Origin: Acidobacteriota bacterium
GTDB taxonomy: Bacteria > Acidobacteriota > Blastocatellia > UBA7656
Length of the DNA stretch: 64,000 nt
Assembly (NCBI GenBank): GCA_038040445.1
Contig: JBBPIG010000005.1
Span: 1 to 64,000 of the forward strand
Direction: 5' to 3'
Below the pieces are notes generated by a model that was not told where the DNA came from, made no database searches, and saw nothing but the letters and a program-made list of their open reading frames with translations. Positions 1 to 64,000 of this stretch are shown piece by piece. Made by a program: the position numbers and the translations under genes. Within the stretch, counting starts at the first letter, position 1. Each line of letters starts with the position of its first letter.

Positions 1-489
1 TTCCGATGTCGGCTTGCGATTGGCATTCCCTATGACCGCCGCTCGCACCGCGCCCTGTCCGATGAAGCTGCCGATGTTGACGGACTTCGGCAAGGCTTCG
101 AGTCTGTCGAGAAATGGTTTGAGAGGAACGGGCGACGAACCGTCTGGGCCTTCGATCAAAGTCGTCACACCTTGTCGCACGTAGTTCTCGGCGGTAGGTA
201 CTGGGAAGATGCCGTTTCGCGCGTGAGTGTGAATGTCGATGAAGCCGGGCGTGATCACCTGGCCTTCGACATCGATCACCCGAGCGGCGGAATCAGTAAT
301 GGCAGGCCCGACTCGAACAATCGCATCGCCTCGTATTGCTACGTCTCCTCGATACCAGGGATTGCCAGATCCGTCTACAATGCGCCCGTTCCGAAGCACG
401 AGATCATAGGTTGGGCTCTGCGCGTTCTGCGATTGTGCGAATGCCAGCAAGACGCCCGCGACGATGGCGATGATGGTGAGCTTGCGCAT
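1..489 (-). CDS. N-acyl-D-amino-acid deacylase-like amidohydrolase, N-terminal part
   Basis: Only the first 163 codons are inside the window; the gene runs off the left edge. It opens with a signal peptide (basic start, hydrophobic residues 5-18, then AQSQNAQS), so the product is probably exported. A beta-rich amidohydrolase N-domain follows (LVLRNGRIVDG near residue 30), then the metal-binding HTH at residues 87-89 within PGFIDIHTHAR and a VRQGVTTLIEG strand. This layout matches the D-aminoacylase branch of the amidohydrolase superfamily, zinc enzymes that deacylate N-acyl-D-amino acids or related amides. The ATG at 487-489 has an AGAGGA ribosome site upstream. It lies 40 bp after the DinB-like gene on the same strand and may be cotranscribed with it. 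The exact substrate cannot be told from this fragment. Confidence 0.8.
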   Translation of the reverse strand, partial: MRKLTIIAIVAGVLLAFAQSQNAQSPTYDLVLRNGRIVDGSGNPWYRGDVAIRGDAIVRVGPAITDSAARVIDVEGQVITPGFIDIHTHARNGIFPVPTAENYVRQGVTTLIEGPDGSSPVPLKPFLDRLEALPKSVNIGSFIGQGAVRAAVIGNANRKPTSE

Positions 490-529
490 TACACGAATCC
501 TCTTTAACTCAGTGTAACTTTGACGAGTG

Positions 530-1060
530 CTATTTGCCCCACCCCATTCGTTCCCGCAACGACGCGATGTGCGCAACGTGATGCCGTCCGTGCCAGCCGT
601 AAAGACAGACGTTCGTTGAGAGACTGACGACTCCAATCTCCGGATGTCGAAAAGTTCGCTCGAAAGCGTCAGGCGTGAGTGACTTCAACATCAGTACCCA
701 CCGCTTGTGAAGCGATTCGAGCATCGCGAGCGACACTTCAATCGGCGCAGTGCGAGCGTCGTCAAGTTCCGCCCATCGGTCTTCGTGGTAAGCCTTGATT
801 GTCGGTTCGTCTTCAGTCAGCGCGAGCTTAAACCGGCAGTAGCTGTTCAAGTGACTATCGGGCACGTGATGGACGACCTGGCGAACGGTCCAACCGCCCG
901 GGCGGTAAGGTGTATCGAGCTGTTCGGCCGTCAAGCCTTCGACGGCGGCTCGAAGCTTAGCCGGCGCTTCCGCAATTTCGTCGATCGCTCGCCGAATGTC
1001 TTCATCTGCCGGCGCGCCTTCCAATTTGAACCGTCCAATAGGGAATTGAAGATCAGTCAC
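530..1060 (-). CDS. DinB/YfiT-family putative metal-dependent hydrolase
   Basis: A 176-residue four-helix DinB-fold protein closest in pattern to Bacillus YfiT/BstA, described as metal-dependent hydrolases or thiol (bacillithiol) S-transferases. The likely metal-binding histidines are visible: HH at 64-65 after GGWTVRQVV, and H160 and H164 in WHGRHHVAHI near the C-terminus. The PYRPGGWTVRQVVHH stretch is characteristic of the YfiT subgroup. The start is GTG at 1058-1060, chosen because a strong AGGAGGAG site (1063-1070) precedes it. It is probably cytoplasmic, as no signal peptide is visible. Whether this organism makes bacillithiol cannot be judged here, so the thiol-transferase role is only family inference. 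Confidence 0.85.
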   Translation of the reverse strand: MTDLQFPIGRFKLEGAPADEDIRRAIDEIAEAPAKLRAAVEGLTAEQLDTPYRPGGWTVRQVVHHVPDSHLNSYCRFKLALTEDEPTIKAYHEDRWAELDDARTAPIEVSLAMLESLHKRWVLMLKSLTPDAFERTFRHPEIGVVSLSTNVCLYGWHGRHHVAHIASLRERMGWGK

Positions 1061-1075
1061 TGCTCCTCCTCACCG

Positions 1076-1162
1076 GTAGTTCGTAGTCCCGCCTTCAGGC
1101 GGAAGCTCGTAGCGCTTCGCTGGAGAACCAACATACAAACTTCCGCCTGAAGGCCGAACTAC
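1076..1162. repeat. Dispersed inverted-repeat element, copy 1
   Basis: About 87 bp with complementary ends: the left end holds GTAGTTCGTAG..CCGCCTTCAGGCGGAAG and the right end CTTCCGCCTGAAGGCCGAACTAC. The core TTCCGCCTGAAGGC is itself nearly palindromic. A second copy with the same order of blocks, including an AACATACAA centre, lies at 26320-26405. Both sit immediately upstream of minus-strand genes. No coding capacity is seen. Confidence 0.75.
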
Positions 1163-1194
1163 AAACTCTTTCATTGCGTGCGTCAGGGCGTCCT

Positions 1195-1698
1195 TCAATC
1201 ACCCTGTTGATGCCATACGTACTTCCGGCCGTTCCAGTAGATCAACGCGCTGGCCGATTCGCTCTTCTCGACGTGTAACGCGTCGCCTTTCAGCAGTGCT
1301 GCCCTAGCTTTTCCGACTTTCTTGGCAGCGCTAGCTTTCGGCGTTACGTTCCATATATCCATCCAGTCGAAGTTGTCTCCACCGTTTCCCACAGTTGTTC
1401 CAGCGCCGATCAATAGAATCTTGTTGGTAGAGGAGTGACAAACTGCTATGCCGACCTTCCGGCTGGTTTTGTGTTTGACCAGAATCGCCACGTCGGGTTT
1501 GCCGTCTCCGTCGAAATCACCACGAAGATAAGAGGGCTTCAAATGTGAGGAGAAATCATACTGCCGATCAAGCCCCGTTGCTTTGAAAAGCCTGGTCACT
1601 GATTCCGGGATGTCCGTTGACTGAAGTGGAATATGCGGCCTGCATTCGGCAAAGCCGGCATTGGCAAACATCAATAGCGTACAAAGAATGCTCGTCAT
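1195..1698 (-). CDS. Exported hypothetical protein with FG-GAP-like calcium motif
   Basis: A 167-residue protein with a short N-terminal signal peptide (hydrophobic residues 3-16, AFAEC-like end) and one DFDGDGKPDVAIL motif at residues 61-73. This D-x-D-x-D-G loop is typical of FG-GAP/VCBS beta-propeller blades and other calcium-binding repeats, but only one copy is present, so it is not a full propeller. The rest, including an IYWNGRKYVWHQQG ending, resembles small secreted proteins that pair a VCBS-like loop with a C-terminal strand. No enzymatic residues are recognised. The next gene on the strand is a lipoprotein 34 bp upstream, so the two may form one transcript of envelope proteins. Function is unknown. 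Confidence 0.7.
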   Translation of the reverse strand: MTSILCTLLMFANAGFAECRPHIPLQSTDIPESVTRLFKATGLDRQYDFSSHLKPSYLRGDFDGDGKPDVAILVKHKTSRKVGIAVCHSSTNKILLIGAGTTVGNGGDNFDWMDIWNVTPKASAAKKVGKARAALLKGDALHVEKSESASALIYWNGRKYVWHQQGD

Positions 1699-1732
1699 TT
1701 TTCACGCGCGTGTGAAGCGACCTCCCTTCCGG

Positions 1733-2224
1733 CTATGGTTTGCTGGTTTCGTCGACGTTCGCGTTGAGAACATAAGGTTGTCCCCTGTCCGAACCTGAAA
1801 TTGTTATCCGCCCGTTTATGTTCCCATCCTTGTAGTTTATGTAGAACTCGTTGGAGGAAGGACTCCCGCTTCCGGTGATTCTCCCGCTGTTTTCCTCAAT
1901 CTCTTTCTTTAACTGAGAGGTAAGAGCTTCCATGAACTCACTCTCATTAAACTTGTTCTCTCCGTCTTGATTAATCATAAAACCAGTTGTAGATGATTGC
2001 TGCCACCTTGTTCCTTGCGGCCCGGTCGTTCCGCCTCCGAGTCCGCTACTCCCTCCAATACTGCCGCCCGGCCCGGGAAAGTTGTTTATGCCTTTGTAGC
2101 CAGTCTGCTTCGCCGATCTTTCCAGAGAGAACTTTGAAAGGAAAGTGCTTTGTGAGATGTGCACAGGCCTTTGGCATCCAACAACCATAGCTATCGGTAT
2201 CAGCACCAGCACAGTTCTTTTCAT
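1733..2224 (-). CDS. Hypothetical lipoprotein
   Basis: A 163-residue protein whose N-terminus is a classic lipoprotein signal (MKRTVLVLIPIAMVVGC, lipobox V-V-G-C with Cys17), so it should be acylated and membrane-anchored. Residues about 47-70 are very rich in Gly, Pro and Ser (GPGGSIGGSSGLGGG) and look like a flexible linker. The C-terminal half has a predicted small alpha/beta domain (FMEALTSQLKKEIEENSGRITG, then GRITISGSDRGQPYVLNANVDE). No known domain is recognised. It precedes the FG-GAP-like protein on the same strand with a 34-bp gap, which suggests joint expression at the cell envelope. Confidence 0.75.
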   Translation of the reverse strand: MKRTVLVLIPIAMVVGCQRPVHISQSTFLSKFSLERSAKQTGYKGINNFPGPGGSIGGSSGLGGGTTGPQGTRWQQSSTTGFMINQDGENKFNESEFMEALTSQLKKEIEENSGRITGSGSPSSNEFYINYKDGNINGRITISGSDRGQPYVLNANVDETSKP

Positions 2225-2278
2225 CGCATTCTGATAACAAAGCTTACGGAGAGAGCTTGATGCCTGATGCCGCGCGGG

Positions 2279-3853
2279 CTACTGCTTGAGCGCCCGGCGA
2301 TCAATCTTGCCGCGGTCATTCTTGGCAAGCTCGTTCCGAAACTCAATCCACCGAGGATACTTGTAAACCGCCAGCCGTCGCTTCACATACTCTTTCAGTT
2401 CATTCTCGAGCTCCTTGCTTTCAACGAAACCTTCTGCCAAAACCACAAATGCTTTCGGCTTTATCAGCTTCTGTTCGTCGCTCGCCCCGACGACCGCACA
2501 CTCGCGCACCGCTTCGTGTTCCTGCAAGCAGTTCTCAATCTCGGTAGGCGAAACAAATATGCCGCCTACCTTCAGCATCTCGTCCGTGCGGCCGCAGTAC
2601 CAGTAGTAGCCTCGCTCGTCCACGCGAAACTGATCGCCCGTGGTGCACCAGTCGCCCGCGAACGTCGCCTTGGATGTCTCGTGCGCGTTCCAGTAGCACA
2701 GCGCCGACGAATCGCCTTTGATCTTGAGCGTTCCCATTTCACCGACAGGCACTACGCTCCCCTCGGCGTCGACGATGTTCGCTTCGTAGCCGGGGACGAT
2801 CTTTCCGAGACTGCCCAAAACGACGTCGCCTGGATAGTTCGTGATGTAGATGTGAAACATCTCGGCTGAGCCGATGCCGTCGAGGATCTCAACGCCGAAG
2901 GTGTCCACCCATCGCTGATAGAGCTCAGGTGGAAGAGCTTCGCCCGCCGACACGCAGAAGCGAAGCGATGACAAGTCGTACCGCTCGCGCGCGCCTTCGA
3001 CCTGCACCATCGAGTTGATCATAGTCGGAACGGTTGTGAGAAAGGTCGGCCGGTGCTTCTGAATCATTTCGAACATAGTCTCGGCCGTCGAGCGCTCCGA
3101 GAACAGGGCGGTCGCTCCGCCCACCGCAAACGGGAACAGCAGATTCGTGCCGGTCGCATAACCGAAGAACAGCTTGGGCACCGAAAGCGTGATGTCGTCT
3201 TTGTTGATGCCCAGCACCTGTTTCGCGTAGCACTCGGTGTTGTACGGCAAGTCGTGTTGAAGATGAACCGCAGCCTTGGCGTGACCGGTCGAGCCCGATG
3301 TAAATAGCCAGATCGCGATGTCGTCACGGGTAGTCGGCGCAGTCTCCAGCGTGTCAGGCGCCTCCATCGTCACTCGGCTATACGAGCGAATCGAAGAGCG
3401 GCCCTCCAGGCCTTCGAGGCTCCCCGATACTTTTGTCCCGACGACGATTGTGTGTTTGAGAAAAGGCGAGGTCGAAGCCGCGGGCGTGAATCGCTCCATC
3501 ACGTCCGCGTGAACTACCGCGACTTTGGCTCGGGTGTAGTCGAGATAGTACTCGTAATCCGTCGGCGGCAGGATCGTATTCACCATAGTTATGACCGCGC
3601 CGATCTTGGCGATGCCGAACCAGGTCGCAACGAACTCGATCGAGTCGGGCAAGACGATCAAGACTCGATCCTCCATCTCGACGCCCAGCCGCAGCAGCGC
3701 GTTTCCCACCTCGTTCGCCATCTGCTGCACTTCTCTGTAGGTGTACCTTTTTTCACCGCAATAGACCGCGATCTTCTCGCCCAACCCTTCCTCGATGCGC
3801 GCGTCGAGGAAGTAGGTCGCCATATTGAACTTTTCGGGAAAAGTTATGGGCAT
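2279..3853 (-). CDS. Benzoate-CoA ligase family acyl-CoA synthetase
   Basis: A 524-residue AMP-forming acyl-CoA ligase of the ANL superfamily. The adenylate-binding P-loop (LFTSGSTGHAKAAVH, about residue 190), the hinge/A8 region (TTGDQFRVDERGYYWYCGRTDEMLKVGG split over its motif) and the C-terminal catalytic lysine in NDRGKIDRRAL are all present. The N-terminus (FPEKFNMATYFLDARIEEGLGEKIAVYC) matches the benzoate-CoA ligase subfamily, which activates aromatic or short-chain acids with ATP and CoA. The ATG at 3853 is preferred over a longer reading that would run into leuD; it leaves a 4-bp gap to the leuD stop, so translation is probably coupled to leuCD. Pairing with leucine genes is unusual; whether the substrate is a branched-chain acid or an aromatic acid is open. 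Confidence 0.85.
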   Translation of the reverse strand: MPITFPEKFNMATYFLDARIEEGLGEKIAVYCGEKRYTYREVQQMANEVGNALLRLGVEMEDRVLIVLPDSIEFVATWFGIAKIGAVITMVNTILPPTDYEYYLDYTRAKVAVVHADVMERFTPAASTSPFLKHTIVVGTKVSGSLEGLEGRSSIRSYSRVTMEAPDTLETAPTTRDDIAIWLFTSGSTGHAKAAVHLQHDLPYNTECYAKQVLGINKDDITLSVPKLFFGYATGTNLLFPFAVGGATALFSERSTAETMFEMIQKHRPTFLTTVPTMINSMVQVEGARERYDLSSLRFCVSAGEALPPELYQRWVDTFGVEILDGIGSAEMFHIYITNYPGDVVLGSLGKIVPGYEANIVDAEGSVVPVGEMGTLKIKGDSSALCYWNAHETSKATFAGDWCTTGDQFRVDERGYYWYCGRTDEMLKVGGIFVSPTEIENCLQEHEAVRECAVVGASDEQKLIKPKAFVVLAEGFVESKELENELKEYVKRRLAVYKYPRWIEFRNELAKNDRGKIDRRALKQ

Positions 3854-3857
3854 TGGT

Positions 3858-4454
3858 TTATTTGAACACAACACGCCGCGCCTCGTGTTCGCAAATCGTG
3901 TCTTCGTGCTCAAGTGTCAGACCTATGTCGTCCAGGCCTTTTAGCAAACACTCGCGTCGAAACGGATCAACCTCGAAGCTGAACCTCAGCCCGAGGTCAT
4001 CGGTGATCCACTGACGCTGCAGATCAACCGTCAGCTCATAACCGGGACTCGAAGCGACGCGCTCGAAGAGCTGTTCGACTTGTTCTTCAGAAAGCCGCAC
4101 CGGGAGCATGCCGTTCTTGAAACAGTTGTTGTAGAAGATGTCTGCAAACGACGGAGCGATGATCGAACGAAACCCGTAGTCGAGCAGGGCCCACGGCGCA
4201 TGCTCGCGCGAAGAGCCGCAACCGAAGTTGGCGCGCGCCAGGAGTATCGTCGCGCCGTGAAACCGGGGCTGATTCAGCTCGAAGTCCGGCTTGAGCGATC
4301 CGTCGGTATTGAGGCGCCAATCGAAAAACAAGAACTGCCCGAAGCCGCTGCGTTCGATTCGCTTCAGGAACTGCTTGGGGATTATCTGGTCAGTGTCGAC
4401 ATTCACTCGATCGAGCGTCGCCACGAGGCCAGTGTGTTTTGAGAACGGCTTCAT
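3858..4454 (-). CDS. leuD: 3-isopropylmalate dehydratase small subunit
   Basis: The 198-residue swivel-domain subunit of isopropylmalate isomerase. With LeuC it interconverts 2- and 3-isopropylmalate in leucine synthesis in the cytoplasm. The family signatures are clear: [24 protein letters not shown] near the start, the substrate-recognition loop [20 protein letters not shown] in mid-protein, and [24 protein letters not shown] after it. Length is normal for bacterial LeuD of the E. coli type. It lies 97 bp downstream of leuC on the same strand, the gap being filled by a word-repeat hairpin, and is followed after 4 bp by the acyl-CoA ligase. Confidence 0.96.
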
Positions 4455-4550
4455 GATTTCCGATTTTCGATTGCCGATTTCCGATTTGAAGATCAGAAGT
4501 CAAACGTCGAATCCGAAATCGGCAATCCGAAATCGGCAATCGGCAATTCC
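4455..4550. repeat. GATTGCCGATT-word hairpin between leuC and leuD
   Basis: An imperfect inverted repeat built of tandem words. The left arm (4455-4490) repeats GATTTCCGATT/GATTGCCGATT; the right arm (4511-4548) repeats the complement AATCGGCAATCCGAAATCGGC. The spacer is about 20 bp. The same word family recurs at 6024-6118, on the other side of leuC. It lies inside a likely leuC-leuD transcript and would form a hairpin there. Confidence 0.8.
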
Positions 4551-4551
4551 G

Positions 4552-5952
4552 TCAGTCCCACTCACGAATGTCAACGAAGTGCCCGGCTATCGCCGCGGCG
4601 GCTGCCATCGCGGGGCTCACCAGATGAGTGCGTCCGCCGCGCCCCTGGCGGCCCTCAAAGTTTCGATTCGAAGTCGACGCGCACCGCTCGCCAGGCTGAA
4701 GAATGTCAGGGTTCATTCCAAGACACATGCTGCAACCCGACTCTCTCCAATCAAACCCGGCTTGTCTGAAAATCTGATCAAGTCCCTCCAGCTCTGCCTG
4801 CTGCTTGATCTTCTGCGAACCCGGCACGACCATCGCGTAAAGTCCTCCGGCGACCTTCTTGCCCTTGATCACGCTCGCCGCCGAGCGAAGGTCTTCGATG
4901 CGCGAGTTGGTGCACGAGCCTATAAACACCCGATCAACGTTGATCTCTTGAATCGCGGTGCCAGGCTGCAGTGCCATGTATTCGAGCGCGCGTCTAGCAG
5001 CTTTGCGTGCGTTCTCGTCGGGCATCGATTCGGGATCGGGAACAGCTCCGGTCACATCGGTCACCATTCCTGGATTCGTTCCCCAGCTCACCTGGGGCGC
5101 CAGCGTTGAAACGTCGATCTCGAGCACGCGGTCAAACGCAGCTCCCGTGTCCGTGGGCAAAGTCTTCCAGTATGCGACCGCCGCTTCGAACGCGCCGCCT
5201 TTGGGCGCGAACGCGCGGCCTTCCAAATAGGCATAGGTAGTCTCGTCGGGAGCAATCATGCCTGCGCGCGCGCCGGCTTCGATCGACATGTTGCAGACCG
5301 TCATTCGCTCTTCCATCGTCAGGGCGCGAATCGTCTCGCTGGCGTATTCGATCACGTGACCGGAAGCGCCATCGGTCCCGATTGAACGAATCATGTAGAG
5401 CACAACGTCCTTGGCGGTAACGCCGCGGGCGAGCTTGCCTTCGACGCGAACCAGAAACGTCTTCGGCTTTGATTGAGGGAGGCATTGAGTCGCCAGAACG
5501 TGTTCGACCTCGCTGGTCCCGATGCCGAAAGCCAGCGCTCCAAACGCGCCGTGAGTCGAGGTGTGGCTGTCACCGCACACGATCGTCGCCCCCGGCTGAG
5601 TCAAACCAAGCTCGGGTCCGATGACGTGAACGATTCCTTGATCGGGACTGTCCAGTCCATAGAGCTGGATGCCGAACTCACGGCAGTTGCTCTCAAGAGT
5701 GTCGATCTGCGTCTTGGAGATTGGATCCGCGATTGGCAGCGAGCGACTCGAGGTCGGAACGTTGTGGTCTGCGGTCGCGAACGTGAGATCCGGCTTCCTC
5801 ACTTTGCGTCCTGCCAGTCTCAAGCCTTCGAATGCTTGCGGCGAGGTGACCTCGTGAACAAGGTGGCAGTCGATGTAGAGAATCGCGGGCTTACCCGGTT
5901 CGTGATGGACGACGTGGCTGTCCCAGATTTTGTCGAATAGAGTTCGCGGCAT
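4552..5952 (-). CDS. leuC: 3-isopropylmalate dehydratase large subunit
   Basis: The 466-residue catalytic subunit of isopropylmalate isomerase, an aconitase-family 4Fe-4S enzyme. It carries [12 protein letters not shown] at the N-terminus, [21 protein letters not shown], and the three cluster cysteines in [10 protein letters not shown] and [20 protein letters not shown] near the C-terminus is also diagnostic. Length matches bacterial LeuC. It heads the minus-strand group leuC-leuD-acyl-CoA ligase and lies downstream of the LysR gene on the same strand, separated by a second GATTGCC-word hairpin. Its partner genes leuA and leuB are on the opposite strand a few kilobases away, so the pathway is split into two transcription units. 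Confidence 0.97.
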
Positions 5953-6023
5953 AACCGTTACGATGATCGATCAGGCGAAGCGCGCCGGAAGATACTACTC
6001 CAGGTGACGCATGAGTGTCCAAA

Positions 6024-6118
6024 GATTGCCGATTGCCAATTGCGGATTGCGGATTGGGGATTGGGGAATCTGCGATCCTCAAATTGGCAATCGGCAATTG
6101 GCAATCGGCAATCGCCAA
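6024..6118. repeat. GATTGCC-word hairpin between LysR gene and leuC
   Basis: Tandem words GATTGCC, GATTGCCAATT, GCGGATT and GGGGATT on the left (6024-6067) face complementary AATTGGCAATCGGC words on the right (6081-6118). The spacer is about 13 bp. It belongs to the same word family as 4455-4548 but with a different number and order of units, so it is not a simple copy. Confidence 0.78.
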
Positions 6119-6128
6119 TGTAGAGGGC

Positions 6129-7046
6129 TCAACGCTCGGGCTGATATGAATACCTGCCCTTTTGAAGCGACGCCATGGATTCGGCGACTGTCAAAAAAGC
6201 CCGCGCCGCGTGCGAGAGGCTGGCGTTCTTTCGATAGATCAGCCGCAGCTTGCGCTCGATGTGCAGCTCGCGTACCGGCACGCGCACAAGCTCGCCGGCC
6301 GCTACTTCAGCTTCAACGCAGATGCCCGGCACAAGCGCGACTCCGGTGCCTCGCGACACGAATAGCTTTATCGCCTCGATCGTCGGAAGCTCGACGTCCA
6401 TGTTGAGCTTGGTCTTGTGTCGCTTGAACGCTTCGACGACTTTTGCGCGATACGGCGACTGTACATTGTGAGCGACAAATGATTCTGCTCCGAGCTGGCG
6501 TATGCTGACCTGCTTCGCCGAGGCAAGCAGATGCCGCGGGTTCACCACGAACGCAAGCTCATCTCGATATACCACGATCGACCGCAGCAGAGGTTCTTCC
6601 GGATTGAACGACAAGACACCAAGCTCCGCGCCGTGCCGGAGCACATCGGCCGGTATGCGGCTGGCGAGCGATCGATGAACCGTCACCTTGATCATCGGGT
6701 AAAGCTTGCGGAACTCCGCCAGCGCGGGCAAAAGATAAAGGCAGGTGAATTCGTTCGCCGCTATCGCGAGCTTCCCTTTGTGCATCTCGCGAAGCTCTTT
6801 CAGCGCTACATGGGCCTCGGCGCGCAAGTTCATAAGCTTCTGCGCGTACTCTCGAAGCATCTGCCCCGCGTCCGTAAGAGTCCCATCGCGCGACGAGCGG
6901 TCAAACAGCGACTCGCCAACCTCGCGCTCGAGCTTGCGGATCGCCTGGCTGACTGCCGGCTGTGTCCGATATAGCTTCTCGGCGGCTCGCGAGAAACTCC
7001 CCTCTCGCGCCACCGCTAAGAACACCTCGAGCTGAAAAAGGTCCAT
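6129..7046 (-). CDS. LysR-family transcriptional regulator
   Basis: A 305-residue LysR-type regulator. The N-terminal winged helix-turn-helix is textbook (FLAVAREGSFSRAAEKLYRTQPAVSQAIRKL, residues about 9-39), followed by the linker helix and a periplasmic-binding-like effector domain (residues about 90-290). It is transcribed away from leuA with a 203-bp divergent gap to the leuA ATG, and toward leuC. By the usual LysR arrangement it probably controls leuA and perhaps its own unit, with a leucine-pathway metabolite as effector; that is inference from position. The effector domain pattern (LAIAANEFTCLYLLPALAEF) is of the CysB/CbbR-like general type and does not reveal the ligand. Confidence 0.9.
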   Translation of the reverse strand: MDLFQLEVFLAVAREGSFSRAAEKLYRTQPAVSQAIRKLEREVGESLFDRSSRDGTLTDAGQMLREYAQKLMNLRAEAHVALKELREMHKGKLAIAANEFTCLYLLPALAEFRKLYPMIKVTVHRSLASRIPADVLRHGAELGVLSFNPEEPLLRSIVVYRDELAFVVNPRHLLASAKQVSIRQLGAESFVAHNVQSPYRAKVVEAFKRHKTKLNMDVELPTIEAIKLFVSRGTGVALVPGICVEAEVAAGELVRVPVRELHIERKLRLIYRKNASLSHAARAFLTVAESMASLQKGRYSYQPER

Positions 7047-7249
7047 TCACCCTCCCGTGAGAGCCTGCGCTCCCAGGACTCGTCGGACAGCATTTGGCTC
7101 CCTATTAGTAGAACTTTGATCGCTGACGACCGCGCATTATAGCATAAGCAAAAGCCACTGCTAGCCTAAGAATTATAACTTTGACTTTGGTCACCCTTGC
7201 GCTTAATCTCGCTCGGGCAGCTTTCAGCCCAATGAGGAGAGGACTACCT
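7047..7249. promoter_or_regulatory. Divergent LysR / leuA control region
   Basis: The gap between the divergent LysR and leuA starts. The stretch 7130-7190 is markedly AT-rich compared with its surroundings (ATTATAGCATAAGC, AAGAATTATAAC), as expected for promoters and for T-N11-A LysR boxes. A strong AGGAGAGG ribosome site at 7235-7242 serves the leuA ATG at 7250. No exact operator can be assigned from sequence alone. Confidence 0.45.
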
Positions 7250-8422
7250 ATGGCAGATTCGCAGGTGATCATCTTTGACACCACTCTGAGAGACGGAGAG
7301 CAATCGCCGGGTTGCAGTATGAACCTGGAGGAGAAGCTGCGAATGGCCCGCCAGCTTGACCGGCTGGGCGTCGACGTGATCGAAGCGGGCTTCCCGATCG
7401 CATCAGACGGAGACTTCGAAGCGGTTCAAGCCATCGCTGCGGAGATTCGCCGGCCGGCCGTCGCGGCTCTCGCGCGAGCCACGCCTGACGACATCAAGCG
7501 CGCATGGGCAGCGGTGAGCGACGCGGCGCGCCCGCGAATCCACACCTTTCTGGCTACCTCTGACATTCATCTCGATTACAAATTGCGGATTACTCGCGAA
7601 GAGGCGATCAAACAGGCGCGCGAGGCTGTGGGACTCGCGCGCTCGCTGTGCGACGACGTCGAGTTCTCGCCCGAAGACGCCACCCGCACTGACCTCGACT
7701 TTCTTTGCGCCGTCGTCGAAGCGGTGATCGCCGCGGGCGCTACAACGGTCAACATTCCCGACACCGTCGGCTACACGACGCCTCGCGAGTTCACCAGGAT
7801 AATCGAGACCATTCGAAGCACCGTGCGCGGCGCCGAGCGCGCGACGATCTCGGTCCACTGTCACAATGACCTGGGGCTTGCGGTCGCCAACACGATCGCC
7901 GCCATCGAAGCCGGCGCTCGGCAAGTTGAATGCACGATCAACGGAATCGGAGAGCGAGCGGGGAATGCGTCGCTCGAAGAGATAGTGATGGCGCTGCGTG
8001 TTCGAAAAGACGTGATGCCGTTCGCAACCGCCATCGTTACCGAGGAAATCTATCCTGCAAGCCAATTGTTGACTGAAGTGACGGGCGTCGCAGTTCAGCC
8101 AAACAAAGCGATAGTCGGCCGAAATGCCTTCGCGCACGAGGCAGGCATTCACCAGGACGGCGTGATCAAGAACCGGCTGACCTACGAGATCATGACTCCG
8201 CAATCGGTCGGCGTGCCCGACAGCAAGCTGGTGTTGGGAAAACACTCGGGCAGGCACGCGCTCGGGCTGAGATGCGAGCAGTTGGGTTATCAGTTTTCAC
8301 GGCGCGAGCTGGATGGAATATACAAGCGGTTCATCGCGCTCGCCGATGAGATCAAGGTTGTTGAGGATCATCATCTGACTCGCATCATAAGCAGCGAGTT
8401 GCAGGAGGCCACCGCCGCCTGA
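7250..8422 (+). CDS. leuA: 2-isopropylmalate synthase, short form without regulatory domain
   Basis: A 390-residue HMGL-family acyltransferase that condenses acetyl-CoA with 2-oxoisovalerate, the committed step of leucine synthesis. Visible are [16 protein letters not shown] at the N-terminus (catalytic/metal Arg-Asp), [33 protein letters not shown] and the [13 protein letters not shown] loop. The ATG at 7250 is chosen because AGGAGAGG lies 8 bp upstream; a longer frame upstream is not family-like. The protein stops shortly after the subdomain helices ([17 protein letters not shown]) and so lacks the C-terminal leucine-binding dimer domain of about 120 residues found in the usual 510-560-residue enzyme. 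It may therefore be insensitive to leucine feedback. Homocitrate or citramalate synthase is possible, but leuB, leuC and leuD nearby favour LeuA. Confidence 0.9.
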
Positions 8423-8459
8423 TGTGGCACAATTCCAGGGTAAGGGAGAGGAATTCGAG

Positions 8460-8795
8460 ATGACGTTGTACCGTTGGGATTCAGTCGAGAGAAAGTTCAC
8501 ACCTACATCTGTTCAAAGCGATATGCCGCCTGGCCACGGAGTGCCGAGAACCGTGCGGGTCGGCAAGGGTCAACGCATTCGCGCCGAGGTTGCGACCGGC
8601 GACTTGTGTATTCAGGTGCTCGAGGGCGCGTGGCGGATGCAGATCGCCAATGACCAGTTGACTGTGCGTCATGATGAAGCAGTGATCATTCCTTCCGGAT
8701 TCAGCCACTCTGCTGAAGCCATCGAAGACAGCTTCGCTCTCGAGACAGCGGACGAGCAGGAACACCGCAGCGACGATTCACTTTGGGCAGTGTGA
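8460..8795 (+). CDS. Small cupin-domain protein
   Basis: A 111-residue single-domain cupin. The first cupin motif is degenerate and the barrel core reads CIQVLEGAWRMQIANDQLTV, then HDEAVIIPSGFSHSAEAIED, where the PSGFSH turn and its His match the second cupin motif. The ATG at 8460 is chosen because GGGAGAGG (8444-8451) precedes it; the reading frame extends further upstream without family support. It sits between leuA and leuB on the same strand and is probably cotranscribed. Small cupins can be metal-binding sensors or isomerases; no specific role can be assigned, though position suggests a link to leucine metabolism. Confidence 0.75.
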   Translation: MTLYRWDSVERKFTPTSVQSDMPPGHGVPRTVRVGKGQRIRAEVATGDLCIQVLEGAWRMQIANDQLTVRHDEAVIIPSGFSHSAEAIEDSFALETADEQEHRSDDSLWAV

Positions 8796-8805
8796 TACCT
8801 TAGGG

Positions 8806-8891
8806 GCGCGGCCGTCCCGGCCGCATCTTTGAGCTTCCTGTCCCACGCTTAGCGACTTTCTTCTCATAAGATGCGGCCGGGACGGCCGCGC
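8806..8891. repeat. Perfect 24-bp inverted repeat between cupin gene and leuB
   Basis: The arms 8806-8829 and 8868-8891 are exact reverse complements over 24 bp (GCGCGGCCGTCCCGGCCGCA-type core followed by TCTT). They are separated by 38 bp. The arms themselves contain the palindrome GGCCGTCCCGGCC. The element lies inside the probable leuA-cupin-leuB transcript, 48 bp before leuB, so it could act as an attenuating or stabilising hairpin, or be a mobile palindrome. Confidence 0.85.
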
Positions 8892-8938
8892 TCCCAGGGT
8901 ATTGACTAAGCGAATCCCACCGCGCAAAGCTAACCACC

Positions 8939-10012
8939 ATGAGATTCAGAATAGTCGTGCTGCCGGGCGACGGAATCGGGCCCGAAGTCACTGCCGAAGC
9001 CGTTCGTGTGCTCGACGCCGTCGCGAAAGTGTTCGCGCATGAGATCGACTTCGCGTTCAAATCCATTGGCGGTTCCGCGATCCAGCAGCACAACGACCCG
9101 CTTCCTGATGCCACGCTCGACGCATGTCTCGAATCAGATGCCGTTCTGCTCGGCGCGGTAGGCGATCCGGCCTTCGACAACTATCCCACTAACCTTCGGC
9201 CCGAAGCAGGACTGTTGAGGCTGCGCCGGGGACTAGGCGCGTTCGCGAATCTGAGGCCCGCGCGGTTTTTTCCTGCGTTGGTCGACGCTTCACCGCTGAA
9301 GCCTGAAGTGATCAACGGCACAGACATCCTGATCGTCCGTGAGTTGCTGGGAGGGTTGTATTTCGGCGAGCCGCGCTACCTGAACGACGCCAGCGTGCAC
9401 GAGGCAATCAACACAATGCGCTACACCGAGCCGGAGATCGAGCGCATCGCTCGCGTGGCGTTCGAGCTGTCGCGACTGCGAAAGCTCAAGGTGACGTCAG
9501 TCGACAAAGCCAACGTGCTGGAGTGCTCGCAACTCTGGCGCTCAACCGTTAAGCGCGTGGCCGAGGAATACCCGGACGTGAAGCTCGAGCATCAGTACGT
9601 CGACTCGTGCGCGATGGCGCTGGTTGCGCGGCCCGCGAGCTTTGATGTAATGCTCGCCGAAAACATGTTTGGTGACATCCTCTCTGATGAAGCCGGCGCA
9701 GTCGTTGGCTCGCTCGGTCTGTTGGCATCCGCAAGCATCGGCGGACGCGTGGGATTGTACGAGCCGGTGCACGGTTCCGCGCCGGACATTGCCGGCCGCG
9801 GCATTGCAAACCCATTGGGCGCGATACTCTCAGCGGCGATGATGCTGCGGTATTCGTTCAAGCTCGAAAGCGAAGCGGCGGCGATTGAAAAAGCCGTAGA
9901 GGTGTCGCTGGCCAGGGGACTTCGAACCCGCGATCTTGTGAAGAGTGACGAGCCGTTCGTCACCACCGAGGAGATGGGCCGGCAAGTCGTCGGCCACCTC
10001 ACGCGTGTTTGA
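8939..10012 (+). CDS. leuB: 3-isopropylmalate dehydrogenase
   Basis: A 357-residue beta-decarboxylating dehydrogenase that converts 3-isopropylmalate to 2-oxoisocaproate with NAD+. Family landmarks are [20 protein letters not shown] at the N-terminus, the substrate-binding arginines in [30 protein letters not shown], the [14 protein letters not shown] loop, the metal-binding aspartates in [11 protein letters not shown] and the NAD-binding [21 protein letters not shown]. Length is normal. It is the third gene of the plus-strand leuA-cupin-leuB group; the intergenic hairpin at 8806-8891 may set its relative expression. Confidence 0.97.
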
Positions 10013-10072
10013 ACGTCGAAATTCGTCGGCGAGCGTGGTTTAGTGGCCGGAATTGAGCGCCTACGGCAGCAG

Positions 10073-10161
10073 CCAATTTTCCATTTGGCATTTTTCATTT
10101 GTCATTTTAGTCAATTAGAGCGTAGGGCAATCACAAATGAAAAATGCCAAATGGAAAATGG
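10073..10161. repeat. Intergenic inverted repeat, CATTTGGCATTTTTC type
   Basis: The left arm (10073-10103, CCAATTTTCCATTTGGCATT... ) and right arm (10133-10161) are complementary over about 29 bp with one inserted base. It is AT-rich unlike the flanking genes. It lies between the convergent leuB and malQ 3' ends, so it may also end both transcripts. Confidence 0.8.
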
Positions 10162-10184
10162 AAAATAAAATGACAGTGGCGGTT

Positions 10185-11762
10185 TCAGTTCTTCCCCTTC
10201 CTTCCATAAAGCTCAGTCAGTTCGCCCAGCCTATTGCCGAGCTTCCTGGTCAGGGCGCCGGCTCTGTATCGCCACTGCCAGTTGCCCTGCTCGCTCGCGG
10301 GGAGGTTCATCCGAGCGCGCGAACCGAGCCCGAGTACATCTTGCAGTGGAGTCACCGCGGTATTTGCTACTGACGCCCACGCCGTTCGAATGAGGTCCCA
10401 GTGAATCTCGTGCCCGTCGGTGTTCAGATATCGGAGGCAGTACGCGCGCTCGCGTTGGATCTCATCAGCGGTGCGCGTCGAACCCGCTCCGGCTCTACTC
10501 TTGAACCATCCAACGGTCGTGTCGTTGTCGTGCGTGCCCGTGTACACGACGCAGTTTCGAATGTAGTTGTGCGGCAGATCGATTGTCTTACTATCAGCTC
10601 TGAACGCGAATTGCAGAACACGCATGCCAGGAAAGCCGAAGTCGTCACGCAACGCTTCGACGTCAGGAGTAATCACGCCCAGATCCTCGGCGATGATCGG
10701 TAGCTCGCCAAACGTATTTCTCAAGGTTGTGAAAAGTTTCCGTCCGGGAACTTCAACCCAACGACCGCGCTCGGCAGTCTTGTCTTCGCCGGGCACTTCC
10801 CAGCAGGCGGCGAATCCGCGGAAGTGATCGATGCGGAGTATGTCTACCGTCTGAAGCGTCGCGCGCAGCCGGTCTACCCACCAGCGAAAGCCTGTCGCGC
10901 ACATCGCGTCCCAATCGTAAATCGGATTGCCCCAGAGCTGCCCGGTCCGGCTGAAGTAATCGGGCGGAACTCCGGCGACGACTGTCGGGCGCCTTTCCTT
11001 GTCCAGCTTGAACAGCTCCGGATGGGTCCACACGTCAGCCGAATCGCAAGCCACGAATATCGGAGCATCGCCGATGATGCTTACACCGCGCTCGTGGCAA
11101 TAGGCCTTGAGTGAAAGCCATTGCCTGAAGAAAAGAAATTGATTGAACTTCTCAGCGTCGACTCTGTCTCTGAGCGTCTCACGCGCTGAAGCCAGCGCGG
11201 CGGCGTCGCGCGCGGCGAACTGCGGCGCCCACTCAGTCCAGGCGACCCCGCCGTGCGCGTCCTTCAACGCGCGAAACAGCGCATAGTCTTCGAGCCACCA
11301 GTGAGCCTCGCGGCAAAACTCCAAGAACTCGGCTCGCAGGCCGGTGTCGGTAACGCGCTTGAAGTTATCAAACGCGTTTTCAAGAAGCGCCTTCTTGTAC
11401 TCGATGACTCGGCCGAAGTCTACACGTCGGGAGCTAAACCGCGGTGCAACGTTGAGGTCTTCCTCCGACAGCAGTCCGGCTTGAGCCAGCCGCTGAGGAC
11501 TGATCAGTAGCGTATTCCCGGCGAATGCGGAAAAGCACTGATAAGGCGAGTCGCCGTAGCCGGTAGGCCCGAGCGGCAAGATTTGCCACAAGCTCTGTCC
11601 GCTCGCCGCGAGAAAGTCGACAAAAGCGTACGCTTCGCCGCCGAGGTCGCCTATGCCAAAGCGCCCTGGCAATGATGTCGGATGCAAAAGGATGCCGCTC
11701 GCTCTTGGAAAGCTCACTGAGGCTCCGATCTGGTAGACATACTGTGGGCGGATAGATACCAC
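10185..11762 (-). CDS. malQ: 4-alpha-glucanotransferase
   Basis: A 525-residue GH77 amylomaltase that transfers glucan segments between maltodextrins and takes part in glycogen or maltose use in the cytoplasm. The N-terminus RASGILLHPTSLPGRFGIGDLG and LPLGPTGYGDSPYQCFSAFAGN are diagnostic. Catalytic residues are visible: the nucleophile Asp in ILRIDHFRGF, the acid/base Glu in IIAEDLGVITPDV and the transition-state Asp in YTGTHDNDTTVGWF. Length is that of the Thermus-type enzyme without an N-terminal extension. No other glycogen genes are near, and it appears to be a single-gene unit. Confidence 0.95.
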   Translation of the reverse strand: MVSIRPQYVYQIGASVSFPRASGILLHPTSLPGRFGIGDLGGEAYAFVDFLAASGQSLWQILPLGPTGYGDSPYQCFSAFAGNTLLISPQRLAQAGLLSEEDLNVAPRFSSRRVDFGRVIEYKKALLENAFDNFKRVTDTGLRAEFLEFCREAHWWLEDYALFRALKDAHGGVAWTEWAPQFAARDAAALASARETLRDRVDAEKFNQFLFFRQWLSLKAYCHERGVSIIGDAPIFVACDSADVWTHPELFKLDKERRPTVVAGVPPDYFSRTGQLWGNPIYDWDAMCATGFRWWVDRLRATLQTVDILRIDHFRGFAACWEVPGEDKTAERGRWVEVPGRKLFTTLRNTFGELPIIAEDLGVITPDVEALRDDFGFPGMRVLQFAFRADSKTIDLPHNYIRNCVVYTGTHDNDTTVGWFKSRAGAGSTRTADEIQRERAYCLRYLNTDGHEIHWDLIRTAWASVANTAVTPLQDVLGLGSRARMNLPASEQGNWQWRYRAGALTRKLGNRLGELTELYGRKGKN

Positions 11763-11867
11763 ATCCGCAGCTCTTCCTCAATGCGCTCTACTTTAATGCG
11801 TTCTCTTTGGCGCCGGGAAGCGATGCGTTGACAATCGCTCACTATACGAACTAGATTCTACCCAACG

Positions 11868-12461
11868 ATGAAAGCGCTTTTCAGCACTGTCCTCTTGATC
11901 GTCTCGGGCATCGCAGCCTACGGACAATCACCCCAATCACCGCTCACGCCGCCCAAGCTTCCTGCGCCCGGGCCGGCCGGAGCGTCGGTCAAACTGAAGC
12001 TGGGAGAAAAGGCTCCGGACTTTGCGCTGCCCAACGGCGATGGCAAGCTGGTTGTTTTGTCTGAATACACTCAGCGGTCGCCTGTGGTGTTGATCTTCTA
12101 CCGGGGCTTCTGGTGAGGCGCGTGCACACAGCAGCTCACCAGGTTGGCTGAGGATTATGACAAGATCAAACAGGCGGGCGGGGACTTGATTGCCGTCAGC
12201 GTGGACGCGCAGTCATTCGCCTGGTCGATGGCGCAGACCACCGGTGCGAAGTTCCAGATACTCTCCGACGCCGACAAGAAGACCATCATCTCATACGGCA
12301 TCCTCAACGCCGCCGAGCACGACGGGATAGCTCACCCTGCGATATTCATTCTGGATAAGGAAGGAAAGATCCGCTACTTCCACGTGGGCAAGGACGCTCA
12401 AGACAGACCGCCTGATGAAACGATACTTCAGGAAGTAAAAAAGCTGACGACACGAAATTAG
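11868..12461 (+). CDS. Exported peroxiredoxin-like protein, candidate selenoprotein (in-frame TGA = Sec83)
   Basis: Read through one in-frame TGA (12114-12116), this is a 197-residue AhpC/TSA-Redoxin-fold protein. The signal peptide is MKALFSTVLLIVSGIAAYGQ. The family entry motif LGEKAPDFALPNGDGK is at about residue 45, then VVLIFYRGFW-[TGA]-GACTQQL. Relatives have YRGxWC-x-x-C at this site, so the TGA stands where the first redox Cys is expected and the second Cys is kept, giving UxxC. After it the fold continues intact: LIAVSVDAQSFAW, KFQILSDADKK, HPAIFILDKEGKIRYFHVG. A hairpin at 12135-12152 fits a bacterial SECIS. The likely role is peroxide or thiol reduction outside the cytoplasm. The alternative is a nonsense mutation or sequencing error, but loss at exactly that codon with everything else intact favours selenocysteine. 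Confidence 0.75.
12135..12152 (+). promoter_or_regulatory. SECIS-like hairpin in the peroxiredoxin gene
   Basis: CTCA-CC (12135-12140) pairs with GG-TGAG (12146-12152, with one bulged C at 12148), closing a 5-nt loop AGGTT. The loop begins 24 nt after the TGA, and its second base is G. Known bacterial SECIS elements have a loop 16-37 nt after the UGA with a G in the first two loop positions, so this fits. It overlaps coding sequence, as bacterial SECIS elements do. Confidence 0.55.
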
Positions 12462-12593
12462 TGTCTCGTCAATGATGTAGTCGGTCGTTAGCAGCGGCTC
12501 AACGTTTTGATTCAGCCATTGCGAAGCTGAGGCATGGTCGATATCTGACGGCACAACGCTCGCGAACCACGCACCCGTATCTACGAAGATCAT
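12462..12593 (-). pseudogene. PIN-domain (VapC-like) toxin, C-terminally truncated
   Basis: The first 44 or so codons are a clear PIN-domain start: MIFVDTGAWFA with the first catalytic Asp, then HASASQWLNQN and TTDYIIDETL. Beyond that, at 12462, the frame enters the antisense of the convergent peroxiredoxin gene and family similarity ends, although an open frame continues to 12291. The later acidic residues of the RNase site are therefore missing and the toxin should be inactive. Its ATG overlaps the stop of the upstream antitoxin-like gene (ATGA at 12590-12593), the usual toxin-antitoxin coupling. The truncation probably happened when the region was joined to the peroxiredoxin gene. Confidence 0.7.
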
Positions 12594-12829
12594 GGTGTAG
12601 TCTTCTCACCGTATAGGATCTTATCGTGGTCCCTTCCCGAGAACGGTTGGCCATCCCCCTCAACGGGCAGAGAGGCGATCGCTGACAGTATTTCGGCGGG
12701 CGTATTATTCTCGCCGGAAGGCTCAGCTGTCCTGATCGTAACTTCGACGATCGTCCCATCCGCGAGCGCTACTGGTTCCTTCAACCGCAGGACGCCTCGC
12801 TCATATACTGCCTCGATAGTTGTTGTCAT
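12590..12829 (-). CDS. AF2212-like (DUF104) antitoxin
   Basis: A 79-residue protein starting at MTTTIEAVYERGVLRLKEPV. This N-terminus (I-x-A-V-Y-E-x-G-V-L-x-P-L/K-E-P-V) is the DUF104/AF2212-type antitoxin domain that pairs with PIN toxins. The later part is acidic and disordered (EGDGQPFSGRDHDKILYGEKTTP), as expected for a toxin-wrapping tail. The ATG at 12829 is preferred to an upstream in-frame ATG on domain grounds. Its stop overlaps the ATG of the truncated PIN gene. With the toxin broken, it may be an orphan kept by chance or by use elsewhere. Confidence 0.8.
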   Translation of the reverse strand: MTTTIEAVYERGVLRLKEPVALADGTIVEVTIRTAEPSGENNTPAEILSAIASLPVEGDGQPFSGRDHDKILYGEKTTP

Positions 12830-12854
12830 AGGCCATCCTCTCACGAGCATCTAA

Positions 12855-15740
12855 TCACCGGAAGGTCTTTTGATTCTGCGCAATCAACTGCCTCAACACA
12901 TAAGGCAGTATCCCGCCGTGCAGGTAGTAATCAACTTCAATCGGGGTGTCGATGCGAAGCGTCACCGGGACGCGCTCGGTTTCGCACCTCAAGCGGTGAA
13001 TCACCAGCGTCAAATCCTGGCGAGGGCTGACTCCACCTTCAAACCCGGTGAGGTCGAAAGTCTCGCTGCCGTCCAGATGAAGTGACTGCGTGTTTGTGCC
13101 TTCCGCGAACTGGCACGGCAGCACGCCCATGCCTACAAGATTCGAGCGATGTATCCGCTCAAAGCTCTGCGCCACAACCGCGCGAACGCCAAGCAGTCGA
13201 GTTCCCTTCGCTGCCCAATCGCGCGAGCTGCCCGTACCGTACTCCTGTCCCGCGAAGATCATCAGCGGCACGCCTTCAGCCTGGTATTTCATCGACGCAT
13301 CGTAGATGCTCATTCGCTCGCCGCCGGGTTGATGAATAGTCACGCCGCCTTCGACGCCGGGGACCATCAAGTTCTTGATCCGAACGTTAGCAAAAGTCCC
13401 GCGAGTCATCACTCGATCGTTCCCGCGGCGCGCACCGTAGCTGTTGAAGTCCGCCACCGACACGCCCATCGCTTGAAGATAGAGCCCGGCCGGCGACGTC
13501 GGTTTGATGGCGCCGGCAGGTGAGATGTGATCGGTCGTCACCGAATCGCCGAATATCGCCAGCGCCCGCGCGCCCTTGATCGCGGAGACGCCTTCGGGCT
13601 CCATCGAGAAGCCTTCGAAATAAGGCGGCTCCTGAATGTAAGTTGATTCGGGGTCCCATTCATAGACATCGCCGGCGATCGAGGGAATCTCATTCCACAG
13701 CGGGTTCGCTTCTACAAAGTTGCTGTAGCGGCGGCGGTAAGTCTCGGGGTCAAATGCTGTCTGCAGATGCTCTCGCACTTCTTCGGCGCTCGGCCAGATG
13801 TCCCGTAGATAAACCTCGCGGCCATCTGTTCCCTTCCCTATCGACTCTTCCGCGAGGTTGATATTAACGCGGCCCGCAAGCGCGAATGCGACGACCAGAG
13901 GCGGGCTCATCAGGAAATTTGCCTTGACGCTTTGATGCACGCGCGCTTCAAAGTTTCGATTGCCGCTCAGCACGCTTGCGCCGACCAGGTCCTTCTGGCT
14001 GATCACTTCTTCAATGCCGGGATCGAGCGGTCCCGAGTTGCCGATGCACGTCGTGCAACCGTACCCGACGAGGTTGAAGCCTAGTTCATTCAGATAAGGC
14101 TGAAGCCCGGCTTTTTCGAGATAGTCGGTGACCACGCGCGAGCCCGGCGCGAGCGAAGTTTTTACAGCCGGGCGAACCATCAGGCCCTTGTCGACCGCTT
14201 TCTTCGCCAACAGCCCCGCGGCAAGCATCACGCTCGGGTTCGAGGTATTGGTGCACGAAGTGATCGCCGCGATCAACACATCGCCGTGGCCGAGATCTAT
14301 CCTGCTGTGGAAGCCGGCGGCTTTGGTCTCTTCAACACGGTCCGGAGTCGGCCGGTTGTTCATCATCTCGGTCTCGCTGGCGACGCTAGTGTTCGTCGCG
14401 CTGGTTGCGCCGTGCGCGGTGACCGGGGCCGTCTCAGGTTCCTGCTCTCCGCCACCCGCGAGCGGTCCGTTGTGCCGCGCACCGATGATTGCCGGGAAGC
14501 GTTGGCCAATTTCGTCTTTCGATTTGTTGTAGCCGTTCTCGCCGAATGGCTTCTGAAGGATCTCGACGAACTTGCCCTTGAGGTCCGACAGCGCGATGCG
14601 ATCCTGCGGGCGCTTCGGTCCGGAGACGCTGGGTTCGACTGATGAAAGATCGAGCTCGAGCACTGTGCTGTAATGGCATTCGCCTTTGCCCGGAACGCCA
14701 AACATCCCCTGCGCGGTGAAGTAGCTTCGGATCAACTGCACTTGCTCGTCCGAGCGTCCGGTTGCTTTGTAGTAAGCGCAGGTCTGCTCATCGATCGGGA
14801 AGAAGCCCATCGTTGCGCCGTATTCAGGAGACATGTTGGCGATGGTCGCGCGATCGGTGACCGACAAGCTGGCCGCGCCTTCACCATGGTATTCGACGAA
14901 CTTGCCGACGACCCGCGCCTTGCGAAGCATCTCGGTCACGGTCAACACCAGGTCGGTCGCGGTCACACCGTCGCGCAAACTGCCGGTCAGGTGCACACCG
15001 ACAACGTCGGGGGTGAGGAAATAGACCGGTTGCCCGAGCATTCCCGCTTCGGCTTCGATACCGCCAACACCCCAGCCTACGACGCCCAACCCATTGATCA
15101 TCGTTGTGTGCGAGTCAGTGCCGACCAGCGTGTCAGGATAGAAGACGCCGTCTTTCTCTTGAACTCCTTTGGCCAGGTACTCGAGGTTGACTTGATGACA
15201 GATGCCGATGCCGGGCGGCACGACGTTGAAGCCGTCGAACGCTTGCATCCCCCACTTCAGAAATTGATACCGCGCGCGGTTGCGTTTGAACTCCATTTCC
15301 ATGTTCAAACGCAGAGCATCAGGCACGCTCGAGAAGTCGACCTGAACGGAATGATCGATCACCAGATCGACCGGAACGAGCGGCTCTATGATCTGGGGGC
15401 CCTTGTTCATTCGGGCCGCGGCCGAGCGCATGGCCGCCAGGTCGACTAACAGCGGCACGCCGGTGAAGTCCTGCAGCAGTATGCGCGCAACCGTGAACGG
15501 AATCTCCTCGGTCCGCAGATGGTTTGGTTCCCAGTTCGCGAGCCTGCGTACGTTGTCCTCAGTGACGCGTTTGCCATCGTAGTTGCGTAAGACTGATTCG
15601 AGAACTATGCGAATGCTGATGGGAAGCTTTGAAATAGGGCCGATGCCTTGACGTTCGAGCTCGGGCAAGGAGTAGAAACTGCCGTTCGAGCCGTCTTTGC
15701 TTTCGAAGTTTTGTAATGAGTTGAAGAGATTGTGTGCCAT
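12855..15740 (-). CDS. acnA: Aconitate hydratase A
   Basis: A 961-residue monomeric aconitase of the AcnA/IRP1 type, interconverting citrate and isocitrate in the TCA cycle. The core motifs are [20 protein letters not shown], the cluster cysteines in [14 protein letters not shown] and [24 protein letters not shown] and the swivel-domain loop [36 protein letters not shown] marks the domain 4 entry. The length is above the roughly 900 usual in part because of a low-complexity insert of about 40 residues rich in Ala, Thr, Glu and Asn (residues about 440-480) between domains. ATG 15740 (MAHNLF) is preferred over one five codons upstream. No operon partner is evident. Confidence 0.96.
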
Positions 15741-15755
15741 AGAACTTTCAACCAT

Positions 15756-16094
15756 CGGGTTTCATGCCGCGCGGGAGAAGCGCCTTGCAGATTCAATCGA
15801 CTGCCAGCATAAGAGCACGTCCAAAAAGGTGAATTTCAGTTTAGAAGGCGCTAAGGTTAAACGTCAAGAAGCACACAGTAGTGTCCTATTTCTTGAGCGT
15901 TTTCTCTGCGCAATCTCTGTGCCCTCTGCGCCTCTGCGGTGAAGACAAACGTCGAAAATCACTCAACGCAGAGACGCCGAGGACGCAGAGATCGCGGAGA
16001 GAATTGAACTTAGGACACTACCAAGCTTGCCGGATGAGCCCATCGCCTGGTGTTCAGTGTAGCCCTTCAAGAGGCGAGTAACGCGCGGCTCGCG
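15756..16094. other. Gene-free stretch between acnA and the mechanosensitive channel gene
   Basis: No credible gene. About 142 bp of it is the terminal-inverted-repeat element at 15879-16020. The first 120 bp presumably hold the acnA promoter (GCGCTAAGGTTAAACGTC region), but no convincing -35/-10 pair is seen. Confidence 0.6.
15879..16020. mobile_element. 142-bp MITE-like element with 10-bp terminal inverted repeats
   Basis: Exact termini TAGTGTCCTA (15879-15888) and TAGGACACTA (16011-16020). Inside, the two halves are imperfectly complementary and built of CTCTGCG/GCGCAGAG words (15900-15940 against 15965-16000). There is no coding capacity. It has the shape of a non-autonomous element, but its interior is of the same word-repeat type as the other intergenic hairpins, so it may simply be a member of that group. 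Confidence 0.6.
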
Positions 16095-17045
16095 CTATTC
16101 GACGGGTTCGCCGCGTTCACCTTCGCGATGATCGCCCGCGGATTCATCTCGCGAGATTCCAGAAGAGCCTGACCGAATGTGCAAGTCGCGTTGCGGGAAC
16201 GGGATTTCAATATTGTGCTTTAAGAAGGCGGCGTTTATTGCAAAGTTTACCGTGCTGCGAATCTGCGGATGCTTGTGTGGCTCGTCTATCCAGACGCGTA
16301 TCTCAAAGTCGAGGGACGAATCTCCGAACCCGGCGAAATGTACGCGCGGAGCGGGCGTCTTCAACACTGGCTCCACCGAACCGGCCGCCTCGAGCAACGC
16401 TTCCGTCACCTTCTCGAGGTCGCTTCCGTATGCCACGCCGACCGGGATGTTGAGACGCACATTCGAACCGCGGGAATAGTTCACCAGTTTGTTTTGAACG
16501 AGCTTGGAATTCGGTATTATGACCGTCATGTTTTCGTTGGTTACGAGAACGGTCGCTCGGAGGCTTATGCTTTCGACTCGGCCCTCGATTCCATCTTCAA
16601 GCCTGACGCGGTCACCTACTCGAACCGGCCTCTCAAACAACAGAATGAACCCGGAGGCAATGTCCGCGGCAATGTACTGAAGCCCAAAGCCAATACCGAC
16701 TGAAAGAAACCCTACTATGACCGCTACGCTGGTCAGGTCTGCGCTGAAACCGAGGTTCAACGCGTACAACACGCCGAGCGTGATGATCAGATAATGCGCA
16801 AGCCTGAGCAGCGTGTACTGAAGCCCGGTGTCAATGTGAAATCTCGCCAGCACGCGCTTCTGCAGGAATCGCCGGCCGTAGCGCGATATCAACGCCGCGA
16901 CGCATATCACCAGAACAAGCAGAATGAGGCTGACAATCGAGATGCTGAAACCCTTCCGCTCGATGAATGGGGTGTTGAGGTATCTGATGATTCGCTCAAA
17001 CAGCGTTTCCACCGCGGGAGTGAAAGCCTGGTCTTGAAGGATCAA
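16095..17045 (-). CDS. MscS-family mechanosensitive ion channel
   Basis: A 316-residue small-conductance channel that opens on membrane stretch to release solutes on osmotic downshock. Three membrane helices are apparent: residues about 37-57 (ISIVSLILLVLVICVAALIS), 83-101 and 106-130. The last is the pore helix region with VGFLSVGIGFGLQYIAADIASG. The beta domain follows (FERPVRVGDRVRLEDGIEGRVESISLRAT, IPNSKLVQNKLVNYSRG), then the C-terminal alpha/beta domain and a hydrophilic tail of about 25 residues (RSGSSGISRDESAGDHREG). Length is close to E. coli MscS (286). It stands alone on this strand. Confidence 0.93.
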   Translation of the reverse strand: MILQDQAFTPAVETLFERIIRYLNTPFIERKGFSISIVSLILLVLVICVAALISRYGRRFLQKRVLARFHIDTGLQYTLLRLAHYLIITLGVLYALNLGFSADLTSVAVIVGFLSVGIGFGLQYIAADIASGFILLFERPVRVGDRVRLEDGIEGRVESISLRATVLVTNENMTVIIPNSKLVQNKLVNYSRGSNVRLNIPVGVAYGSDLEKVTEALLEAAGSVEPVLKTPAPRVHFAGFGDSSLDFEIRVWIDEPHKHPQIRSTVNFAINAAFLKHNIEIPFPQRDLHIRSGSSGISRDESAGDHREGERGEPVE

Positions 17046-17408
17046 TTCTCAATCTCCTGACTGGATGGCAAGCGTCTTTGCCGTCTTTACGATCGCGGTG
17101 ATCCGCGAATCAATGTTATCAAGGGAGGGAATCATTATTTCAACGGCCGATGCCCAACATGCTGCGATGGCACTAATATACCATCCAATTCTCACTCGTC
17201 CCAACTTCGAGCCCGCTGGTATTGGCTTTTGCGGGGTTGCTATAATGACTCGCTTAAGAAACTCAAGAGTTCAGGGTTCCGAGTTCAGGGTTCGGTGGTA
17301 CAGCCAGATTCGTAATTCGCAGTGTAGCGTCTTACGAGGATGAGAGTGAACCTGGAACCCGGAACCCTGAACCCGGAACCTCGGAGTATAGTCGGAGGGC
17401 AAGCAGGC
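17046..17408. other. Divergent intergenic region with word-repeat hairpin
   Basis: Lies between the divergent MscS and DUF2318 genes. It holds a GGTTCAG-word inverted repeat (17269-17294 against 17346-17381) with about 50 bp between the arms. A GGAGGG ribosome site lies at about 17394-17399 for the ATG at 17409. Promoters for both directions should be here but none is clear. Confidence 0.6.
17269..17381. repeat. GGTTCAG-word hairpin
   Basis: The left arm is AGTTCAGGGTTCCGAGTTCAGGGTTC in the 17269-17294 stretch. The right arm GAACCTGGAACCCGGAACCCTGAACCCGGAACCT spans 17346-17381. Both consist of tandem 7-nt units of the GGGTTCA/GGGTTCC type. It is the same word family as at 19931-20098, 30388-30614 and 62427-62555. 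Confidence 0.75.
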
Positions 17409-17951
17409 ATGGACACGAAATCGCAGATGCGCGCGGATAAGAAGGCGCAGTTTTCGGAAGGCTCAAAGGCCAAGGGCAAGACGACCGCGATCCTGGTCGC
17501 AATCGCCGTGGTGCTGGCCGGCGTGGGAGTTTTTCTGGTAATGAATGCTTCAAACGAAACCCCGCCCGCCACCGCTGTAGCGACCAGCCCAGGTTCCAGC
17601 GGATCAGACTCTCGCGACGTCAGAATCGCGCTTTCAGACTTGAGCAGCACCGCGAAGTTTTTCGACTACAAGCTGTCCGACAACAAGCCCGTCCGATTCT
17701 TCGTGATCAAGAGTTCCGACGGCGTTTATCGCGCGGCGCTCGATGCGTGCGACACCTGCTATCACGCGAAGAAGGGTTATCAGCAGGAAGGCGACGACAT
17801 GGTCTGCCGGAACTGCGGGCTGCATTTTCATTCGGCGAAGATCAATGAGGTGCACGGCGGCTGCAATCCGGTCGGGCTTCCACGAACGGTCGAGGGCGAT
17901 CAACTGGTGATCAAAGCGAGCGAGCTCGAGAGCCGCGGGGGCTACTTCTAA
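17409..17951 (+). CDS. DUF2318 membrane-anchored protein
   Basis: A 180-residue protein with one N-terminal membrane helix (residues about 27-48, TTAILVAIAVVLAGVGVFLV) and an exported DUF2318 domain. The domain's cysteine pattern is complete: ACDTCYHAKKGYQQEGDDMVCRNCG over two stretches (CxxC then CxxC), followed by FHSAKINEVHGGCNP. DUF2318 proteins are thought to bind metal or an Fe-S centre and occur beside P19/FTR1-type iron uptake systems. ATG 17409 is chosen for its GGAGGG site. The stop is 6 bp before the ABC permease start, so the three genes 17409-19931 form an operon. In Campylobacter the comparable cj1660-cj1663 set also has P19 and FTR1, which are absent here. Confidence 0.88.
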   Translation: MDTKSQMRADKKAQFSEGSKAKGKTTAILVAIAVVLAGVGVFLVMNASNETPPATAVATSPGSSGSDSRDVRIALSDLSSTAKFFDYKLSDNKPVRFFVIKSSDGVYRAALDACDTCYHAKKGYQQEGDDMVCRNCGLHFHSAKINEVHGGCNPVGLPRTVEGDQLVIKASELESRGGYF

Positions 17952-17957
17952 ACGCGT

Positions 17958-19199
17958 ATGCGCATAAGCACAATCGCATTTGCAAATCTCAAACGCCGCA
18001 AAGGCAAAGCTATGTTCCTAACAATCGGCATCGCCATCGGCATCGGCACCGCGGTTGCCCTGCTGAGTCTGAGCGGTTCCATCAAAGAAGAAATCGGCTC
18101 GCAACTCGATCGGTTCGGCGCAAACATCGTCGTCGTGCCTCAATCAAACAGCCTCTCGCTCGACTACGGAGGACTCTCGGTGTCGAGCGTTTCCTTCGAC
18201 GTCAAACAACTCAAGAACGAAGACGCGCACAGCGTTCTAGACATTCCGTTTCGAAATCGTATCAGCAACGTCTCGCCAAAGCTGCTCGGCGCAGTCAGTG
18301 CCAATGGGCGCGAGGTTCTTCTCGCAGGCGTGGACTTCAACAGCGAGCTGACGCTGAAGCGCTGGTGGCGCCTAGCCGGTCGCAAGCCTGAAGGCGAACA
18401 GGAGGTGCTGGTCGGCTACGAGGTCGCCCGCGCTCTTTCACTCATTGAGCCAGGCTCGACCGACGGGCAGCAACACGTTTCGCACGGCGGCTCGCACCAG
18501 AGCGGCGAGGATCAGTTTCAGTTCAAGATCGTCCGCGACCGGGTGAAGATCGCCGACCGCGATCATCAAGTGGCGGGAGTGATCGCCCAGACAGGCGGGC
18601 CCGAGGACCAGATGATCTTCGGATCGCTTGCTCACGTTCAATCGCTCCTGAACAAGCCGGATCAGTTGAGCCTGATCGAAGTGAGCGCGTTGTGCAAAGA
18701 CTGCCCGATCGGCGACATCGTCGCACAGATAAGCGAGCGCATCCCTCACGCGAAGGTTTCCGCCATTCAGCAATCGGTTCGCGCGCGATCGGACACGGTG
18801 GAGCGGCTTACACGGTTTTCGGGAGTGGTTTCAGCGGTGGTGCTCGCGATCGGAGCGTTGATGATCTTCACGACGATGATGGGCTCGGTCATCGAGCGCA
18901 CGAAAGAGATCGGCGTGCTGCGAGCGATAGGATTTCGACGGACTCACATCATCAAAGGGTTGATGATCGAGGTCGCGGTGATCAGCCTGTTCGGCGGCTT
19001 GTTGGGTTGGGCGGCAGGAATGCTCGCAAGCTGGGTTGCGCTGCCTTACTTCGCGGAAACGAGAGTGATCTTTGAATTTCAGCCCTGGCTTGCAATAGTG
19101 GCGGTCCTTGCGGGATTGACCATTGGCACCGTCAGCAGCTTCTACCCCATCGTTCGCGCCTCGCGCCTCGATCCCTCCGAAGCCGTGCGATATGTGTGA
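17958..19199 (+). CDS. ABC transporter permease (FtsX/MacB type)
   Basis: A 413-residue permease with the FtsX layout: one N-terminal helix (residues about 17-37, FLTIGIAIGIGTAVALLSLSG), a large exported MacB-like domain of about 240 residues, and three C-terminal helices (FSGVVSAVVLAIGALMIFTT, VISLFGGLLGWAAGMLASW, LAIVAVLAGLTIGTVSSFYP). The IGVLRAIGFRRTHIIKGL coupling helix that contacts the ATPase is clear. It is placed between the DUF2318 gene (6-bp gap) and the ATPase. Such permeases usually perform mechanotransmission or move lipoproteins, peptides or metals at the membrane. With DUF2318 as neighbour a role in periplasmic iron handling is likely but unproven. Confidence 0.9.
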   Translation: MRISTIAFANLKRRKGKAMFLTIGIAIGIGTAVALLSLSGSIKEEIGSQLDRFGANIVVVPQSNSLSLDYGGLSVSSVSFDVKQLKNEDAHSVLDIPFRNRISNVSPKLLGAVSANGREVLLAGVDFNSELTLKRWWRLAGRKPEGEQEVLVGYEVARALSLIEPGSTDGQQHVSHGGSHQSGEDQFQFKIVRDRVKIADRDHQVAGVIAQTGGPEDQMIFGSLAHVQSLLNKPDQLSLIEVSALCKDCPIGDIVAQISERIPHAKVSAIQQSVRARSDTVERLTRFSGVVSAVVLAIGALMIFTTMMGSVIERTKEIGVLRAIGFRRTHIIKGLMIEVAVISLFGGLLGWAAGMLASWVALPYFAETRVIFEFQPWLAIVAVLAGLTIGTVSSFYPIVRASRLDPSEAVRYV

Positions 19200-19259
19200 T
19201 CTTAGCGTCTTTGCGAGTCTCTGCGTTCTTTGCGCGAGGACCCTTTGGCTGAAAACGAA

Positions 19260-19931
19260 ATGCCCTTCATAGCGATCGAGAACATCAGCAAGGTTTACGA
19301 AGCAAACGGAGAGTCCGCGAGCGTGCGCGTGCTTTCGGACGTTAACGCTGAGATCGCAGAAGGCGAGTTTGTTTGTTTGATGGGGCCGTCGGGTTCGGGC
19401 AAGAGCACGCTGCTCACGGTGGTCGGCGCGATGAATCATCCCACCGAGGGCCGCGTGCTCGTTGACGAGATAGACGTTTACGCCCTAGCCGATGAGCGCC
19501 GCGCGGACTTTCGCCGGGAATATCTCGGCTTTGTTTTTCAGCAGCATCACCTGATGCCTTATCTGAACACGATCGAGAACGCGATGCTCCCGGTTGCGAC
19601 GACCAACTTGAGCGCGAAGGAGAAACGCGAACGCGCAATGACCGTGCTGGAAAAAGTCGGGCTTGCCGACAAGGCTTCACGGCTGCCGAATCAACTTTCA
19701 GGCGGCGAGCAAGGGCGGCTGGCGATCGCTCGGGCGATAGTCAACGAGCCGCCTTTGATTCTTGCTGATGAACCGACCGGCTCGCTCGATACAAAGACCG
19801 GCCGCGAAGTTATGGAAGTGTTCCTCAGGCTCAACGCGCAGGGACAGACTGTCTTTATGGTGACTCACAATCCTGAGAACTCGGCGCTAGCGCACCGGAT
19901 TATTAATATCGTTGATGGGCGAATTGCCTAA
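19260..19931 (+). CDS. ABC transporter ATP-binding protein (MacB/LolD type)
   Basis: A 223-residue ATPase that powers the preceding permease. Walker A GPSGSGKSTLL (residues about 44), Q-loop FVFQQHHLMPYL, signature LSGGEQGRLAIARAI, Walker B LILADEPTGSLD and the switch His in MVTHNPE are all intact. The signature has GEQGR where the family mostly has GQQQR, as in some DUF2318-linked systems. The ATG at 19260 is chosen to match the family start (MPFIAIENISKVYE); an upstream TTG is possible. It is the last gene of the DUF2318-permease-ATPase operon and is followed directly by a word-repeat hairpin that may end the transcript. Confidence 0.93.
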   Translation: MPFIAIENISKVYEANGESASVRVLSDVNAEIAEGEFVCLMGPSGSGKSTLLTVVGAMNHPTEGRVLVDEIDVYALADERRADFRREYLGFVFQQHHLMPYLNTIENAMLPVATTNLSAKEKRERAMTVLEKVGLADKASRLPNQLSGGEQGRLAIARAIVNEPPLILADEPTGSLDTKTGREVMEVFLRLNAQGQTVFMVTHNPENSALAHRIINIVDGRIA

Positions 19932-20098
19932 GGTTCAGGGTTCCGGGTTCCTGGTTCAGGGTTCAGGGTTCAGGGTTCAGAGTTGAAGACGCAGTTTCCT
20001 GAGTTGTCGGCTCTTGATTCGTGTTCGTTGAATCCACGACGCGGTAACACAAAACTTCAACTCTGAACCCTGAACCCGGAACTCTGAACCCTGAACCT
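19931..20098. repeat. GGTTCAG-word hairpin
   Basis: The left arm 19931-19988 carries about seven GGGTTCA/GGGTTCC/CTGGTTC units ending AGAGTTGAAG. The right arm 20055-20098 begins CTTCAACTCTGAACCCTGAAC and has fewer units. The spacer is about 66 bp. It sits between the convergent ABC ATPase and SDR genes. Confidence 0.8.
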
Positions 20099-20102
20099 GG
20101 CT

Positions 20103-20885
20103 TTAGAGTGGCGGGTCGAATCGCCCGTCTACCGCAGTCCATCCGCCGTCAACGAATAGCACCGAACCGGTAACGTAGCTCGACGCATCCGAGGCCAAAT
20201 AAACCACCGGCCCGACCATCTCATCCGCGGTGGCCCATCGGCCAAACACACTCTTCGCTGCATAAGCCGCATACCATTCGGGGTGATCCTTGATGGGTCG
20301 GGTTAACGGGGTTTCGACAACTCCAGGAGCGATTGCGTTCACTCGCACTCCAGTCGATCCAAGCTCGGCCGCGAGAGCGCGCACCATCTGCACGATGCCG
20401 GCCTTGGTTGCCGCGTACACGCCCTGTCCTGGCTCAACGACCTGCGAACGAATAGACGAGAAAGCGATGATGCTGCCACTACCGCGCTCCGACATGATTC
20501 GCCCCGCTTCGCGCAAGACTCGAAACGTTCCTTTAAGATTCAGTTCGATCACTCGGTCGAACTCCGCGTCTTGATAGTCTGCGATTGGCTTGCGCACATT
20601 AGCGCCCGGCGTTGTGACGACTATGTCCAGACGCTGATACTCATCCGTGACAGCGCGAAACAGCTCCGCGACGCTTTCGGTTTGCGTGATGTCAACGAGC
20701 ATTGCCGTTGCTCCGCCAGCGATCTCACGCATGGTTTTCTCGGCGGCTTCCGGGTCGACATCAGCGCAAACAACCGACGCGCCATGGGCCGCGAGTCCCT
20801 TTGCGGCAGCCTGGCCGATGCCCGACCCCGCCCCGATCACCACTGCTACGCGGCCCTCCAGGTTAAAGAGTTTTTGGTAGTCCAT
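20103..20885 (-). CDS. SDR-family oxidoreductase
   Basis: A 260-residue classical short-chain dehydrogenase. The Rossmann glycine motif GAGSGIGQAAAKGLAAHGA follows VAVVI at the N-terminus, CADVD gives the cofactor acidic residue (NAD preference likely), and the catalytic set is Ser in IAFSSIRS and Y-x3-K in YAATKAG. The C-terminus ends GSVLFVDGGWTAVDG, typical of the FabG-like subfamily. The substrate is not deducible; FabG, 2-deoxygluconate dehydrogenase and similar names share this pattern. It seems to be transcribed alone, with a long gap upstream. Confidence 0.9.
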   Translation of the reverse strand: MDYQKLFNLEGRVAVVIGAGSGIGQAAAKGLAAHGASVVCADVDPEAAEKTMREIAGGATAMLVDITQTESVAELFRAVTDEYQRLDIVVTTPGANVRKPIADYQDAEFDRVIELNLKGTFRVLREAGRIMSERGSGSIIAFSSIRSQVVEPGQGVYAATKAGIVQMVRALAAELGSTGVRVNAIAPGVVETPLTRPIKDHPEWYAAYAAKSVFGRWATADEMVGPVVYLASDASSYVTGSVLFVDGGWTAVDGRFDPPL

Positions 20886-21233
20886 TCATCGCCTCACACC
20901 CAATGTTTCGCCTGACCAGTGTCACCGTGTTCGCGCGACCAAGGTAGCGAAGGATCGCAAGGCCGAACACTAAATCACAGATCGGGAAGCTGCTCGGGCG
21001 ACCAGGGTGCTGAAGGATAACAACGCCTGGCCCTGGATCACAGGTCGGGAAGGTGGGCTTGCCCCCGCTCTTGGTGAGAATTGTTTCATCAAGAAAAAGC
21101 GGGGGCAAGCCCACCTTCCCGACCGCGAGCTTGAGAATCATGGCATTTGCTGGCAGTCGCATGGTCAAGCTCAGTGTGGGGTTGCCAGAGGACTTCAGAT
21201 GCCTTCCCGGCCTGTGATCCTACCCATACCTTA
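20886..21233. other. Gene-free stretch with tandem and inverted repeats
   Basis: There is no credible gene. An imperfect direct duplication of about 55 bp is seen (20938-20990 and 20999-21052, both running from GCGACCA to TCACAGRTCGGGAAG). The second copy is joined to a perfect 27-bp hairpin at 21043-21124. The SDR promoter should lie here. Confidence 0.6.
21043..21124. repeat. Perfect 27-bp inverted repeat
   Basis: The arms 21043-21069 and 21098-21124 (GGTCGGGAAGGTGGGCTTGC... and complement) match exactly over 27 bp with a 28-bp spacer. The hairpin GGTGGGCTTGCCCCCGC is GC-rich and could also form cruciform DNA. No coding capacity. Confidence 0.85.
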
Positions 21234-22655
21234 TTAACTCGCGTTTAGCTCGCGCGTTTTCCAAATAGCATTAACGCTCAACATGACCACCGTGCCTACG
21301 GCGATGCCCACAATCAGCGACGGCACGCCTCGAACTCCTCGGCCTTCAGAGATCAGCTCGAGCGCGAACGTCACAAACACAGAAGCCAACATCGATAGAA
21401 TGGCCGAGCGTGCTTGGACCTTTCGCGTGTACAACCCCGCTATGAGAGGCAATAGCAACGCCGCCGACAGAAGCGTGTAGAAGATCTTCAGCGCCGAGAT
21501 CACCGTCGGGAGAAAAGTACCCAGTATCGCACCGGCAACTCCGCACGCAATCGCCGAAGCTTTAGCTACTCGCATCAGTTGCTCATCCGTAGCGACAGGA
21601 TTGAGGAAGGCCTTGTAGAGGTCCTTGCTTAATGAGGTGCTCAGCATGAACAACGCCGCGTCGGCCGCGCTCAGCTCAGCCGAAAAGATTGCGCCCAACA
21701 ACAACGCCCCCAGCCACAGCGGCAGCGCCTGAGTCAACAACGTCGGAAGCGCCAGTTCGTGATTTGTCAGCTCCGGAAATTTGGATCGCGCGATGACGCC
21801 AATCAGCACGGGCACAATGGCGTACGCCAGCAGAGCCGCAGCGTTTGCGCCAACCCCGATGCGCACCGCTCTCTTGTCGCGCGCGCCGAAGAGCTTCTGC
21901 AACAGGCCCGGCGAGATCACGAACGACGGCGCGAGGATGGCGAGGTAGCTGATCGCCGCAGACCAGCCCTGACCTGTCACTCCGAAGTAAGCCTCGACGT
22001 TCTCCGCCCCAACCGTGGTCGTCACACTCTCCTTCAAGCCCGCGAGCCCGTTGCCCGCGCCAAGTAAGTAAATCAACACGGCCACGAAGCCCGCGATCTT
22101 AACCGTCAACTGCAATACGTTTACGCGAGCCGTCGCGTGCAAGCCTCCAAGCGTGAAGTAAGTCGTGATCACGACCGCTGCGATCGAGCAGCCGACGGGC
22201 TTGCCCACGCCCGCGACGACGTTGAGTATCCACGCGACTGCGATCAACTGACCGGCGAGAATCGACAGCGACCCAAACCAAAGAAGCAGGGCCATCGCAC
22301 CGCGAACGCTTCTGTCGTAGCGAAACTCCAGATAGTCGCCGACTGTGTAGAGGTTGTGCTCCTTGGCGACGCTCCAGATCTTGGGGCCTACGGTCAGCGC
22401 GAGTATCACCGAGCCGATCCCCGCCGACCCGACCCACCACCACGCAGACAGTCCATCGCGATAGCCGAGCCCGGCTGCCCCAACAGTCGAGCCCGCGCCA
22501 ATGTTCGCGGCGAGAAGCGTCGAGAAGATCAACCCGGCCCCGAGGCCTCGCCCGGCTACAAAGAAGTCGCTTGAGTGTCGCACACCTCGCGAGACGACCG
22601 CGCCAACAACGATCATCAACGCGGCGTAGGCGACAAGAATTAGAAGAAAGGTCAT
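21234..22655 (-). CDS. Sodium:solute symporter family protein
   Basis: A 473-residue SSS-family (PF00474-type) transporter with about 13 hydrophobic helices. The start MTFLLILVAYAALMIVVGAVV is the usual first helix. Family landmarks are FFVAGRGLGAGLIFSTLLAANIGAGSTVGAAGLGYRDG and the helix-8/9 region AIFSAELSAADAALFMLSTSLSKDLY, which holds sodium-site serines. The ATG at 22655 is preferred because the reading frame upstream is repeat DNA rich in GCAAAGCC words. Likely substrates are organic anions, amino acids or sugars; the type (proline, pantothenate, others) cannot be decided. The last residues (WKTRELNAS) show no C-terminal domain. Confidence 0.9.
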   Translation of the reverse strand: MTFLLILVAYAALMIVVGAVVSRGVRHSSDFFVAGRGLGAGLIFSTLLAANIGAGSTVGAAGLGYRDGLSAWWWVGSAGIGSVILALTVGPKIWSVAKEHNLYTVGDYLEFRYDRSVRGAMALLLWFGSLSILAGQLIAVAWILNVVAGVGKPVGCSIAAVVITTYFTLGGLHATARVNVLQLTVKIAGFVAVLIYLLGAGNGLAGLKESVTTTVGAENVEAYFGVTGQGWSAAISYLAILAPSFVISPGLLQKLFGARDKRAVRIGVGANAAALLAYAIVPVLIGVIARSKFPELTNHELALPTLLTQALPLWLGALLLGAIFSAELSAADAALFMLSTSLSKDLYKAFLNPVATDEQLMRVAKASAIACGVAGAILGTFLPTVISALKIFYTLLSAALLLPLIAGLYTRKVQARSAILSMLASVFVTFALELISEGRGVRGVPSLIVGIAVGTVVMLSVNAIWKTRELNAS

Positions 22656-22659
22656 CGGG

Positions 22660-22740
22660 CTTTGCGTTTCTTTGCGGCTTGGCGTCTTTGCGTAAAACGG
22701 TTTCGCGCAAAGCCGCAAAGCCGCAAAGCCGCAAAGAACG
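22660..22740. repeat. GCAAAGCC-word hairpin
   Basis: The left arm (22660-22693) is CTTTGCGTTTCTTTGCGGCTT... and the right arm (22705-22740) is a tandem run of GCAAAGCC units (four copies). It lies between two minus-strand genes, 5 bp before the symporter ATG, so it would be in the symporter leader. A similar element is at 28689-28750. Confidence 0.78.
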
Positions 22741-22754
22741 CGAACTCTCTAGCG

Positions 22755-23855
22755 TCACAATTCTGTAGCGCTCGGCAATCCAGCAATCCCGCGAGCGGCG
22801 CGAACCGCGCGCAAGACCGCTTGAGCCATCGCTTCGGCGGCCAGCGCGCCAATCAACGTCACGTTAGCCGGCTTCGAAGACCTGCCGGTCGCGAGCGCAA
22901 AAATCGTGTCGCCGTCATAAGCCGTGTGCACCGGATTAATCGTCCGAGCCAACCCGTCGTGAGCCATCTGCGCAACCTTCGACGCCTGTGCTTTTGTTAG
23001 CGCCACATCAGTCGCAACGACTCCGATCGTCGTCGCTGCGCCGGCAAGAGCCGGCGGTAACGGCTCGCCCCCGAGTATCGCCGCCATCGAATTCAGCAGC
23101 GACTTACCGTCTTTCGTTCGCGCCCCGGCAACGACCTTGCCAGTCGCTGGATCAAAGACGTCGCCTACGGCGTTTACTGCCACGATTGCACCGACCGTAA
23201 CGCCTTCGAGCTTTATTGCCGATGTGCCGATGCCGCTCTTCATCGCCCGCGACATTCCGAACAACTTGCCAACCGTAGCCCCAGCGCCCGCGCCGACGTT
23301 GCCTTCAACAGGCGCCGTCGTCACCGCAGCTTTGCAGGCTTTGTATCCGGCTTCAGCATCGGGCCGGATCTTCGCGTCGCCGACTCCGAGGTCGAACAGG
23401 ATCGCCGCAGGAACGATCGGCACGCGAGCCACTCGCATGTCGAAGCCAATCCCGTGCTCTTCAAGGTAGCGCATCGCGCCAGTCGCCGTATCGAGCCCGA
23501 ATGCGCTCCCGCCCGAGAGCATGATCGCGTGGACCGTTTGAACGGTGTTGATCGGATTGAGCAGATCGGTGTCTCGCGTTCCGGGCGCAGAGCCTCGAAC
23601 ATCGACACCGGCAACCGCGCCTTCCTCGGTGAGAATCACCGTACAGCCGGTGGGCCTGCGCGTGTCGGTGAAGTGCCCGACCTTGATTCCTGCGACGTCG
23701 GTGATCGAACGCCGGTCAGCAGTAGCAGTCAGAGCGCTGGCGTTATCTTCCGCTGCACGGTCAAAAGCGACTGCTGTGCGAGACGGCGCAAACACGCTAA
23801 TACCTGCTGCGGTGATTGCGCCGCGCAACACTTCACGTCGAGTTGGTCTAGTCAC
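22755..23855 (-). CDS. P1 family (DmpA/NylC-type) Ntn-hydrolase, Tat-exported
   Basis: A 366-residue protein with a Tat-like signal (RREVLRGAITAAGISVFAPS) and the DmpA/NylC fold of N-terminal-nucleophile hydrolases. Family motifs are ITDVAGIKVGHFTD, TGCTVILTEEGAVAGVDVRGSAPGTRDTD over two stretches, HAIMLSGGSAFGLD, GNVGAGAGATVGK and GAATTIGVVATDVALTK. These enzymes self-cleave before a Thr or Ser that becomes the nucleophile; TTIGVVATD near residue 285 is the likely site by comparison with NylC. Roles in the family include aminopeptidase and amide-oligomer hydrolase activity. The GTG start is used. It lies upstream of the symporter on the same strand and could supply it with products. Confidence 0.88.
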   Translation of the reverse strand: MTRPTRREVLRGAITAAGISVFAPSRTAVAFDRAAEDNASALTATADRRSITDVAGIKVGHFTDTRRPTGCTVILTEEGAVAGVDVRGSAPGTRDTDLLNPINTVQTVHAIMLSGGSAFGLDTATGAMRYLEEHGIGFDMRVARVPIVPAAILFDLGVGDAKIRPDAEAGYKACKAAVTTAPVEGNVGAGAGATVGKLFGMSRAMKSGIGTSAIKLEGVTVGAIVAVNAVGDVFDPATGKVVAGARTKDGKSLLNSMAAILGGEPLPPALAGAATTIGVVATDVALTKAQASKVAQMAHDGLARTINPVHTAYDGDTIFALATGRSSKPANVTLIGALAAEAMAQAVLRAVRAARGIAGLPSATEL

Positions 23856-24048
23856 GATCGCTCCCCCGATCTCGAGGCGGTTGAAGCAGCTTGCAGGCGC
23901 GGCCGACGGTTGGATCTACCGAACGGTTGGGATGACGGGCCGCGCACGTAACACTCAAGAAATGATACGAAACTCGCTTGCGCGGCTCCGGTCCATCCAG
24001 TTGTTGACGTACCGGTGAAGGCGAGCTCTCTCTTCTTTCTCTATTCCT

Positions 24049-24459
24049 TCAATCAATCTTTTCCTTGTTTAGCTCTGTCATCTGCCGGTAATACAATAAT
24101 TGTTGTCCCTTATCATTTTTCTCTGACTGAAATTCAAGTGCGACCTGTGCCCTTTTCCTCATTGGCTCTGTGTGGATAAACGGCATAATGTCTTTTAGAA
24201 ATGCCAGTGCTTTTTCTGAAGCGATGGCCCACTTCCACTGCCGCTTTAAGTTTGAAGGCTGTGTGATCTCTTTGTTGAATCCATGCCACTGCTTCTGAAA
24301 CAGTTCGGGAATGTTTTTGGCAATGCCGACAATCACACATCGCAATGTATAAGCGTCTTTACCGGACTTATTTATCACTATTGAGCCTCTTGCCTCAAAC
24401 ATTCCGGCAAGCCAAGAAAGCTCCAAGTCACGAGACGGTTCAGATTTCATTGCTGTCAT
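24049..24459 (-). CDS. LAGLIDADG-type homing endonuclease domain protein
   Basis: A 136-residue protein with a degenerate LAGLIDADG helix at residues about 16-26 (LSWLAGMFEARGSI, where the D/G of the second half is E-A-R-G). The following strands (INKSGKDAYTLRCVIVGIAKN) and the helix EKALAFLKDIMPFIH, RAQVALEFQ give the single-domain LAGLIDADG fold. One domain implies it would act as a homodimer, as I-CreI does. It is a free-standing gene, not inside an intron or intein as far as can be seen. Base composition is clearly more AT-rich than neighbours (24030-24870), suggesting recent gain. Activity is uncertain because the acidic metal residue of the motif is Glu. Confidence 0.75.
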   Translation of the reverse strand: MTAMKSEPSRDLELSWLAGMFEARGSIVINKSGKDAYTLRCVIVGIAKNIPELFQKQWHGFNKEITQPSNLKRQWKWAIASEKALAFLKDIMPFIHTEPMRKRAQVALEFQSEKNDKGQQLLYYRQMTELNKEKID

Positions 24460-24507
24460 AAGTCTATCCGAGAACCCGAATCTTATTGATAAAGGCCTCT
24501 CTACGGA

Positions 24508-24816
24508 TCATGCAGGCGTTCCAACAAGTGCGGGGATGAATGGCAGATCGAACCTTACAGCTCGATCGGGCTGAGCCGGAATCTGCCCGACAGCTTCCCA
24601 GCCGTGATCTCTGAGAAACCTATCTAACTCGTTTGAGGTGAGAAGATCTTGAAAAATCGCATCGAGCGTATATCCAATATCTTCCATCAATTCAGACCAA
24701 GTCTCAGCCTGGACCGTAATGCCGAGAGGTTCGCACTCTGCAATCCAATCGCCGCTTTTCGCCTTGAAACAATTCAACGGCAGCTTTGTGTTGATGTGTA
24801 TGACATCGATGGGCAT
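24508..24816 (-). CDS. HicB-like (DUF1902-type) small protein
   Basis: A 102-residue protein with the HicB-like fold: strands LPLNCFKAKSGDWIAECEPLGITVQAET followed by the helix WSELMEDIGYTLDAIFQDLL and a C-terminal tail. This W-I-A-E-C-x-x-L-G-I pattern is typical of HicB-type antitoxins and DUF1902. No DNA-binding helix is visible after the domain. Start ATG 24816 is chosen to match the domain; the frame is open further upstream. A truncated DUF4160 gene lies directly upstream on the same strand in place of a HicA toxin, so this could be a small defective addiction-type pair. AT-rich like its neighbours. Confidence 0.65.
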   Translation of the reverse strand: MPIDVIHINTKLPLNCFKAKSGDWIAECEPLGITVQAETWSELMEDIGYTLDAIFQDLLTSNELDRFLRDHGWEAVGQIPAQPDRAVRFDLPFIPALVGTPA

Positions 24817-24842
24817 GGCAGAGACCAGAATACGCTGAGTAG

Positions 24843-24992
24843 CTATGCGAAACAAGAGGTCAACAATATTACCGGATCAAGGCAGAACTTCGCGATGTCC
24901 GCGTCGCGCTCGACGTGGATGTGTTGCGGCTCATCGCGGTCCCCGGCGTAGAAGAAAAACCTGTACGGTCCGGTTCTGAAGACAGTGGGCAT
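24843..24992 (-). pseudogene. DUF4160 protein, truncated
   Basis: A 49-codon reading frame, MPTVFRTGPYRFFFYAGDRD followed by EPQHIHVERDADIAKFCLDPV, ends at a TAG (24843-24845). This is the unmistakable N-terminal two thirds of a DUF4160 domain, whose members are about 75-90 residues. The conserved C-terminal GF-x3-EL-x2-I helix is missing, so the gene is cut short and is probably nonfunctional. DUF4160 genes usually pair with DUF2442; here the next gene is HicB-like. Confidence 0.75.
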
Positions 24993-25037
24993 AGGTTAGT
25001 AGTTCGCGTGTGTGTTGCCAGCTTCAGCGGCCAATTG

Positions 25038-26309
25038 TCACTCGACTCCCACCAACTTCATTGTCCCCAGCGCCATCGCCTTGCAAGCAGCCGTCAGATG
25101 CTCGATCTCGCAATACTCATCAGGTTGATGCGCAAGGTTGAGTATCCCCGGCCCGTAAGCTATGCACTGCTCGATGCCGGCGATCCGCGAGAAGTGCTTT
25201 TGATCATAAGTGCCCGGGCTGGCGATCAGCGGCGGTTCGCGGCCGACAGTTTCGGTGATCACAGCGCTCATCGTTTTCACAAGCTGCGACTCGGGCGCGG
25301 TCATCGTCGGATGGACGATCATCAAATCCTTCAACTCATATTGAAGCTCGGCGTCATCGGCGCGCAATTGCTCGATCAGCTCGATGAACTCTTCGCGCGC
25401 GTCTTCGAGCTTCTCTTCGATCAGGAACCGGCGGTCGAACACCGCTCGACACAGATCGGCGACGCAGGGCGTTTGAGGCGAGTCGGGATCCTGACCGCCG
25501 ACAATCGCGTTCACGTTGATCGTAGCGCTGCGAGCGCCTTCGGGCTCGACCGGCATTCGAGTCCGGCGCTCGGCAAGCTTAGGCTTGAGCTGACGTTCGA
25601 TTCGCTCGATCAGCCGGGCCATTCGATCAATCGCGCTCACCCCCAGAAACGGCATGCTGCCGTGGGCGATTCGTCCGTGCATCAAGACTTCAAACCAATA
25701 CACGCCGCGGTGGCCCAAACAGATCCGATCGTAATCGAGCGGCTCGGTGATGATCACGTAATCGATCAGATCCGGTCTGACATAGCCATGCTCGGCAAGA
25801 TACGCTACGCCTGCGAACCCGCCGCTCTCTTCATCGACGGTTGCGCTCTGTTCAACCGATCCCGCGAGCTTGAATCCCGCGCGGCGAATCGCCTCGACTG
25901 CGAACAACGACGCGGCGATCCCGGCTTTTTGATCAGTCACGCCGCGGCCATAAATTCGTCCGTCTAGCATCTCGGCGGCGAACGGATCGAGCGTCCACCC
26001 GGCGCCCGGCGGCACTACGTCGATGTGGCCGTTGAAGTGAAGCGTGGGATGAAAGCGCAAGCCGTTCAGATGACCGATGACGTTGACGCGCGGATGTTCG
26101 GGCGTGCATTCGGGGCGGCCGGCCGCTTCGATGAAGCTCACCTCGTAGCCGAACTCTCTTAGCTTATCGCCGACGAAGTGCGCGCAATCTTTGTAGTTTT
26201 CGCCCGGCGGGTTGACGGTAGGAATGCGGACGAGTTGCCGAAGCCACTCGACCATTTCATCAGCGAGGTCATCGACGCGGGCCAGGACTTGTTTCTCAGG
26301 TGTCGTCAT
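25038..26309 (-). CDS. M20-family metallopeptidase (ArgE/DapE type)
   Basis: A 423-residue zinc peptidase or deacylase. Metal ligands and catalytic residues are visible in the usual order: H-x-D in LHFNGHIDVVPPG, the bridging Asp in YGRGVTDQKAGIAA, the catalytic Glu pair in ATVDEESGGFAG, the ligand D/E in ITEPLD and the late His in GPGILNLAHQPDEYCEIEHL. The lid (dimerisation) domain runs from about residue 190 to 310 and carries HGRIAHGSMPFLGVSAI. The start MTTPEKQVL at 26309 excludes the repeat element upstream. Known activities of this group are N-acetylornithine or succinyl-diaminopimelate deacylation and dipeptidase; neighbours do not settle which. Confidence 0.9.
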   Translation of the reverse strand: MTTPEKQVLARVDDLADEMVEWLRQLVRIPTVNPPGENYKDCAHFVGDKLREFGYEVSFIEAAGRPECTPEHPRVNVIGHLNGLRFHPTLHFNGHIDVVPPGAGWTLDPFAAEMLDGRIYGRGVTDQKAGIAASLFAVEAIRRAGFKLAGSVEQSATVDEESGGFAGVAYLAEHGYVRPDLIDYVIITEPLDYDRICLGHRGVYWFEVLMHGRIAHGSMPFLGVSAIDRMARLIERIERQLKPKLAERRTRMPVEPEGARSATINVNAIVGGQDPDSPQTPCVADLCRAVFDRRFLIEEKLEDAREEFIELIEQLRADDAELQYELKDLMIVHPTMTAPESQLVKTMSAVITETVGREPPLIASPGTYDQKHFSRIAGIEQCIAYGPGILNLAHQPDEYCEIEHLTAACKAMALGTMKLVGVE

Positions 26310-26319
26310 GTTCTGAAGC

Positions 26320-26405
26320 GTTCGTAGTTCGGCCTTCAGGCGGAAGTTCGTAACGCTCGCCGAAGAGACTAACATACCAACTGGAACCTAAGGCCGAACT
26401 ACGAA
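26320..26405. repeat. Dispersed inverted-repeat element, copy 2
   Basis: Second copy of the element at 1076-1162. It has GTTCGTAGTTCGGCCTTCAGG on the left, AACATACCAA in the centre and AGGCCGAACTACGAAC on the right. The right half has decayed (CTGGAACCTAAGGCC in place of TTCCGCCTGAAGGCC). It lies just upstream of the M20 peptidase gene. Confidence 0.75.
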
Positions 26406-26428
26406 CCTCTTCATACGCGAACCAAGAC

Positions 26429-27727
26429 TCACGCCGCCAACCCTGAGCGAATCGCCTTCTCGACCGCGTCGCAGAACGTGTCGATATCGGGCAGCGTCGT
26501 GTAGACGTTCGGCGTGACCCTGATCCCCTTGAATTCGTCGTGAGCGATCGGCGCGCAGATGATTCGATAACGTTCCCAAAGGTGCGCGCAAAGCTTGGCG
26601 TGATCGGCGCCTTCCACGCTGAAGTTCGCCAGCCCGCAAGACTGCTGAGGATCGTAAGGCGTCAAAATGCGCACACCCTTAATCGTCTCGAGCCGGCGCG
26701 CCCAACGGTCCTTTAAGAAGCGAAGCCGCGCGGCTTTTCGTTCGCTGCCTATGCCTTCGTGGAAGGTGAGCGCTTCGGAGATCGCGTTGTGATTAGCCGC
26801 CGGGTGCGTGCCAATCTCTTCAAACTTGCGAATGTCGTCGTCCTGTTTCTTGTCGGCGGCCATCAACGGCCATAGCTTTGCGATCTTGGATTTTCTAACG
26901 TAGAGAAAGCCGGTGCCGTGAGGAGCGAGCAGCCACTTGTGCAGACTCGTGCCGTAGTAGTCGCAGTCCAGATCGGCGTGCTTGAACGGGAAATGCGCAA
27001 ACGCGTGCGCCCCGTCGACGATCACTTCGATGCCGCGCTCGCGTCCCAGTTGGCAGATTCGCTTGATTGGAAATATCTGGCCGGTCAGGTTGGTGATGTG
27101 ACAGACCAGGATGACTCTGGTCTTCGGAGTGATTGCGCGCTCGAACCGTTCGAACAGATCATCCATCGAGGGCGGCGGAACCGGGAACGAGATCGTCTTG
27201 AGCTTGATGCCGTCGCGCCGTTCGCGTTGCCGCCACGAAGTGAGCATTCTCGGATAGTCCTGATTGGTTGTGAGCACTTCGTCGCCGGGCTTCAGGTCCA
27301 ACCCGAAGATACAGATCTCGAGCGACTCGCTTGCGTTTCGAGTTATCGCCATTTCCTCGGGGTCGCAGCCGAACGCGGCGGCCAGTCTGCGGCGCACGCC
27401 TTCGACTTCGGGCTCGAGCACCTTCCACATGGTGATCGTCGGCGCCGAATTTGAGAACTCGAGGTAGCGGCGCATCGCGTCTTGAACGATGCGGGGGGAA
27501 GGGCTCACGCCGCCATTGTTGAGATTGATCAGCGAACGATCGACGGTGAACGCTTGCTGAATCTCGCGCCAGAAGTCTTCATCGGCGGCGATCTTGTCCG
27601 GAGAGGCTGCGCCTGCGGCTCGCGAAGCTGCAAGAATGCGATCGATGCCGCCTTCGCGAAGTGAAGCGAGGCTGGCCACGGTAGCCGCGCTGCCGACCGA
27701 TCTTAGGAAGGTTCGTCTCGTAAACAT
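26429..27727 (-). CDS. Class V aminotransferase-fold PLP enzyme (isopenicillin-N-epimerase-like), Tat-exported
   Basis: A 432-residue PLP-dependent enzyme of the class V / cysteine-desulfurase-like fold. The start MFTRRTFLRSVGSAATVASLASL is a Tat signal, so the folded holoenzyme would be exported. Fold landmarks are LINLNNGGVSPSPR, the phosphate-binding TRNASESLEI, HITNLTGQIFPI, the PLP-ring Asp in IVDGAHAFAHF and the Schiff-base Lys in YYGTSLHKWLLAPHGTG. This group includes isopenicillin-N epimerases, kynureninases and desulfurases; no desulfurase Cys loop is seen. ATG 27727 is chosen because it begins the Tat motif. It precedes the M20 peptidase gene on the same strand with a 119-bp gap that contains the repeat element. 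Confidence 0.88.
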   Translation of the reverse strand: MFTRRTFLRSVGSAATVASLASLREGGIDRILAASRAAGAASPDKIAADEDFWREIQQAFTVDRSLINLNNGGVSPSPRIVQDAMRRYLEFSNSAPTITMWKVLEPEVEGVRRRLAAAFGCDPEEMAITRNASESLEICIFGLDLKPGDEVLTTNQDYPRMLTSWRQRERRDGIKLKTISFPVPPPSMDDLFERFERAITPKTRVILVCHITNLTGQIFPIKRICQLGRERGIEVIVDGAHAFAHFPFKHADLDCDYYGTSLHKWLLAPHGTGFLYVRKSKIAKLWPLMAADKKQDDDIRKFEEIGTHPAANHNAISEALTFHEGIGSERKAARLRFLKDRWARRLETIKGVRILTPYDPQQSCGLANFSVEGADHAKLCAHLWERYRIICAPIAHDEFKGIRVTPNVYTTLPDIDTFCDAVEKAIRSGLAA

Positions 27728-27931
27728 GCGATTGTCCTCTCGCCCGATGCTCATTGCGGCTGTAGCGCAATAAGCAGGGGCACGTCTGACCACAGGAGTA
27801 TCCGCTCAGTCAGGTGTTCGTGCCGGGTGAGCGGTGGCCCCATCTCGCTGATTCTCCCGGTTCGTTCAAACTCCCGAAGTGATGCCGAACTTTCTCGTTT
27901 GGAACGGCGCGATTTTATCACAGGACCGCCC

Positions 27932-28684
27932 TCATCGAAACAAATCAAGCTCGGGAACGCGGATCAACTCGCGGCCTGACGCATCGCGCGATTCATAGTC
28001 GAAGCCGCGAATGATCGCGACGGGGATTCCAACGCTCTTCTTCATCACCAGCTCCGCCGCCGAGGCAAGCTCGTCCGCAATTGCGATGACGGTGACTTGC
28101 AACGGGCGACCGTGTGAGTCCTTCTGGCCGCGATAGTCGATCAGCGGCGCTATGCCCGAGACCCCGAGCGCGACGTTCACCAGTCCCTCGCGCCACGGGC
28201 GGCCGAAGGTGTCAGACACAATCACCGCGAGGCGTACCCCGAATGCCTGTTTAAGCGCTGTCTGAATCCTTCGAGCTGATTCGTCGGGATCTTTGGGCAG
28301 CAGAGTCACCATCCCTTCGGCGACGTTTGAAGTATCGACGCCCGCGTTGGCGCACACGAAGCCGTGCTCGGTCTCCGAGATCAGCACACCGCGCTCCATG
28401 CGAACGATCCGCTTCGACTCGCGCAGCACGACTTCAACGACGCGAGCGTCTTTGTCATAAGCGGCGGCCCACTCTCGAGCGCGTGATGAGGGTGTAACAG
28501 AATCCAGATGCACGATCCGGCGTTCGGCTTTCGAAATGATCTTCTGCGCGACGACGAACACATCGCCGTCGACGACTTCGATCCCGGCATCGCCGAGAGC
28601 CGTAGCGATCAGAGAGGCGACATCATCGCCGCCGGCCACTTCCGGCATTCCCGGTAGTCCGATTAGTTCGATCTTGGTGGTCAC
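27932..28684 (-). CDS. cofE: Coenzyme F420-0:L-glutamate ligase
   Basis: A 250-residue enzyme that adds gamma-linked glutamates to F420-0 using GTP, the last step of F420 synthesis. It has TKIELIGLPGMPEVAGGDDV at the start, DVFVVAQKIISKAERRIV, the ERGVLISETEHGFVCANAGVD core and SDTFGRPWREGLVNVALGVSG, all hallmarks of CofE. It lacks the nitroreductase-like C-terminal domain of actinobacterial FbiB. Start GTG 28684 is chosen because the upstream frame is GCAAAGCC-word repeat. It is last in the minus-strand series npdG, cofD, cofC, cofE. Confidence 0.93.
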   Translation of the reverse strand: MTTKIELIGLPGMPEVAGGDDVASLIATALGDAGIEVVDGDVFVVAQKIISKAERRIVHLDSVTPSSRAREWAAAYDKDARVVEVVLRESKRIVRMERGVLISETEHGFVCANAGVDTSNVAEGMVTLLPKDPDESARRIQTALKQAFGVRLAVIVSDTFGRPWREGLVNVALGVSGIAPLIDYRGQKDSHGRPLQVTVIAIADELASAAELVMKKSVGIPVAIIRGFDYESRDASGRELIRVPELDLFR

Positions 28685-28688
28685 AATC

Positions 28689-28750
28689 TTTGCGTGCTTT
28701 GCGGCTTTGCGCGAGGGCCTGCTTCTACCGCAAAGGCGCAAAGCCGCAAA
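28689..28750. repeat. GCAAAGCC-word hairpin between cofC and cofE
   Basis: The left arm (28689-28711, TTTGCGTGCTTTGCGGCTTTGCG) faces the right arm (28728-28750, CGCAAAGGCGCAAAGCCGCAAA) across about 16 bp. It lies inside the F420 gene series and would be transcribed. It is the same word family as 22660-22740. Confidence 0.75.
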
Positions 28751-29413
28751 TCAGCGTCTCACATCCTGCAGCCGTTCGAAAGCTCTCATCTCACTCAAAG
28801 CGGCGACTGTTTGGGCGCCGCCGCCTTCTTCGAGCAAGTGAGCTACATCGGCGGGTTCGTCGATGTCCAGCGCGATGCGAGGGTTATTCACAATCATGCA
28901 TTCAACACCAACGCGCGCTGCTTCTTGCTGGTGCAACGCGCGCGAATCAGGACCGAACCGCGACGGAAACAGATACGGCGGCGTGCGAATAATCGCGTTC
29001 GTGCCTGTACCCTCTCGCGAAGGCACAAGCAGCGCGCCGGGCGACTCAAGCTCGATCGAGAGAAGCTCGTCGATGTCCGCGCCTCGCACAAGTGGCAGGT
29101 CGGCGGGCAGCCTCATCACCGTATCGAAGCCGCGTTCGCTCAGTATGCGCGAGGCCCAATCAACGGACGCGCTTTCCGAGACCTGCGATTCTTCGATCAA
29201 CACATCCCATCCGAGTTCGCGCGCGCGGTCGACGGCCGGCGCAAAGCTTGTAACCATCACGACCCGATCTGGCTTGCGCGCCGCGGCGACTGCCCGGCTA
29301 ACGTCTTCGAACATCGCCCAAGCCAGGCGCCGACGCTCCTCGGCTGACAGCAAGTCTGCAAGCCGAGTCTTCGCATTGGTTGGATCTTTGATTGGGATGA
29401 GAAGCGCTTTCAT
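28751..29413 (-). CDS. cofC: 2-phospho-L-lactate (or PEP) guanylyltransferase
   Basis: A 220-residue nucleotidyltransferase of the MobA-like fold that activates 2-phospholactate or phosphoenolpyruvate with GTP for F420 synthesis. Motifs are MKALLIPIKDPTNAKTRLAD (substrate and phosphate loop), DRVVMVTSF, and the metal-binding RLPADLPLVRGADIDELL, then REGTGTNAIIR and YLFPSRFGPDS. Which phospho-acid it prefers, and so whether the route goes through dehydro-F420, cannot be told by eye. It overlaps the cofD stop by 4 bp (ATGA, 29410-29413), proving a shared transcript. Confidence 0.93.
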   Translation of the reverse strand: MKALLIPIKDPTNAKTRLADLLSAEERRRLAWAMFEDVSRAVAAARKPDRVVMVTSFAPAVDRARELGWDVLIEESQVSESASVDWASRILSERGFDTVMRLPADLPLVRGADIDELLSIELESPGALLVPSREGTGTNAIIRTPPYLFPSRFGPDSRALHQQEAARVGVECMIVNNPRIALDIDEPADVAHLLEEGGGAQTVAALSEMRAFERLQDVRR

Positions 29414-30387
29414 ATCGATGTGGCGCCTGATTCAGTGACCCCGATATCGTGAAAGGGATTCAACATTTCGAGGACCAACCGCGCCAGATGCTGCTTGTCA
29501 TCGAGGGTCTTCATGACCGTGTCAGTGCTAAACACCCGCATACCGAGCGATTGGATGTCCGCTGCTTGTTCGTAGTCCGTTTCGTCAAGGATGAAGACAT
29601 CCAGGACATCGTCGTAGATCTCCGCGACGGCGCTTGCCGAAACCTCATGCCCGAGGTCGCTCAGCATGTCAGCCGCCGGACCCTTCAGAGCTCTTCCCCC
29701 GACGATCGGCGTAATGGCGACGACCGTCGCTCGAGTTTCTCGTAGAGATTCTCGCACGCCGGGCACTGCGAGAATCGGGCCGATGCTGATGAACGGATTG
29801 CTCGGACAAATGATCACTGCATCAGATTCCAGAATCGAATTCAAAACGCCGGGCGCAGGCTCGGATGAGTCGATGTTATCAAACTGAATTGCACGCACAC
29901 GCGGCTCGCACCTTCGACGCACGAAGTACTCTTGAAAGTGCATCTCGCCTTCGTCAGTCACCACTCGCGTGGGCGTGTAAGCGTCGGTCATCGGCAGAAT
30001 CGTCGAGCGAACGCCAAGCGACCGGCGGATGAAGTCGGTCACTTCGCTGAGCGAGCGGCCGCTTCGAAGCCCGTTCGTCCGGAAAATGTCTGTAGCCAGA
30101 TCCCGATCACCAACGTTGAACCACGCCGCTTCGCCGTAGCGCGCGAGCCATCGCAAGCATTCGAACGTGTCGCCCTTCAGTCCCCACCCGTTGTCTTCGT
30201 TGATTTCGCCCGCGAGCGTGTAGGTGATCGTGTCGATGTCGGGGCAGATGCGAAGTCCGAACAACTCGATGTCGTCGCCGGTGTTGGCAATGATTGTGAT
30301 GTCCTCGGGCGGCATCACGCGCGCGAGTCCGAGGAGAAACTTCGAAGCGCCGACGCCTCCTGCCAATGCCGTGATTTTCATATTCAT
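29410..30387 (-). CDS. cofD: 2-phospho-L-lactate transferase (F420 synthesis)
   Basis: A 325-residue CofD that joins the activated phospho-acid to Fo, giving F420-0 or its dehydro form. The N-terminal KITALAGGVGASKFLLGLARVM, NTGDDIELFGLRICPDIDTI, GWGLKGDTFECLRWLARYGE and WFNVGDRDLATDIFRT are diagnostic. ICPSNPFISIGPILAVPGVR and the PIVGGRALKGPAADMLSDLG segment complete the family core. It may start at either of two ATGs two codons apart (30387 or 30381). It overlaps cofC by ATGA. A large GGTTCAG-word hairpin of about 230 bp separates it from npdG upstream. Confidence 0.95.
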   Translation of the reverse strand: MNMKITALAGGVGASKFLLGLARVMPPEDITIIANTGDDIELFGLRICPDIDTITYTLAGEINEDNGWGLKGDTFECLRWLARYGEAAWFNVGDRDLATDIFRTNGLRSGRSLSEVTDFIRRSLGVRSTILPMTDAYTPTRVVTDEGEMHFQEYFVRRRCEPRVRAIQFDNIDSSEPAPGVLNSILESDAVIICPSNPFISIGPILAVPGVRESLRETRATVVAITPIVGGRALKGPAADMLSDLGHEVSASAVAEIYDDVLDVFILDETDYEQAADIQSLGMRVFSTDTVMKTLDDKQHLARLVLEMLNPFHDIGVTESGATSI

Positions 30388-30614
30388 GGGTTCAGGGTTC
30401 AGGGTCTAAGTTCAAGGTTCCGAGTTCCGGGTTCAGGGTTTCTGGTTCCTAGTTTCTGGTTTCTTGTTGCTGGTTCCGCGCATTCCAACATGTCTTTTCT
30501 GATTTTTGGTTACGAGCCTGGAATCAGAAACCAGAAACCAGAAACTAGGAACCAGAAACCCTGAACCCGGAACTCGGAACTCGGAACCTTGAACTTAGAC
30601 CCTGAACCCTGAAC
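30388..30614. repeat. Large word-repeat hairpin with unequal arms, between npdG and cofD
   Basis: The left arm (about 30389-30464, 76 nt) and right arm (about 30525-30614, 90 nt) match end to end. The right arm contains one extra GAGTTCC-type unit and one extra GGTTTCT-type unit, each 7 nt. The words run GGTTCAG, GGGTCTAAGTTCAAG, GTTCCGA, GGGTTCA, GGTTTCT, GGTTCCTAG, GTTTCT. The spacer is about 60 bp. The hairpin is within the probable npdG-cofDCE transcript. Confidence 0.88.
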
Positions 30615-30627
30615 CGTTAGGCACGCC

Positions 30628-31320
30628 CTACAGACCAATTACTCGATAGCGCGCGGTCTTGATCTTGTGCCTTCGATTGATGCCGATCGCGAGCACGGTC
30701 ATCCGCTCGAGCGTGCGCGCGCTGTAGAGCGTTCCGGCATCGACGGCTCGCAAGCCCTTGATGAACGCGATCGCTTCCATCACTCGCGACTTCGCTTCTT
30801 TCGAATCGCTGGCCACGAACGAATCGCAATCGAGAGGCTCATCGATTTCGGCTAGCAGGTGAGCCGGCTCGGTCTTGAAAGCGGCAACGAGCGGGATACT
30901 CTCCGGCAGCAGTTTCTTGAGGTGCTCGCTCGCCGAACCTTCCGGAAGCTCAACGTAGCGCACACGGCCCTGCTCGAACGAGACCGGCACGGTTATGTCG
31001 ATCAAGATCGAGCCTTCGCCGAAATCCTGCCGGTGAGTTTCGAGCGTGGAAGCCGCGTGCGCAAACGGAACTGTGAGCAGCGCGAACTCGCACCCGGCGA
31101 TCACATCCCGATTCTCACCGTAGCCGATGCGTGGCGACGCCAACTGCCCCGCGCGCACATCCAGGAGTTGATTCAGCTCATCGGCGGTGGCCTTTGCGCG
31201 ATCGAGGGTGCGCGAACCGATCGACACTTGCGCACCAGCCAGCGCCCATCGAAGCGCCAGCCCGCGGCCTTCTTCGCCGGTGCCGCCGATGAGTCCTACG
31301 CTGAGTTCGTTGATGTTCAT
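30628..31320 (-). CDS. npdG: NADPH-dependent F420 reductase
   Basis: A 230-residue F420H2:NADP+ oxidoreductase that passes hydride between F420 and NADP(H). The Rossmann motif VGLIGGTGEEGRGLALRWALAGA and the NADP phosphate-binding IGSRTLDRA loop are clear; NRDVIAGCEFALLTVPFAHAAS and GSILIDITVPVSF, then LLPESIPLVAAFKTEPAHLL, match archaeal Fno/NpdG. Length is normal. It heads the minus-strand F420 gene series (npdG, cofD, cofC, cofE) and so links cofactor synthesis to its reduction. Fo synthase (CofG/CofH) and F420-using enzymes are not in the window. Confidence 0.93.
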   Translation of the reverse strand: MNINELSVGLIGGTGEEGRGLALRWALAGAQVSIGSRTLDRAKATADELNQLLDVRAGQLASPRIGYGENRDVIAGCEFALLTVPFAHAASTLETHRQDFGEGSILIDITVPVSFEQGRVRYVELPEGSASEHLKKLLPESIPLVAAFKTEPAHLLAEIDEPLDCDSFVASDSKEAKSRVMEAIAFIKGLRAVDAGTLYSARTLERMTVLAIGINRRHKIKTARYRVIGL

Positions 31321-31761
31321 TCTTGTATGAGCTCACTCTCGATCCTGCTTCCGAAACGCCTGGTCAACGTTGCCACCTGGCAGAGTGAGTGTCAACGCGG
31401 TCTTTCGCGACATGCGGTCCTTCGCTCGGAATGGGCGACACGCTTCTGCACGACGAACTTCGAGCTTGCTCATACCCACTTCGTCAGAAGTGGGTGGCTG
31501 ATGCTGTAGCCTACAAGAAAGCACCGCGTCCCCTCTCACGAGGTGGGTATGCGCGAGCAAGTGGCGCCAGTCGCAACCGTCACGAATCGTTCGAGGCCTT
31601 GGACCAGGGAGTCGAGGCTGGCCTAGAAGAATCTTGACTCTATGATTTACACGCGGGTATGATCAAATTGCTCTTCTCAGACGACACCGTTACGTTGCTT
31701 CAAGCAACGTGAGCACAATCGAGATTGAACTTTAGGGCAGCCCCGTAAACAGGTACAACAT
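31321..31761. other. Divergent gene-free region with palindromic element
   Basis: Lies between the divergent npdG and S55 genes. An inverted repeat runs from 31466 (TTGCTCATACCCACTTCGT) to about 31560 (ACGAGGTGGGTATGCGCGAGCAA). Inside its left part is a perfect 8-bp stem with 4-nt loop, CCCACTTCGTCAGAAGTGGG (31475-31494). The rest (31620-31760) should contain the S55 gene promoter; AT-rich CTCTATGATTTACAC and GGTATGATCAAATTGCTC are seen but no clear -35/-10 pair is. Confidence 0.6.
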
Positions 31762-33612
31762 ATGAAGCATGTTTTCACCGCATTCTGTTGCATAGCCATC
31801 CTCACCGTTGTCGCGCTGGCTTCCGACTCGGCATCAAACCCGAACTTAATGCCGCTCGATCAAGTTCGCCCGGGAATGAAGGGTTACGGCATGAGCGTAT
31901 TTCAGGGTTCAAAGCCCGAGCGGTTCGAGGTCGAAATCCTTGGAACACTCGAGGGCATGCCCAACCCTAAACAGAGCATCGTGATCGCGCGTTTGAGCGG
32001 TCCGCTTGTCGATCGCACCGGAGTATTCGCGGGCATGAGCGGCAGCCCGGTCTACATCGACGGCAAGCTGGTCGGCGCGGTGGCCTATGCGTTTCCGTTC
32101 GCCAAGGAGCCTATCGCCGGAATCACGCCGATCAAAAACATGATCGACATCTTCGAACAAGGGCAAAAAGAAGAGCAGCCTCGATCGAGCCAAAGCGTCA
32201 GCTTCAAGACACTGATAGGGCAGAGCACCACCACTTCATTTGATTTGCTGCCTGCTTTGCCTTCCGCGCAACTCGGCGCTCGAGCCGCAAGCAATGTTGC
32301 GCTGATGCCTTACGTCGGTCAAACCATTGTTCCCATTGCCACGCCCGTAACCTTTTCAGGCATTTCTCAAAACGTGCTCGAAGCGTTCGCCGGCGACCTG
32401 AGAAAAATCGGCATTCAACCGATTGCCGGGGTGGGCGGTGGATCGAGCCTCGGGCCAATGGTTCCGGCCAACGAAGACACGTTGGCGGCGGGCTCATCCG
32501 TAAGCGTGCAATTAGTGCGTGGAGACTTCACGATCGACGCTGCCGGCACGGTGACCTATCGCGACGGCGGGCGCATCTACGCGTTCGGCCATCCGTTTCT
32601 CAGCTCAGGCGCCACAAGCTGGCCGATGGCAGAGTCGTCGATCGTTACAGTCGTGCCAAACTTGAACAACTCATTCAAGCTTTCGGCGGCCGGCAATCTG
32701 GTCGGCTCGATCAATCAGGATCGCTCTGTCGGGGTGTATGGCCAGTTGGGTGAGAAGCCGCGAATGGTTCCAGTCCGCCTGACCGTTCATACCAGCCGGA
32801 ACAAGACCGAGAGCTACAGCTTCGAAATAGTCTCTGATCCGTTTCTGACTCCGCTGCTGACCCGGATAACAATGTTCTCGGCAATAACCGCGACCGAGCG
32901 TCAGATTGGAAACCAGACGCTTAAGCTCGGCGGCCGCATCCAGATTAAGGGGCAGCCGGACATCCTGCTCGACAACAGCTTCGCTTCGCCGAACGGCGCG
33001 GCGCTGTTTGCGGTGAACGCGGTCGCGCAACCGCTGGCAGTATTACTCAACAGCGGCTTCAACGCGCTTGACCTGCGCGGCATCGAGCTCGACGTCACCT
33101 CGACCGACAGCCGATCGAGCGGCAGCTTGAACCGGTTGTGGGTAGACAAGACTGAAGTGCGTCGCGGCGAGAGCATCGAGATGCAAGCGTTTGCCCGAAA
33201 CGACAACGGCAGCGAGTTCGTCGAGCGAATACCGTTGATGATTCCGGCCGACGCGCCGATTGGCCCGGTAGTGATCACGGTCGGCGACGGCGCCTCGCTC
33301 AATCAAGCGGACCGCGCACAGCCATCTGCGGATTTCTCGCCGAGGGATCTGGGTCAACTGGTTCGCGCCATCAACAAGCTGAAGAGGAACAATCGGCTCT
33401 ACGTCAGGGTGTTGCGCCCGGGGACCGGCGCCATCGTCAACAACGAAGAGATGCCGGTGCTGCCGCCGTCGATGCTGGCGACGCTCGGATCGAGCCGCAC
33501 ATCCGGCGGCTTCACGCCGCTGTCGGTGGCTACGCTTGCTGAACACGAGCTTCCGCCGTCGCAGTTCATCATCAGCGGTCAGCAGACGATAACAATCAAC
33601 GTGGTCCGGTGA
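31762..33612 (+). CDS. SpoIVB peptidase S55 domain protein
   Basis: A 616-residue exported protein with signal peptide MKHVFTAFCCIAILTVVALAS. The N-terminal half carries the S55 domain first known from Bacillus SpoIVB: PLDQVRPGMKGYGMSVFQG, RTGVFAGMSGSPVYIDGKLV with the catalytic Ser in GMSGSP (residue 95), and IYAFGHPFLSSG later on with a conserved His. In Bacillus SpoIVB signals across the forespore membrane; in Acidobacteria and others such proteins are non-sporulation envelope proteins. The C-terminal half (about 330-616) is beta-rich and not recognised. A rho-independent terminator follows at 33656-33684. Whether the serine protease triad is complete cannot be verified by eye. Confidence 0.88.
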   Translation: MKHVFTAFCCIAILTVVALASDSASNPNLMPLDQVRPGMKGYGMSVFQGSKPERFEVEILGTLEGMPNPKQSIVIARLSGPLVDRTGVFAGMSGSPVYIDGKLVGAVAYAFPFAKEPIAGITPIKNMIDIFEQGQKEEQPRSSQSVSFKTLIGQSTTTSFDLLPALPSAQLGARAASNVALMPYVGQTIVPIATPVTFSGISQNVLEAFAGDLRKIGIQPIAGVGGGSSLGPMVPANEDTLAAGSSVSVQLVRGDFTIDAAGTVTYRDGGRIYAFGHPFLSSGATSWPMAESSIVTVVPNLNNSFKLSAAGNLVGSINQDRSVGVYGQLGEKPRMVPVRLTVHTSRNKTESYSFEIVSDPFLTPLLTRITMFSAITATERQIGNQTLKLGGRIQIKGQPDILLDNSFASPNGAALFAVNAVAQPLAVLLNSGFNALDLRGIELDVTSTDSRSSGSLNRLWVDKTEVRRGESIEMQAFARNDNGSEFVERIPLMIPADAPIGPVVITVGDGASLNQADRAQPSADFSPRDLGQLVRAINKLKRNNRLYVRVLRPGTGAIVNNEEMPVLPPSMLATLGSSRTSGGFTPLSVATLAEHELPPSQFIISGQQTITINVVR

Positions 33613-33655
33613 CTGAGGAGTCCCGAGTAAACAGAATGAGCACACGAGAGTTCGG

Positions 33656-33684
33656 AAAGCCCGCGACACCAGCGGGCTTTTTGA
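33656..33684 (+). terminator. Rho-independent terminator after the S55 gene
   Basis: AAAGCCCGC (stem), GACACCA (loop), GCGGGCTTTTTG (stem and T-run). It is a 9-bp stem with a T5 tail, 44 bp past the S55 stop. It decides the start of the next gene: an open frame reaches through it, but translation there must begin after it, at ATG 33711. Confidence 0.88.
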
Positions 33685-33710
33685 TGCCCGCAACGAGCTT
33701 ACTTTTCAAC

Positions 33711-34046
33711 ATGATTGAAATCAAAGTACCATCGGGCATAGAAGGTTTCGTGGAGGACAAGGACCTCGCAAGGAGCCTTCGGAACGAGAAGATCATCCCC
33801 GCGCTCAATGCTGGAGAACGAGTAGTCATTGACTTCTCTGAAGTGAAATACGCAACTCAATCCTTTGTGCATGCGTTGGTCGGCGAAGCTTTAAGGCGCT
33901 TCGGGGACAAGGCTCTCAATGAGATAGAGTTTCGTAATTGCTCTCAACAACTGAAAAGCGTAATCGAACTTGTAGTCGACTATTCATTCACCAGCTTTAT
34001 TGGACAGGGAGTAGTTGAGTCGGCGCAGTTTGAAAGGAAGATTTGA
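33711..34046 (+). CDS. STAS-like domain protein (DUF4325)
   Basis: A 111-residue protein beginning MIEIKVPSGIEGFVEDKDLARS. It shows the DUF4325/STAS-like fold: a first strand, the NAGERVVIDFSEVKYATQSFVHALVGEAL core where V-V-I-D-F-S-x-V-x-x-x-x-x-S-F resembles anti-sigma-factor antagonists, and IEFRNCSQQLKSVIELVVDYS. These proteins can be partners of histidine kinase-like ATPases or part of defence and conflict loci. ATG 33711 is chosen because the terminator at 33656-33684 excludes earlier starts. It is lower in GC than its neighbours. Its TGA overlaps the ATG of the beta-propeller gene (TGATG), so the two are translationally coupled, an unusual pairing. Confidence 0.72.
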   Translation: MIEIKVPSGIEGFVEDKDLARSLRNEKIIPALNAGERVVIDFSEVKYATQSFVHALVGEALRRFGDKALNEIEFRNCSQQLKSVIELVVDYSFTSFIGQGVVESAQFERKI

Positions 34047-36274
34047 TGCTCGAACATTTGCTCCCGCGCACATCGTCACTCGCGCTGGTTTTTCTTCTTA
34101 CAACGTATGTTTCCGCGCTAGCCGTCGGCCCGATCTTCTGGGAGATTTCAAAACAGGACGACGTCATCAAGGGAGACGCGCGTGGAGTTTCGATAGCCCA
34201 GAACGGAACGATCACGCTCGCGCCTTCATTCACGCTCGTGTACGACACAAAAGAAGCGTACATCTGGTCGAGCGCGACCGACACGGCGGGAAACATCTAT
34301 TTAGGCACGGGACACGATGGGCGAATCTTCAAGGTGACGCCCAATGGCGAGGGCCGCTTGCTGTACGATGCACTCGAGCTTGACGTCACCTCGCTGGCCA
34401 CAGATCCGCAAGGCAATCTTTATGCGGGCACGTCGCCCGAAGGCAAGGTCTACAAGATCGCAGCCGACGGCAAAGAATCTGTGTTCTACGACCCGGCGGA
34501 CAAGTACATCTGGTCGCTCGCGTTCGACGCGGCGACTTCGACGTTGTACGCGGGCACGGGCGACAAAGGGGTGATCTATAAGATCGACTCGACAGGGAAG
34601 GCTACGGTGCTGGTGGACACAAACGAGACCAACATCGTCTCGCTGGCTCTCGACAAGAGCGGCAATCTGTTAGCTGGAACCGATCCGTCGGGTCTTCTGT
34701 TGCGCGTTTTCCCGAATGGAAAGGTGTTTGCGTTATTCGACTCTCCGATGCAAGAGATTCATAGTGTGGCCGTCGCAGCGGACGGATCAATTTTTGCGCT
34801 TGGCGTCAATTCGCAAGCCGCGCAACGCTTGTCCTCCGCCGGGGTGTCGACTACTACTTCCCTGTCAACCGAAGGCGTGGTTACCATCTCCACCGGAGAC
34901 GACCAGGAAGAGAGGACGACCTCGGGGTCTGACATCTCATTCGCATCGGGCCAGGCGCAGAGCCGCAGTAAAACCGATGGCGCCAGGAGCGCTCTGTTTC
35001 GCGTGCTGCCCGATGGAGGCAGCGACGTTTATTGGCGCTCGAATGACACCATGGGTTTCGGACTCAAGCCCCTGCCCGACGGCCGTGTGCTTGTGGGCAC
35101 GGGCAGCAAAGGCCGCATTTATCAGATTGGGGCCGACCGCTCGCACACGCTGCTGATTCAATCGGCGGAGGATCAAACGTCTACGATCGCTTCGGTGGGC
35201 GAGAACCTGTACGCCACGTCGAGCAATCTCGGGCGGCTCTATCGAATCGGGCGCGACCCGGTGAGCGAGGGCACATACATCTCGTCTGTGCGCGATACCA
35301 GGTTCGCGGGTCAGTGGGGCGTCATAACCTGGCGTGGTTCCGCGGGCGTCGAGCTTCAGACGCGCAGCGGCAACACCGAGGCTCCAGATGCGACATGGAG
35401 CGATTGGTCGCCGGCTTACCGGAACGCATCCGGCGATCAGATCACCAGCCCGCGCGCTCGCTTCATTCAGTGGCGCGCAGCGCTGCGGAGCGCGTCCGCT
35501 AGTCCTGCATCGGCGGGCTCCAGACCAGGCGGAGCGCAGCTTCAGTCAGTGGTAGTCGCGTATCTGCCGCGCAATCAAGCGCCCGACATCGCGTCGGTGA
35601 ACGTCATGGCTCCGGGAGTGGCGTTTCAGGAAATGCCCATGGCGGTCGATCCATCGATCGCGTCGTCCGGACTCGATCCGCAGTTGTTCGGCGTTGTGAT
35701 GAATGTGCCTCCCCGCCGCTTCTTTCAAAAGGGGGCGCGCACGTTGAGCTGGCAAGCGACCGATCCGAATGACGATACGCTTAGCTACAAGGTGTTTTAT
35801 CGAACGCTGGGCGAGAGCGAATGGCATGTGCTGGCCGAGGGTCTTTCGCAGAACTACTACACCATTGACGGCAATCGACTCCCCGACGGAACTTATCTAT
35901 TCAAGATTGTGGCGACCGACGAGCCGGGCAACACCAAAGAGATGGCGATGGCCGACGAACAAGTAACCGACGCGATCGAAATCGACAACACGCCTCCGGC
36001 GATCAAAGTGACCGGCCCGACGATCGTGGGTCAGACAGCAGAAGTCCTCTTCGATGCGACCGACTCGACCAGCCGCATAGTGCGTGGCGAGTATAGCGTC
36101 GACGGTAGCACCTGGCAGTTGATCTTTCCGGTGGATGGGATCGCCGACTCGGCTCGCGAAAGCTTCAAAGTCAAAGCACCCTTCGTTAAGCCGGGCGAGC
36201 ATCTGATCGCATTTCGCTGCGCGGATTCGAGCTCGAACGTCGGCACCGCCAAGGTCACCGCGACCGTGCGGTAG
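34046..36274 (+). CDS. Exported beta-propeller protein
   Basis: A 742-residue protein with signal peptide (RTSSLALVFLLTTYVSALAVG). Residues about 70-390 contain six or seven repeats of a propeller blade with the rhythm YLGTGHDGRIFKVTPNG / LYAGTSPEGKVYKIAADGK / LYAGTGDKGVIYKIDSTGK, like NHL or WD40-type sensors. A jelly-roll or Ig-like region follows (WQATDPNDDTLSYKVFYRTL, then EIDNTPPAIKVTGPTI, LIAFRCADSSSNVGTAKVTATV), giving two Ig-like folds at the C-terminus. It likely acts outside the cytoplasm in binding. The ATG at 34046 (TGATG overlap with the DUF4325 gene) has GAAAGGAAG upstream. No enzymatic motif is seen, so function is unknown. Confidence 0.82.
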   Translation: MLEHLLPRTSSLALVFLLTTYVSALAVGPIFWEISKQDDVIKGDARGVSIAQNGTITLAPSFTLVYDTKEAYIWSSATDTAGNIYLGTGHDGRIFKVTPNGEGRLLYDALELDVTSLATDPQGNLYAGTSPEGKVYKIAADGKESVFYDPADKYIWSLAFDAATSTLYAGTGDKGVIYKIDSTGKATVLVDTNETNIVSLALDKSGNLLAGTDPSGLLLRVFPNGKVFALFDSPMQEIHSVAVAADGSIFALGVNSQAAQRLSSAGVSTTTSLSTEGVVTISTGDDQEERTTSGSDISFASGQAQSRSKTDGARSALFRVLPDGGSDVYWRSNDTMGFGLKPLPDGRVLVGTGSKGRIYQIGADRSHTLLIQSAEDQTSTIASVGENLYATSSNLGRLYRIGRDPVSEGTYISSVRDTRFAGQWGVITWRGSAGVELQTRSGNTEAPDATWSDWSPAYRNASGDQITSPRARFIQWRAALRSASASPASAGSRPGGAQLQSVVVAYLPRNQAPDIASVNVMAPGVAFQEMPMAVDPSIASSGLDPQLFGVVMNVPPRRFFQKGARTLSWQATDPNDDTLSYKVFYRTLGESEWHVLAEGLSQNYYTIDGNRLPDGTYLFKIVATDEPGNTKEMAMADEQVTDAIEIDNTPPAIKVTGPTIVGQTAEVLFDATDSTSRIVRGEYSVDGSTWQLIFPVDGIADSARESFKVKAPFVKPGEHLIAFRCADSSSNVGTAKVTATVR

Positions 36275-36275
36275 G

Positions 36276-36407
36276 GATGCGTGATTCGTGATGCGTGAAG
36301 TGTGATGCGTGAATGCGTGAATGCGTGGATGCGTGATGCGTGAAGTTGTGATGCTGATTCGTGAAGTGTAAAGCATAAAGCTCCCAGCTTCACGCATCAC
36401 GCATCAG
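36276..36407. repeat. GATGCGTGA-word hairpin
   Basis: The left part (36276-36346) is a tandem run of GTGATGCGTGAA, GTGAATGCGTG and TGGATGCGTGAT units (about nine). The right part (36387-36407, CTTCACGCATCACGCATCAG) is a much shorter complementary arm. It lies between convergent 3' ends of the propeller and RlmI-like genes. The same words appear at 55884-55936. Confidence 0.78.
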
Positions 36408-36410
36408 TTT

Positions 36411-37574
36411 TCATCCGATTCGCAAGATCATGCACTTCAGATAATGAGTCTCGGGCATCGAGATCAACACCGGATGATCTCGCGCCTGAGTGCGCTTCTC
36501 TACTATCTGCACGCTGCGGCCCGCGTCCGCAGCAGCATCGGCGAGCACGTTCAAGAATGACTCTTCGCTCATATGATACGAGCAGGTGGAAGTGATCAGC
36601 GTGCCGCCGGGGGTTAGCATCTTCATTGCTCGCAAGTTGATCTCTTTGTAGCCGCGGGCCGCCGCTTCAATCGAACCGCGGTTCTTAGCAAAAGCCGGCG
36701 GATCAAGGTTGATCACATCGAAACGCTCGCCCGCGTGCTCCATCTCGCGTAAGAAGTCGAACACGTTCGCCTCGATTAACTCGATATTGCCCGTGCCATT
36801 CAGCTCGGCGTTTCGCCTGGCCGCCGCGATTGCCGGAGCTGAAACGTCAACGGCGATTACGAGCTCGGCTCCGCGCGCCAGGTGAAGCGCGAATGCGCCT
36901 TGATACGTAAAACAGTCGAGCGCTCGGCCACGAGCGTAGCCGCGTGCGGCGATCCGGTTCTCGCGCTGATCCAGGAACATGCCGGTCTTTTGTCCTTCGA
37001 CCAGATTAACAGCGAGCCGCACTCCGCTCTCCTCGATAATGAGTTCGGCGGGGTCTGAGCCGTAGACCACGCCCGTCGTGCGAGGCAAGCCTTCGAGATC
37101 GCGAACCCGCGCTTCATTGCGCTCGACGATGGCACGCGGATGGTATCGCTCGACCAGCAGCTCGATCCACATCTGCTTGAGCGCGTCCATGCCCTGCGAC
37201 AGGGTTTGAATGACGAAGCAGTCGTTGTAACGATCGACGATCAGTGACGGCAGCAAATCGCTTTCGCCGTAGACCAGCCGGTACGCAGTCGTGCCGCCCA
37301 CGAGCTGGTTACGCAATCGCTCGGCAGACATAAGCCGCGCGAGCCAGAAGTCTCTGTCGATCTCGACGTCCTCGAACGCGACCATGCGAAGGGCTATCTG
37401 CGAACGCGAGCTGAATAGCGCGCGACCGATCACCCGGCCGGCCGAATCCGAGACGGATACGAGATCACCCGGCCGCGCCGCTTTCGCCTCAGACACGTCG
37501 CTTCGGTAGACCCAGCAGTGCCGCGCCCGCACCCGTTGGACGCCTCGCTTTGTTATGGTGACCGTTGTCGGCAT
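36411..37574 (-). CDS. Class I rRNA methyltransferase (RlmI family)
   Basis: A 387-residue S-adenosylmethionine-dependent methyltransferase that probably makes 5-methylcytosine in 23S rRNA, as RlmI does. The N-terminal PUA domain is seen (TITKRGVQRVRARHCWVYRSD), then the EEHP-like middle domain with DRYNDCFVIQTLSQGMD and FLDQRENRIAARGYARGRALDCFTY over the SAM-binding motif (DCFTYQGAFALHLARGA). The catalytic motif NLDPPAFAKNR and the thiol motif TSTCSYHMSEESF, carrying the nucleophilic Cys, are intact. Length matches RlmI (396). It stands alone on the minus strand, and folK is divergent from it 31 bp away. Confidence 0.9.
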   Translation of the reverse strand: MPTTVTITKRGVQRVRARHCWVYRSDVSEAKAARPGDLVSVSDSAGRVIGRALFSSRSQIALRMVAFEDVEIDRDFWLARLMSAERLRNQLVGGTTAYRLVYGESDLLPSLIVDRYNDCFVIQTLSQGMDALKQMWIELLVERYHPRAIVERNEARVRDLEGLPRTTGVVYGSDPAELIIEESGVRLAVNLVEGQKTGMFLDQRENRIAARGYARGRALDCFTYQGAFALHLARGAELVIAVDVSAPAIAAARRNAELNGTGNIELIEANVFDFLREMEHAGERFDVINLDPPAFAKNRGSIEAAARGYKEINLRAMKMLTPGGTLITSTCSYHMSEESFLNVLADAAADAGRSVQIVEKRTQARDHPVLISMPETHYLKCMILRIG

Positions 37575-37605
37575 CGCAGTGTGACTCTATGATAACCGGT
37601 GAACG

Positions 37606-38220
37606 ATGACAAACGGCGACCGCTCAAAAGAATCGGAGATCGCAGTCTATCTCGGGCTCGGCTCGAACATCGGGGACCGCGAAGCTAATCTGCGCGAAGC
37701 CATTGAACGCATCAAAGCGCTAGGGCTTGAGATCAAGAGCGAGTCGTCTCTTTACGAAACAGAACCCGTTGGCTTCACGGATCAGCCGTGGTTTCTGAAT
37801 CAGGTGATCGAGACGACGATACTTGCTGGACTGACGTCGGAATACGGGCCGGTTCTCTGGGATCCCGAGGCGATCGCCACCGTTGGAGCCGAGGCTGTTC
37901 TTTCCGAACTACTCAAAATTGAGCGCGAGATGGGGCGCGAACGCACAATCGCAAACGGCCCTCGGGTGATCGACATCGATTTGCTTCTGTTTGGCGACCT
38001 GATCATCGCGCATTCGAAAGATGACGAAGAGTGGCCGTTCATAGACCGAAACGACGTCTTCGTGCCTCACCCGCGCATGCACGTGCGCCGCTTCGTGCTC
38101 GAGCCGCTATGCGAGATCGCGCCCGAGATTGTGCACCCTGTACTGAAAACGTCCTGCCGCAAAATCCTCGCTTCGCTTGATGATCCTTCAGCGGTTAGAC
38201 TCTACAATAAAAGTCGATGA
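37606..38220 (+). CDS. folK: Hydroxymethyldihydropterin pyrophosphokinase
   Basis: A 204-residue HPPK that moves a pyrophosphate from ATP to 6-hydroxymethyl-7,8-dihydropterin in folate synthesis. Motifs are VYLGLGSNIGDREANL, SSLYETEPVGFTDQPWFLNQV, LSELLKIEREMGRER and GPRVIDIDLLLFGD with the metal-binding Asp pair, then VPHPRMHVRRFVLEPL. It is longer than E. coli FolK (159) because of an insertion of about 20 residues (TILAGLTSEYGPVLWDPEAI) between the second and third motifs and an extra acidic stretch near 145. Neighbours do not include folP or folB. Confidence 0.94.
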   Translation: MTNGDRSKESEIAVYLGLGSNIGDREANLREAIERIKALGLEIKSESSLYETEPVGFTDQPWFLNQVIETTILAGLTSEYGPVLWDPEAIATVGAEAVLSELLKIEREMGRERTIANGPRVIDIDLLLFGDLIIAHSKDDEEWPFIDRNDVFVPHPRMHVRRFVLEPLCEIAPEIVHPVLKTSCRKILASLDDPSAVRLYNKSR

Positions 38221-38246
38221 CTGAGCGAAAGACAGGGCTAGTTGAG

Positions 38247-40557
38247 TTAGAACACATTTACCGGGATGAGTGACATCGTGTCGTTACCGAAGATGTCGAT
38301 CACTTTCACGCCGATGATGTATCGGCCCGGATTGTCGTACGTGTGCGGGGCGGAGAGCAATTCGAGATCGCGCTTCTTGCGGGTGCGGAAGCTTTGCCAT
38401 TCGTTCTCGAAAATGTATGCGCCGGTCCACTGATCTTCAAATAGGATAAGCTCGCCGTCCGGCTGAATCACGCCGGGCAATCTGCTATCGGAAAAGGCGG
38501 TGTGCGGAGCGCTGATGATCTCCTTGCGGCTTTCGTAGTTGAAATCCACCGCCCAGTAATCCACCCAATCCGTCCACTGCTTGGTCAGAACGTCACGTGT
38601 GATGATGCCTTGCTTGTCTTTGCTCAGCTTGATGAGCTGGCCTTGTTCGCAGACGACTTCGCTCTTGCCTTCTTCATTTCGGCAGCGATCGAATCCGCGA
38701 TGCCTTGCGAATAGTAGACCGAGAAATCAGTCAGCTCCACCGAAAGCGTGAGCTTGTCTTTCGGATCGAAACGCGGAGTGACTTCGATATAGGCCACGTC
38801 AAAGAAACGCACCTGGCCTTTCTCGACCGCGCGCTTGTCGAAGTCTTCGGGCGGAATCGTTTTGGGCGCGAGGTCAATTCCCTTTTGCTTCGCTTCGTCG
38901 AGCGAGGCGGGGAACAGGCCCATCTCGAACTCGAACGCCAGCACATCTACGCGCGTTGCGCCGCGCTTACGGCATTCGGTGATGACTTCTTCAATGAAGA
39001 GACGCCCGACTGGCAGATTGATTGGACCGATGACGACGAGCCGCCCGGCGTTCTTGCCGTGGAAGAAGCCCGCTTCCGGCAGAGGCTCGGCGCGGTAGGC
39101 CTTCAGGATCAACTCGCGGAATTCCTGTTCCTTGAGTGCGAGCGCCTGCTGCTTCTTTTTGCCGGTGAGCCGGCCGGAGACGTTGAGGTAAACCTGACGT
39201 TCGTAACGGCCGAGGTTCAAGACTTCAAAAGCGCGGAACGGTTTGCCGGTGGCTTTCAAGTCGCGCTGCACTTGAATGAGCCGCTTGCGTGTCGTGTGGA
39301 TGCCGAACTTGCCGAGGTCAGTGGCGATCCATTTGCGGCTGAGCTTTTCAGCTACGGCGGCCGTTGTGCCGCTGCCGCAGAAAAAGTCGGCAACGAGATC
39401 CCCTTCGTTGCTGCTGGCTTCGATGATCCGCTCAAGCAAAGCTTCCGGTTTCTGCGTGGGATAATCTGTGTCCTCGCGAGCTTGAGAGTTAACAGGATTG
39501 ATGTCTGCCCAAACGGATTGAAGCGCGAGGCCGTCCGATTCATCGAGGTAGCGTTTATATTCTGGAATCCCGCTCTTCGTGTAGATCAAGCGACCTGATT
39601 CGTGCAGCCCTTTCATCTTGTCCTTCGTCCATCGCCATGTGCGGATGTGTCCATTCCATTCGTAGGTGAGATTCGGGCGGTCCGGGTTTTGATTCAGGCA
39701 ATTGTCTTTGCGATACCGCCGGCCATCCGGATCAGTGAATCGGTACTTTGACGCGACGTAGTCTTCATTCAGCGGCTCGTAGAGTTGATTCCAGACCGGG
39801 CCGTCTGCCTTTGAGTAGAACAGGGTCGAGTCGTGTGTCGCCGGATAGTATTCGCCGTGGCTACGCGAAGAGACGCGCTTCCAAATGATTTCGCGGCGTG
39901 AATTCATTCGCCCAAACACCTCGTCCAGAACTCCGCGGATGAAGTGGTTTACCGCTGGGCCGATATGGAGATAGATGCTGCCTTCGATATGCATCAAATC
40001 GCGCATGAGAATCAGGCGTTCGTAAATCATGGCGATGAACGAATCCGCGCCGCGGCCCCACGTGTCGCGGTAGGCGATTTGTTCAAGAAGGTTCGGCTCT
40101 TTGTGAAAGGTCTCTCCGCCAATCTCGATGTCCATGCTGAAGTTGGCGCCTACATCGAACGGCGGATCAATGTAGATGAGCTTCAGCCCGCCCGCCTCCT
40201 CGATCTGACGCCGCAGCGCCCCGGCTTTGAGCGATGAGAGAATCAGCTTGTTGTCGCCCAGATGAGTTTGTTGGTCCAGCCCTTGAGCTGACGCCCGCGC
40301 GTGTCGAACAGCTCGGCTTCCTGCTCGGTCGCTTCTTTGCGCGGTTCGTCGATATGTTCGAGCGTCTGAAACGGAAGTATGGCCGTTGAGACTTCGCGAG
40401 TCTTGCCGTTCCAGACAAGCTCGACCTCGCGCTTGTCCTCAAAAAGAATGAACCGGTATTTCTCCGGGAGCGGTTTGTCCTCATTGATCAGCTTGATGAG
40501 GTCGCGCTTCTCGGCATCGGAGAGCTCATATTTTTCGGCGTCGTGCTGTCGTCGCAT
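38247..40557 (-). pseudogene. Type III-like DNA adenine methyltransferase (Mod), two frameshifts
   Basis: One methyltransferase of about 770 codons is spread over three frames: 40243-40557 (N-terminal, MRRQHDAEKYELSDAEKRDL), 38624-40135 (main body) and 38247-38564 (C-terminal, YWAVDFNYESRKEI). The catalytic motif IV DPPF lies in the unlisted bridge before 40135 (reads LIYIDPPFDVGANF) and motif I in DFFCGSGTTAAVAEKLSRKW. The first break is at about 40258, where TGGGCGAC would need one more G to read W-G-D-N; the second is at about 38650 (KKARAK for KKGKSE). Both are single-base losses. This could be true decay or sequencing error, but the partner Res is also broken. Homologs are site-specific adenine methyltransferases of type III systems. 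Confidence 0.8.
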
Positions 40558-40706
40558 AGGATCTCGTTACCTAGTTTAATACCTAGTTTCCTTCCAGTAC
40601 CTAATTCAATACCTGCTTAATCAGGTAATACCCAATTGGCAACATTCTCTGAGCGAATGCCCTGTTTACTACCCCACTCAGAGTTAGTACCCTCTTTATT
40701 ACCCTC
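40558..40706. repeat. GGTA-N-TAA word array between fic and mod
   Basis: On the minus strand, AGGGTAATAA, GAGGGTAATAAA, GGGTACTAACTC, GGGTAGTAAACAGGG, GGGTATTACC, AGGTATTGAATT, AGGTACTGG and AGGTATTAAACTAGG follow one another. It is AT-rich and unlike the flanking genes. It resembles either a decayed reading frame (one frame reads EGNKEGTNSEWGSKQG) or a tandem operator array. Confidence 0.55.
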
Positions 40707-41759
40707 TTAAAGAGTTATTACCCTCTTTCGCCATTTTGCTCCCGGGCCGCGTCCTAGGCACTCGATTCGTCCGCCCGCCTTCAAATCACGCAGCAACCAA
40801 CGGATCATATCGCGACTAACGCCGGGACAGAGCTTTTCCAAGTCCGTGATGCCAAACTCGCCGTCAATCGATTCAATCGCCTGCTCAACGAGTTCGGTCT
40901 TCGCGCCACGTGGTGACTTAACCTGATCAATACGCGCCTCAAACTCTTTGCAGGCCTGGGTCAGGGTGTAGAGCAAGAAATTGATCGTTGGCCAGGGATC
41001 GTGTTTGCCTTCGTGCCGGCCTTGAGAGCTTTGCTCGAGCACTTCGTAGTAGCGTTCCTTGTTCTGCTCGATAAGGCGTTCGAGGCTGATGTAGCGGCCC
41101 ACTTCCAGCCCACAGTGGTAACAAGCAAGGAGGAACAGCAAACGAGAAGCGCGGCCGTTACCGTCGCGGAACGGGTGGATACAGAGGAAGTCAAGATTCA
41201 GAGCCGCGGCAAGGACAAACGGATGAACCCATTTCTCACGAACGCCTCGTTGCCACAACTCGATCATCTCGGCCATCGCTTTTGGTGTCTCTTTCGGGTT
41301 TACGGTTCTGAAACGAACGCGGCTGCGGCCATCAGCGAAGGTCTGGATGATGTCGACGCCCTGTTCCTTGTACTTACCTGCATCCCAGATTTCACCGCGG
41401 GAAAGTGTGTGAAGTTTCTTGATCGTAGCTTCGGAGATCGGCAGCTTCGGGCCGCGCTCGTGAATAAGTTTGAGCGCATCTCGATAGCCGCGCACTTCTT
41501 CCTCATCTCGGTCACGGAGGGCAGCTTTGCCAAAAATCAGCGTGGTGATGCGAGATTTGTCGACTTCGACGCCTTCGATGCGGTTCGAGGAGATGGTGCT
41601 TTCAATGAGCGCGTGGTCCCGAAGCACCTTCAGTTTTTGCGGCGACTGGCGGGTGAACAGTTCCTGTTTGCCGCGCGCTTCGGCGAGGTCGGTCAAATAC
41701 CACGTTGTCCGCATGGGCAGCGTGGTCGGTTCGGCGGCGAGTAGTCGGAGAGTCATCAT
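40707..41759 (-). CDS. Fic-family AMPylating protein
   Basis: A 350-residue Fic protein. The catalytic loop is complete: IHPFRDGNGRASRLLFLL (HPFxDGNGR). An inhibitory helix of the (S/T)xxxE(G/N) type lies N-terminal to it, in STISSNRIEGVEV at about residue 57, so this is a class II Fic whose activity is normally held off. The C-terminal third looks like a winged-helix domain (GEFGITDLEKLCPGVSRDMIRWLLRDL). Fic proteins transfer AMP to target hydroxyls and may act as toxins. It lies between the mod pseudogene and the BRO-N gene in the type III island; fic genes are often found in such islands. It appears intact. Confidence 0.92.
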   Translation of the reverse strand: MMTLRLLAAEPTTLPMRTTWYLTDLAEARGKQELFTRQSPQKLKVLRDHALIESTISSNRIEGVEVDKSRITTLIFGKAALRDRDEEEVRGYRDALKLIHERGPKLPISEATIKKLHTLSRGEIWDAGKYKEQGVDIIQTFADGRSRVRFRTVNPKETPKAMAEMIELWQRGVREKWVHPFVLAAALNLDFLCIHPFRDGNGRASRLLFLLACYHCGLEVGRYISLERLIEQNKERYYEVLEQSSQGRHEGKHDPWPTINFLLYTLTQACKEFEARIDQVKSPRGAKTELVEQAIESIDGEFGITDLEKLCPGVSRDMIRWLLRDLKAGGRIECLGRGPGAKWRKRVITL

Positions 41760-41796
41760 GGCTTTACTTGTATTCGGCGAAGTCGGCTTCGCACGA

Positions 41797-42702
41797 TCAG
41801 CGTTTCTTCGATCCTTTCCGTTCGGCTTTGGAGGTGGTCAGCGGTTTGGTTGTCTTGGCCGGCTCTGTCAGCGCGAGAAAGTTGTCACCGGTCACGACCT
41901 TTCGGCCGCTCTTCCTTTCGAGTTCGCGGCGGGCATTGCCGGCCACGGTGCCGCCCTCTCGCGCCGCTTGTTTATTCCTGGAGAAGCCCTGTGTGTCTCT
42001 TGTCCGGGTGATCTCAGTAGTCGAAGCCTCGCCCAACATCGAGAAGATCAGTTCGAGATCATTCATATGGTCGCGGAGGTTTTGGCGCTTGAGACCCTTC
42101 AATTCGGCGTACTCAGACGGCGTGACGCCAAAGGCGGCTTTTGAGATTTCGGCGGTGAGGATTGCATATTCGCGATGCTCGCCGACGCCTCGATTCTTCC
42201 ACTCGCCGGTCAGCTCCTCACGAATGGCAATGGAGCGCATTCGCTTTTCGATCCAGTCGTCGGGGTAGCCTTTAGCTTTGTAGAGGGCGCGTGTACGCTT
42301 GGTTCCGAGTTCGGGGTCCTCGATCTCCTGAATGCGCTCATAACCGACCTTCGCGAGCCAGCGCTTGAAAGGCTCGGCTTTGGGGCTGGGAATGGACTGG
42401 ATCAGCCGGAAGATGCCTTCCGTATTCCAGCATTGAAACAACTGCCGTCCGCCGGGCGAGTCAAAGTGCAGGCCAAGGGGGGGGGCAAATTGTCCCCCCC
42501 CTTTGAAGGCCTCGGAAAGAGCGGGGTCGCGCTGGCGAATCTTCTTGAGGTAATCGGACGGATTGACAGAATCCGTCAACACCGCCACAACGTCGGTAAT
42601 GACAAACCACCATTCGTTGTTGTGAATCACGCGGCGGATTTCCTTGCTCTGGAACAGGGCGATGCGAGTTTCGGGATTGGTGGTGTCTTTGCTCATTGTC
42701 AT
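41797..42702 (-). CDS. BRO-N domain protein (antirepressor/DinD-like)
   Basis: A 301-residue protein with an N-terminal BRO-N domain: IALFQSKEIRRVIHNNEWWF, VITDVVAVLTDSVNPSDYLKK and QCWNTEGIFRLIQSIPSPKAE. These occur in phage antirepressors and in chromosomal islands. The middle (EREYAILTAEISKAAFGVTPSEYAELKG-like) matches the DinD-type C-terminal domain, and the end is basic (KTTKPLTTSKAERKGSKKR). Within the sequence is the KGGGQFAPPL motif, coded by a run of nine G facing eight C on the other side of an 8-bp spacer (42477-42501). Its ATG overlaps the Res fragment stop by 4 bp, and it is followed by fic after 37 bp, so all three were one transcript. Function in the island is unknown. Confidence 0.8.
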   Translation of the reverse strand: MTMSKDTTNPETRIALFQSKEIRRVIHNNEWWFVITDVVAVLTDSVNPSDYLKKIRQRDPALSEAFKGGGQFAPPLGLHFDSPGGRQLFQCWNTEGIFRLIQSIPSPKAEPFKRWLAKVGYERIQEIEDPELGTKRTRALYKAKGYPDDWIEKRMRSIAIREELTGEWKNRGVGEHREYAILTAEISKAAFGVTPSEYAELKGLKRQNLRDHMNDLELIFSMLGEASTTEITRTRDTQGFSRNKQAAREGGTVAGNARRELERKSGRKVVTGDNFLALTEPAKTTKPLTTSKAERKGSKKR

Positions 42703-43577
42703 CCTTTGTATTCGGTGAAACTGGCGGCGAGCGCAGCGAAGCTTCCCGGCGCATGTTTCTCAAAACCCTTTTGGTCCACGAAGACGAAATCGTAACGCTG
42801 GCCATCTTCTTCCGCGGCGGTCGCGTCGGCGCACCATTGCTTCAGCCGCGCCATCTTCTGCGGCAGATCTAGTTCCTCGCGTCCCTTGGTCTCCACAATC
42901 CAGATGACTCGATCAGCGGTTCGCACAATGAAGTCGGGCGTGTAGTTGGAAAGGTCGCCGTCCGCCTTCACGTAATCGAGCTTGAAGCCGACCGCGAGAT
43001 AGTTTTTGGCGAACGCAGCTACATCGTTCGCATCTTCGAGGAAAGCTGCGAATGAAAGTTCAAACCCACCCGAGTGCGGCTCGCCGACGATCTTGGTGAA
43101 GATCGACTTGCGGGCGGCGATATAAGGCCGGTGTTCCGTGCGAAACGGGCGCGTGTTGCGGAGACGAATTCGATCTTCAATGCGAGTCGTGCCGGTGTCC
43201 TCGATGGTCAGAGAGTTGATGGCGATCTTGAACGAATCATAGAGAATCTTTCCGGCCTCCGGCTCCGAGAGATTTCGCAGCACGACTGGATCTTCCAGAT
43301 TCACGGGCGAGGGCGAGAACAGATACTCACGCATGAAGGTCTTCACTCTTCCGTAAAGCACGTCGTATCCGCCGACGAGACGAAGGTCCTTCAAGAGTTG
43401 CCTTGCGAAGAACGCGACGACCGACCGGTAGTCAGCCGGGCCGGAGCCGTCAAGTTGAACCGTGTGATGAATCTCCGAGTCGAGCATCATTTTGAAAATG
43501 ATTTCGCGGGTCTGCTCGGGCCTGAAGCGCTGGTAAGAAATGTTAGGTCCGAAGACATGCCGGTCAATATTAGTCAT
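42699..43577 (-). pseudogene. Type III restriction subunit (Res), C-terminal remnant
   Basis: About 292 codons with clear similarity in layout to the last third of type III Res proteins: the nuclease domain has the PD-(D/E)xK pattern in LSNYTPDFIVRTADRV and IWIVETKGREELDLPQK (Asp and Glu-x-Lys). The large helicase part with Walker motifs, about 600 residues, is missing. Family-like sequence begins at about 43577 (MTNIDRHVFGPNISYQRF); upstream the open frame to 43727 is unrelated and runs into the divergent MBL-rhodanese gene. This marks a deletion. Without its helicase the enzyme cannot restrict DNA. Confidence 0.8.
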
Positions 43578-43716
43578 TCCGGCACTGTGTATCAACGCCT
43601 TGCGCGAAGTCGAGCCGATTAGAACTGTTTGTCTGTGAATAGCCTGATGGCTTGATTGTGGCCGGGTAATGACGTAGATTCCCGCTTCGGCAAACAAGGG
43701 TGGTTGGGAGTTGGCT

Positions 43717-45120
43717 ATGTATTTCAAACAGTTTTATCTCGGGTGTCTTGCGCACGCCTCTTACCTGATCGGCTCTGATGGCGAAGCCGCGGTTGTCGAT
43801 CCGCAGCGCGATGTCGATCAGTACATAAACGAAGCCGAGGCGCAGGGCTTCAAGATCAAACACGTCATCGAGACTCACCTGCACGCCGATTTCGTAAGCG
43901 GCCATCTCGAGCTTGCCGCACGCACCGGCGCCGTCATCGTCTTCGGCGCAAGGTCCGGAGCGACGTTCCCTCATCGAGCGGTCAACGATGGCGACGAGAT
44001 CAAATTTGGCGGAGTCACGCTGCGCATTCTCGAGACTCCCGGTCACACGCCCGAGAGCATCTCGATTCTGATGATCGACAATGAAGTCTCGCCTCAGCCT
44101 CAGAAGGTGTTGACCGGTGACGCGTTGTTCATCGGCGACGTAGGACGGCCGGACCTTGCGGGCGGGCGCGGCTACAGCGCGGAGCAAATGGCTGCGATGC
44201 TTTACGACAGCTTGCACGGCAAACTGATGAAGCTCGACGACGGGGTCGAGGTTTATCCGGCCCACGGCGCGGGCTCCATGTGCGGGCGTAATATTTCAAA
44301 GGAGACTTCATCGACAGTCGGCGAGCAGCGGCGATTCAACTATGCGTTGCAGCCGATGTTGAAAGACGACTTTGTCAGGATGATGACCGCCGACCTGCCC
44401 GAAGCGCCGGCTTATTTCCCGCGCGATGCGGAGATCAATCGAACGGGAGCGGCCGCCCTTGAAGAGTTGCCACGGCCCAACGAGCTTGCACCGGAAGAAG
44501 TGAACGCGCTTTCAAAGCAGAGTCATATGCTTCTCGATGTTCGATCGTCGGCGGCGTTCGGCAATGCCCACGTGCCACGAGCGCTGAACATCGCACTCAG
44601 CGGGCAGTTTGCCACCTGGTGCGGCACGCTGATCGGTATAGGAACGCCGATCGTTCTGATCGCCGACGACTTAGCTGCGGTTGATGAAGCGGTGATGCGG
44701 CTCGCGCGCGTGGGGATTGAAAGCGTTGCGGGTTACCTGGGCGGCGGGATGCACGCCTGGGATCGAGCGGAGCTTGAGACGGCAGCAATTCCTCAGATGC
44801 CGGTCTATGAGCTTCATCATCGGATCGCAGAAGGAGCGGTTCCTCAGGTGGTGGACGTCCGGCGCTCGGGTGAGTACAACAACGGGCACGTTCCGGGCGC
44901 GATCAACGTGACGCTCGCGCACCTCGAAGAGCAGCTCTCAACGCTGAACCCGAAGATGCCGACCGCCATAATCTGCGCGAGCGGTTATCGTTCTAGCGCT
45001 GCGACGAGCATCCTTGAACGCCATCGCTTCACCGAGATTTACAACGTAGTCGGTGGGACCAACGGCTGGATAAACGCCGGCTATCCGGTTGAGAAACCAA
45101 CTGAGAATAGTCTTCCCTAA
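43717..45120 (+). CDS. MBL-fold hydrolase with two rhodanese domains
   Basis: A 467-residue fusion: an N-terminal metallo-beta-lactamase domain (residues about 1-235) of the persulfide-dioxygenase (ETHE1) type, and two rhodanese domains. The metal motif is VIETHLHADFVSGHLELA, with the later ETPGHTPESISIL and LTGDALFIGDVGRPD. The first rhodanese domain (HMLLDVRSSAAFGNAHVPR) has no active Cys; the second (VPQVVDVRRSGEYNNGHVPGA) keeps the CASGYRSSAA loop. This layout is known in enzymes that oxidise glutathione persulfide or hand on sulfane sulfur. The start ATG 43717 (MYFKQFYLGCLAHAS) is used. It is probably cytoplasmic and divergent from the Res remnant. Confidence 0.92.
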   Translation: MYFKQFYLGCLAHASYLIGSDGEAAVVDPQRDVDQYINEAEAQGFKIKHVIETHLHADFVSGHLELAARTGAVIVFGARSGATFPHRAVNDGDEIKFGGVTLRILETPGHTPESISILMIDNEVSPQPQKVLTGDALFIGDVGRPDLAGGRGYSAEQMAAMLYDSLHGKLMKLDDGVEVYPAHGAGSMCGRNISKETSSTVGEQRRFNYALQPMLKDDFVRMMTADLPEAPAYFPRDAEINRTGAAALEELPRPNELAPEEVNALSKQSHMLLDVRSSAAFGNAHVPRALNIALSGQFATWCGTLIGIGTPIVLIADDLAAVDEAVMRLARVGIESVAGYLGGGMHAWDRAELETAAIPQMPVYELHHRIAEGAVPQVVDVRRSGEYNNGHVPGAINVTLAHLEEQLSTLNPKMPTAIICASGYRSSAATSILERHRFTEIYNVVGGTNGWINAGYPVEKPTENSLP

Positions 45121-45132
45121 ACATCCCAGAGG

Positions 45133-45199
45133 GGTCAGGCTTGAGATATTGACATTTGCCAATGCAATATCAGGAAATGTCAATATTTCAAGCCTGACC
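45133..45199. repeat. REPIN/MITE-like inverted repeat (GGTCAGGCTTGA type)
   Basis: The arms 45133-45157 and 45175-45199 (GGTCAGGCTTGARATATTGAC + ATTT) are 25 nt with one mismatch around a 17-bp spacer. GGGGTCAGGCTTGA...TTGACATT is of the type spread by REP-associated tyrosine transposases (IS200-like, Y1). No transposase is in the window. It lies 12 bp after the MBL-rhodanese stop and could also terminate it. Confidence 0.8.
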
Positions 45200-45371
45200 T
45201 GATTTGACGAGTTAACTAAGCGCGATATACTGTCGGTTACCTGGGCCGCTACTCGATGCTTTCGGGTTACTTCCGAGTGCTGATCGAGATCCACCAAGGA
45301 AACGATCGACCGTTCCAAGCGCTCAGAGGTGAATCGAGCTTGCAGATAACAGAGAAACAGCAGGAGGTACG

Positions 45372-45785
45372 ATGGGGGAAGTACGAACTTTCGTGACACT
45401 CACCAATGCGACCGATCAGGTGTTAGTGCGCCGGGGCAAGCTCAAGGCGGACGAGGTGCATACCTACAGAGCTGACGCTCTGGTTGATACAGGCGCGGTT
45501 CGCACGGTGATCCCTCCTCACGTAGCACAGCAACTCGATCTCGCAATCCGGGGACGGAGAGTTGTGGAGCTGGCCGATGGGCGCAAAGAGACCGTCGGAG
45601 TGACGGAGCCCGTGGAGATTGATATCGAGGGGCGAAATACAATCGAAGATGCGCTTGTTCTCGGGGACGAGGTAATAATCGGGCAGACGGTTCTCGAGAC
45701 ACTCGATCTCCACGTGGATTGCGCAAATAGGCGGCTAGTCCCCAATCCGGCGCATCCTGATCAACCGGTCGTGAAGATCAAGTAG
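45372..45785 (+). CDS. Retropepsin-like (clan AA) aspartic protease
   Basis: A 137-residue single-lobe pepsin-like domain. The active-site motif ALVDTGAVRTVIPP (D-T-G) at about residue 36 is preceded by strands and followed by DLAIRGRRVVELADGRKETVGVTEPVEI and the LGDEVIIGQTVLETLDL motif that closes the retropepsin fold. Such proteins act as homodimers because each gives one Asp. A strong AGGAGG site (45363-45368) precedes the ATG. Bacterial clan AA proteases of this size are poorly understood; substrates are unknown. It stands alone after the REPIN-type repeat. Confidence 0.85.
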   Translation: MGEVRTFVTLTNATDQVLVRRGKLKADEVHTYRADALVDTGAVRTVIPPHVAQQLDLAIRGRRVVELADGRKETVGVTEPVEIDIEGRNTIEDALVLGDEVIIGQTVLETLDLHVDCANRRLVPNPAHPDQPVVKIK

Positions 45786-45790
45786 CCGCG

Positions 45791-46294
45791 CTATCGCACT
45801 CGATAGAGGTCGCCTGTACTCACGCCAACTCCCAGCAGCTTGAGATAGAAAAAAAGCTGATACTTGTGATTGATGAAGTGCTCGAGGTTTCCCAACAGCA
45901 CGGTCATCACTGCTTCGCCTGCGGGAACAAAGCCAGTCGGAACCCGTCTCGCAAGGTCATCATCGTCGAGGAACCCGAAGCCCTCTCTTATGTGCAATCC
46001 ATAATCGCGCAATCGCTCAGTCGCCTCTTCGAGTCCGCAACAGTGATTCACCGGCAGGTCCCGCAAGCGATCGAAGTGCGAGAGTCGTTCTGGGTCGACC
46101 GCGTACAGGGTCGCGCAGAATCCCGCCATGCATTCGAGCAGATGACCCAGCAGATCACAGACGCGAAGCGCATCCGCTTGCGGCTTCCATTCCAATTTGT
46201 CACCAGGGATTAGCGTGATCAGATGCTCGGCTCGCTCGATCTGTTCTTCGAGCTTCAAGAGCAAGAGGCTTGCGAGGGTATCTGCTTCGTCCAT
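45791..46294 (-). CDS. DinB-family protein
   Basis: A 167-residue DinB-fold protein: MDEADTLASLLLLKLEEQIE, then AEHLITLIPGDKLEWKPQADALRVCDLLGHLLECM, and later NLEHFINHKYQLFFYLKLLG. The histidines in LLGHLLEC and NLEHFINHKYQ are at the metal-binding places of the fold. Start ATG 46294 is chosen because it overlaps the stop of the LEA14-like gene as TGATG; a longer frame reaches further upstream. It differs clearly from the YfiT-type protein at 530-1060, so the two are not copies. Activity is unknown; DinB proteins may be thiol-dependent S-transferases or hydrolases. Confidence 0.75.
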   Translation of the reverse strand: MDEADTLASLLLLKLEEQIERAEHLITLIPGDKLEWKPQADALRVCDLLGHLLECMAGFCATLYAVDPERLSHFDRLRDLPVNHCCGLEEATERLRDYGLHIREGFGFLDDDDLARRVPTGFVPAGEAVMTVLLGNLEHFINHKYQLFFYLKLLGVGVSTGDLYRVR

Positions 46295-46800
46295 CACTCT
46301 CTCGATATGCGCTCTTTGATTTTGGCCGTCCATCCCGAGACGGTCCCGGCCAGCGAGAGATCGCCGGCGATGGACGACTTCATTCTAGGAGTGAACAAGG
46401 GAAAGAACGGAACGGTGAACTCCGTCTCGAGTTCGTAATGAACGTCGAAGCCGCCGGCAATGATGCCCCACGCGACGCCAGGGAGTGCTGAGAGGTCAAC
46501 GCGCCCTGGGAGATTGACCGTTGTGCTTGAATGAGCCGCAACCTCGATCCCTCGTTCGCACTTTCCCTCTCCCGCTTGCTGGCCGTTGAGCTTCAGGCGA
46601 TAACTCATATCCTTCAGCTTGAACGCCGGGCCGGGGTTGTCTATCGAGATCGAAAGCTCAGTCTCGGCGGTTCGGTCCTTCCAATCGATGCGTTTGACGG
46701 AGACACCCTTCAGCCGAACAGCGGGCTTTGTATCTTCAACGGCCTGGATGTGCGCGGCCGAAACACCTACAAGTATGATCGCAGCAACGGCTCGTGGCAT
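46294..46800 (-). CDS. LEA14/WHy-domain exported protein
   Basis: A 168-residue protein with a signal peptide (MPRAVAAIILVGVSAAHIQA) and one LEA type 2 (WHy) beta-sandwich: VRLKGVSVKRIDWKDRTAETELSISIDNPGPAFKLKDMSYRLKLNGQQ spans the first half (split over several strands), then VAAHSSTTVNLPGRVDL and WGIIAGGFDVHYELETEFTVPFFPLF. NPGPAFKL matches the N-P motif of the domain. Such proteins are linked to desiccation or stress tolerance. ATG 46800 is chosen to begin the signal; the earlier frame is repeat DNA next to the glnA terminator. It is coupled with the DinB gene by TGATG. Confidence 0.78.
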   Translation of the reverse strand: MPRAVAAIILVGVSAAHIQAVEDTKPAVRLKGVSVKRIDWKDRTAETELSISIDNPGPAFKLKDMSYRLKLNGQQAGEGKCERGIEVAAHSSTTVNLPGRVDLSALPGVAWGIIAGGFDVHYELETEFTVPFFPLFTPRMKSSIAGDLSLAGTVSGWTAKIKERISRE

Positions 46801-46825
46801 CGCACCAACTAACTTTCCGCGCAAA

Positions 46826-46862
46826 CAAAGAAACGCAGACAGCGCGGTCTGCGTTTCTTTGC
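46826..46862 (-). terminator. Terminator-like hairpin after glnA
   Basis: CAAAGAAACGCAGAC (46826-46840) and GTCTGCGTTTCTTTG (46847-46861) are exact reverse complements over 15 bp with a 6-bp loop. It is 22 bp past the glnA stop, and on the minus strand the hairpin ends in TTTCTTTGTTTG. It would end glnA transcription; the CGCAAAG words link it to the other word repeats. Confidence 0.75.
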
Positions 46863-46882
46863 GTAGATGTCGGCTCGACGAG

Positions 46883-48292
46883 TTAAACATCGAAATACAT
46901 CTGAAACTCGAGCGGGTGTGGCCGCATGCGAATAGGATCGACTTCCTTCGTCCGTTTGTAGCTTATCCACCGCTCGACGAGCGCCTCGGTGAACACATCG
47001 CCCTTGAGCATGAAGTCGTGGTCAGCCTCCAGGGCGTCGAGCGCACGGTCAAGCGAACCCGGCAGCGTGGGCACGTCCTTAAGCTCTTCGGGCGATAGAT
47101 CGTATATGTCCTTGTCGAGCGGCTCACCCGGGTCGATCCGGTTCTGAACTCCATCCAGTCCAGCCATCATCATCGCAGCAAATGCGAGATAAGGATTGCA
47201 CGACGGATCGGGGAAGCGAACCTCGAGCCGCTTCGCCCCGGCCGCTTGCGAGTACATCGGAATGCGAATCGCCGCCGAGCGGTTGCGCCGCGAGTAAGCC
47301 AGGTTTACCGGCGCCTCGTAGCCCGGAACCAGCCGCTTGTAGCTGTTGGTTGTCGGAGCCGCAAGCGCCGCAATCGCCGCCGCGTGCTTCAGGATTCCGC
47401 CCGCATAGTGCAACGCCATCTCCGATATGCCCGCGTATTTGTCGCCGGCAAACAGCGCCTTGTCGCCTTTCCAGAAGCTCTGGTGGCAGTGCATCCCGCT
47501 GCCGTTGTCGCCGAACATCGGCTTGGGCATGAAGGTCGCCGCCTTGCCGTAGTAGAACGCCGTGTTCTTGACGACATATTTGAACAACATCACGTTGTCT
47601 GCAGTGCCCAACAAGGTCGAAAAACGGAAGTCGATTTCACACTGGCCGCCGCTTGCCACTTCGTGGTGATGCATCTCGGGTTCGATGCCGACTGCCTGGA
47701 GGTTCTGGACGATGTCCGAGCGTAGATCGTGCAGCGAATCAACCGGCGGGACTGGAACATATCCTTCCTTGGTTCGAACGCGATAACCGAGATTGTCTTC
47801 GGTGCGGCCGGAATTCCAAATGCCCTCCGACGAGTCGAAGTGATAGCCTGCACTATTCACTTCGTTGTGATAGTTGACTTGATCGAAGATAAAGAACTCA
47901 GCTTCAGGACCGAAGTAGCAGACATCGGCGATTCCGGTGAACTTGAGATAATTCTCGGCTCGCATCGCCACCGCGCGCGGATCGAACTCATAGCCTTCTT
48001 TGGTCATCGGATCGACCGCATTGGCGAACATGCACAGCGTAGGCTCCTCGAAAAACGGATCGATCCAGAAGCGGCTTGCGTCGGGGATCAGCAGCATGTC
48101 CGACTCGTTTATTGAGGCCCAGCCGCGCAGGCTCGACGCATCGAAGCCGATGCCTGACTCGAACGTATCTTCATTGAACTGGTTGATCGGCACGGTGACG
48201 TGATGCCAACCGCCGGGCAGGTCTGTGAACCTGATATCGACGAACTTCACCTGCTCGTCGACTGCGAACTGCAAAACTCTCTTGGGGTCCAT
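46883..48292 (-). CDS. glnA: Type I glutamine synthetase
   Basis: A 469-residue GSI that makes glutamine from glutamate, ammonia and ATP as a dodecamer. The beta-grasp domain begins [27 protein letters not shown], and the catalytic landmarks are [58 protein letters not shown] and [36 protein letters not shown] has the Tyr of the NLYDLP adenylylation site, so control by GlnE-type adenylylation is likely. Start ATG 48292 has GGAGGGAT upstream. Length matches the I-beta class (469 in E. coli). A terminator-like hairpin follows. Confidence 0.97.
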
Positions 48293-48475
48293 CGGCTCGA
48301 ATCCCTCCTGAATGTGCCTAGAAATGACTACTGGGAAGCTATGCTTAACAGAGTTTTGAGCATATAGCCGGGCCACAGGAGTGTCAAGGAATTGACCTTC
48401 GCCAGAAAGCGCTCGATGTGCGGAATGGGTTTTTGCTTCTTTGCGCAAACGAGGCTTCTATCTAGCAGATCGAGC

Positions 48476-49744
48476 TCAGCGATCAATCAGCTTCACCTTC
48501 ACTGGGACTTCAAGGCGCTTGCCCTCATCGGTCTCAATGAGTATGACGCCTTCATGAATCCCGGTCTTCAGAGACTTGGTTGGATCGATTGTGACTCTGA
48601 TGATGTAGTTGCTGCCCTCGATAATCGTCGCTTGCTCCACCTTCAGAAAAGGCAAAGTAGATGAGAGCGCTTTGATGTGAAAGGAACCGACTATCTTTCT
48701 AACGCCGACCCTTTTAAGCGCGCCTTTCGGGCTAGCCAAAGAAATCTCGCCGAAGTCAATGGACCGAGGCGTTGCGACAAGGTTCTCCGCCGGCACGCTT
48801 ACCGTCAATCGCACCCGAATCTCTCGAGAGCGACCCTCGCTCAGCTCCACAACAAACGGCACCACGCGTGAACTAGATTCGCTCGCGGGTCCGATCGGTA
48901 TGTCCAGCCAGTAGTCCCCACCATTACCTTCGCGCCTGAGCTTCCACGTGTCGGGCGCATCTGGCGCAAGCTTCAAGCTGCCGGCTTCCGGCGCGAGTGC
49001 CTTGATCCTCAGCGCGATGGCTACCCGCTCACCGGGTTCGACGGTGATCGCCGGCTGCGCCGTCGGCCAAATCTGGAATGCGCCGTCAATTTCTCCGCGC
49101 CCCACGTTTGCCGTCGTTATGCGTTTGACGTACTCGGGCAGCGGTTTTATGTTCGCAAGCAACGTGATCTTGATGAACGGATGCCGCGGGTCGTTTGTCT
49201 TAAGCTCGTAGGTATGCTCAAACGGGCCGCGGAGGTCGGCGGTGTGAACCTTGATTAAGATGGTGCCAACCTGACCAGGCTGGACGACTCTCTCGAAGTA
49301 AAAGTCGGAGGGCGGGCATCAACTCGGCGCCGCTCGCACCGCCGCCACCGTTCGACTGAGTAATGCGCCGTGCGGCCGCCATGCCGCCTCTGTAACCGGG
49401 TAACCCGGCGCGGTTGGTCGCATACCCAGCGTCGGTTTCTCCGCAAGCTCGAGCGGCTTTGTTCCCACATTGCGAACGGGAAAGTTCTGTTCGAGCTCCT
49501 CTCCGGCAAACACATCACCGAAGTCGCGGCGGGTCGCCCCTATTAGGATCTCCGGGAGAGCCGCATCGGTTTGCATTGCCGAGGGTGCAGGAGCGGGGGC
49601 TTTCGACTTCGACCGACTCGGCGAGGCGGTCCCTGCCATCGCCGACAGCACGATCAGAGCCGGCACGAGCCAGACTCGGCGATCGCTTGGATTGAAGCGT
49701 CGCAGGGAGCATCGCAGTTCATTAGGTCGGTGATGTTCAGACAT
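48476..49744 (-). CDS. DUF1573 exported protein, candidate selenoprotein (in-frame TGA = Sec142)
   Basis: A 422-codon frame with one TGA (49319-49321); sequence on both sides is in the same frame and belongs together. N-terminal: a membrane anchor or signal (RRVWLVPALIVLSAMAGTA) and then RRDFGDVFAGEELEQNFPVR, the usual entry of a DUF1573/Abfb-like sandwich. Next come RTVAAVRAAPS-[TGA]-CPPSDFYFERVVQPGQVG and GTILIKVHTADLRGPFEHTY, LKTNDPRHPFIKI. DUF1573 proteins often have S-C-G-C just before the P-G turn, so the TGA is where the first Cys is expected and is followed by a Cys. Further sandwich domains follow to the C-terminus. A nonsense mutation is the alternative. A hairpin downstream of the TGA is described separately. 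Confidence 0.6.
49285..49307 (-). promoter_or_regulatory. Hairpin downstream of the TGA in the DUF1573 gene
   Basis: CGACTTTT (49307-49300) pairs with GAGAGTCG (49292-49285) over 8 bp, two of them G-U, closing the loop ACTTCGA. The loop starts 19 nt after the TGA, inside the 16-37 nt range of bacterial SECIS elements. Unlike the consensus, no G is in the first two loop positions, so this is weaker support than in the peroxiredoxin gene. Confidence 0.35.
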
Positions 49745-50049
49745 AGGGAAAGAGAATACTAATGTGCGGCTCTCCAGTTTAACAAGGACCGCCGGGAAGT
49801 AGCACAGACTTTATTCTGTCCGCTCAACCACGTAGTGGTTGCATGTTTATAGTCACGAGCGTGGCGTCGATGCTCACTCCGTTAGGAGTGAAATGTGTTG
49901 GGCGACTAAGCGTCACATTGAACTCCTAACGGAGTTCCACTGCCAGAATCGCCACAATGTCCAAACTCCATGGCGCAGACTTTAGTCTGTGCGGTGAAGG
50001 AGGTCATAGCTGAGCCACTCCCCACAGACTAAAGTCTGCGCCACGAGGA
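49745..50049. other. Intergenic cluster of unrelated palindromes
   Basis: No gene. Three palindromic units: AACCACGTAGTGGTT (49826-49840); ACTCCGTTAGGAGT (49876-49889) with its partner AACTCCTAACGGAGTT (49921-49936); and GGCGCAGACTTTAGTCTGTG (49972-49991) facing its exact complement at 50023-50042. A fourth partial one, CAGACTTTATTCTGTCCG, lies at 49805-49822. These lie between two minus-strand genes and look like nested insertions of different small palindromes. Confidence 0.7.
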
Positions 50050-51513
50050 TCAATCCGCTGGGGCGTTCGCCTCTTCGATAGTTCGCAGCTTCCGTCTTCT
50101 TTCGGCGATCAGAAATACCGCCGCTCCGATGAGGTTCGTCACTATGATCACGGTCGCAATCTTGGCGGCAAATGCAAAGCGGCTTTCCACCTGGATCACC
50201 GGCAGGATTGACAGCGTCACATACAACAGGGTCATCAACAACCCCGACGTCGAAGCAAGCTTCAGCCACAGGGGTGCGCGCCCGGCCGTTCCCTTCAACC
50301 CGACAAGCGGTATCGCGAACATCACCAGATACGTCAGCGCGTAGAATATCCCGCTTGCGTTCCATAAGAGCTGAAAGGCTTCTTGTTCGCCGACTCCGAT
50401 CAATCCTACCAGCCCTATCGCGAGCGTTCCGGCGCCAATGAAGATGATCGAGTTGACCGGCGTCTTGCGGCTGGCGTGAAGGCGGGTGAACCAGTCGGGA
50501 AGCAACCGGTCCCACCCGGCTACCATCGGCAGCCGGGTGTTGCCGGCGAATTGAACGCTCGACTGCGCGATGCGAATTCCGAGGAAGGCCACGATGGCGA
50601 CCGGCACTATTTGCGCAGCGAAGCCCAGCTTACCGAACCCCAGCCGTAGAACCTGCGGGATCGGCCCGATAAGGTCGATGTTCTCCGGAGCGACAAGCGC
50701 CAGCACCGAGCTCGTTCCCAGGATGAACATCACTGCGATTAGCGGGGCGGCTACGACCACCGAACGGCCGATCGTGCGGACGGGATCGCGGCACTCGCCC
50801 GCGTGAATCGCGACATATTCGAACCCACCGAGCGCGCCGAATCCAAGCTTGCCAAGAATGTTCAAGCTGAACAAAGAGACCGCCGGCATCTCGGTCGCCA
50901 GCGGATGGTACTGGCCAATTGTCCCCCGCGCGTAGTTCACAATTGGCAGCGCGACCAGCAACCCAAATGTCAGCACCATCGTCACGCCACCCGCTTTATG
51001 CAGCCATTTACCGACACCCAGGCCGAGTATTGAAATTACGACCAGGAGTCCGATGATCAAAAAGCTGAGCAGCGAAATAAACCACTTGCTTCCGGCGAAC
51101 CACGCGCCGCGCGACCCGACCGCATACGAAAGACTCGTCGCCGCCTGCAAGCCGATCTCCGAACAGTTCAGGATGACGAACAGCCACAGGTTCCACGCGA
51201 CCATGAAACCCATGAAGCTGTTGAACCCGAGCTTCGCCCACTGGTACAAGCCTCCTTCAAGGGGCATCAACCGATTGAGGTAGATCACTACTGCCGCGGA
51301 CGGAAGATAGAAAAGCGCGATGCCCAGCAGCCAAAAGATGATATGCGAGGGGCCGAGCTTGGCGGCGATTCCAACCCACGGAAGACCAATGATGAACAGT
51401 ATCTGCGTGAGCGCGAGATCGGTGAGGCCAAGTTCTTTCTTGAAGACCTCGCTGCGCCGTTCGACTTGCTGTTCGGCGTCGCGGAGTTCAGCGCTTATGG
51501 GTTCGTCTGCCAT
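50050..51513 (-). CDS. APC-superfamily amino acid permease
   Basis: A 487-residue permease with 12 hydrophobic segments after a short hydrophilic N-terminus (ADEPISAELRDAEQQVERRSEVFKKELGLTDLALTQILFI). The AFQLLWNASGIFYALTYLVMF segment and GFEYVAIHAGECRDPVRTIGRSV (amphipathic loop) fit the APC family; GLPWVGIAAKLGPSHIIFWLLGIALFYLPSAAVVIYLNRLMPLEGGLYQWAK spans helices 1-3 and includes the usual P-x-x-G-G-x-Y motif. Substrate is unknown, most likely an amino acid or amine. No operon neighbour is close on the 5' side except the SDR gene 24 bp upstream on the same strand, so the two may be cotranscribed. Confidence 0.9.
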   Translation of the reverse strand: MADEPISAELRDAEQQVERRSEVFKKELGLTDLALTQILFIIGLPWVGIAAKLGPSHIIFWLLGIALFYLPSAAVVIYLNRLMPLEGGLYQWAKLGFNSFMGFMVAWNLWLFVILNCSEIGLQAATSLSYAVGSRGAWFAGSKWFISLLSFLIIGLLVVISILGLGVGKWLHKAGGVTMVLTFGLLVALPIVNYARGTIGQYHPLATEMPAVSLFSLNILGKLGFGALGGFEYVAIHAGECRDPVRTIGRSVVVAAPLIAVMFILGTSSVLALVAPENIDLIGPIPQVLRLGFGKLGFAAQIVPVAIVAFLGIRIAQSSVQFAGNTRLPMVAGWDRLLPDWFTRLHASRKTPVNSIIFIGAGTLAIGLVGLIGVGEQEAFQLLWNASGIFYALTYLVMFAIPLVGLKGTAGRAPLWLKLASTSGLLMTLLYVTLSILPVIQVESRFAFAAKIATVIIVTNLIGAAVFLIAERRRKLRTIEEANAPAD

Positions 51514-51537
51514 CTGAGTTGCATCACCAAGTTCTGC

Positions 51538-52371
51538 CTAGCGGTTCATGACGTAATCGAAAAATCGCGCGGGCAGCAAGCGCTTTACTGCGAGTGCAAA
51601 GCGTGCATGGCCGGGAGCAGCGTAGCGCGCGCGTGGGCTCCGGGCAGTCAGCGCTTTGAAGATCACTTCCGCGATGTCTTCGGGCCGGCCTGCCATCTTA
51701 CGCAACCGCTGAATCGCCCCGCCCAGCCGCTCGAAAGGCTCCGCATACGGTCCCGGGTGTTCCAAGGTCTCTCGCGACACCTCGTTCGCGACCTCGAGAA
51801 ACTCGGTGATGATGAAACCAGGTTCGATGACGATGACCTTTATCCCGAACGGCGCGAGCTCACCGCGCAAGCCGTCGGACACGGCTTCCAGAGCATGTTT
51901 GGTGGCATCGTACACCGATGACAGCGGCCGCGCGATTCGTCCCGCGACTGAGCTAACGTTCACGATCCGCCCGCTTCCCTGCTCGCGCATTATCGGTATT
52001 ACCAGTTGAGTGAGCGCGATCAGCGAAAAGAGATTTGTCTCGAAGTTCCGGCGTATGGCTTCGATTGGAACGATCTCGATGGGCCCGCGCTGCCCGTAGC
52101 CCGCGTTGTTCACCAGCGCGTCGATGCGTCCGAACGCCGACATAGTTTCATGCACTATGCGCTGGCGGTCTTCGGCGGAGGTGACGTCGGCGGCGATTGC
52201 GAGCGAGCGAACGCCGCTCCCGATTTCCGACTTGAGTTGATCGAGCCTCTCTTTGCGGCGCGCTACGAGCGCGATATTGGCTCCCCCGCTCGCGAGCATC
52301 CTGACGGTAGCCTCGCCGATGCCCGCCGAGGCGCCGGTCACGATCACTACTTGTCCATCGAGTTTCCCCAT
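51538..52371 (-). CDS. SDR-family NAD(P)-dependent oxidoreductase
   Basis: A 277-residue classical SDR. VVIVTGASAGIGEATVRMLASGG is the cofactor loop, ALVARRKERLDQL contains the Arg expected for NADP preference, and NNAGYGQRGPIE, NVSSVAGRIARP and YDATKHALEAVSDGLR give the N-N-A-G, Ser and Y-x3-K residues. The C-terminus has an extended helix region RARYAAPGHARFALAVKRLLPARFFDYVM seen in long-chain acyl or sterol-type SDRs. ATG 52371 has a GAGGAGG site upstream and is preferred over a longer frame. The gene lies 24 bp before the APC permease gene and 20 bp after the esterase gene. Confidence 0.9.
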   Translation of the reverse strand: MGKLDGQVVIVTGASAGIGEATVRMLASGGANIALVARRKERLDQLKSEIGSGVRSLAIAADVTSAEDRQRIVHETMSAFGRIDALVNNAGYGQRGPIEIVPIEAIRRNFETNLFSLIALTQLVIPIMREQGSGRIVNVSSVAGRIARPLSSVYDATKHALEAVSDGLRGELAPFGIKVIVIEPGFIITEFLEVANEVSRETLEHPGPYAEPFERLGGAIQRLRKMAGRPEDIAEVIFKALTARSPRARYAAPGHARFALAVKRLLPARFFDYVMNR

Positions 52372-52391
52372 CGCCTCCTCGAATGACGGGC

Positions 52392-53123
52392 TCAAAACCT
52401 TTCCGCGACGTAGTACTTCATCATCAGCCGCCACGTCGGCCAGTCGTGCGGCATATCGTATCCCCACAGCGACAATTCATGGGGAATCCCCTTCCTTGTA
52501 AGGATCGCCGATAGTCTTCGCGATGCATCGGGGTTCTCGTAGTTTCCCTGACCGCTGACGATATGGATGTGCTCCTTGTGCCGAAGCGCTTCCAATTCCC
52601 AGCCCTCGACGTTCGGCAGATAATCAACCGGGTTGTTGAAGTAAACGTTCTCGTCGTAGTAGTCGCCCCGGTAGTAACCGCGGATGTCGTACGCGCCGCT
52701 CATCGCGATGCAGCCCGCAAACAGATCGGGCCGGCGGAAGACTTGATTCGCGCAGTGAAATGCGCCCAGGCTTGCGCCGGCTGTGATGACTCCGAAGCGC
52801 CCCTGACAGCTGTTCCAGATGTAGGGCACGACTTCGCCGACGATGTAGTTGTTGTATTGGACCTGGCGCAGCGCTTTGTACTTCGGATGCAGCTCGTTGT
52901 TGAGCCAGCTTTCGCGATTAATGCTGTTTATCGAAAAGACCTTCACCTTGCCGGCTTCGATCGAGTCCTGGATCGCGTCGATCATATAAAAGCGCTCGTA
53001 CTCGAGGTAGTCTGCCGCCGCTGTCGGAAACATCAACAGTGGAAACCCATAATGCCCGTAGGTCACGATCTCCATGTGCTTGTTCAAGCTTGGGCTGTGC
53101 CAGCCGTCAATGAATCGTTGCAT
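52392..53123 (-). CDS. Putative esterase (alpha/beta-hydrolase)
   Basis: A 243-residue alpha/beta-hydrolase of the putative esterase (EstD/YjfP-like) family. The nucleophile elbow GASLGAFHCANQ (G-x-S-x-G) and the final His in YDMPHDWPTWR are clear; the Asp is probably in VSGQGNYENPD. MEIVTYGHYGFPLLMFPTAAADYLEYERF and VVPYIWNSCQGRFGV match the family core. No signal peptide is seen with ATG 53123, which has AAGGA upstream. It is followed after 20 bp by the SDR gene. Its substrate is unknown; relatives hydrolyse acyl esters. Confidence 0.85.
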   Translation of the reverse strand: MQRFIDGWHSPSLNKHMEIVTYGHYGFPLLMFPTAAADYLEYERFYMIDAIQDSIEAGKVKVFSINSINRESWLNNELHPKYKALRQVQYNNYIVGEVVPYIWNSCQGRFGVITAGASLGAFHCANQVFRRPDLFAGCIAMSGAYDIRGYYRGDYYDENVYFNNPVDYLPNVEGWELEALRHKEHIHIVSGQGNYENPDASRRLSAILTRKGIPHELSLWGYDMPHDWPTWRLMMKYYVAERF

Positions 53124-53379
53124 AGAAGCTATTCCTTTTGTGAGCTGAATGAGAATCGCGCGTGCTATATGACAAGCGTGTAAGCTAGCGGCATCCGACG
53201 GGGATTTCAAGTCAGAGGCCGATCGACCGTAGGTGGTATTAGCGCACGACACTTTTGTGGTCGCCCCATTCTTAATCACACCCAGCACATGAGATTAGCC
53301 AACTCGCATTCTTGAGATGCCGGCCGGTCGAGTGATAGGATCGCGCCTCCACAACATCACCGTTCATCGGAGGCTGAAC

Positions 53380-54618
53380 ATGAAAAGGCTGATTCCGCTC
53401 CTCATCTGCTTATCGCTCCTTTGCGCGATCCCAGGCGAGTCAGGGCCATCACACGCTCAAGCTACAAACGTTCTTGTCATCACCCACGCGAACTTGATCG
53501 ATGGATTCTCCGCCGCGCCGATCAGAGATGCGACAGTGCTCATTCGAGATGGCCGCGTCGAAAGCGTCGTGACCGGCAAGGCCGAACTTCCCCCGGGCGC
53601 GACGGTGATGGATCTGAACGGCAAATGGCTGCTGCCCGGTTTCGTGGACACGCACGCGCATCTTGCGGACACCAGCGCGGCTCGGCGAGCGCTCGCTTCG
53701 GGAGCAACTACCGTGCGCTGTCTGGGCGTGAATCACTTCGTGGACATCGGCATCCGCGAGCTCAATCATGCCGGAGTCAGCGAACTCCCTGACGTCGTCG
53801 CAGCCGGCTACCACGTTCGCCCGCGGCCCGCCGAAGAGTTCTTTCTCGACACCCCAAAGATGAGAGATTTGATGACCGGAGTGGCCGGAACCCAGAACGT
53901 CCGCAGGTTGGTGCGCGCGATGATCGATCGGGGCGTTGACGCAATAAAGATCATGGCCACCGAGCGCGCAGGCTTGCCCGACACCGATCCGCGCAAGCGC
54001 GTATTCACCGACGAAGAGCTGGCTGCCGCGGTCGACGAAGCTCGCAAGTCGGGCGTGTACGTAGCCGCCCACGCGCACGGCGATGAAGGAGGCGCGGCAG
54101 CCGTACGCGCAGGCGTGCGCTCGATCGAGCACGGAACGTACTTGAGCGACAAGACGCTGTTGCTTATGAAAGAGCGTGGCGCATATCTCGTGCCGACTAT
54201 AGCAACGGTGCTGGACTTGATCGATCCGGGAGGCGACTACGACAACCCGATTCTTTCAGTCCGAGGCCGCGCGATGCTGCCGCGATTGCGTGAGACTGCG
54301 GCTCACGCATGGAAGATGGGTGTGAAGATCGTCGCCGGCACCGACACCGGCTACGGACCCGCCAGCAGCCGCCGCATTCCGCACGAGATCCTCGAGCTGG
54401 TCAACATCGGTATGCCGCCGATGGATGCAATTAAAGCGGCGACCTCCGTTGCCGCCGCTTGCATCGGAGTTGATAAACGCACCGGCTCGATCAAGCCAGG
54501 GATGGAAGCCGACTTCATCGCGATCGAGCGAGACCCGCTTGCGGACATAACGGCTATTCAAGACGTGATCGTCGTGATCAACAACGGCAAGGTCGCCGTG
54601 AATCGCCTCGGCTGGTGA
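53380..54618 (+). CDS. Amidohydrolase (prolidase/imidazolonepropionase-like), exported
   Basis: A 412-residue exported amidohydrolase: signal peptide MKRLIPLLICLSLLCAIPGESG. Metal ligands are H-x-H in FVDTHAHLAD (residues about 90), the lysine bridging position in DAIKIMATER, His in VAAHAHGDEGG, SIEHGTYL, and Asp in IVAGTDTGYGP. The residue order matches amidohydrolases that act on Xaa-Pro or N-acyl compounds. ATG 53380 is used because GGAGG is just upstream (53367-53371). It is distinct from the truncated D-aminoacylase-like gene at the left edge. Confidence 0.88.
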   Translation: MKRLIPLLICLSLLCAIPGESGPSHAQATNVLVITHANLIDGFSAAPIRDATVLIRDGRVESVVTGKAELPPGATVMDLNGKWLLPGFVDTHAHLADTSAARRALASGATTVRCLGVNHFVDIGIRELNHAGVSELPDVVAAGYHVRPRPAEEFFLDTPKMRDLMTGVAGTQNVRRLVRAMIDRGVDAIKIMATERAGLPDTDPRKRVFTDEELAAAVDEARKSGVYVAAHAHGDEGGAAAVRAGVRSIEHGTYLSDKTLLLMKERGAYLVPTIATVLDLIDPGGDYDNPILSVRGRAMLPRLRETAAHAWKMGVKIVAGTDTGYGPASSRRIPHEILELVNIGMPPMDAIKAATSVAAACIGVDKRTGSIKPGMEADFIAIERDPLADITAIQDVIVVINNGKVAVNRLGW

Positions 54619-54625
54619 AGCGTTC

Positions 54626-55789
54626 TCACTTCTTGCTCACTCGATTGAAGTGGACGAGTGTCGGACTCTTCCTGGTGTATTCAAGCTCGAAGCTTGCATC
54701 GGCGCTCGACTGGTTCTCCGCGAGGCGATACACCCCTTCGCGACCATCCGAGGCGCTGTTTCCTTGCGCGCGAGCCAGGAAAGCTTCGGCCTCGGTCCTG
54801 CTCACTTGCTGCGCGCGATTCTCGCCTCTGCTGACCGCTTCGAGCGCATAAGACTTAAGCATCTTCGGCCAGTAAGCTTGAAACAAGGAGTGGTTGGCGA
54901 ACACATCCGCGGAGACGATCTTGCCGCCGACAGCCGCCACGACTCCGACAATGTTGCCAGCCGAGAGTTTGTCTTTGAACGCGCGTTCGTAATCATCAAG
55001 CTTCTTGTTCACGCGCCTGTCTTGATACACGCTGTTCAGGTTTCCAGTCGAGGTGCTCGTGGCGGTCACGGTCACGGTCTCGGCAACTGCAGACCACACT
55101 TCCCCCTGGCTTTTCTGTGCTTGCGCCTTCTCGCGAATTTTGGGAAGCGCCATCGGCGCCACGGACATCCCGGCACCGGCACCCGAGCCAGAACCTGAGC
55201 CTGAACCTCGGCCGCGTCCACTCGCGGCTCCGGCGCCCCGGCTCTCACCGAACGCGAGACCTCCCGACCACCGGCCGTGTTCGACACAGAACACGTCGAG
55301 CGGAACAGGCGTGTTCGTAGCCTCGATAATACAGTCGTGACCGACGATGCGGTCCTGCTTTCCTCCAAGTATCATTTCGCCCGCGATCAGCACCAGTGCC
55401 TTGCCGGAGTTGTTAGTCAGTGCAAGGCGGTTCACTTCGGCGCTGTCGCCGCTTTGACGGCGGTTGATCCGGTGCGAGCGTCCGTCGGCGCCGAGCTCGG
55501 TGATGATGACTTTGCCTGAGCGCAACCCTTCGTCAAGAGTGATGAGATCGGCGCTCGCGGAAGATCCATCACCGAACACCGGGAAGACCGTCAGGTTGTT
55601 GTAGGTGGTAGGCGATCCCAACCGCCATTCGGGGCGCGCGGGTAAACCGAGGCTCGAAGGCACCGGTCGCACTCTCGAACCTTTCGCAGCGCCGTCGGAC
55701 TTTGCTTCAACTATTCTGCCGGCCGGCGAACAGGCCACTGACAACGCACACAACACAACGCTAGTGAGGACTCTGATCAGGGCTTTCAT
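54626..55789 (-). CDS. ARPP-1 family lipoprotein
   Basis: A 387-residue lipoprotein (LSVACSPAG lipobox, Cys20) with an ARPP-1 (DUF6569) domain: TYNNLTVFPVFGD, LDEGLRSGKVIITE, LALTNNSGKALVLIAGEMILGGKQDRIVGHDCIIEAT, PLDVFCVEHGRWSG. The domain is interrupted by a low-complexity insert rich in Gly, Ser and Arg (GRGRGSGSGSGSGAGAG near residue 195) that has CCTGAGCC-type repeats at DNA level. The C-terminal half (AGNIVGVVAAVGGKIVSADVFANHSLFQAYWPKML) belongs to the same fold. Function is unknown; ARPP-1 was named from a human autoantigen-like protein family. It is convergent with the amidohydrolase gene, 7 bp apart. Confidence 0.85.
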   Translation of the reverse strand: MKALIRVLTSVVLCALSVACSPAGRIVEAKSDGAAKGSRVRPVPSSLGLPARPEWRLGSPTTYNNLTVFPVFGDGSSASADLITLDEGLRSGKVIITELGADGRSHRINRRQSGDSAEVNRLALTNNSGKALVLIAGEMILGGKQDRIVGHDCIIEATNTPVPLDVFCVEHGRWSGGLAFGESRGAGAASGRGRGSGSGSGSGAGAGMSVAPMALPKIREKAQAQKSQGEVWSAVAETVTVTATSTSTGNLNSVYQDRRVNKKLDDYERAFKDKLSAGNIVGVVAAVGGKIVSADVFANHSLFQAYWPKMLKSYALEAVSRGENRAQQVSRTEAEAFLARAQGNSASDGREGVYRLAENQSSADASFELEYTRKSPTLVHFNRVSKK

Positions 55790-55883
55790 AGGGATCTCCT
55801 CGTTTTTTGCTTGAATCGAGTGTTGGGCTGGAGAATCGATCTGGCTTTAGAACGCGGAAGGAAGTTTGATCTTGCACCGATAC

Positions 55884-55936
55884 GTGATGCGTGATCCGTG
55901 ATCCGTGATCCGGTTTCACGGATCACGCATCACGCA
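55884..55936. repeat. GATGCGTGA-word hairpin overlapping a gene end
   Basis: GTGATGCGTGATCCGTGATCC... (left, 55884-55912) and CACGGATCACGCATCACGC (right, 55917-55935) with almost no loop. It shares words with 36276-36407. The right arm includes the stop codon and last codons of the gene at 55923-57350, so the repeat has been recruited into the gene's 3' end. Confidence 0.78.
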
Positions 55937-57350
55937 ACGGTCTGCACTTCCAGTAATAGTTTGTGAAACCCTCAGCTTCGTACATTCGCCGAAACGTCAT
56001 CTCGACGGTCTGATCGATTCTCACGTCGGCGGGATTCCGATCGGTCATCATCAGGTAACCTCGACCGCCGCCTTCAAAGTCCACCACGGTCATAACGCTT
56101 GGCGGATCGGGGTCGGCATTAAGAAAGTCGACGGTGAAGGTGAATAGCGTCGCCGGCTTATCGGCAAGCCTCACGCTTTCGAAGTTGTCTTTCGCCTGGC
56201 AGCCTATGCAGAGCCTCTGATGCGGATATTGGACCTTGCCGCAGTTCAAGCATCGATAGCCGTGCAGACGATAGATGTCATCGCGTCTTCGCCAGATTTG
56301 GGGAGCCGACGCGGAGGGAGACTGGCGGCGCGCGGCTTCCGTATTGATCAACTCTCGAAACTTCGCGTAGCGCTCGTAGCTGTCCAGATTCGCCTTCGAT
56401 GCCAGATGCCCGTTCACCCCTCTGCGCCCCGCTTTGGTTTTCGCGTTGTCGATTTCATCGGTCACTTCAAACATCAACGCGTCGCAGCCCGAGCCGTAGC
56501 CGACAACCAGTAGCTTCTCGCCGGCGTGAGCGTTTTCGAGCACCGACGACAGCACGAGCAGCGGCATCGCCGTTCCCGTGTTGCCGACCGTCGAGAATAG
56601 ATGATCGGGAATCTGTTCGGCTTTGAGCCCCAGGCTTTTCGCCGTGCCTGCGAGAGTTCCAGGATCGGGCGCGTAGAATATTGCCTTCGATATCTCTGAC
56701 GGACCGATCGCGTTTCGCTCGAACAACTCAGAGACCGTTTGCCGCACGACTCGCTGGTACCCCTGGGTGATCGAGAAACGCTCTTCCCATCCAGAAACGA
56801 ATCGATCGTCATCCGCGCGCCAGACATCGGTCATCTCGTCGACAGTCGAGTGGCCGGCGATCAACTCCGCAATCACCTTGTCTCTTCCGACGGCGATCGC
56901 TGAAGCTGCGTCGCCGAACATTCGTTCGTTAGCCGACTTCGGCGGCGCGAGCCGGGTGTCTGCAGCCGTGATGATAACGTTGGACACCGACCCCGCCTTG
57001 ACCGAGTCGAGAGCCGCCAAAGTGGCTGTGGTAGCCGATCTCAAAGAGCTGGTGTAGTCAGCGGTTCGCACATCGTTCCTTAGATCGGCGGCAGTGGCGA
57101 TCAACGCCGAAGCCTGCTTCTCGGCGTAAGGTGACGTGGTGGTAGCGAACATCAGACTGTCTATTTCGCGGCCGTCTCCTTTGCCGAGCAAATCGCGGAC
57201 GGCTTCGACTGCCATTGTGATCGAGTCTTCATCGACGTTGGCGACCGCGCGCTCGCCGTCGCCAGCACGCCCGCACCAGGCGCGAGCGATCTCTTTGTGA
57301 GCGAGCCGATAGAAAGGTATGTATGCTCCGAATGATGTTATGCCAGCCAT
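55923..57350 (-). CDS. HMG-CoA-synthase-like / DUF35 OB-fold fusion, lacking the catalytic Cys
   Basis: A 475-residue fusion. The N-terminal 320 residues are thiolase-fold, of the hydroxymethylglutaryl-CoA synthase family (ITSFGAYIPFYRL, GGD-like FGDAASAIAVG, LFSTVGNTGTAMPLLVLSSVLE). The C-terminal part is a Zn-ribbon plus OB-fold (DUF35/ChsH2-like) with YRCLNCGKVQYPHQRLCIGCQ. The usual active-site Cys is not there: TADYTSSLRSATTATL has Ser at residues 101-102, and the His position in IFYAPDPGTLAG is changed too, so it may be a non-condensing or regulatory member. In archaea HMGCS, thiolase and DUF35 form a complex; here two are fused. The last codons lie in a word repeat. Confidence 0.85.
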   Translation of the reverse strand: MAGITSFGAYIPFYRLAHKEIARAWCGRAGDGERAVANVDEDSITMAVEAVRDLLGKGDGREIDSLMFATTTSPYAEKQASALIATAADLRNDVRTADYTSSLRSATTATLAALDSVKAGSVSNVIITAADTRLAPPKSANERMFGDAASAIAVGRDKVIAELIAGHSTVDEMTDVWRADDDRFVSGWEERFSITQGYQRVVRQTVSELFERNAIGPSEISKAIFYAPDPGTLAGTAKSLGLKAEQIPDHLFSTVGNTGTAMPLLVLSSVLENAHAGEKLLVVGYGSGCDALMFEVTDEIDNAKTKAGRRGVNGHLASKANLDSYERYAKFRELINTEAARRQSPSASAPQIWRRRDDIYRLHGYRCLNCGKVQYPHQRLCIGCQAKDNFESVRLADKPATLFTFTVDFLNADPDPPSVMTVVDFEGGGRGYLMMTDRNPADVRIDQTVEMTFRRMYEAEGFTNYYWKCRPLRDA

Positions 57351-57463
57351 GATTTGCTCCGCGCGAGGTATATCAGAGGTCTAAGAACCAGTCAAGAAAC
57401 GAGCGAGCCTAGTTTCTCCTGATAGGCCCGCCGAAGCTTGCTAAACGGCTCCGTCCAGTTCAA

Positions 57464-57913
57464 TCATCGGAAGAGTGTCTGGAAATTCTCGCGAGAGATG
57501 ACCACTTGCGAGGAAAAATGAGGAGTATCGGAAGGGAAGTAGGCTTCGCGACCGTTGATCTCGAGCTTATGCGCGAGGCGATTGCCGTAGCTCAGCATGA
57601 TCTTGTCCTGTGCTGGCGGGAGGTCTTGCGACTGGCCCTGCTTCAATACCAGAATCGTCGGCTTTGAGTCATCGACTTGATACTTCACCCAAGCGTCCGC
57701 GGTAGCGGCCTCGACCTTCAGGGTAAGGGGCGACCCGGAAGGTACGGCCTGCGAAACGCTTTCAGCAGGAACTTGGCGCTGTCGGTTTGCGACCGCAGGA
57801 GCCTGGGGTTGTCGGTTTGCGTCTTCGCTTGCGATCGGCGCGGTCGTTGGAACGAGGTGCGTTTGGTTACGTCTTAGCGCCACCGTATAGCAGAGCGGTT
57901 TGGCCCAAGTCAA
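57464..57913 (-). CDS. RodZ C-terminal (DUF4115)-like protein, N-terminus unclear
   Basis: The frame from 57464 to at most 57913 encodes a beta-sandwich like the C-terminal DUF4115 domain of RodZ: LTLKVEAATADAWVKYQVDDSKP, TILVLKQGQSQDLPPAQDKI, and MLSYGNRLAHKLEINGREAY. Upstream of it is a linker rich in Pro, Ala and Gln (PQAPAVANRQRQVPAES). RodZ normally has an N-terminal helix-turn-helix and a membrane helix, neither of which is present. The start is therefore uncertain; TTG 57913 or a later GTG are possible, and the gene may be a remnant. It follows the HEPN-MNT pair on the same strand. Confidence 0.55.
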   Translation of the reverse strand: MTWAKPLCYTVALRRNQTHLVPTTAPIASEDANRQPQAPAVANRQRQVPAESVSQAVPSGSPLTLKVEAATADAWVKYQVDDSKPTILVLKQGQSQDLPPAQDKIMLSYGNRLAHKLEINGREAYFPSDTPHFSSQVVISRENFQTLFR

Positions 57914-57934
57914 GGATTGCGGTTCTAAAGGAGT

Positions 57935-58318
57935 CTAGGGAAGAGAACCAAGAGAGGCTTTCGCCAAATCCAGAAACTTCTGTGCGTGATCGATCTCCTC
58001 CAGAGCCTCTCGTTCAGATAGACCGGGGCCGATATCGTAGTCTCCGGTCAGCCGCTTGCGCTCGCCGTCGATCAAATAACGGTGGAATTCTTTCGGCACC
58101 CGGCCGGTCTTCGCGAAGTGCTGGCCAAAGGCGGCGATTACGCCCGAATGTTTGGAGAATGTGAGACCCTCTCCCAGCAGAAAGGCCTCAGCAACGTAGA
58201 ACATAGTGTAGTAGGCTCGCGACACCGCAAAGTCGAATAGCTTCTCACTTGCCAGGACCTGTGCGCCGCGCAAGCTATCCTGCGCTTTGCGCACCAACGC
58301 CTCCTGCTCGGGAGTCAT
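57935..58318 (-). CDS. HEPN-domain protein of a HEPN-MNT pair
   Basis: A 127-residue all-helical protein: EALVRKAQDSLRGAQVLASEKLFDFAVSRAYYTMFYVAEAFLLGEG is the HEPN core, with AVSRAYYTMFYVAEAFL matching the partner of minimal nucleotidyltransferases. HEPN toxins are RNases whose R-x4-H motif would be in the last helix; here it is not evident, so it may be of the binding-only type. The gene's ATG overlaps the MNT stop by 4 bp (ATGA, 58315-58318), proving the pair. In known HEPN-MNT systems the MNT protein AMPylates and silences HEPN. Confidence 0.85.
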   Translation of the reverse strand: MTPEQEALVRKAQDSLRGAQVLASEKLFDFAVSRAYYTMFYVAEAFLLGEGLTFSKHSGVIAAFGQHFAKTGRVPKEFHRYLIDGERKRLTGDYDIGPGLSEREALEEIDHAQKFLDLAKASLGSLP

Positions 58319-58635
58319 ATGGCCACTCCCTCACGCCGAACGTTCAGCAACAGCGGGCTCCGCTCGACGGCGTAGCGATGCGAAGAAATGAAAACACACG
58401 ACACGACCACGTTGTTGGCGAGCGACAACTCCGCCACAAAATGGCTCGTTCGGTCTATCTCAGTTCCGGGCTGTACCGGTCCCTTCAAAACCACCAGTAC
58501 ATCGATATCTGAATCAGGCTCGGCATCGCCTCGCGCCTGAGAGCCAAAAAGAATTATGCGTTCCAGACGCTCGCCGTAAAGGGACTGAAGTTCCCGACGA
58601 AGCTCGACCAGGATGTCGTTGACTTTCTGGATCAT
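58315..58635 (-). CDS. MNT-domain nucleotidyltransferase (antitoxin of HEPN pair)
   Basis: A 106-residue minimal nucleotidyltransferase. LERIILFGSQARGDAEPDSDIDVLVVL carries the G-S-x-A-R-G loop and the catalytic D-x-D of the fold; VVVSCVFISSHRY follows. Start ATG 58635 is chosen to fit the domain (MIQKVNDILVELRREL); the frame is open further upstream. With the HEPN gene directly downstream it forms a type VII-like toxin-antitoxin pair. Its GSQARGxxxxxSDID residues look intact. Confidence 0.88.
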   Translation of the reverse strand: MIQKVNDILVELRRELQSLYGERLERIILFGSQARGDAEPDSDIDVLVVLKGPVQPGTEIDRTSHFVAELSLANNVVVSCVFISSHRYAVERSPLLLNVRREGVAI

Positions 58636-58712
58636 AACGCTAGCTCGATTCGTTCGTGACAGAGTCATTCTAGCAGTTTGAACCGCGTGCTAGTTAATGA
58701 ATAATCGTCGAG

Positions 58713-59525
58713 TTAGTGTGTGCCTCGCGGGCGATAGATGGCCGTGTGACGAACTTGCTGAACAACCCGATTGTCCTTCGCAGCGAGCAGCACGTCAAGC
58801 ACCACGAACTCGTGACCCTTGCGCTCGAAGCACTCGCGAACTCGGCCTCTCACCGAGACTTTTTCACCGTCGCAAACGACGCTGCGGTTGACCACATCGC
58901 TAGCGGCGTGAATCCACGGGCCGAGTTTGAAATTGCTCATCAAGATTTGATTCGACAATCGAAGCAGAGCAAACGGGTGAGCAACGGCGTCTGAACCAAA
59001 GTAAATCGGCAAGCGTTCGTCGAGATTTTCGAGCACGGTTGAATCAGGAAGGCGCACTGTTTCGGTCAACGTTCCCAATACCGTCCCAGGCACAAGCGAC
59101 TCGCGCGAAGCGGAGGGCGCGTCGGGGCGCGGCAATGGTGCTTCCGGAAAATCTTCCAGCAGCGGCTCACCAAGCCACGACGATCGATCGTTGACTGTTG
59201 CAAGCGCAGTTGCACATGCAATGCCGTCTTCGCGCTCGGCGGTGATTGCTATGTTGATTGGATCCGCACTGGCGTCTGCTTCGGCTCGGACGATCACTTC
59301 TTCGCCGTGGTAGAAGGGCTGGTGAAACTTGACCTGCATCGAGCCGTGTTCGAGCCAATCGAGACCGAACCGCTCGACTATCGGGACCGTCATGTAAGCG
59401 TAGACCGTTATGCCGGGAACGAGTCCTCCGCGAAAGCCGTAGCTCGCGGCAACTGCGTCGTCGTGAATCTTGTTTTCTGAGTCGACAGAGGTGTTGCGCG
59501 CACGCACTCGGTAAGTGATTACCAT
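58713..59525 (-). CDS. MaoC-like hot-dog dehydratase, double domain
   Basis: A 270-residue protein with two hot-dog-like halves. The first has YRVRARNTSVDSENKIHDDAVAASYGFRGGLVPGITVYAYM, a MaoC-like motif with the G-F-x-G-G-L-V-P-G turn, and the second FGSDAVAHPFALLRLSNQIL, PWIHAASDVVNRS. These enzymes hydrate or dehydrate acyl-CoA thioesters. ATG 59525 is preferred because the upstream frame is repeat DNA (CAAAGGCGCCAAGACACGAAG). It is followed by the HEPN-MNT genes on the same strand and preceded by a second MaoC gene, so two dehydratase genes are adjacent. Confidence 0.78.
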   Translation of the reverse strand: MVITYRVRARNTSVDSENKIHDDAVAASYGFRGGLVPGITVYAYMTVPIVERFGLDWLEHGSMQVKFHQPFYHGEEVIVRAEADASADPINIAITAEREDGIACATALATVNDRSSWLGEPLLEDFPEAPLPRPDAPSASRESLVPGTVLGTLTETVRLPDSTVLENLDERLPIYFGSDAVAHPFALLRLSNQILMSNFKLGPWIHAASDVVNRSVVCDGEKVSVRGRVRECFERKGHEFVVLDVLLAAKDNRVVQQVRHTAIYRPRGTH

Positions 59526-59541
59526 ACGTATAGTCTTCAGA

Positions 59542-59607
59542 ACACAAAGGCGCCAAGACACGAAGTAGTTTCCTTCTCACCCATAGTGTCTTTGTGCTTC
59601 GTGTCTT
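59542..59607. repeat. Short word-repeat hairpin between MaoC genes
   Basis: ACACAAAGGCGCCAAGACACGAAG (59542-59565) and GTGTCTTTGTGCTTCGTGTCT (59587-59607) are partly complementary. It is made of words like CTTCGTGTCTT and CTTTGTG. It lies between the two MaoC genes. Confidence 0.6.
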
Positions 59608-59610
59608 ATT

Positions 59611-60075
59611 TCACCGATAGTAACGGACGAGCCACTCGGCTACGAGCGCGGGCTTCTGACCGCCTTCGGTCTCAACGGTCACCGACCAGGTTATCTGACT
59701 GCCGCCCTGGACGTCCTCGACTAATTGCAGCGTGAACCGTGCCCGCACGCGCGAACCGGCGGGCACGGGCGAAACGAAGCGCAGCCGATTGAGTCCGTAG
59801 TTGATGCCCATCTTGAAATCGCCCTCAACCCTAAAGGTCTGGGCGCCAAGATGAGGCAGCAGCGAGAGAGTCAAAAAGCCGTGAGCTATCGTCGAATGAA
59901 ACGGCGAGTCGGTCTTCGCGCGCTCGACGTCTATGTGAATCCACTGATGGTCTTCGGTGGCGTCGGCGAAGTCGTTTATCCGCGACTGGGTTACCTCGAA
60001 CCAGTCGCTCGCTCCGACCTCCCGGCCGATCAAGGTCCTGAGTTCTTCTATACCTTCAATGATCCGTGGTAGCAT
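59611..60075 (-). CDS. MaoC-family acyl-CoA dehydratase
   Basis: A 154-residue single hot-dog MaoC dehydratase with the hydratase-2 motif DFADATEDHQWIHIDVERA (the Asp and His are catalytic) and STIAHGFLTLSLLPHL. MGINYGLNRLRFVSPVPAGSRVRARF and the WSVTVETEGGQKPALVAEWLVRYY end are typical of (R)-specific enoyl-CoA hydratases and of phaJ-like enzymes. The start MLPRIIEGIEELRTL is used. It lies upstream of the two-domain MaoC gene on the same strand; a link to fatty-acid, PHA or branched-chain metabolism is possible. Confidence 0.92.
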   Translation of the reverse strand: MLPRIIEGIEELRTLIGREVGASDWFEVTQSRINDFADATEDHQWIHIDVERAKTDSPFHSTIAHGFLTLSLLPHLGAQTFRVEGDFKMGINYGLNRLRFVSPVPAGSRVRARFTLQLVEDVQGGSQITWSVTVETEGGQKPALVAEWLVRYYR

Positions 60076-60238
60076 AAGTCCTCCGGCAATGACTGGATGA
60101 TGGAGCAGCTAAGGTACCGAACTCACCGCCTGCTTGCAACAGGAACGAGAGAAACAGATCGAGGGCTGGCACATTTCAACCAGTGAGGCGCGATAGCCGG
60201 AGAGCACTCCCAGGCCACGGCTCATCAGGAAGTGACCT

Positions 60239-60964
60239 ATGCGCAATCCAGTCCGGCTCATCTCCACGCCGCTCATCGCGGCGCTTCTTTTCTTAGCTGC
60301 AATTCTCTGTTCAGATCCGCTGTCGGCCGCGCACTCCATCCAATCGCAAAAGCCCGCCGAGACGCGGCGAACCACGCGGCCGACGAGCAAGCCTTACACT
60401 GGCGACCTCTCGATCTTCGAAGACGCGAAACGCGCAGAGAATCTGCAGATCAATCGCGTAATTGACCTTCTGAAAATCCAACCAGGCTCGAACGTCGCGG
60501 ACATCGGCGCGGGCTCGGGTTGGTTCACCGTCAGAGCGGCGCGGAGGGTTGGAACAACCGGCACGGTCTACGCTGTTGAGATCAATCCCGACTATCTCAG
60601 CTACATCGCAGAGCGCGCAGCCGACGAGAAGCTCTCAAACATTCGCACAGTCCTCGGCAAGGAGGATGATCCTCTGCTGCCCCGAGACACAATTGATGCG
60701 GTGCTGATACTCAAGACCTATCACGAGATCGCTCAGCCCATTCGGCTGTTAGCTCGTCTTCGCGACGCAATGCGCTCGGGAGCGCTGATGGGAGTCATCG
60801 ATCGCGACGGCAACGGCAAGGACCACGGTATCCGCGCCGGCGTTGTGATCAAAGAAGCTGCTGAAGCGGGCTTCTCGCTCGTCGAGCAGTATGACTTCGT
60901 CAAACCTGACGGTATGGACTATTTTCTGGTGTTCCGAGTTGGCACCGCGGTTCCGTCTCATTGA
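60239..60964 (+). CDS. Class I SAM-dependent methyltransferase, exported
   Basis: A 241-residue protein with signal peptide (MRNPVRLISTPLIAALLFLAAILCSDPLSA) and a Rossmann methyltransferase: motif I NVADIGAGSGWFTVRAARRVG, the acidic residue in YAVEINPDYL, and motif IV-like DAVLILKTYHEI. Such exported methyltransferase-like proteins are common in Acidobacteria and Planctomycetes; a SAM supply outside the cytoplasm is hard to explain, so the signal may be a membrane anchor or the domain may have lost activity. No operon neighbour on the same strand is near except the RND adaptor 200 bp downstream. Confidence 0.85.
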   Translation: MRNPVRLISTPLIAALLFLAAILCSDPLSAAHSIQSQKPAETRRTTRPTSKPYTGDLSIFEDAKRAENLQINRVIDLLKIQPGSNVADIGAGSGWFTVRAARRVGTTGTVYAVEINPDYLSYIAERAADEKLSNIRTVLGKEDDPLLPRDTIDAVLILKTYHEIAQPIRLLARLRDAMRSGALMGVIDRDGNGKDHGIRAGVVIKEAAEAGFSLVEQYDFVKPDGMDYFLVFRVGTAVPSH

Positions 60965-61180
60965 ATTCGATGATTTAGCCCTACGCTCGCTTTCGGCCGT
61001 CCGATGTAACTGTCTGAACCGACCGAGCGTACTAAAGAATTGCCGGACTTCATTTGCCGAGGTGAACGAGCGCACTCCATCGGGCCAAAGGTTTCAGGAA
61101 AACAGCCAATCTGAAACTGTCCTCCCGTGCGCCCCATACCAAAAAACGGTATCATTAAACGAACGATGTTATTTAGTCTC

Positions 61181-62422
61181 ATGAACAGCACCGATAAAGC
61201 TTCGTCAGGATCATTGAAGGGCAATGTCTTTTTGTGGGCCGGCCTGTTTTCAGCGATTATCCTTTCCTCCGCCGCGTGCAAGAGCGGATATCCGGTGGCC
61301 GCCAGGAATACACCCGGCAGCGAAGCGAAAGAACCCAGACCGGTGAAGGTCGCGCTTGTCTCGGAAATCCAGATGGAACAAGCGGTCACCGTAACCGGCA
61401 CGCTTGCGGCTTACGATCAAGCGACGGTCAGCGCGAAAGTTCCAGGGCGCGTCAAGTCGATTGCCGTCGACCTGGGAAGCGTGGTCCGGCAGGGCCAGAT
61501 CATCGCTCAGATAGAGCAGCAGGATTATCAACTGCGGCTTCAACAGGCGGAGGCCGCGCTCGCTCAGGCACGCGCTCGAGTCGGCTTGCCTTCGGAAGGA
61601 AAAGACGACCGCATCGATCCTGAAAAAACGGGGACCGTCAGGCAGGCTCAAGCGCTGCTCGACGACGCGAAGCTAAAGCTAGAGCGCGCCGAGAATCTGT
61701 TTCAGCGCGGCGTACTTGCGAAGGCGCAACTGGACGGCGCAGAGGCTGAACACAAAGTTGCACTCAGCCGTTATCAGGATGCCGTCGAGGAGATTCGCAA
61801 CCGTCAGGCGTTGGTGGTTCAGCGGCGTTCCGAGCTGGAAATCGCAAGACAACAACTGGCTGACTCTTCGATCCATGCGCCCTTCGATGGCGTCGTGCAG
61901 GAGAAACGCGCAAGCATAGGCGAGTACCTCGCCGCGGGAGCGCCTATCGTCAACGTCGTCAGAATGGACCCTCTGCGGCTGCGCGCGGAAGTGCCCGAGC
62001 GCGAGTCTCGCAACGTGCACGTAGGACTGGCCGTGCGAGTCACGCTCGAGGGCGATGCGAACGTTTACGCCGGCAAGATCGCGCGCATAAGCCCGACCAT
62101 CACCGCACAGAATCGCGTGTTGATAGTCGAAGCCGAAGTGCACAATAATGGCCAGCTTCGGCCCGGCTCCTACGCGCGCGCGGAGATCGTCTCCGACGAC
62201 AGCAATGCGGTGATCGCGGTGCCGCTGAATGCGATCATCAGCTTTGCAGGCATCGACAAAGTTATCCTGGTGCAAGATGGCAAAGCGGTAGAGAAGCCCA
62301 TTACTCTTGGCCGCCGCACTGCGGATTTGGCGGAAGTTCTGTCTGGATTGAAGGCGGGTGACGCGGTCGTGATCAACCCTGGCAATCTTCAATCGGGTCA
62401 GCCGGTGGTGGTAACGGAATAG
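61181..62422 (+). CDS. RND efflux periplasmic adaptor (HlyD/MFP)
   Basis: A membrane-fusion protein of about 413 residues, probably a lipoprotein: the N-terminal helix LWAGLFSAIILSSAAC ends in a lipobox (S-A-A-C). Lipoyl half-motifs flank a coiled-coil hairpin (EAALAQARARVGLPS, then LLDDAKLKLERAENLFQRG and ALVVQRRSELEIARQQLAD), with DSSIHAPFDGVVQEKRASIGEYLAAGAPI after it and the beta-barrel region DPLRLRAEVPERESRNVHVGL. It bridges the inner-membrane pump to an outer-membrane channel. ATG 61181 is favoured; 61166 is also possible. The RND pump gene follows after a word-repeat hairpin. Confidence 0.9.
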   Translation: MNSTDKASSGSLKGNVFLWAGLFSAIILSSAACKSGYPVAARNTPGSEAKEPRPVKVALVSEIQMEQAVTVTGTLAAYDQATVSAKVPGRVKSIAVDLGSVVRQGQIIAQIEQQDYQLRLQQAEAALAQARARVGLPSEGKDDRIDPEKTGTVRQAQALLDDAKLKLERAENLFQRGVLAKAQLDGAEAEHKVALSRYQDAVEEIRNRQALVVQRRSELEIARQQLADSSIHAPFDGVVQEKRASIGEYLAAGAPIVNVVRMDPLRLRAEVPERESRNVHVGLAVRVTLEGDANVYAGKIARISPTITAQNRVLIVEAEVHNNGQLRPGSYARAEIVSDDSNAVIAVPLNAIISFAGIDKVILVQDGKAVEKPITLGRRTADLAEVLSGLKAGDAVVINPGNLQSGQPVVVTE

Positions 62423-62426
62423 TTTC

Positions 62427-62555
62427 GGTTCAGGGTTCGGCGTTCCGGGTTCAGAGTTCAAGCGTTTGCTTGCCGACGACGACGAGGAGCAACCTAAAGG
62501 TTGAACTCTGAACTCGAACCCTGAACTCGGAACCCTGAACCCGGAACCCTGAACC
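62427..62555. repeat. GGTTCAG-word hairpin between RND adaptor and pump genes
   Basis: The left arm is GGTTCAGGGTTCGGCGTTCC... (62427-62463). The right arm GTTGAACTCTGAACTCGAACC... (62500-62555) has more units (about eight). The spacer is about 37 bp. It is within the operon, directly before the pump ATG at 62566. Confidence 0.78.
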
Positions 62556-62565
62556 GTATTTACTT

Positions 62566-64000
62566 ATGCAGAAACTAGCAGAAATCTGTATCAAGCGACC
62601 GGTCTTCGCGGCAATGATAATCCTCGCTCTGGTGGTAGTCGGCGCCGCCAGTTACTTTCGCCTCGGAGTGGACCGATTCCCATCGTTCGATCTGCCCACG
62701 GTGAGCGTGCGCACCTCGCTGCCGGGCGGCTCGCCTGAAGAGGTTGAGAGCGAGGTCTCTCAGAAGATCGAGGAAGTCGTCAATACGGTCGAGGGCATTC
62801 AGGAGCTGCGCTCGAATTCGCAGCAGGGACAGTCGTACGTGATAGCCACGTTCAACCTCGAGCGAGATATCGACGTTGCCGCTCAAGATGTTCGCGACCG
62901 CGTGGCCACCGTCATCCGCAGCCTTCCCCGCGACGTCGACCCGCCCATCGTCGGCAAGTTCAACAGTGATTTCTCGCCTGTTATGACAGTCGCGCTGTCG
63001 GCGGACCGGTCGGTGCGTGAACTGACCGAGTTGGCGGACAAGGTAGTAAAACCCCAGCTCGAGCGCTCAGCCGGAGTTGGTGAGATAAACATTCAGGGGG
63101 GACTCGGCCGGGCCATTAACGTCTGGGTCGATGCCGACCGGCTGGCCGCTTATCAGATCCCGATCACCAACATCCGCAACGCGATTGTTCGTCAAAACGC
63201 CGACGTGCCCGGCGGCAACGTCACCCAGGGCGCGCGCGAGCAGACGCTGCGCACGATGGGCCGCGTCGCAGACCCGAAGATCTTCAACGATCTGGTCGTG
63301 GCTACAATCAACGGAGCGCCGGTCCGTATTCGAGACATCGGTTTTGCCGAAGACGGAACACGGGAGCAGCGCTCGGCCGCGCGGCTAAACGGCGTGCCTA
63401 CCGTGACGCTCGAGGTAAGGCGGCAGACCGGCGCAAACTCGGTCGAGGTTATCGAAGCGGCGAAAGCGAATCTCGCGCGCATTGCGGGCCAGCTTCCCTC
63501 CGATGTGAAGATGGAAGTGATTCGCGATCAGTCGAGGTACATTTACGCCGCGCTGCATGAGATCACGCTTCACCTTGTGCTGGGCAGCATACTGGCGTCT
63601 CTAGTGGTGTTTGCTTTCATGCGAAGCTTCCGATCGACTCTGATTGCCGCTATTGCGATACCGGCTTCGGTGATCTCGACCTTCGGCATGATGCGCGCGC
63701 TGAACTTCACGCTGAACAGCGTAACGATGCTGGCGCTGGTGCTGATGGTCGGCGTGGTCATTGATGATGCGATAGTGGTGCTCGAAAACATTTTCCGCTT
63801 CGTCGAGGAAAAAAAGATGCGGCCATTCGAGGCCGCGCGGGCCGCCACCGCGGAGATAGGACTCGCGGTCATGGCGACGACCTTCAGTCTTGTCGTCATC
63901 TTTGTGCCGGTGTCGTTCATGTCGAGCATCTCGGGAAGGTTCCTCTATCAGTTCGGGATCACCGCTTCGGTTGCGATACTGGTGAGCTTGCTGGTGTCGT
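62566..64000 (+). CDS. RND-family efflux transporter, inner-membrane subunit, N-terminal part
   Basis: The first 478 codons of an RND pump; the gene continues past the right edge. MQKLAEICIKRPVFAAMIILALVVVGAASYFRLGVDRFP is the typical first helix and periplasmic entry. VSVRTSLPGGSPEEVESEVSQKIEEVVNTVEGIQEL covers the porter subdomain, and GVVIDDAIVVLENIFRFVEE, with the two membrane aspartates of the proton relay, is present in helix 4, followed by MATTFSLVVIFVPVSFMSSISGRFLYQF. It works with the adaptor just upstream and an outer-membrane channel not seen here. Substrate class (drugs, metals) cannot be told, but the fold is of the HAE1 type. Confidence 0.93.
   Translation, partial: MQKLAEICIKRPVFAAMIILALVVVGAASYFRLGVDRFPSFDLPTVSVRTSLPGGSPEEVESEVSQKIEEVVNTVEGIQELRSNSQQGQSYVIATFNLERDIDVAAQDVRDRVATVIRSLPRDVDPPIVGKFNSDFSPVMTVALSADRSVRELTELADKVVKPQLERSAGVGEINIQGGLGRAINVWVDADRLAAYQIPITNIRNAIVRQNADVPGGNVTQGAREQTLRTMGRVADPKIFNDLVVATINGAPVRIRDIGFAEDGTREQRSAARLNGVPTVTLEVRRQTGANSVEVIEAAKANLARIAGQLPSDVKMEVIRDQSRYIYAALHEITLHLVLGSILASLVVFAFMRSFRSTLIAAIAIPASVISTFGMMRALNFTLNSVTMLALVLMVGVVIDDAIVVLENIFRFVEEKKMRPFEAARAATAEIGLAVMATTFSLVVIFVPVSFMSSISGRFLYQFGITASVAILVSLLVS

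Follow-up and report, generated by a model that had tools for sequence, protein, structure and literature searches.

A peroxiredoxin-like gene of Blastocatellia with a conserved in-frame TGA very probably encodes a selenoprotein

The gene at positions 11868 to 12461 very probably encodes a selenoprotein of the peroxiredoxin (Prx)-like UxxC kind. Selenocysteine (Sec) at residue 83, as put forward in the original prediction, is supported by conservation of the TGA codon, by selection on the sequence downstream of it, and by the sel genes of the host. The window, meaning the whole 64,000-nucleotide stretch analyzed, comprises bases 1 to 64000 of contig 5 of a 6.7-Mb genome. The host is a soil-type bacterium, and its nearest named relative among the genomes searched is "Blastocatellia bacterium AA13" (L016), a member of the Acidobacteriota. 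The features discussed below are as follows.

11828..11857, forward strand: promoter TTGACA-N18-TAGATT, with 10 of 12 matches to consensus
11868..12461, forward strand: Prx-like selenoprotein gene, 197 residues with predicted Sec83
11868..11924, forward strand: probable signal peptide, residues 1 to 19, MKALFSTVLLIVSGIAAYG, as read from the sequence
12114..12116, forward strand: TGA predicted to be read as Sec83, from conserved TGA in homologs and host sel genes
12123..12125, forward strand: Cys86 codon, UxxC partner of Sec83, at the peroxidatic Cys position of Bcp/PrxQ in alignments
12135..12152, forward strand: predicted apical stem-loop of a bacterial SECIS, loop AGGUU (or GGU), from folding and orthologs
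12336..12338, forward strand: Pro157 codon, at the site of the peroxiredoxin catalytic Arg in phmmer alignments

Translation confirmed that the frame contains a lone internal TGA, located between YRGFW and GACTQQL, and that the remainder is open. The read-through sequence is MKALFSTVLLIVSGIAAYGQS...VLIFYRGFW-U-GACTQQL...LIAVSVDAQSF...HPAIFILDKEGK, in which both downstream motifs named in the original prediction (LIAVSVDAQSF and HPAIFILDKEGK) are present. The joined protein scores 108.3 bits against the Pfam AhpC-TSA model (PF00578; cutoff, 26) and 90 bits against Redoxin, and a single AhpC/TSA match spans the TGA (residues 46 to 170). The protein is probably exported, judging from its N terminus (MKALFSTVLLIVSGIAAYGQS) as read and from similarly hydrophobic N termini in relatives (L075 to L084 and L089). 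A search of a plasmid collection retrieved distant relatives only (<60% identity). On the reverse strand, an open reading frame at 12291 to 12593 has a start resembling that of a PIN domain toxin and no match in Pfam; its 3' part overlaps the last part of the selenoprotein gene in antisense orientation, and it adjoins an AF2212-like antitoxin gene (12590 to 12850, reverse strand). This open reading frame is possibly a truncated toxin gene.

Among 98 related genomes, TGA was found in every gene matching at an E value of ≤1e-30 (10 genomes, own genome included). A class-wide search of 162 genomes gave 31 matches in 29 genomes at an E value of ≤1e-22, and 30 of these loci were inspected for the Sec/Cys codon. 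TGA occupies the same codon, in the context YRGxW-U-xx-C, at 21 of the inspected loci, while three (L090, L130, and L137) carry TGC (Cys) at this position. The other six are TxxU relatives, in which the TGA falls exactly three codons later. The occurrence of UxxC and TxxU genes in one class thus suggests that related proteins place Sec at either of two active-site positions. At the Sec site, Cys homologs read W-C-P-[YF]-C, in agreement with the W-C-x-x-C relatives anticipated earlier, and Cys86 is invariant in the alignment of homologs. In a tree of Sec and Cys forms, the Sec forms cluster, with poor support for the deep forks. One Sec/Cys pair, L128 (TGA) and L137 (Cys), belongs to a single genus (g11), and its two peptide sequences are nearly identical.

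The original prediction held that the TGA replaces the first Cys of the motif. This is correct relative to the CxxC of the Cys homologs but not relative to solved peroxiredoxins. In phmmer alignments to 2ywn and 2cx3, Sec83 corresponds to the Thr/Ser of TxxC and Cys86 to the peroxidatic Cys, while Arg79 takes the place of Pro and Pro157 the place of Arg. The Thr, Cys, Pro, and Arg at these aligned positions have catalytic roles in peroxiredoxins. Instead of the classical PxxxTxxC-plus-Arg site, the protein has R79, U83, C86, and P157, the last of which is not conserved in the UPYC subgroup (L079, L083, and L084). An AlphaFold2 model (mean pLDDT of 87 overall) shows a peroxiredoxin fold, with residues 41 to 197 confidently modeled. 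The structure closest to the model is Bcp4 (3hjp; Z score of 25.5 and root mean square deviation of 1.5 over 155 residues), followed by AhpE and 2-Cys Prx.

The product may be a selenoprotein and yet a true peroxidase, in which peroxides are reduced by either Cys86 or Sec83 and the oxidized intermediate is resolved by its partner; we consider this a serious possibility, though the less probable one. The fold, the proximity to Bcp/PrxQ and AhpE structures, and the peroxidatic position of Cys86 all speak for a peroxidase. However, the Pro, Thr, and Arg of the classical site are all replaced (by Arg79, Sec83, and Pro157), and the genome already contains a TxxU peroxiredoxin (L096; C16:106295-106678; TGA at TSV-U) and several TxxC peroxiredoxins. 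A thiol-disulfide role is modestly favored over a peroxidase role.

Because Sec83 and Cys86 are the sole Sec/Cys residues of the protein, a Sec83-Cys86 selenenylsulfide would be the natural redox couple. In the proposed pathway, SelB acting on the hairpin directly behind the UGA would deliver Sec-tRNA-Sec, and the ribosome would insert Sec at residue 83. The Acidobacteriota hairpin may depend on a cognate SelB. Once the protein is exported, its Sec83 selenolate would attack an oxidized substrate, either a disulfide or a peroxide, and Cys86 would resolve the product as an intramolecular selenenylsulfide, completing a putative Se-S cycle in which an extracytoplasmic thiol donor re-reduces the Sec83-Cys86 couple. 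A more speculative proposal, which we regard as rather unlikely, is that the protein is an exported hybrid with a thioredoxin-type Sec nucleophile three residues upstream of a retained peroxidatic Cys. In the periplasm of soil Acidobacteriota, such a protein would provide an Se-S site that acts on peroxides as well as disulfides.

A search of the host genome for sel genes, suggested in the original prediction as a check, retrieved selA (576 bits), selB (359 bits), selD (L085; 352 bits), and a tRNA-Sec with anticodon UCA (70.6 bits), all above curated cutoffs. The tRNA-Sec ends in G73-CCA as read in the sequence, and the host selD has an in-frame TGA of its own (context, CAG-U-AAK). In all 18 related genomes tested, selA likewise scored above its cutoff. 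Of the 25 AhpC/TSA matches in the host genome, 3 contain an in-frame TGA: the gene described here, L096, and a ResA-like protein with WASW-U-GC (L105; C1:44039-44377).

Reading of UGA 12114 as cysteine by a tRNA-Sec-like tRNA-Cys is very unlikely. The host does have a tRNA-Sec-like gene whose anticodon is GCA (Cys) and which is conserved in relatives, and selC* tRNA-Cys from elsewhere sometimes carry UCA (PMC7609411). Nonetheless, the host GCA anticodon would read UGC/UGU and not UGA, the one tRNA detected with UCA is an ordinary tRNA-Sec, and the host retains intact selA and selB genes along with an intact selD of the Sec type.

The tRNA-Sec-like gene itself is located at G000:C5:159193-159283 on the reverse strand (L009/L116), and the host genome has an ordinary tRNA-Sec and an ordinary tRNA-Cys in addition to it. 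Together with its relatives (L117, L118, and L119), it scores 53.6 to 65.4 bits against the Rfam tRNA-Sec model; these genes share the GCA anticodon, a 6-bp D-stem, and a long variable arm. The gene is conserved across four genomes, with compensatory changes. It resembles selC* tRNA-Cys, for which PMC7609411 contains no Acidobacteria entry. A dense array of >20 tRNA genes, one of them a second tRNA-Cys(GCA), is present at G000:C17:20960-26623 (reverse strand), with single tRNA genes scattered elsewhere.

Purifying selection on the codons behind the TGA is strong, with dN/dS values over 110 codons of 0.168 versus L075, 0.168 versus L076, and 0.147 versus L077. An ordinary stop at the UGA, whereby the two halves constitute separate products or the UGA acts as a regulatory switch, is highly improbable. 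A UGA near an active site can lower the amount of full-length product under low selenium. However, a product ending at residue 82 would be missing the latter half of the thioredoxin fold, and the Cys homologs are full length. Although one stop in one genome would look alike, there is next to no chance that the sequence represents a pseudogene or that the TGA arose from an error in sequencing or assembly, as relatives in independent genomes of several families keep the TGA at the same codon with purifying selection behind it, in contradiction to the random decay that the original prediction had named as its refutation.

The predicted SECIS stem-loop reads CUCACC-AGGUU-GGCUGAG, with one bulged C; the ViennaRNA fold favors one additional A-U pair, which gives a GGU loop. 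A hairpin is present at the identical place in eight orthologs of family f1, with loops of GGU, GUU, or GUC closed by CCA/UGG. A second clade has a CAGCU...AGCUG stem about four nucleotides earlier, and a third has GCUCGGC-AGUUA-GCCGAGC nine nucleotides earlier. Compared with synonymous-codon shuffles, the hairpin in each of 12 genes was 1.6 to 2.3 standard deviations stronger; the summed z score of -6.6 overstates the case, as the 12 genes are related and not independent. A hairpin behind the UGA with a small G-containing loop, at a fixed position in orthologs and stronger than in codon shuffles, is consistent with a bacterial SECIS.

As originally predicted, the hairpin is present with its loop 24 nucleotides past the TGA. 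By itself, however, the window hairpin is weak evidence, as in ordinary genes of the window, 37% of codons precede a hairpin that passes the same loose rule at equal or lower energy, and an Rfam scan of 11400 to 13000 returned no match and no SECIS family. A covariation count over seven orthologs found zero compensatory changes in the stem, because the paired columns are nearly invariant and the position of the bulge shifts; this count therefore weighs neither for nor against the hairpin. Among the Cys forms, L137 has lost the hairpin, which is present in its congeneric TGA gene (L128); L130 has a different, unaligned hairpin; and L090, as read, has a largely preserved stem but an altered loop.

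The ATG lies only 10 nucleotides past the second promoter hexamer, and the selenoprotein mRNA is thus probably leaderless. The same TTGACAATC...TAGATT, at equal distance from the ATG, occurs in orthologs L075 to L078. With the spacer allowed to be N17 or N18, TTGACA and TAGATT followed by an ATG about 10 nucleotides on are shared by five genes, namely this one and its closest orthologs. In L079, L083, and L084, which are more distant, the ATG is preceded by purine-rich sequence.

"Prx-like" selenoproteins in which UXXC stands in place of TXXU have been known as a family of thiol:disulfide oxidoreductases since 2005 (PMC1088965), and the family is listed as "Prx-like 1" in PMC2398784. It also appears in reviews from 2022 (PMC9312934) and 2026 (PMC13188914), the latter of which has a "Redoxin family protein UxxC." The present gene shares with this family the PF00578 domain, a thioredoxin-like UxxC in place of TxxU, an in-frame UGA where existing Cys homologs have the first Cys of CxxC, a hairpin behind the UGA, and a host with selA, selB, selC, and selD. 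It differs in its probable signal peptide, and the match is to published sequence criteria rather than to a subfamily such as Prx-like 1 or the "Redoxin family protein UxxC." PrxU/TxxU proteins likewise have a Prx fold with Sec in the active site, as does the TxxU homolog in the same genome, but here Sec sits at the place of Thr, three codons upstream, and the PrxU model (NF040737) scores 51 bits against a cutoff of 270. The best NCBIfam match, SelL-related redox protein (NF040769), is also below its cutoff (64.8 versus 120 bits). Given the agreement with the sequence criteria and the scores below the SelL and PrxU cutoffs, we assign the protein to the known Prx-like UxxC family. Bcp/PrxQ and AhpE proteins (3hjp, 2ywn, 2cx3, and 1xxu) share the fold (Z scores of 22 to 25.5) and the position of Cys86; here, three residues of the peroxidase site (Arg, Thr, and Pro) are replaced and Sec is added.

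What is new here is modest: a record of the family throughout Blastocatellia, pairs of natural Sec and Cys forms, and a conserved promoter with a probably leaderless transcript. Our literature search found little on Acidobacteriota selenoproteins; a 2006 study (PMC1794560) gives four selenoproteins in three families for the phylum. Because gene finders that stop at TGA split or drop the gene, annotation of the exported redox enzymes in Blastocatellia is probably incomplete. The L128/L137 pair, together with the TxxU homologs, offers a clean natural system for the benefit of Sec and for SECIS decay after a change from Sec to Cys.
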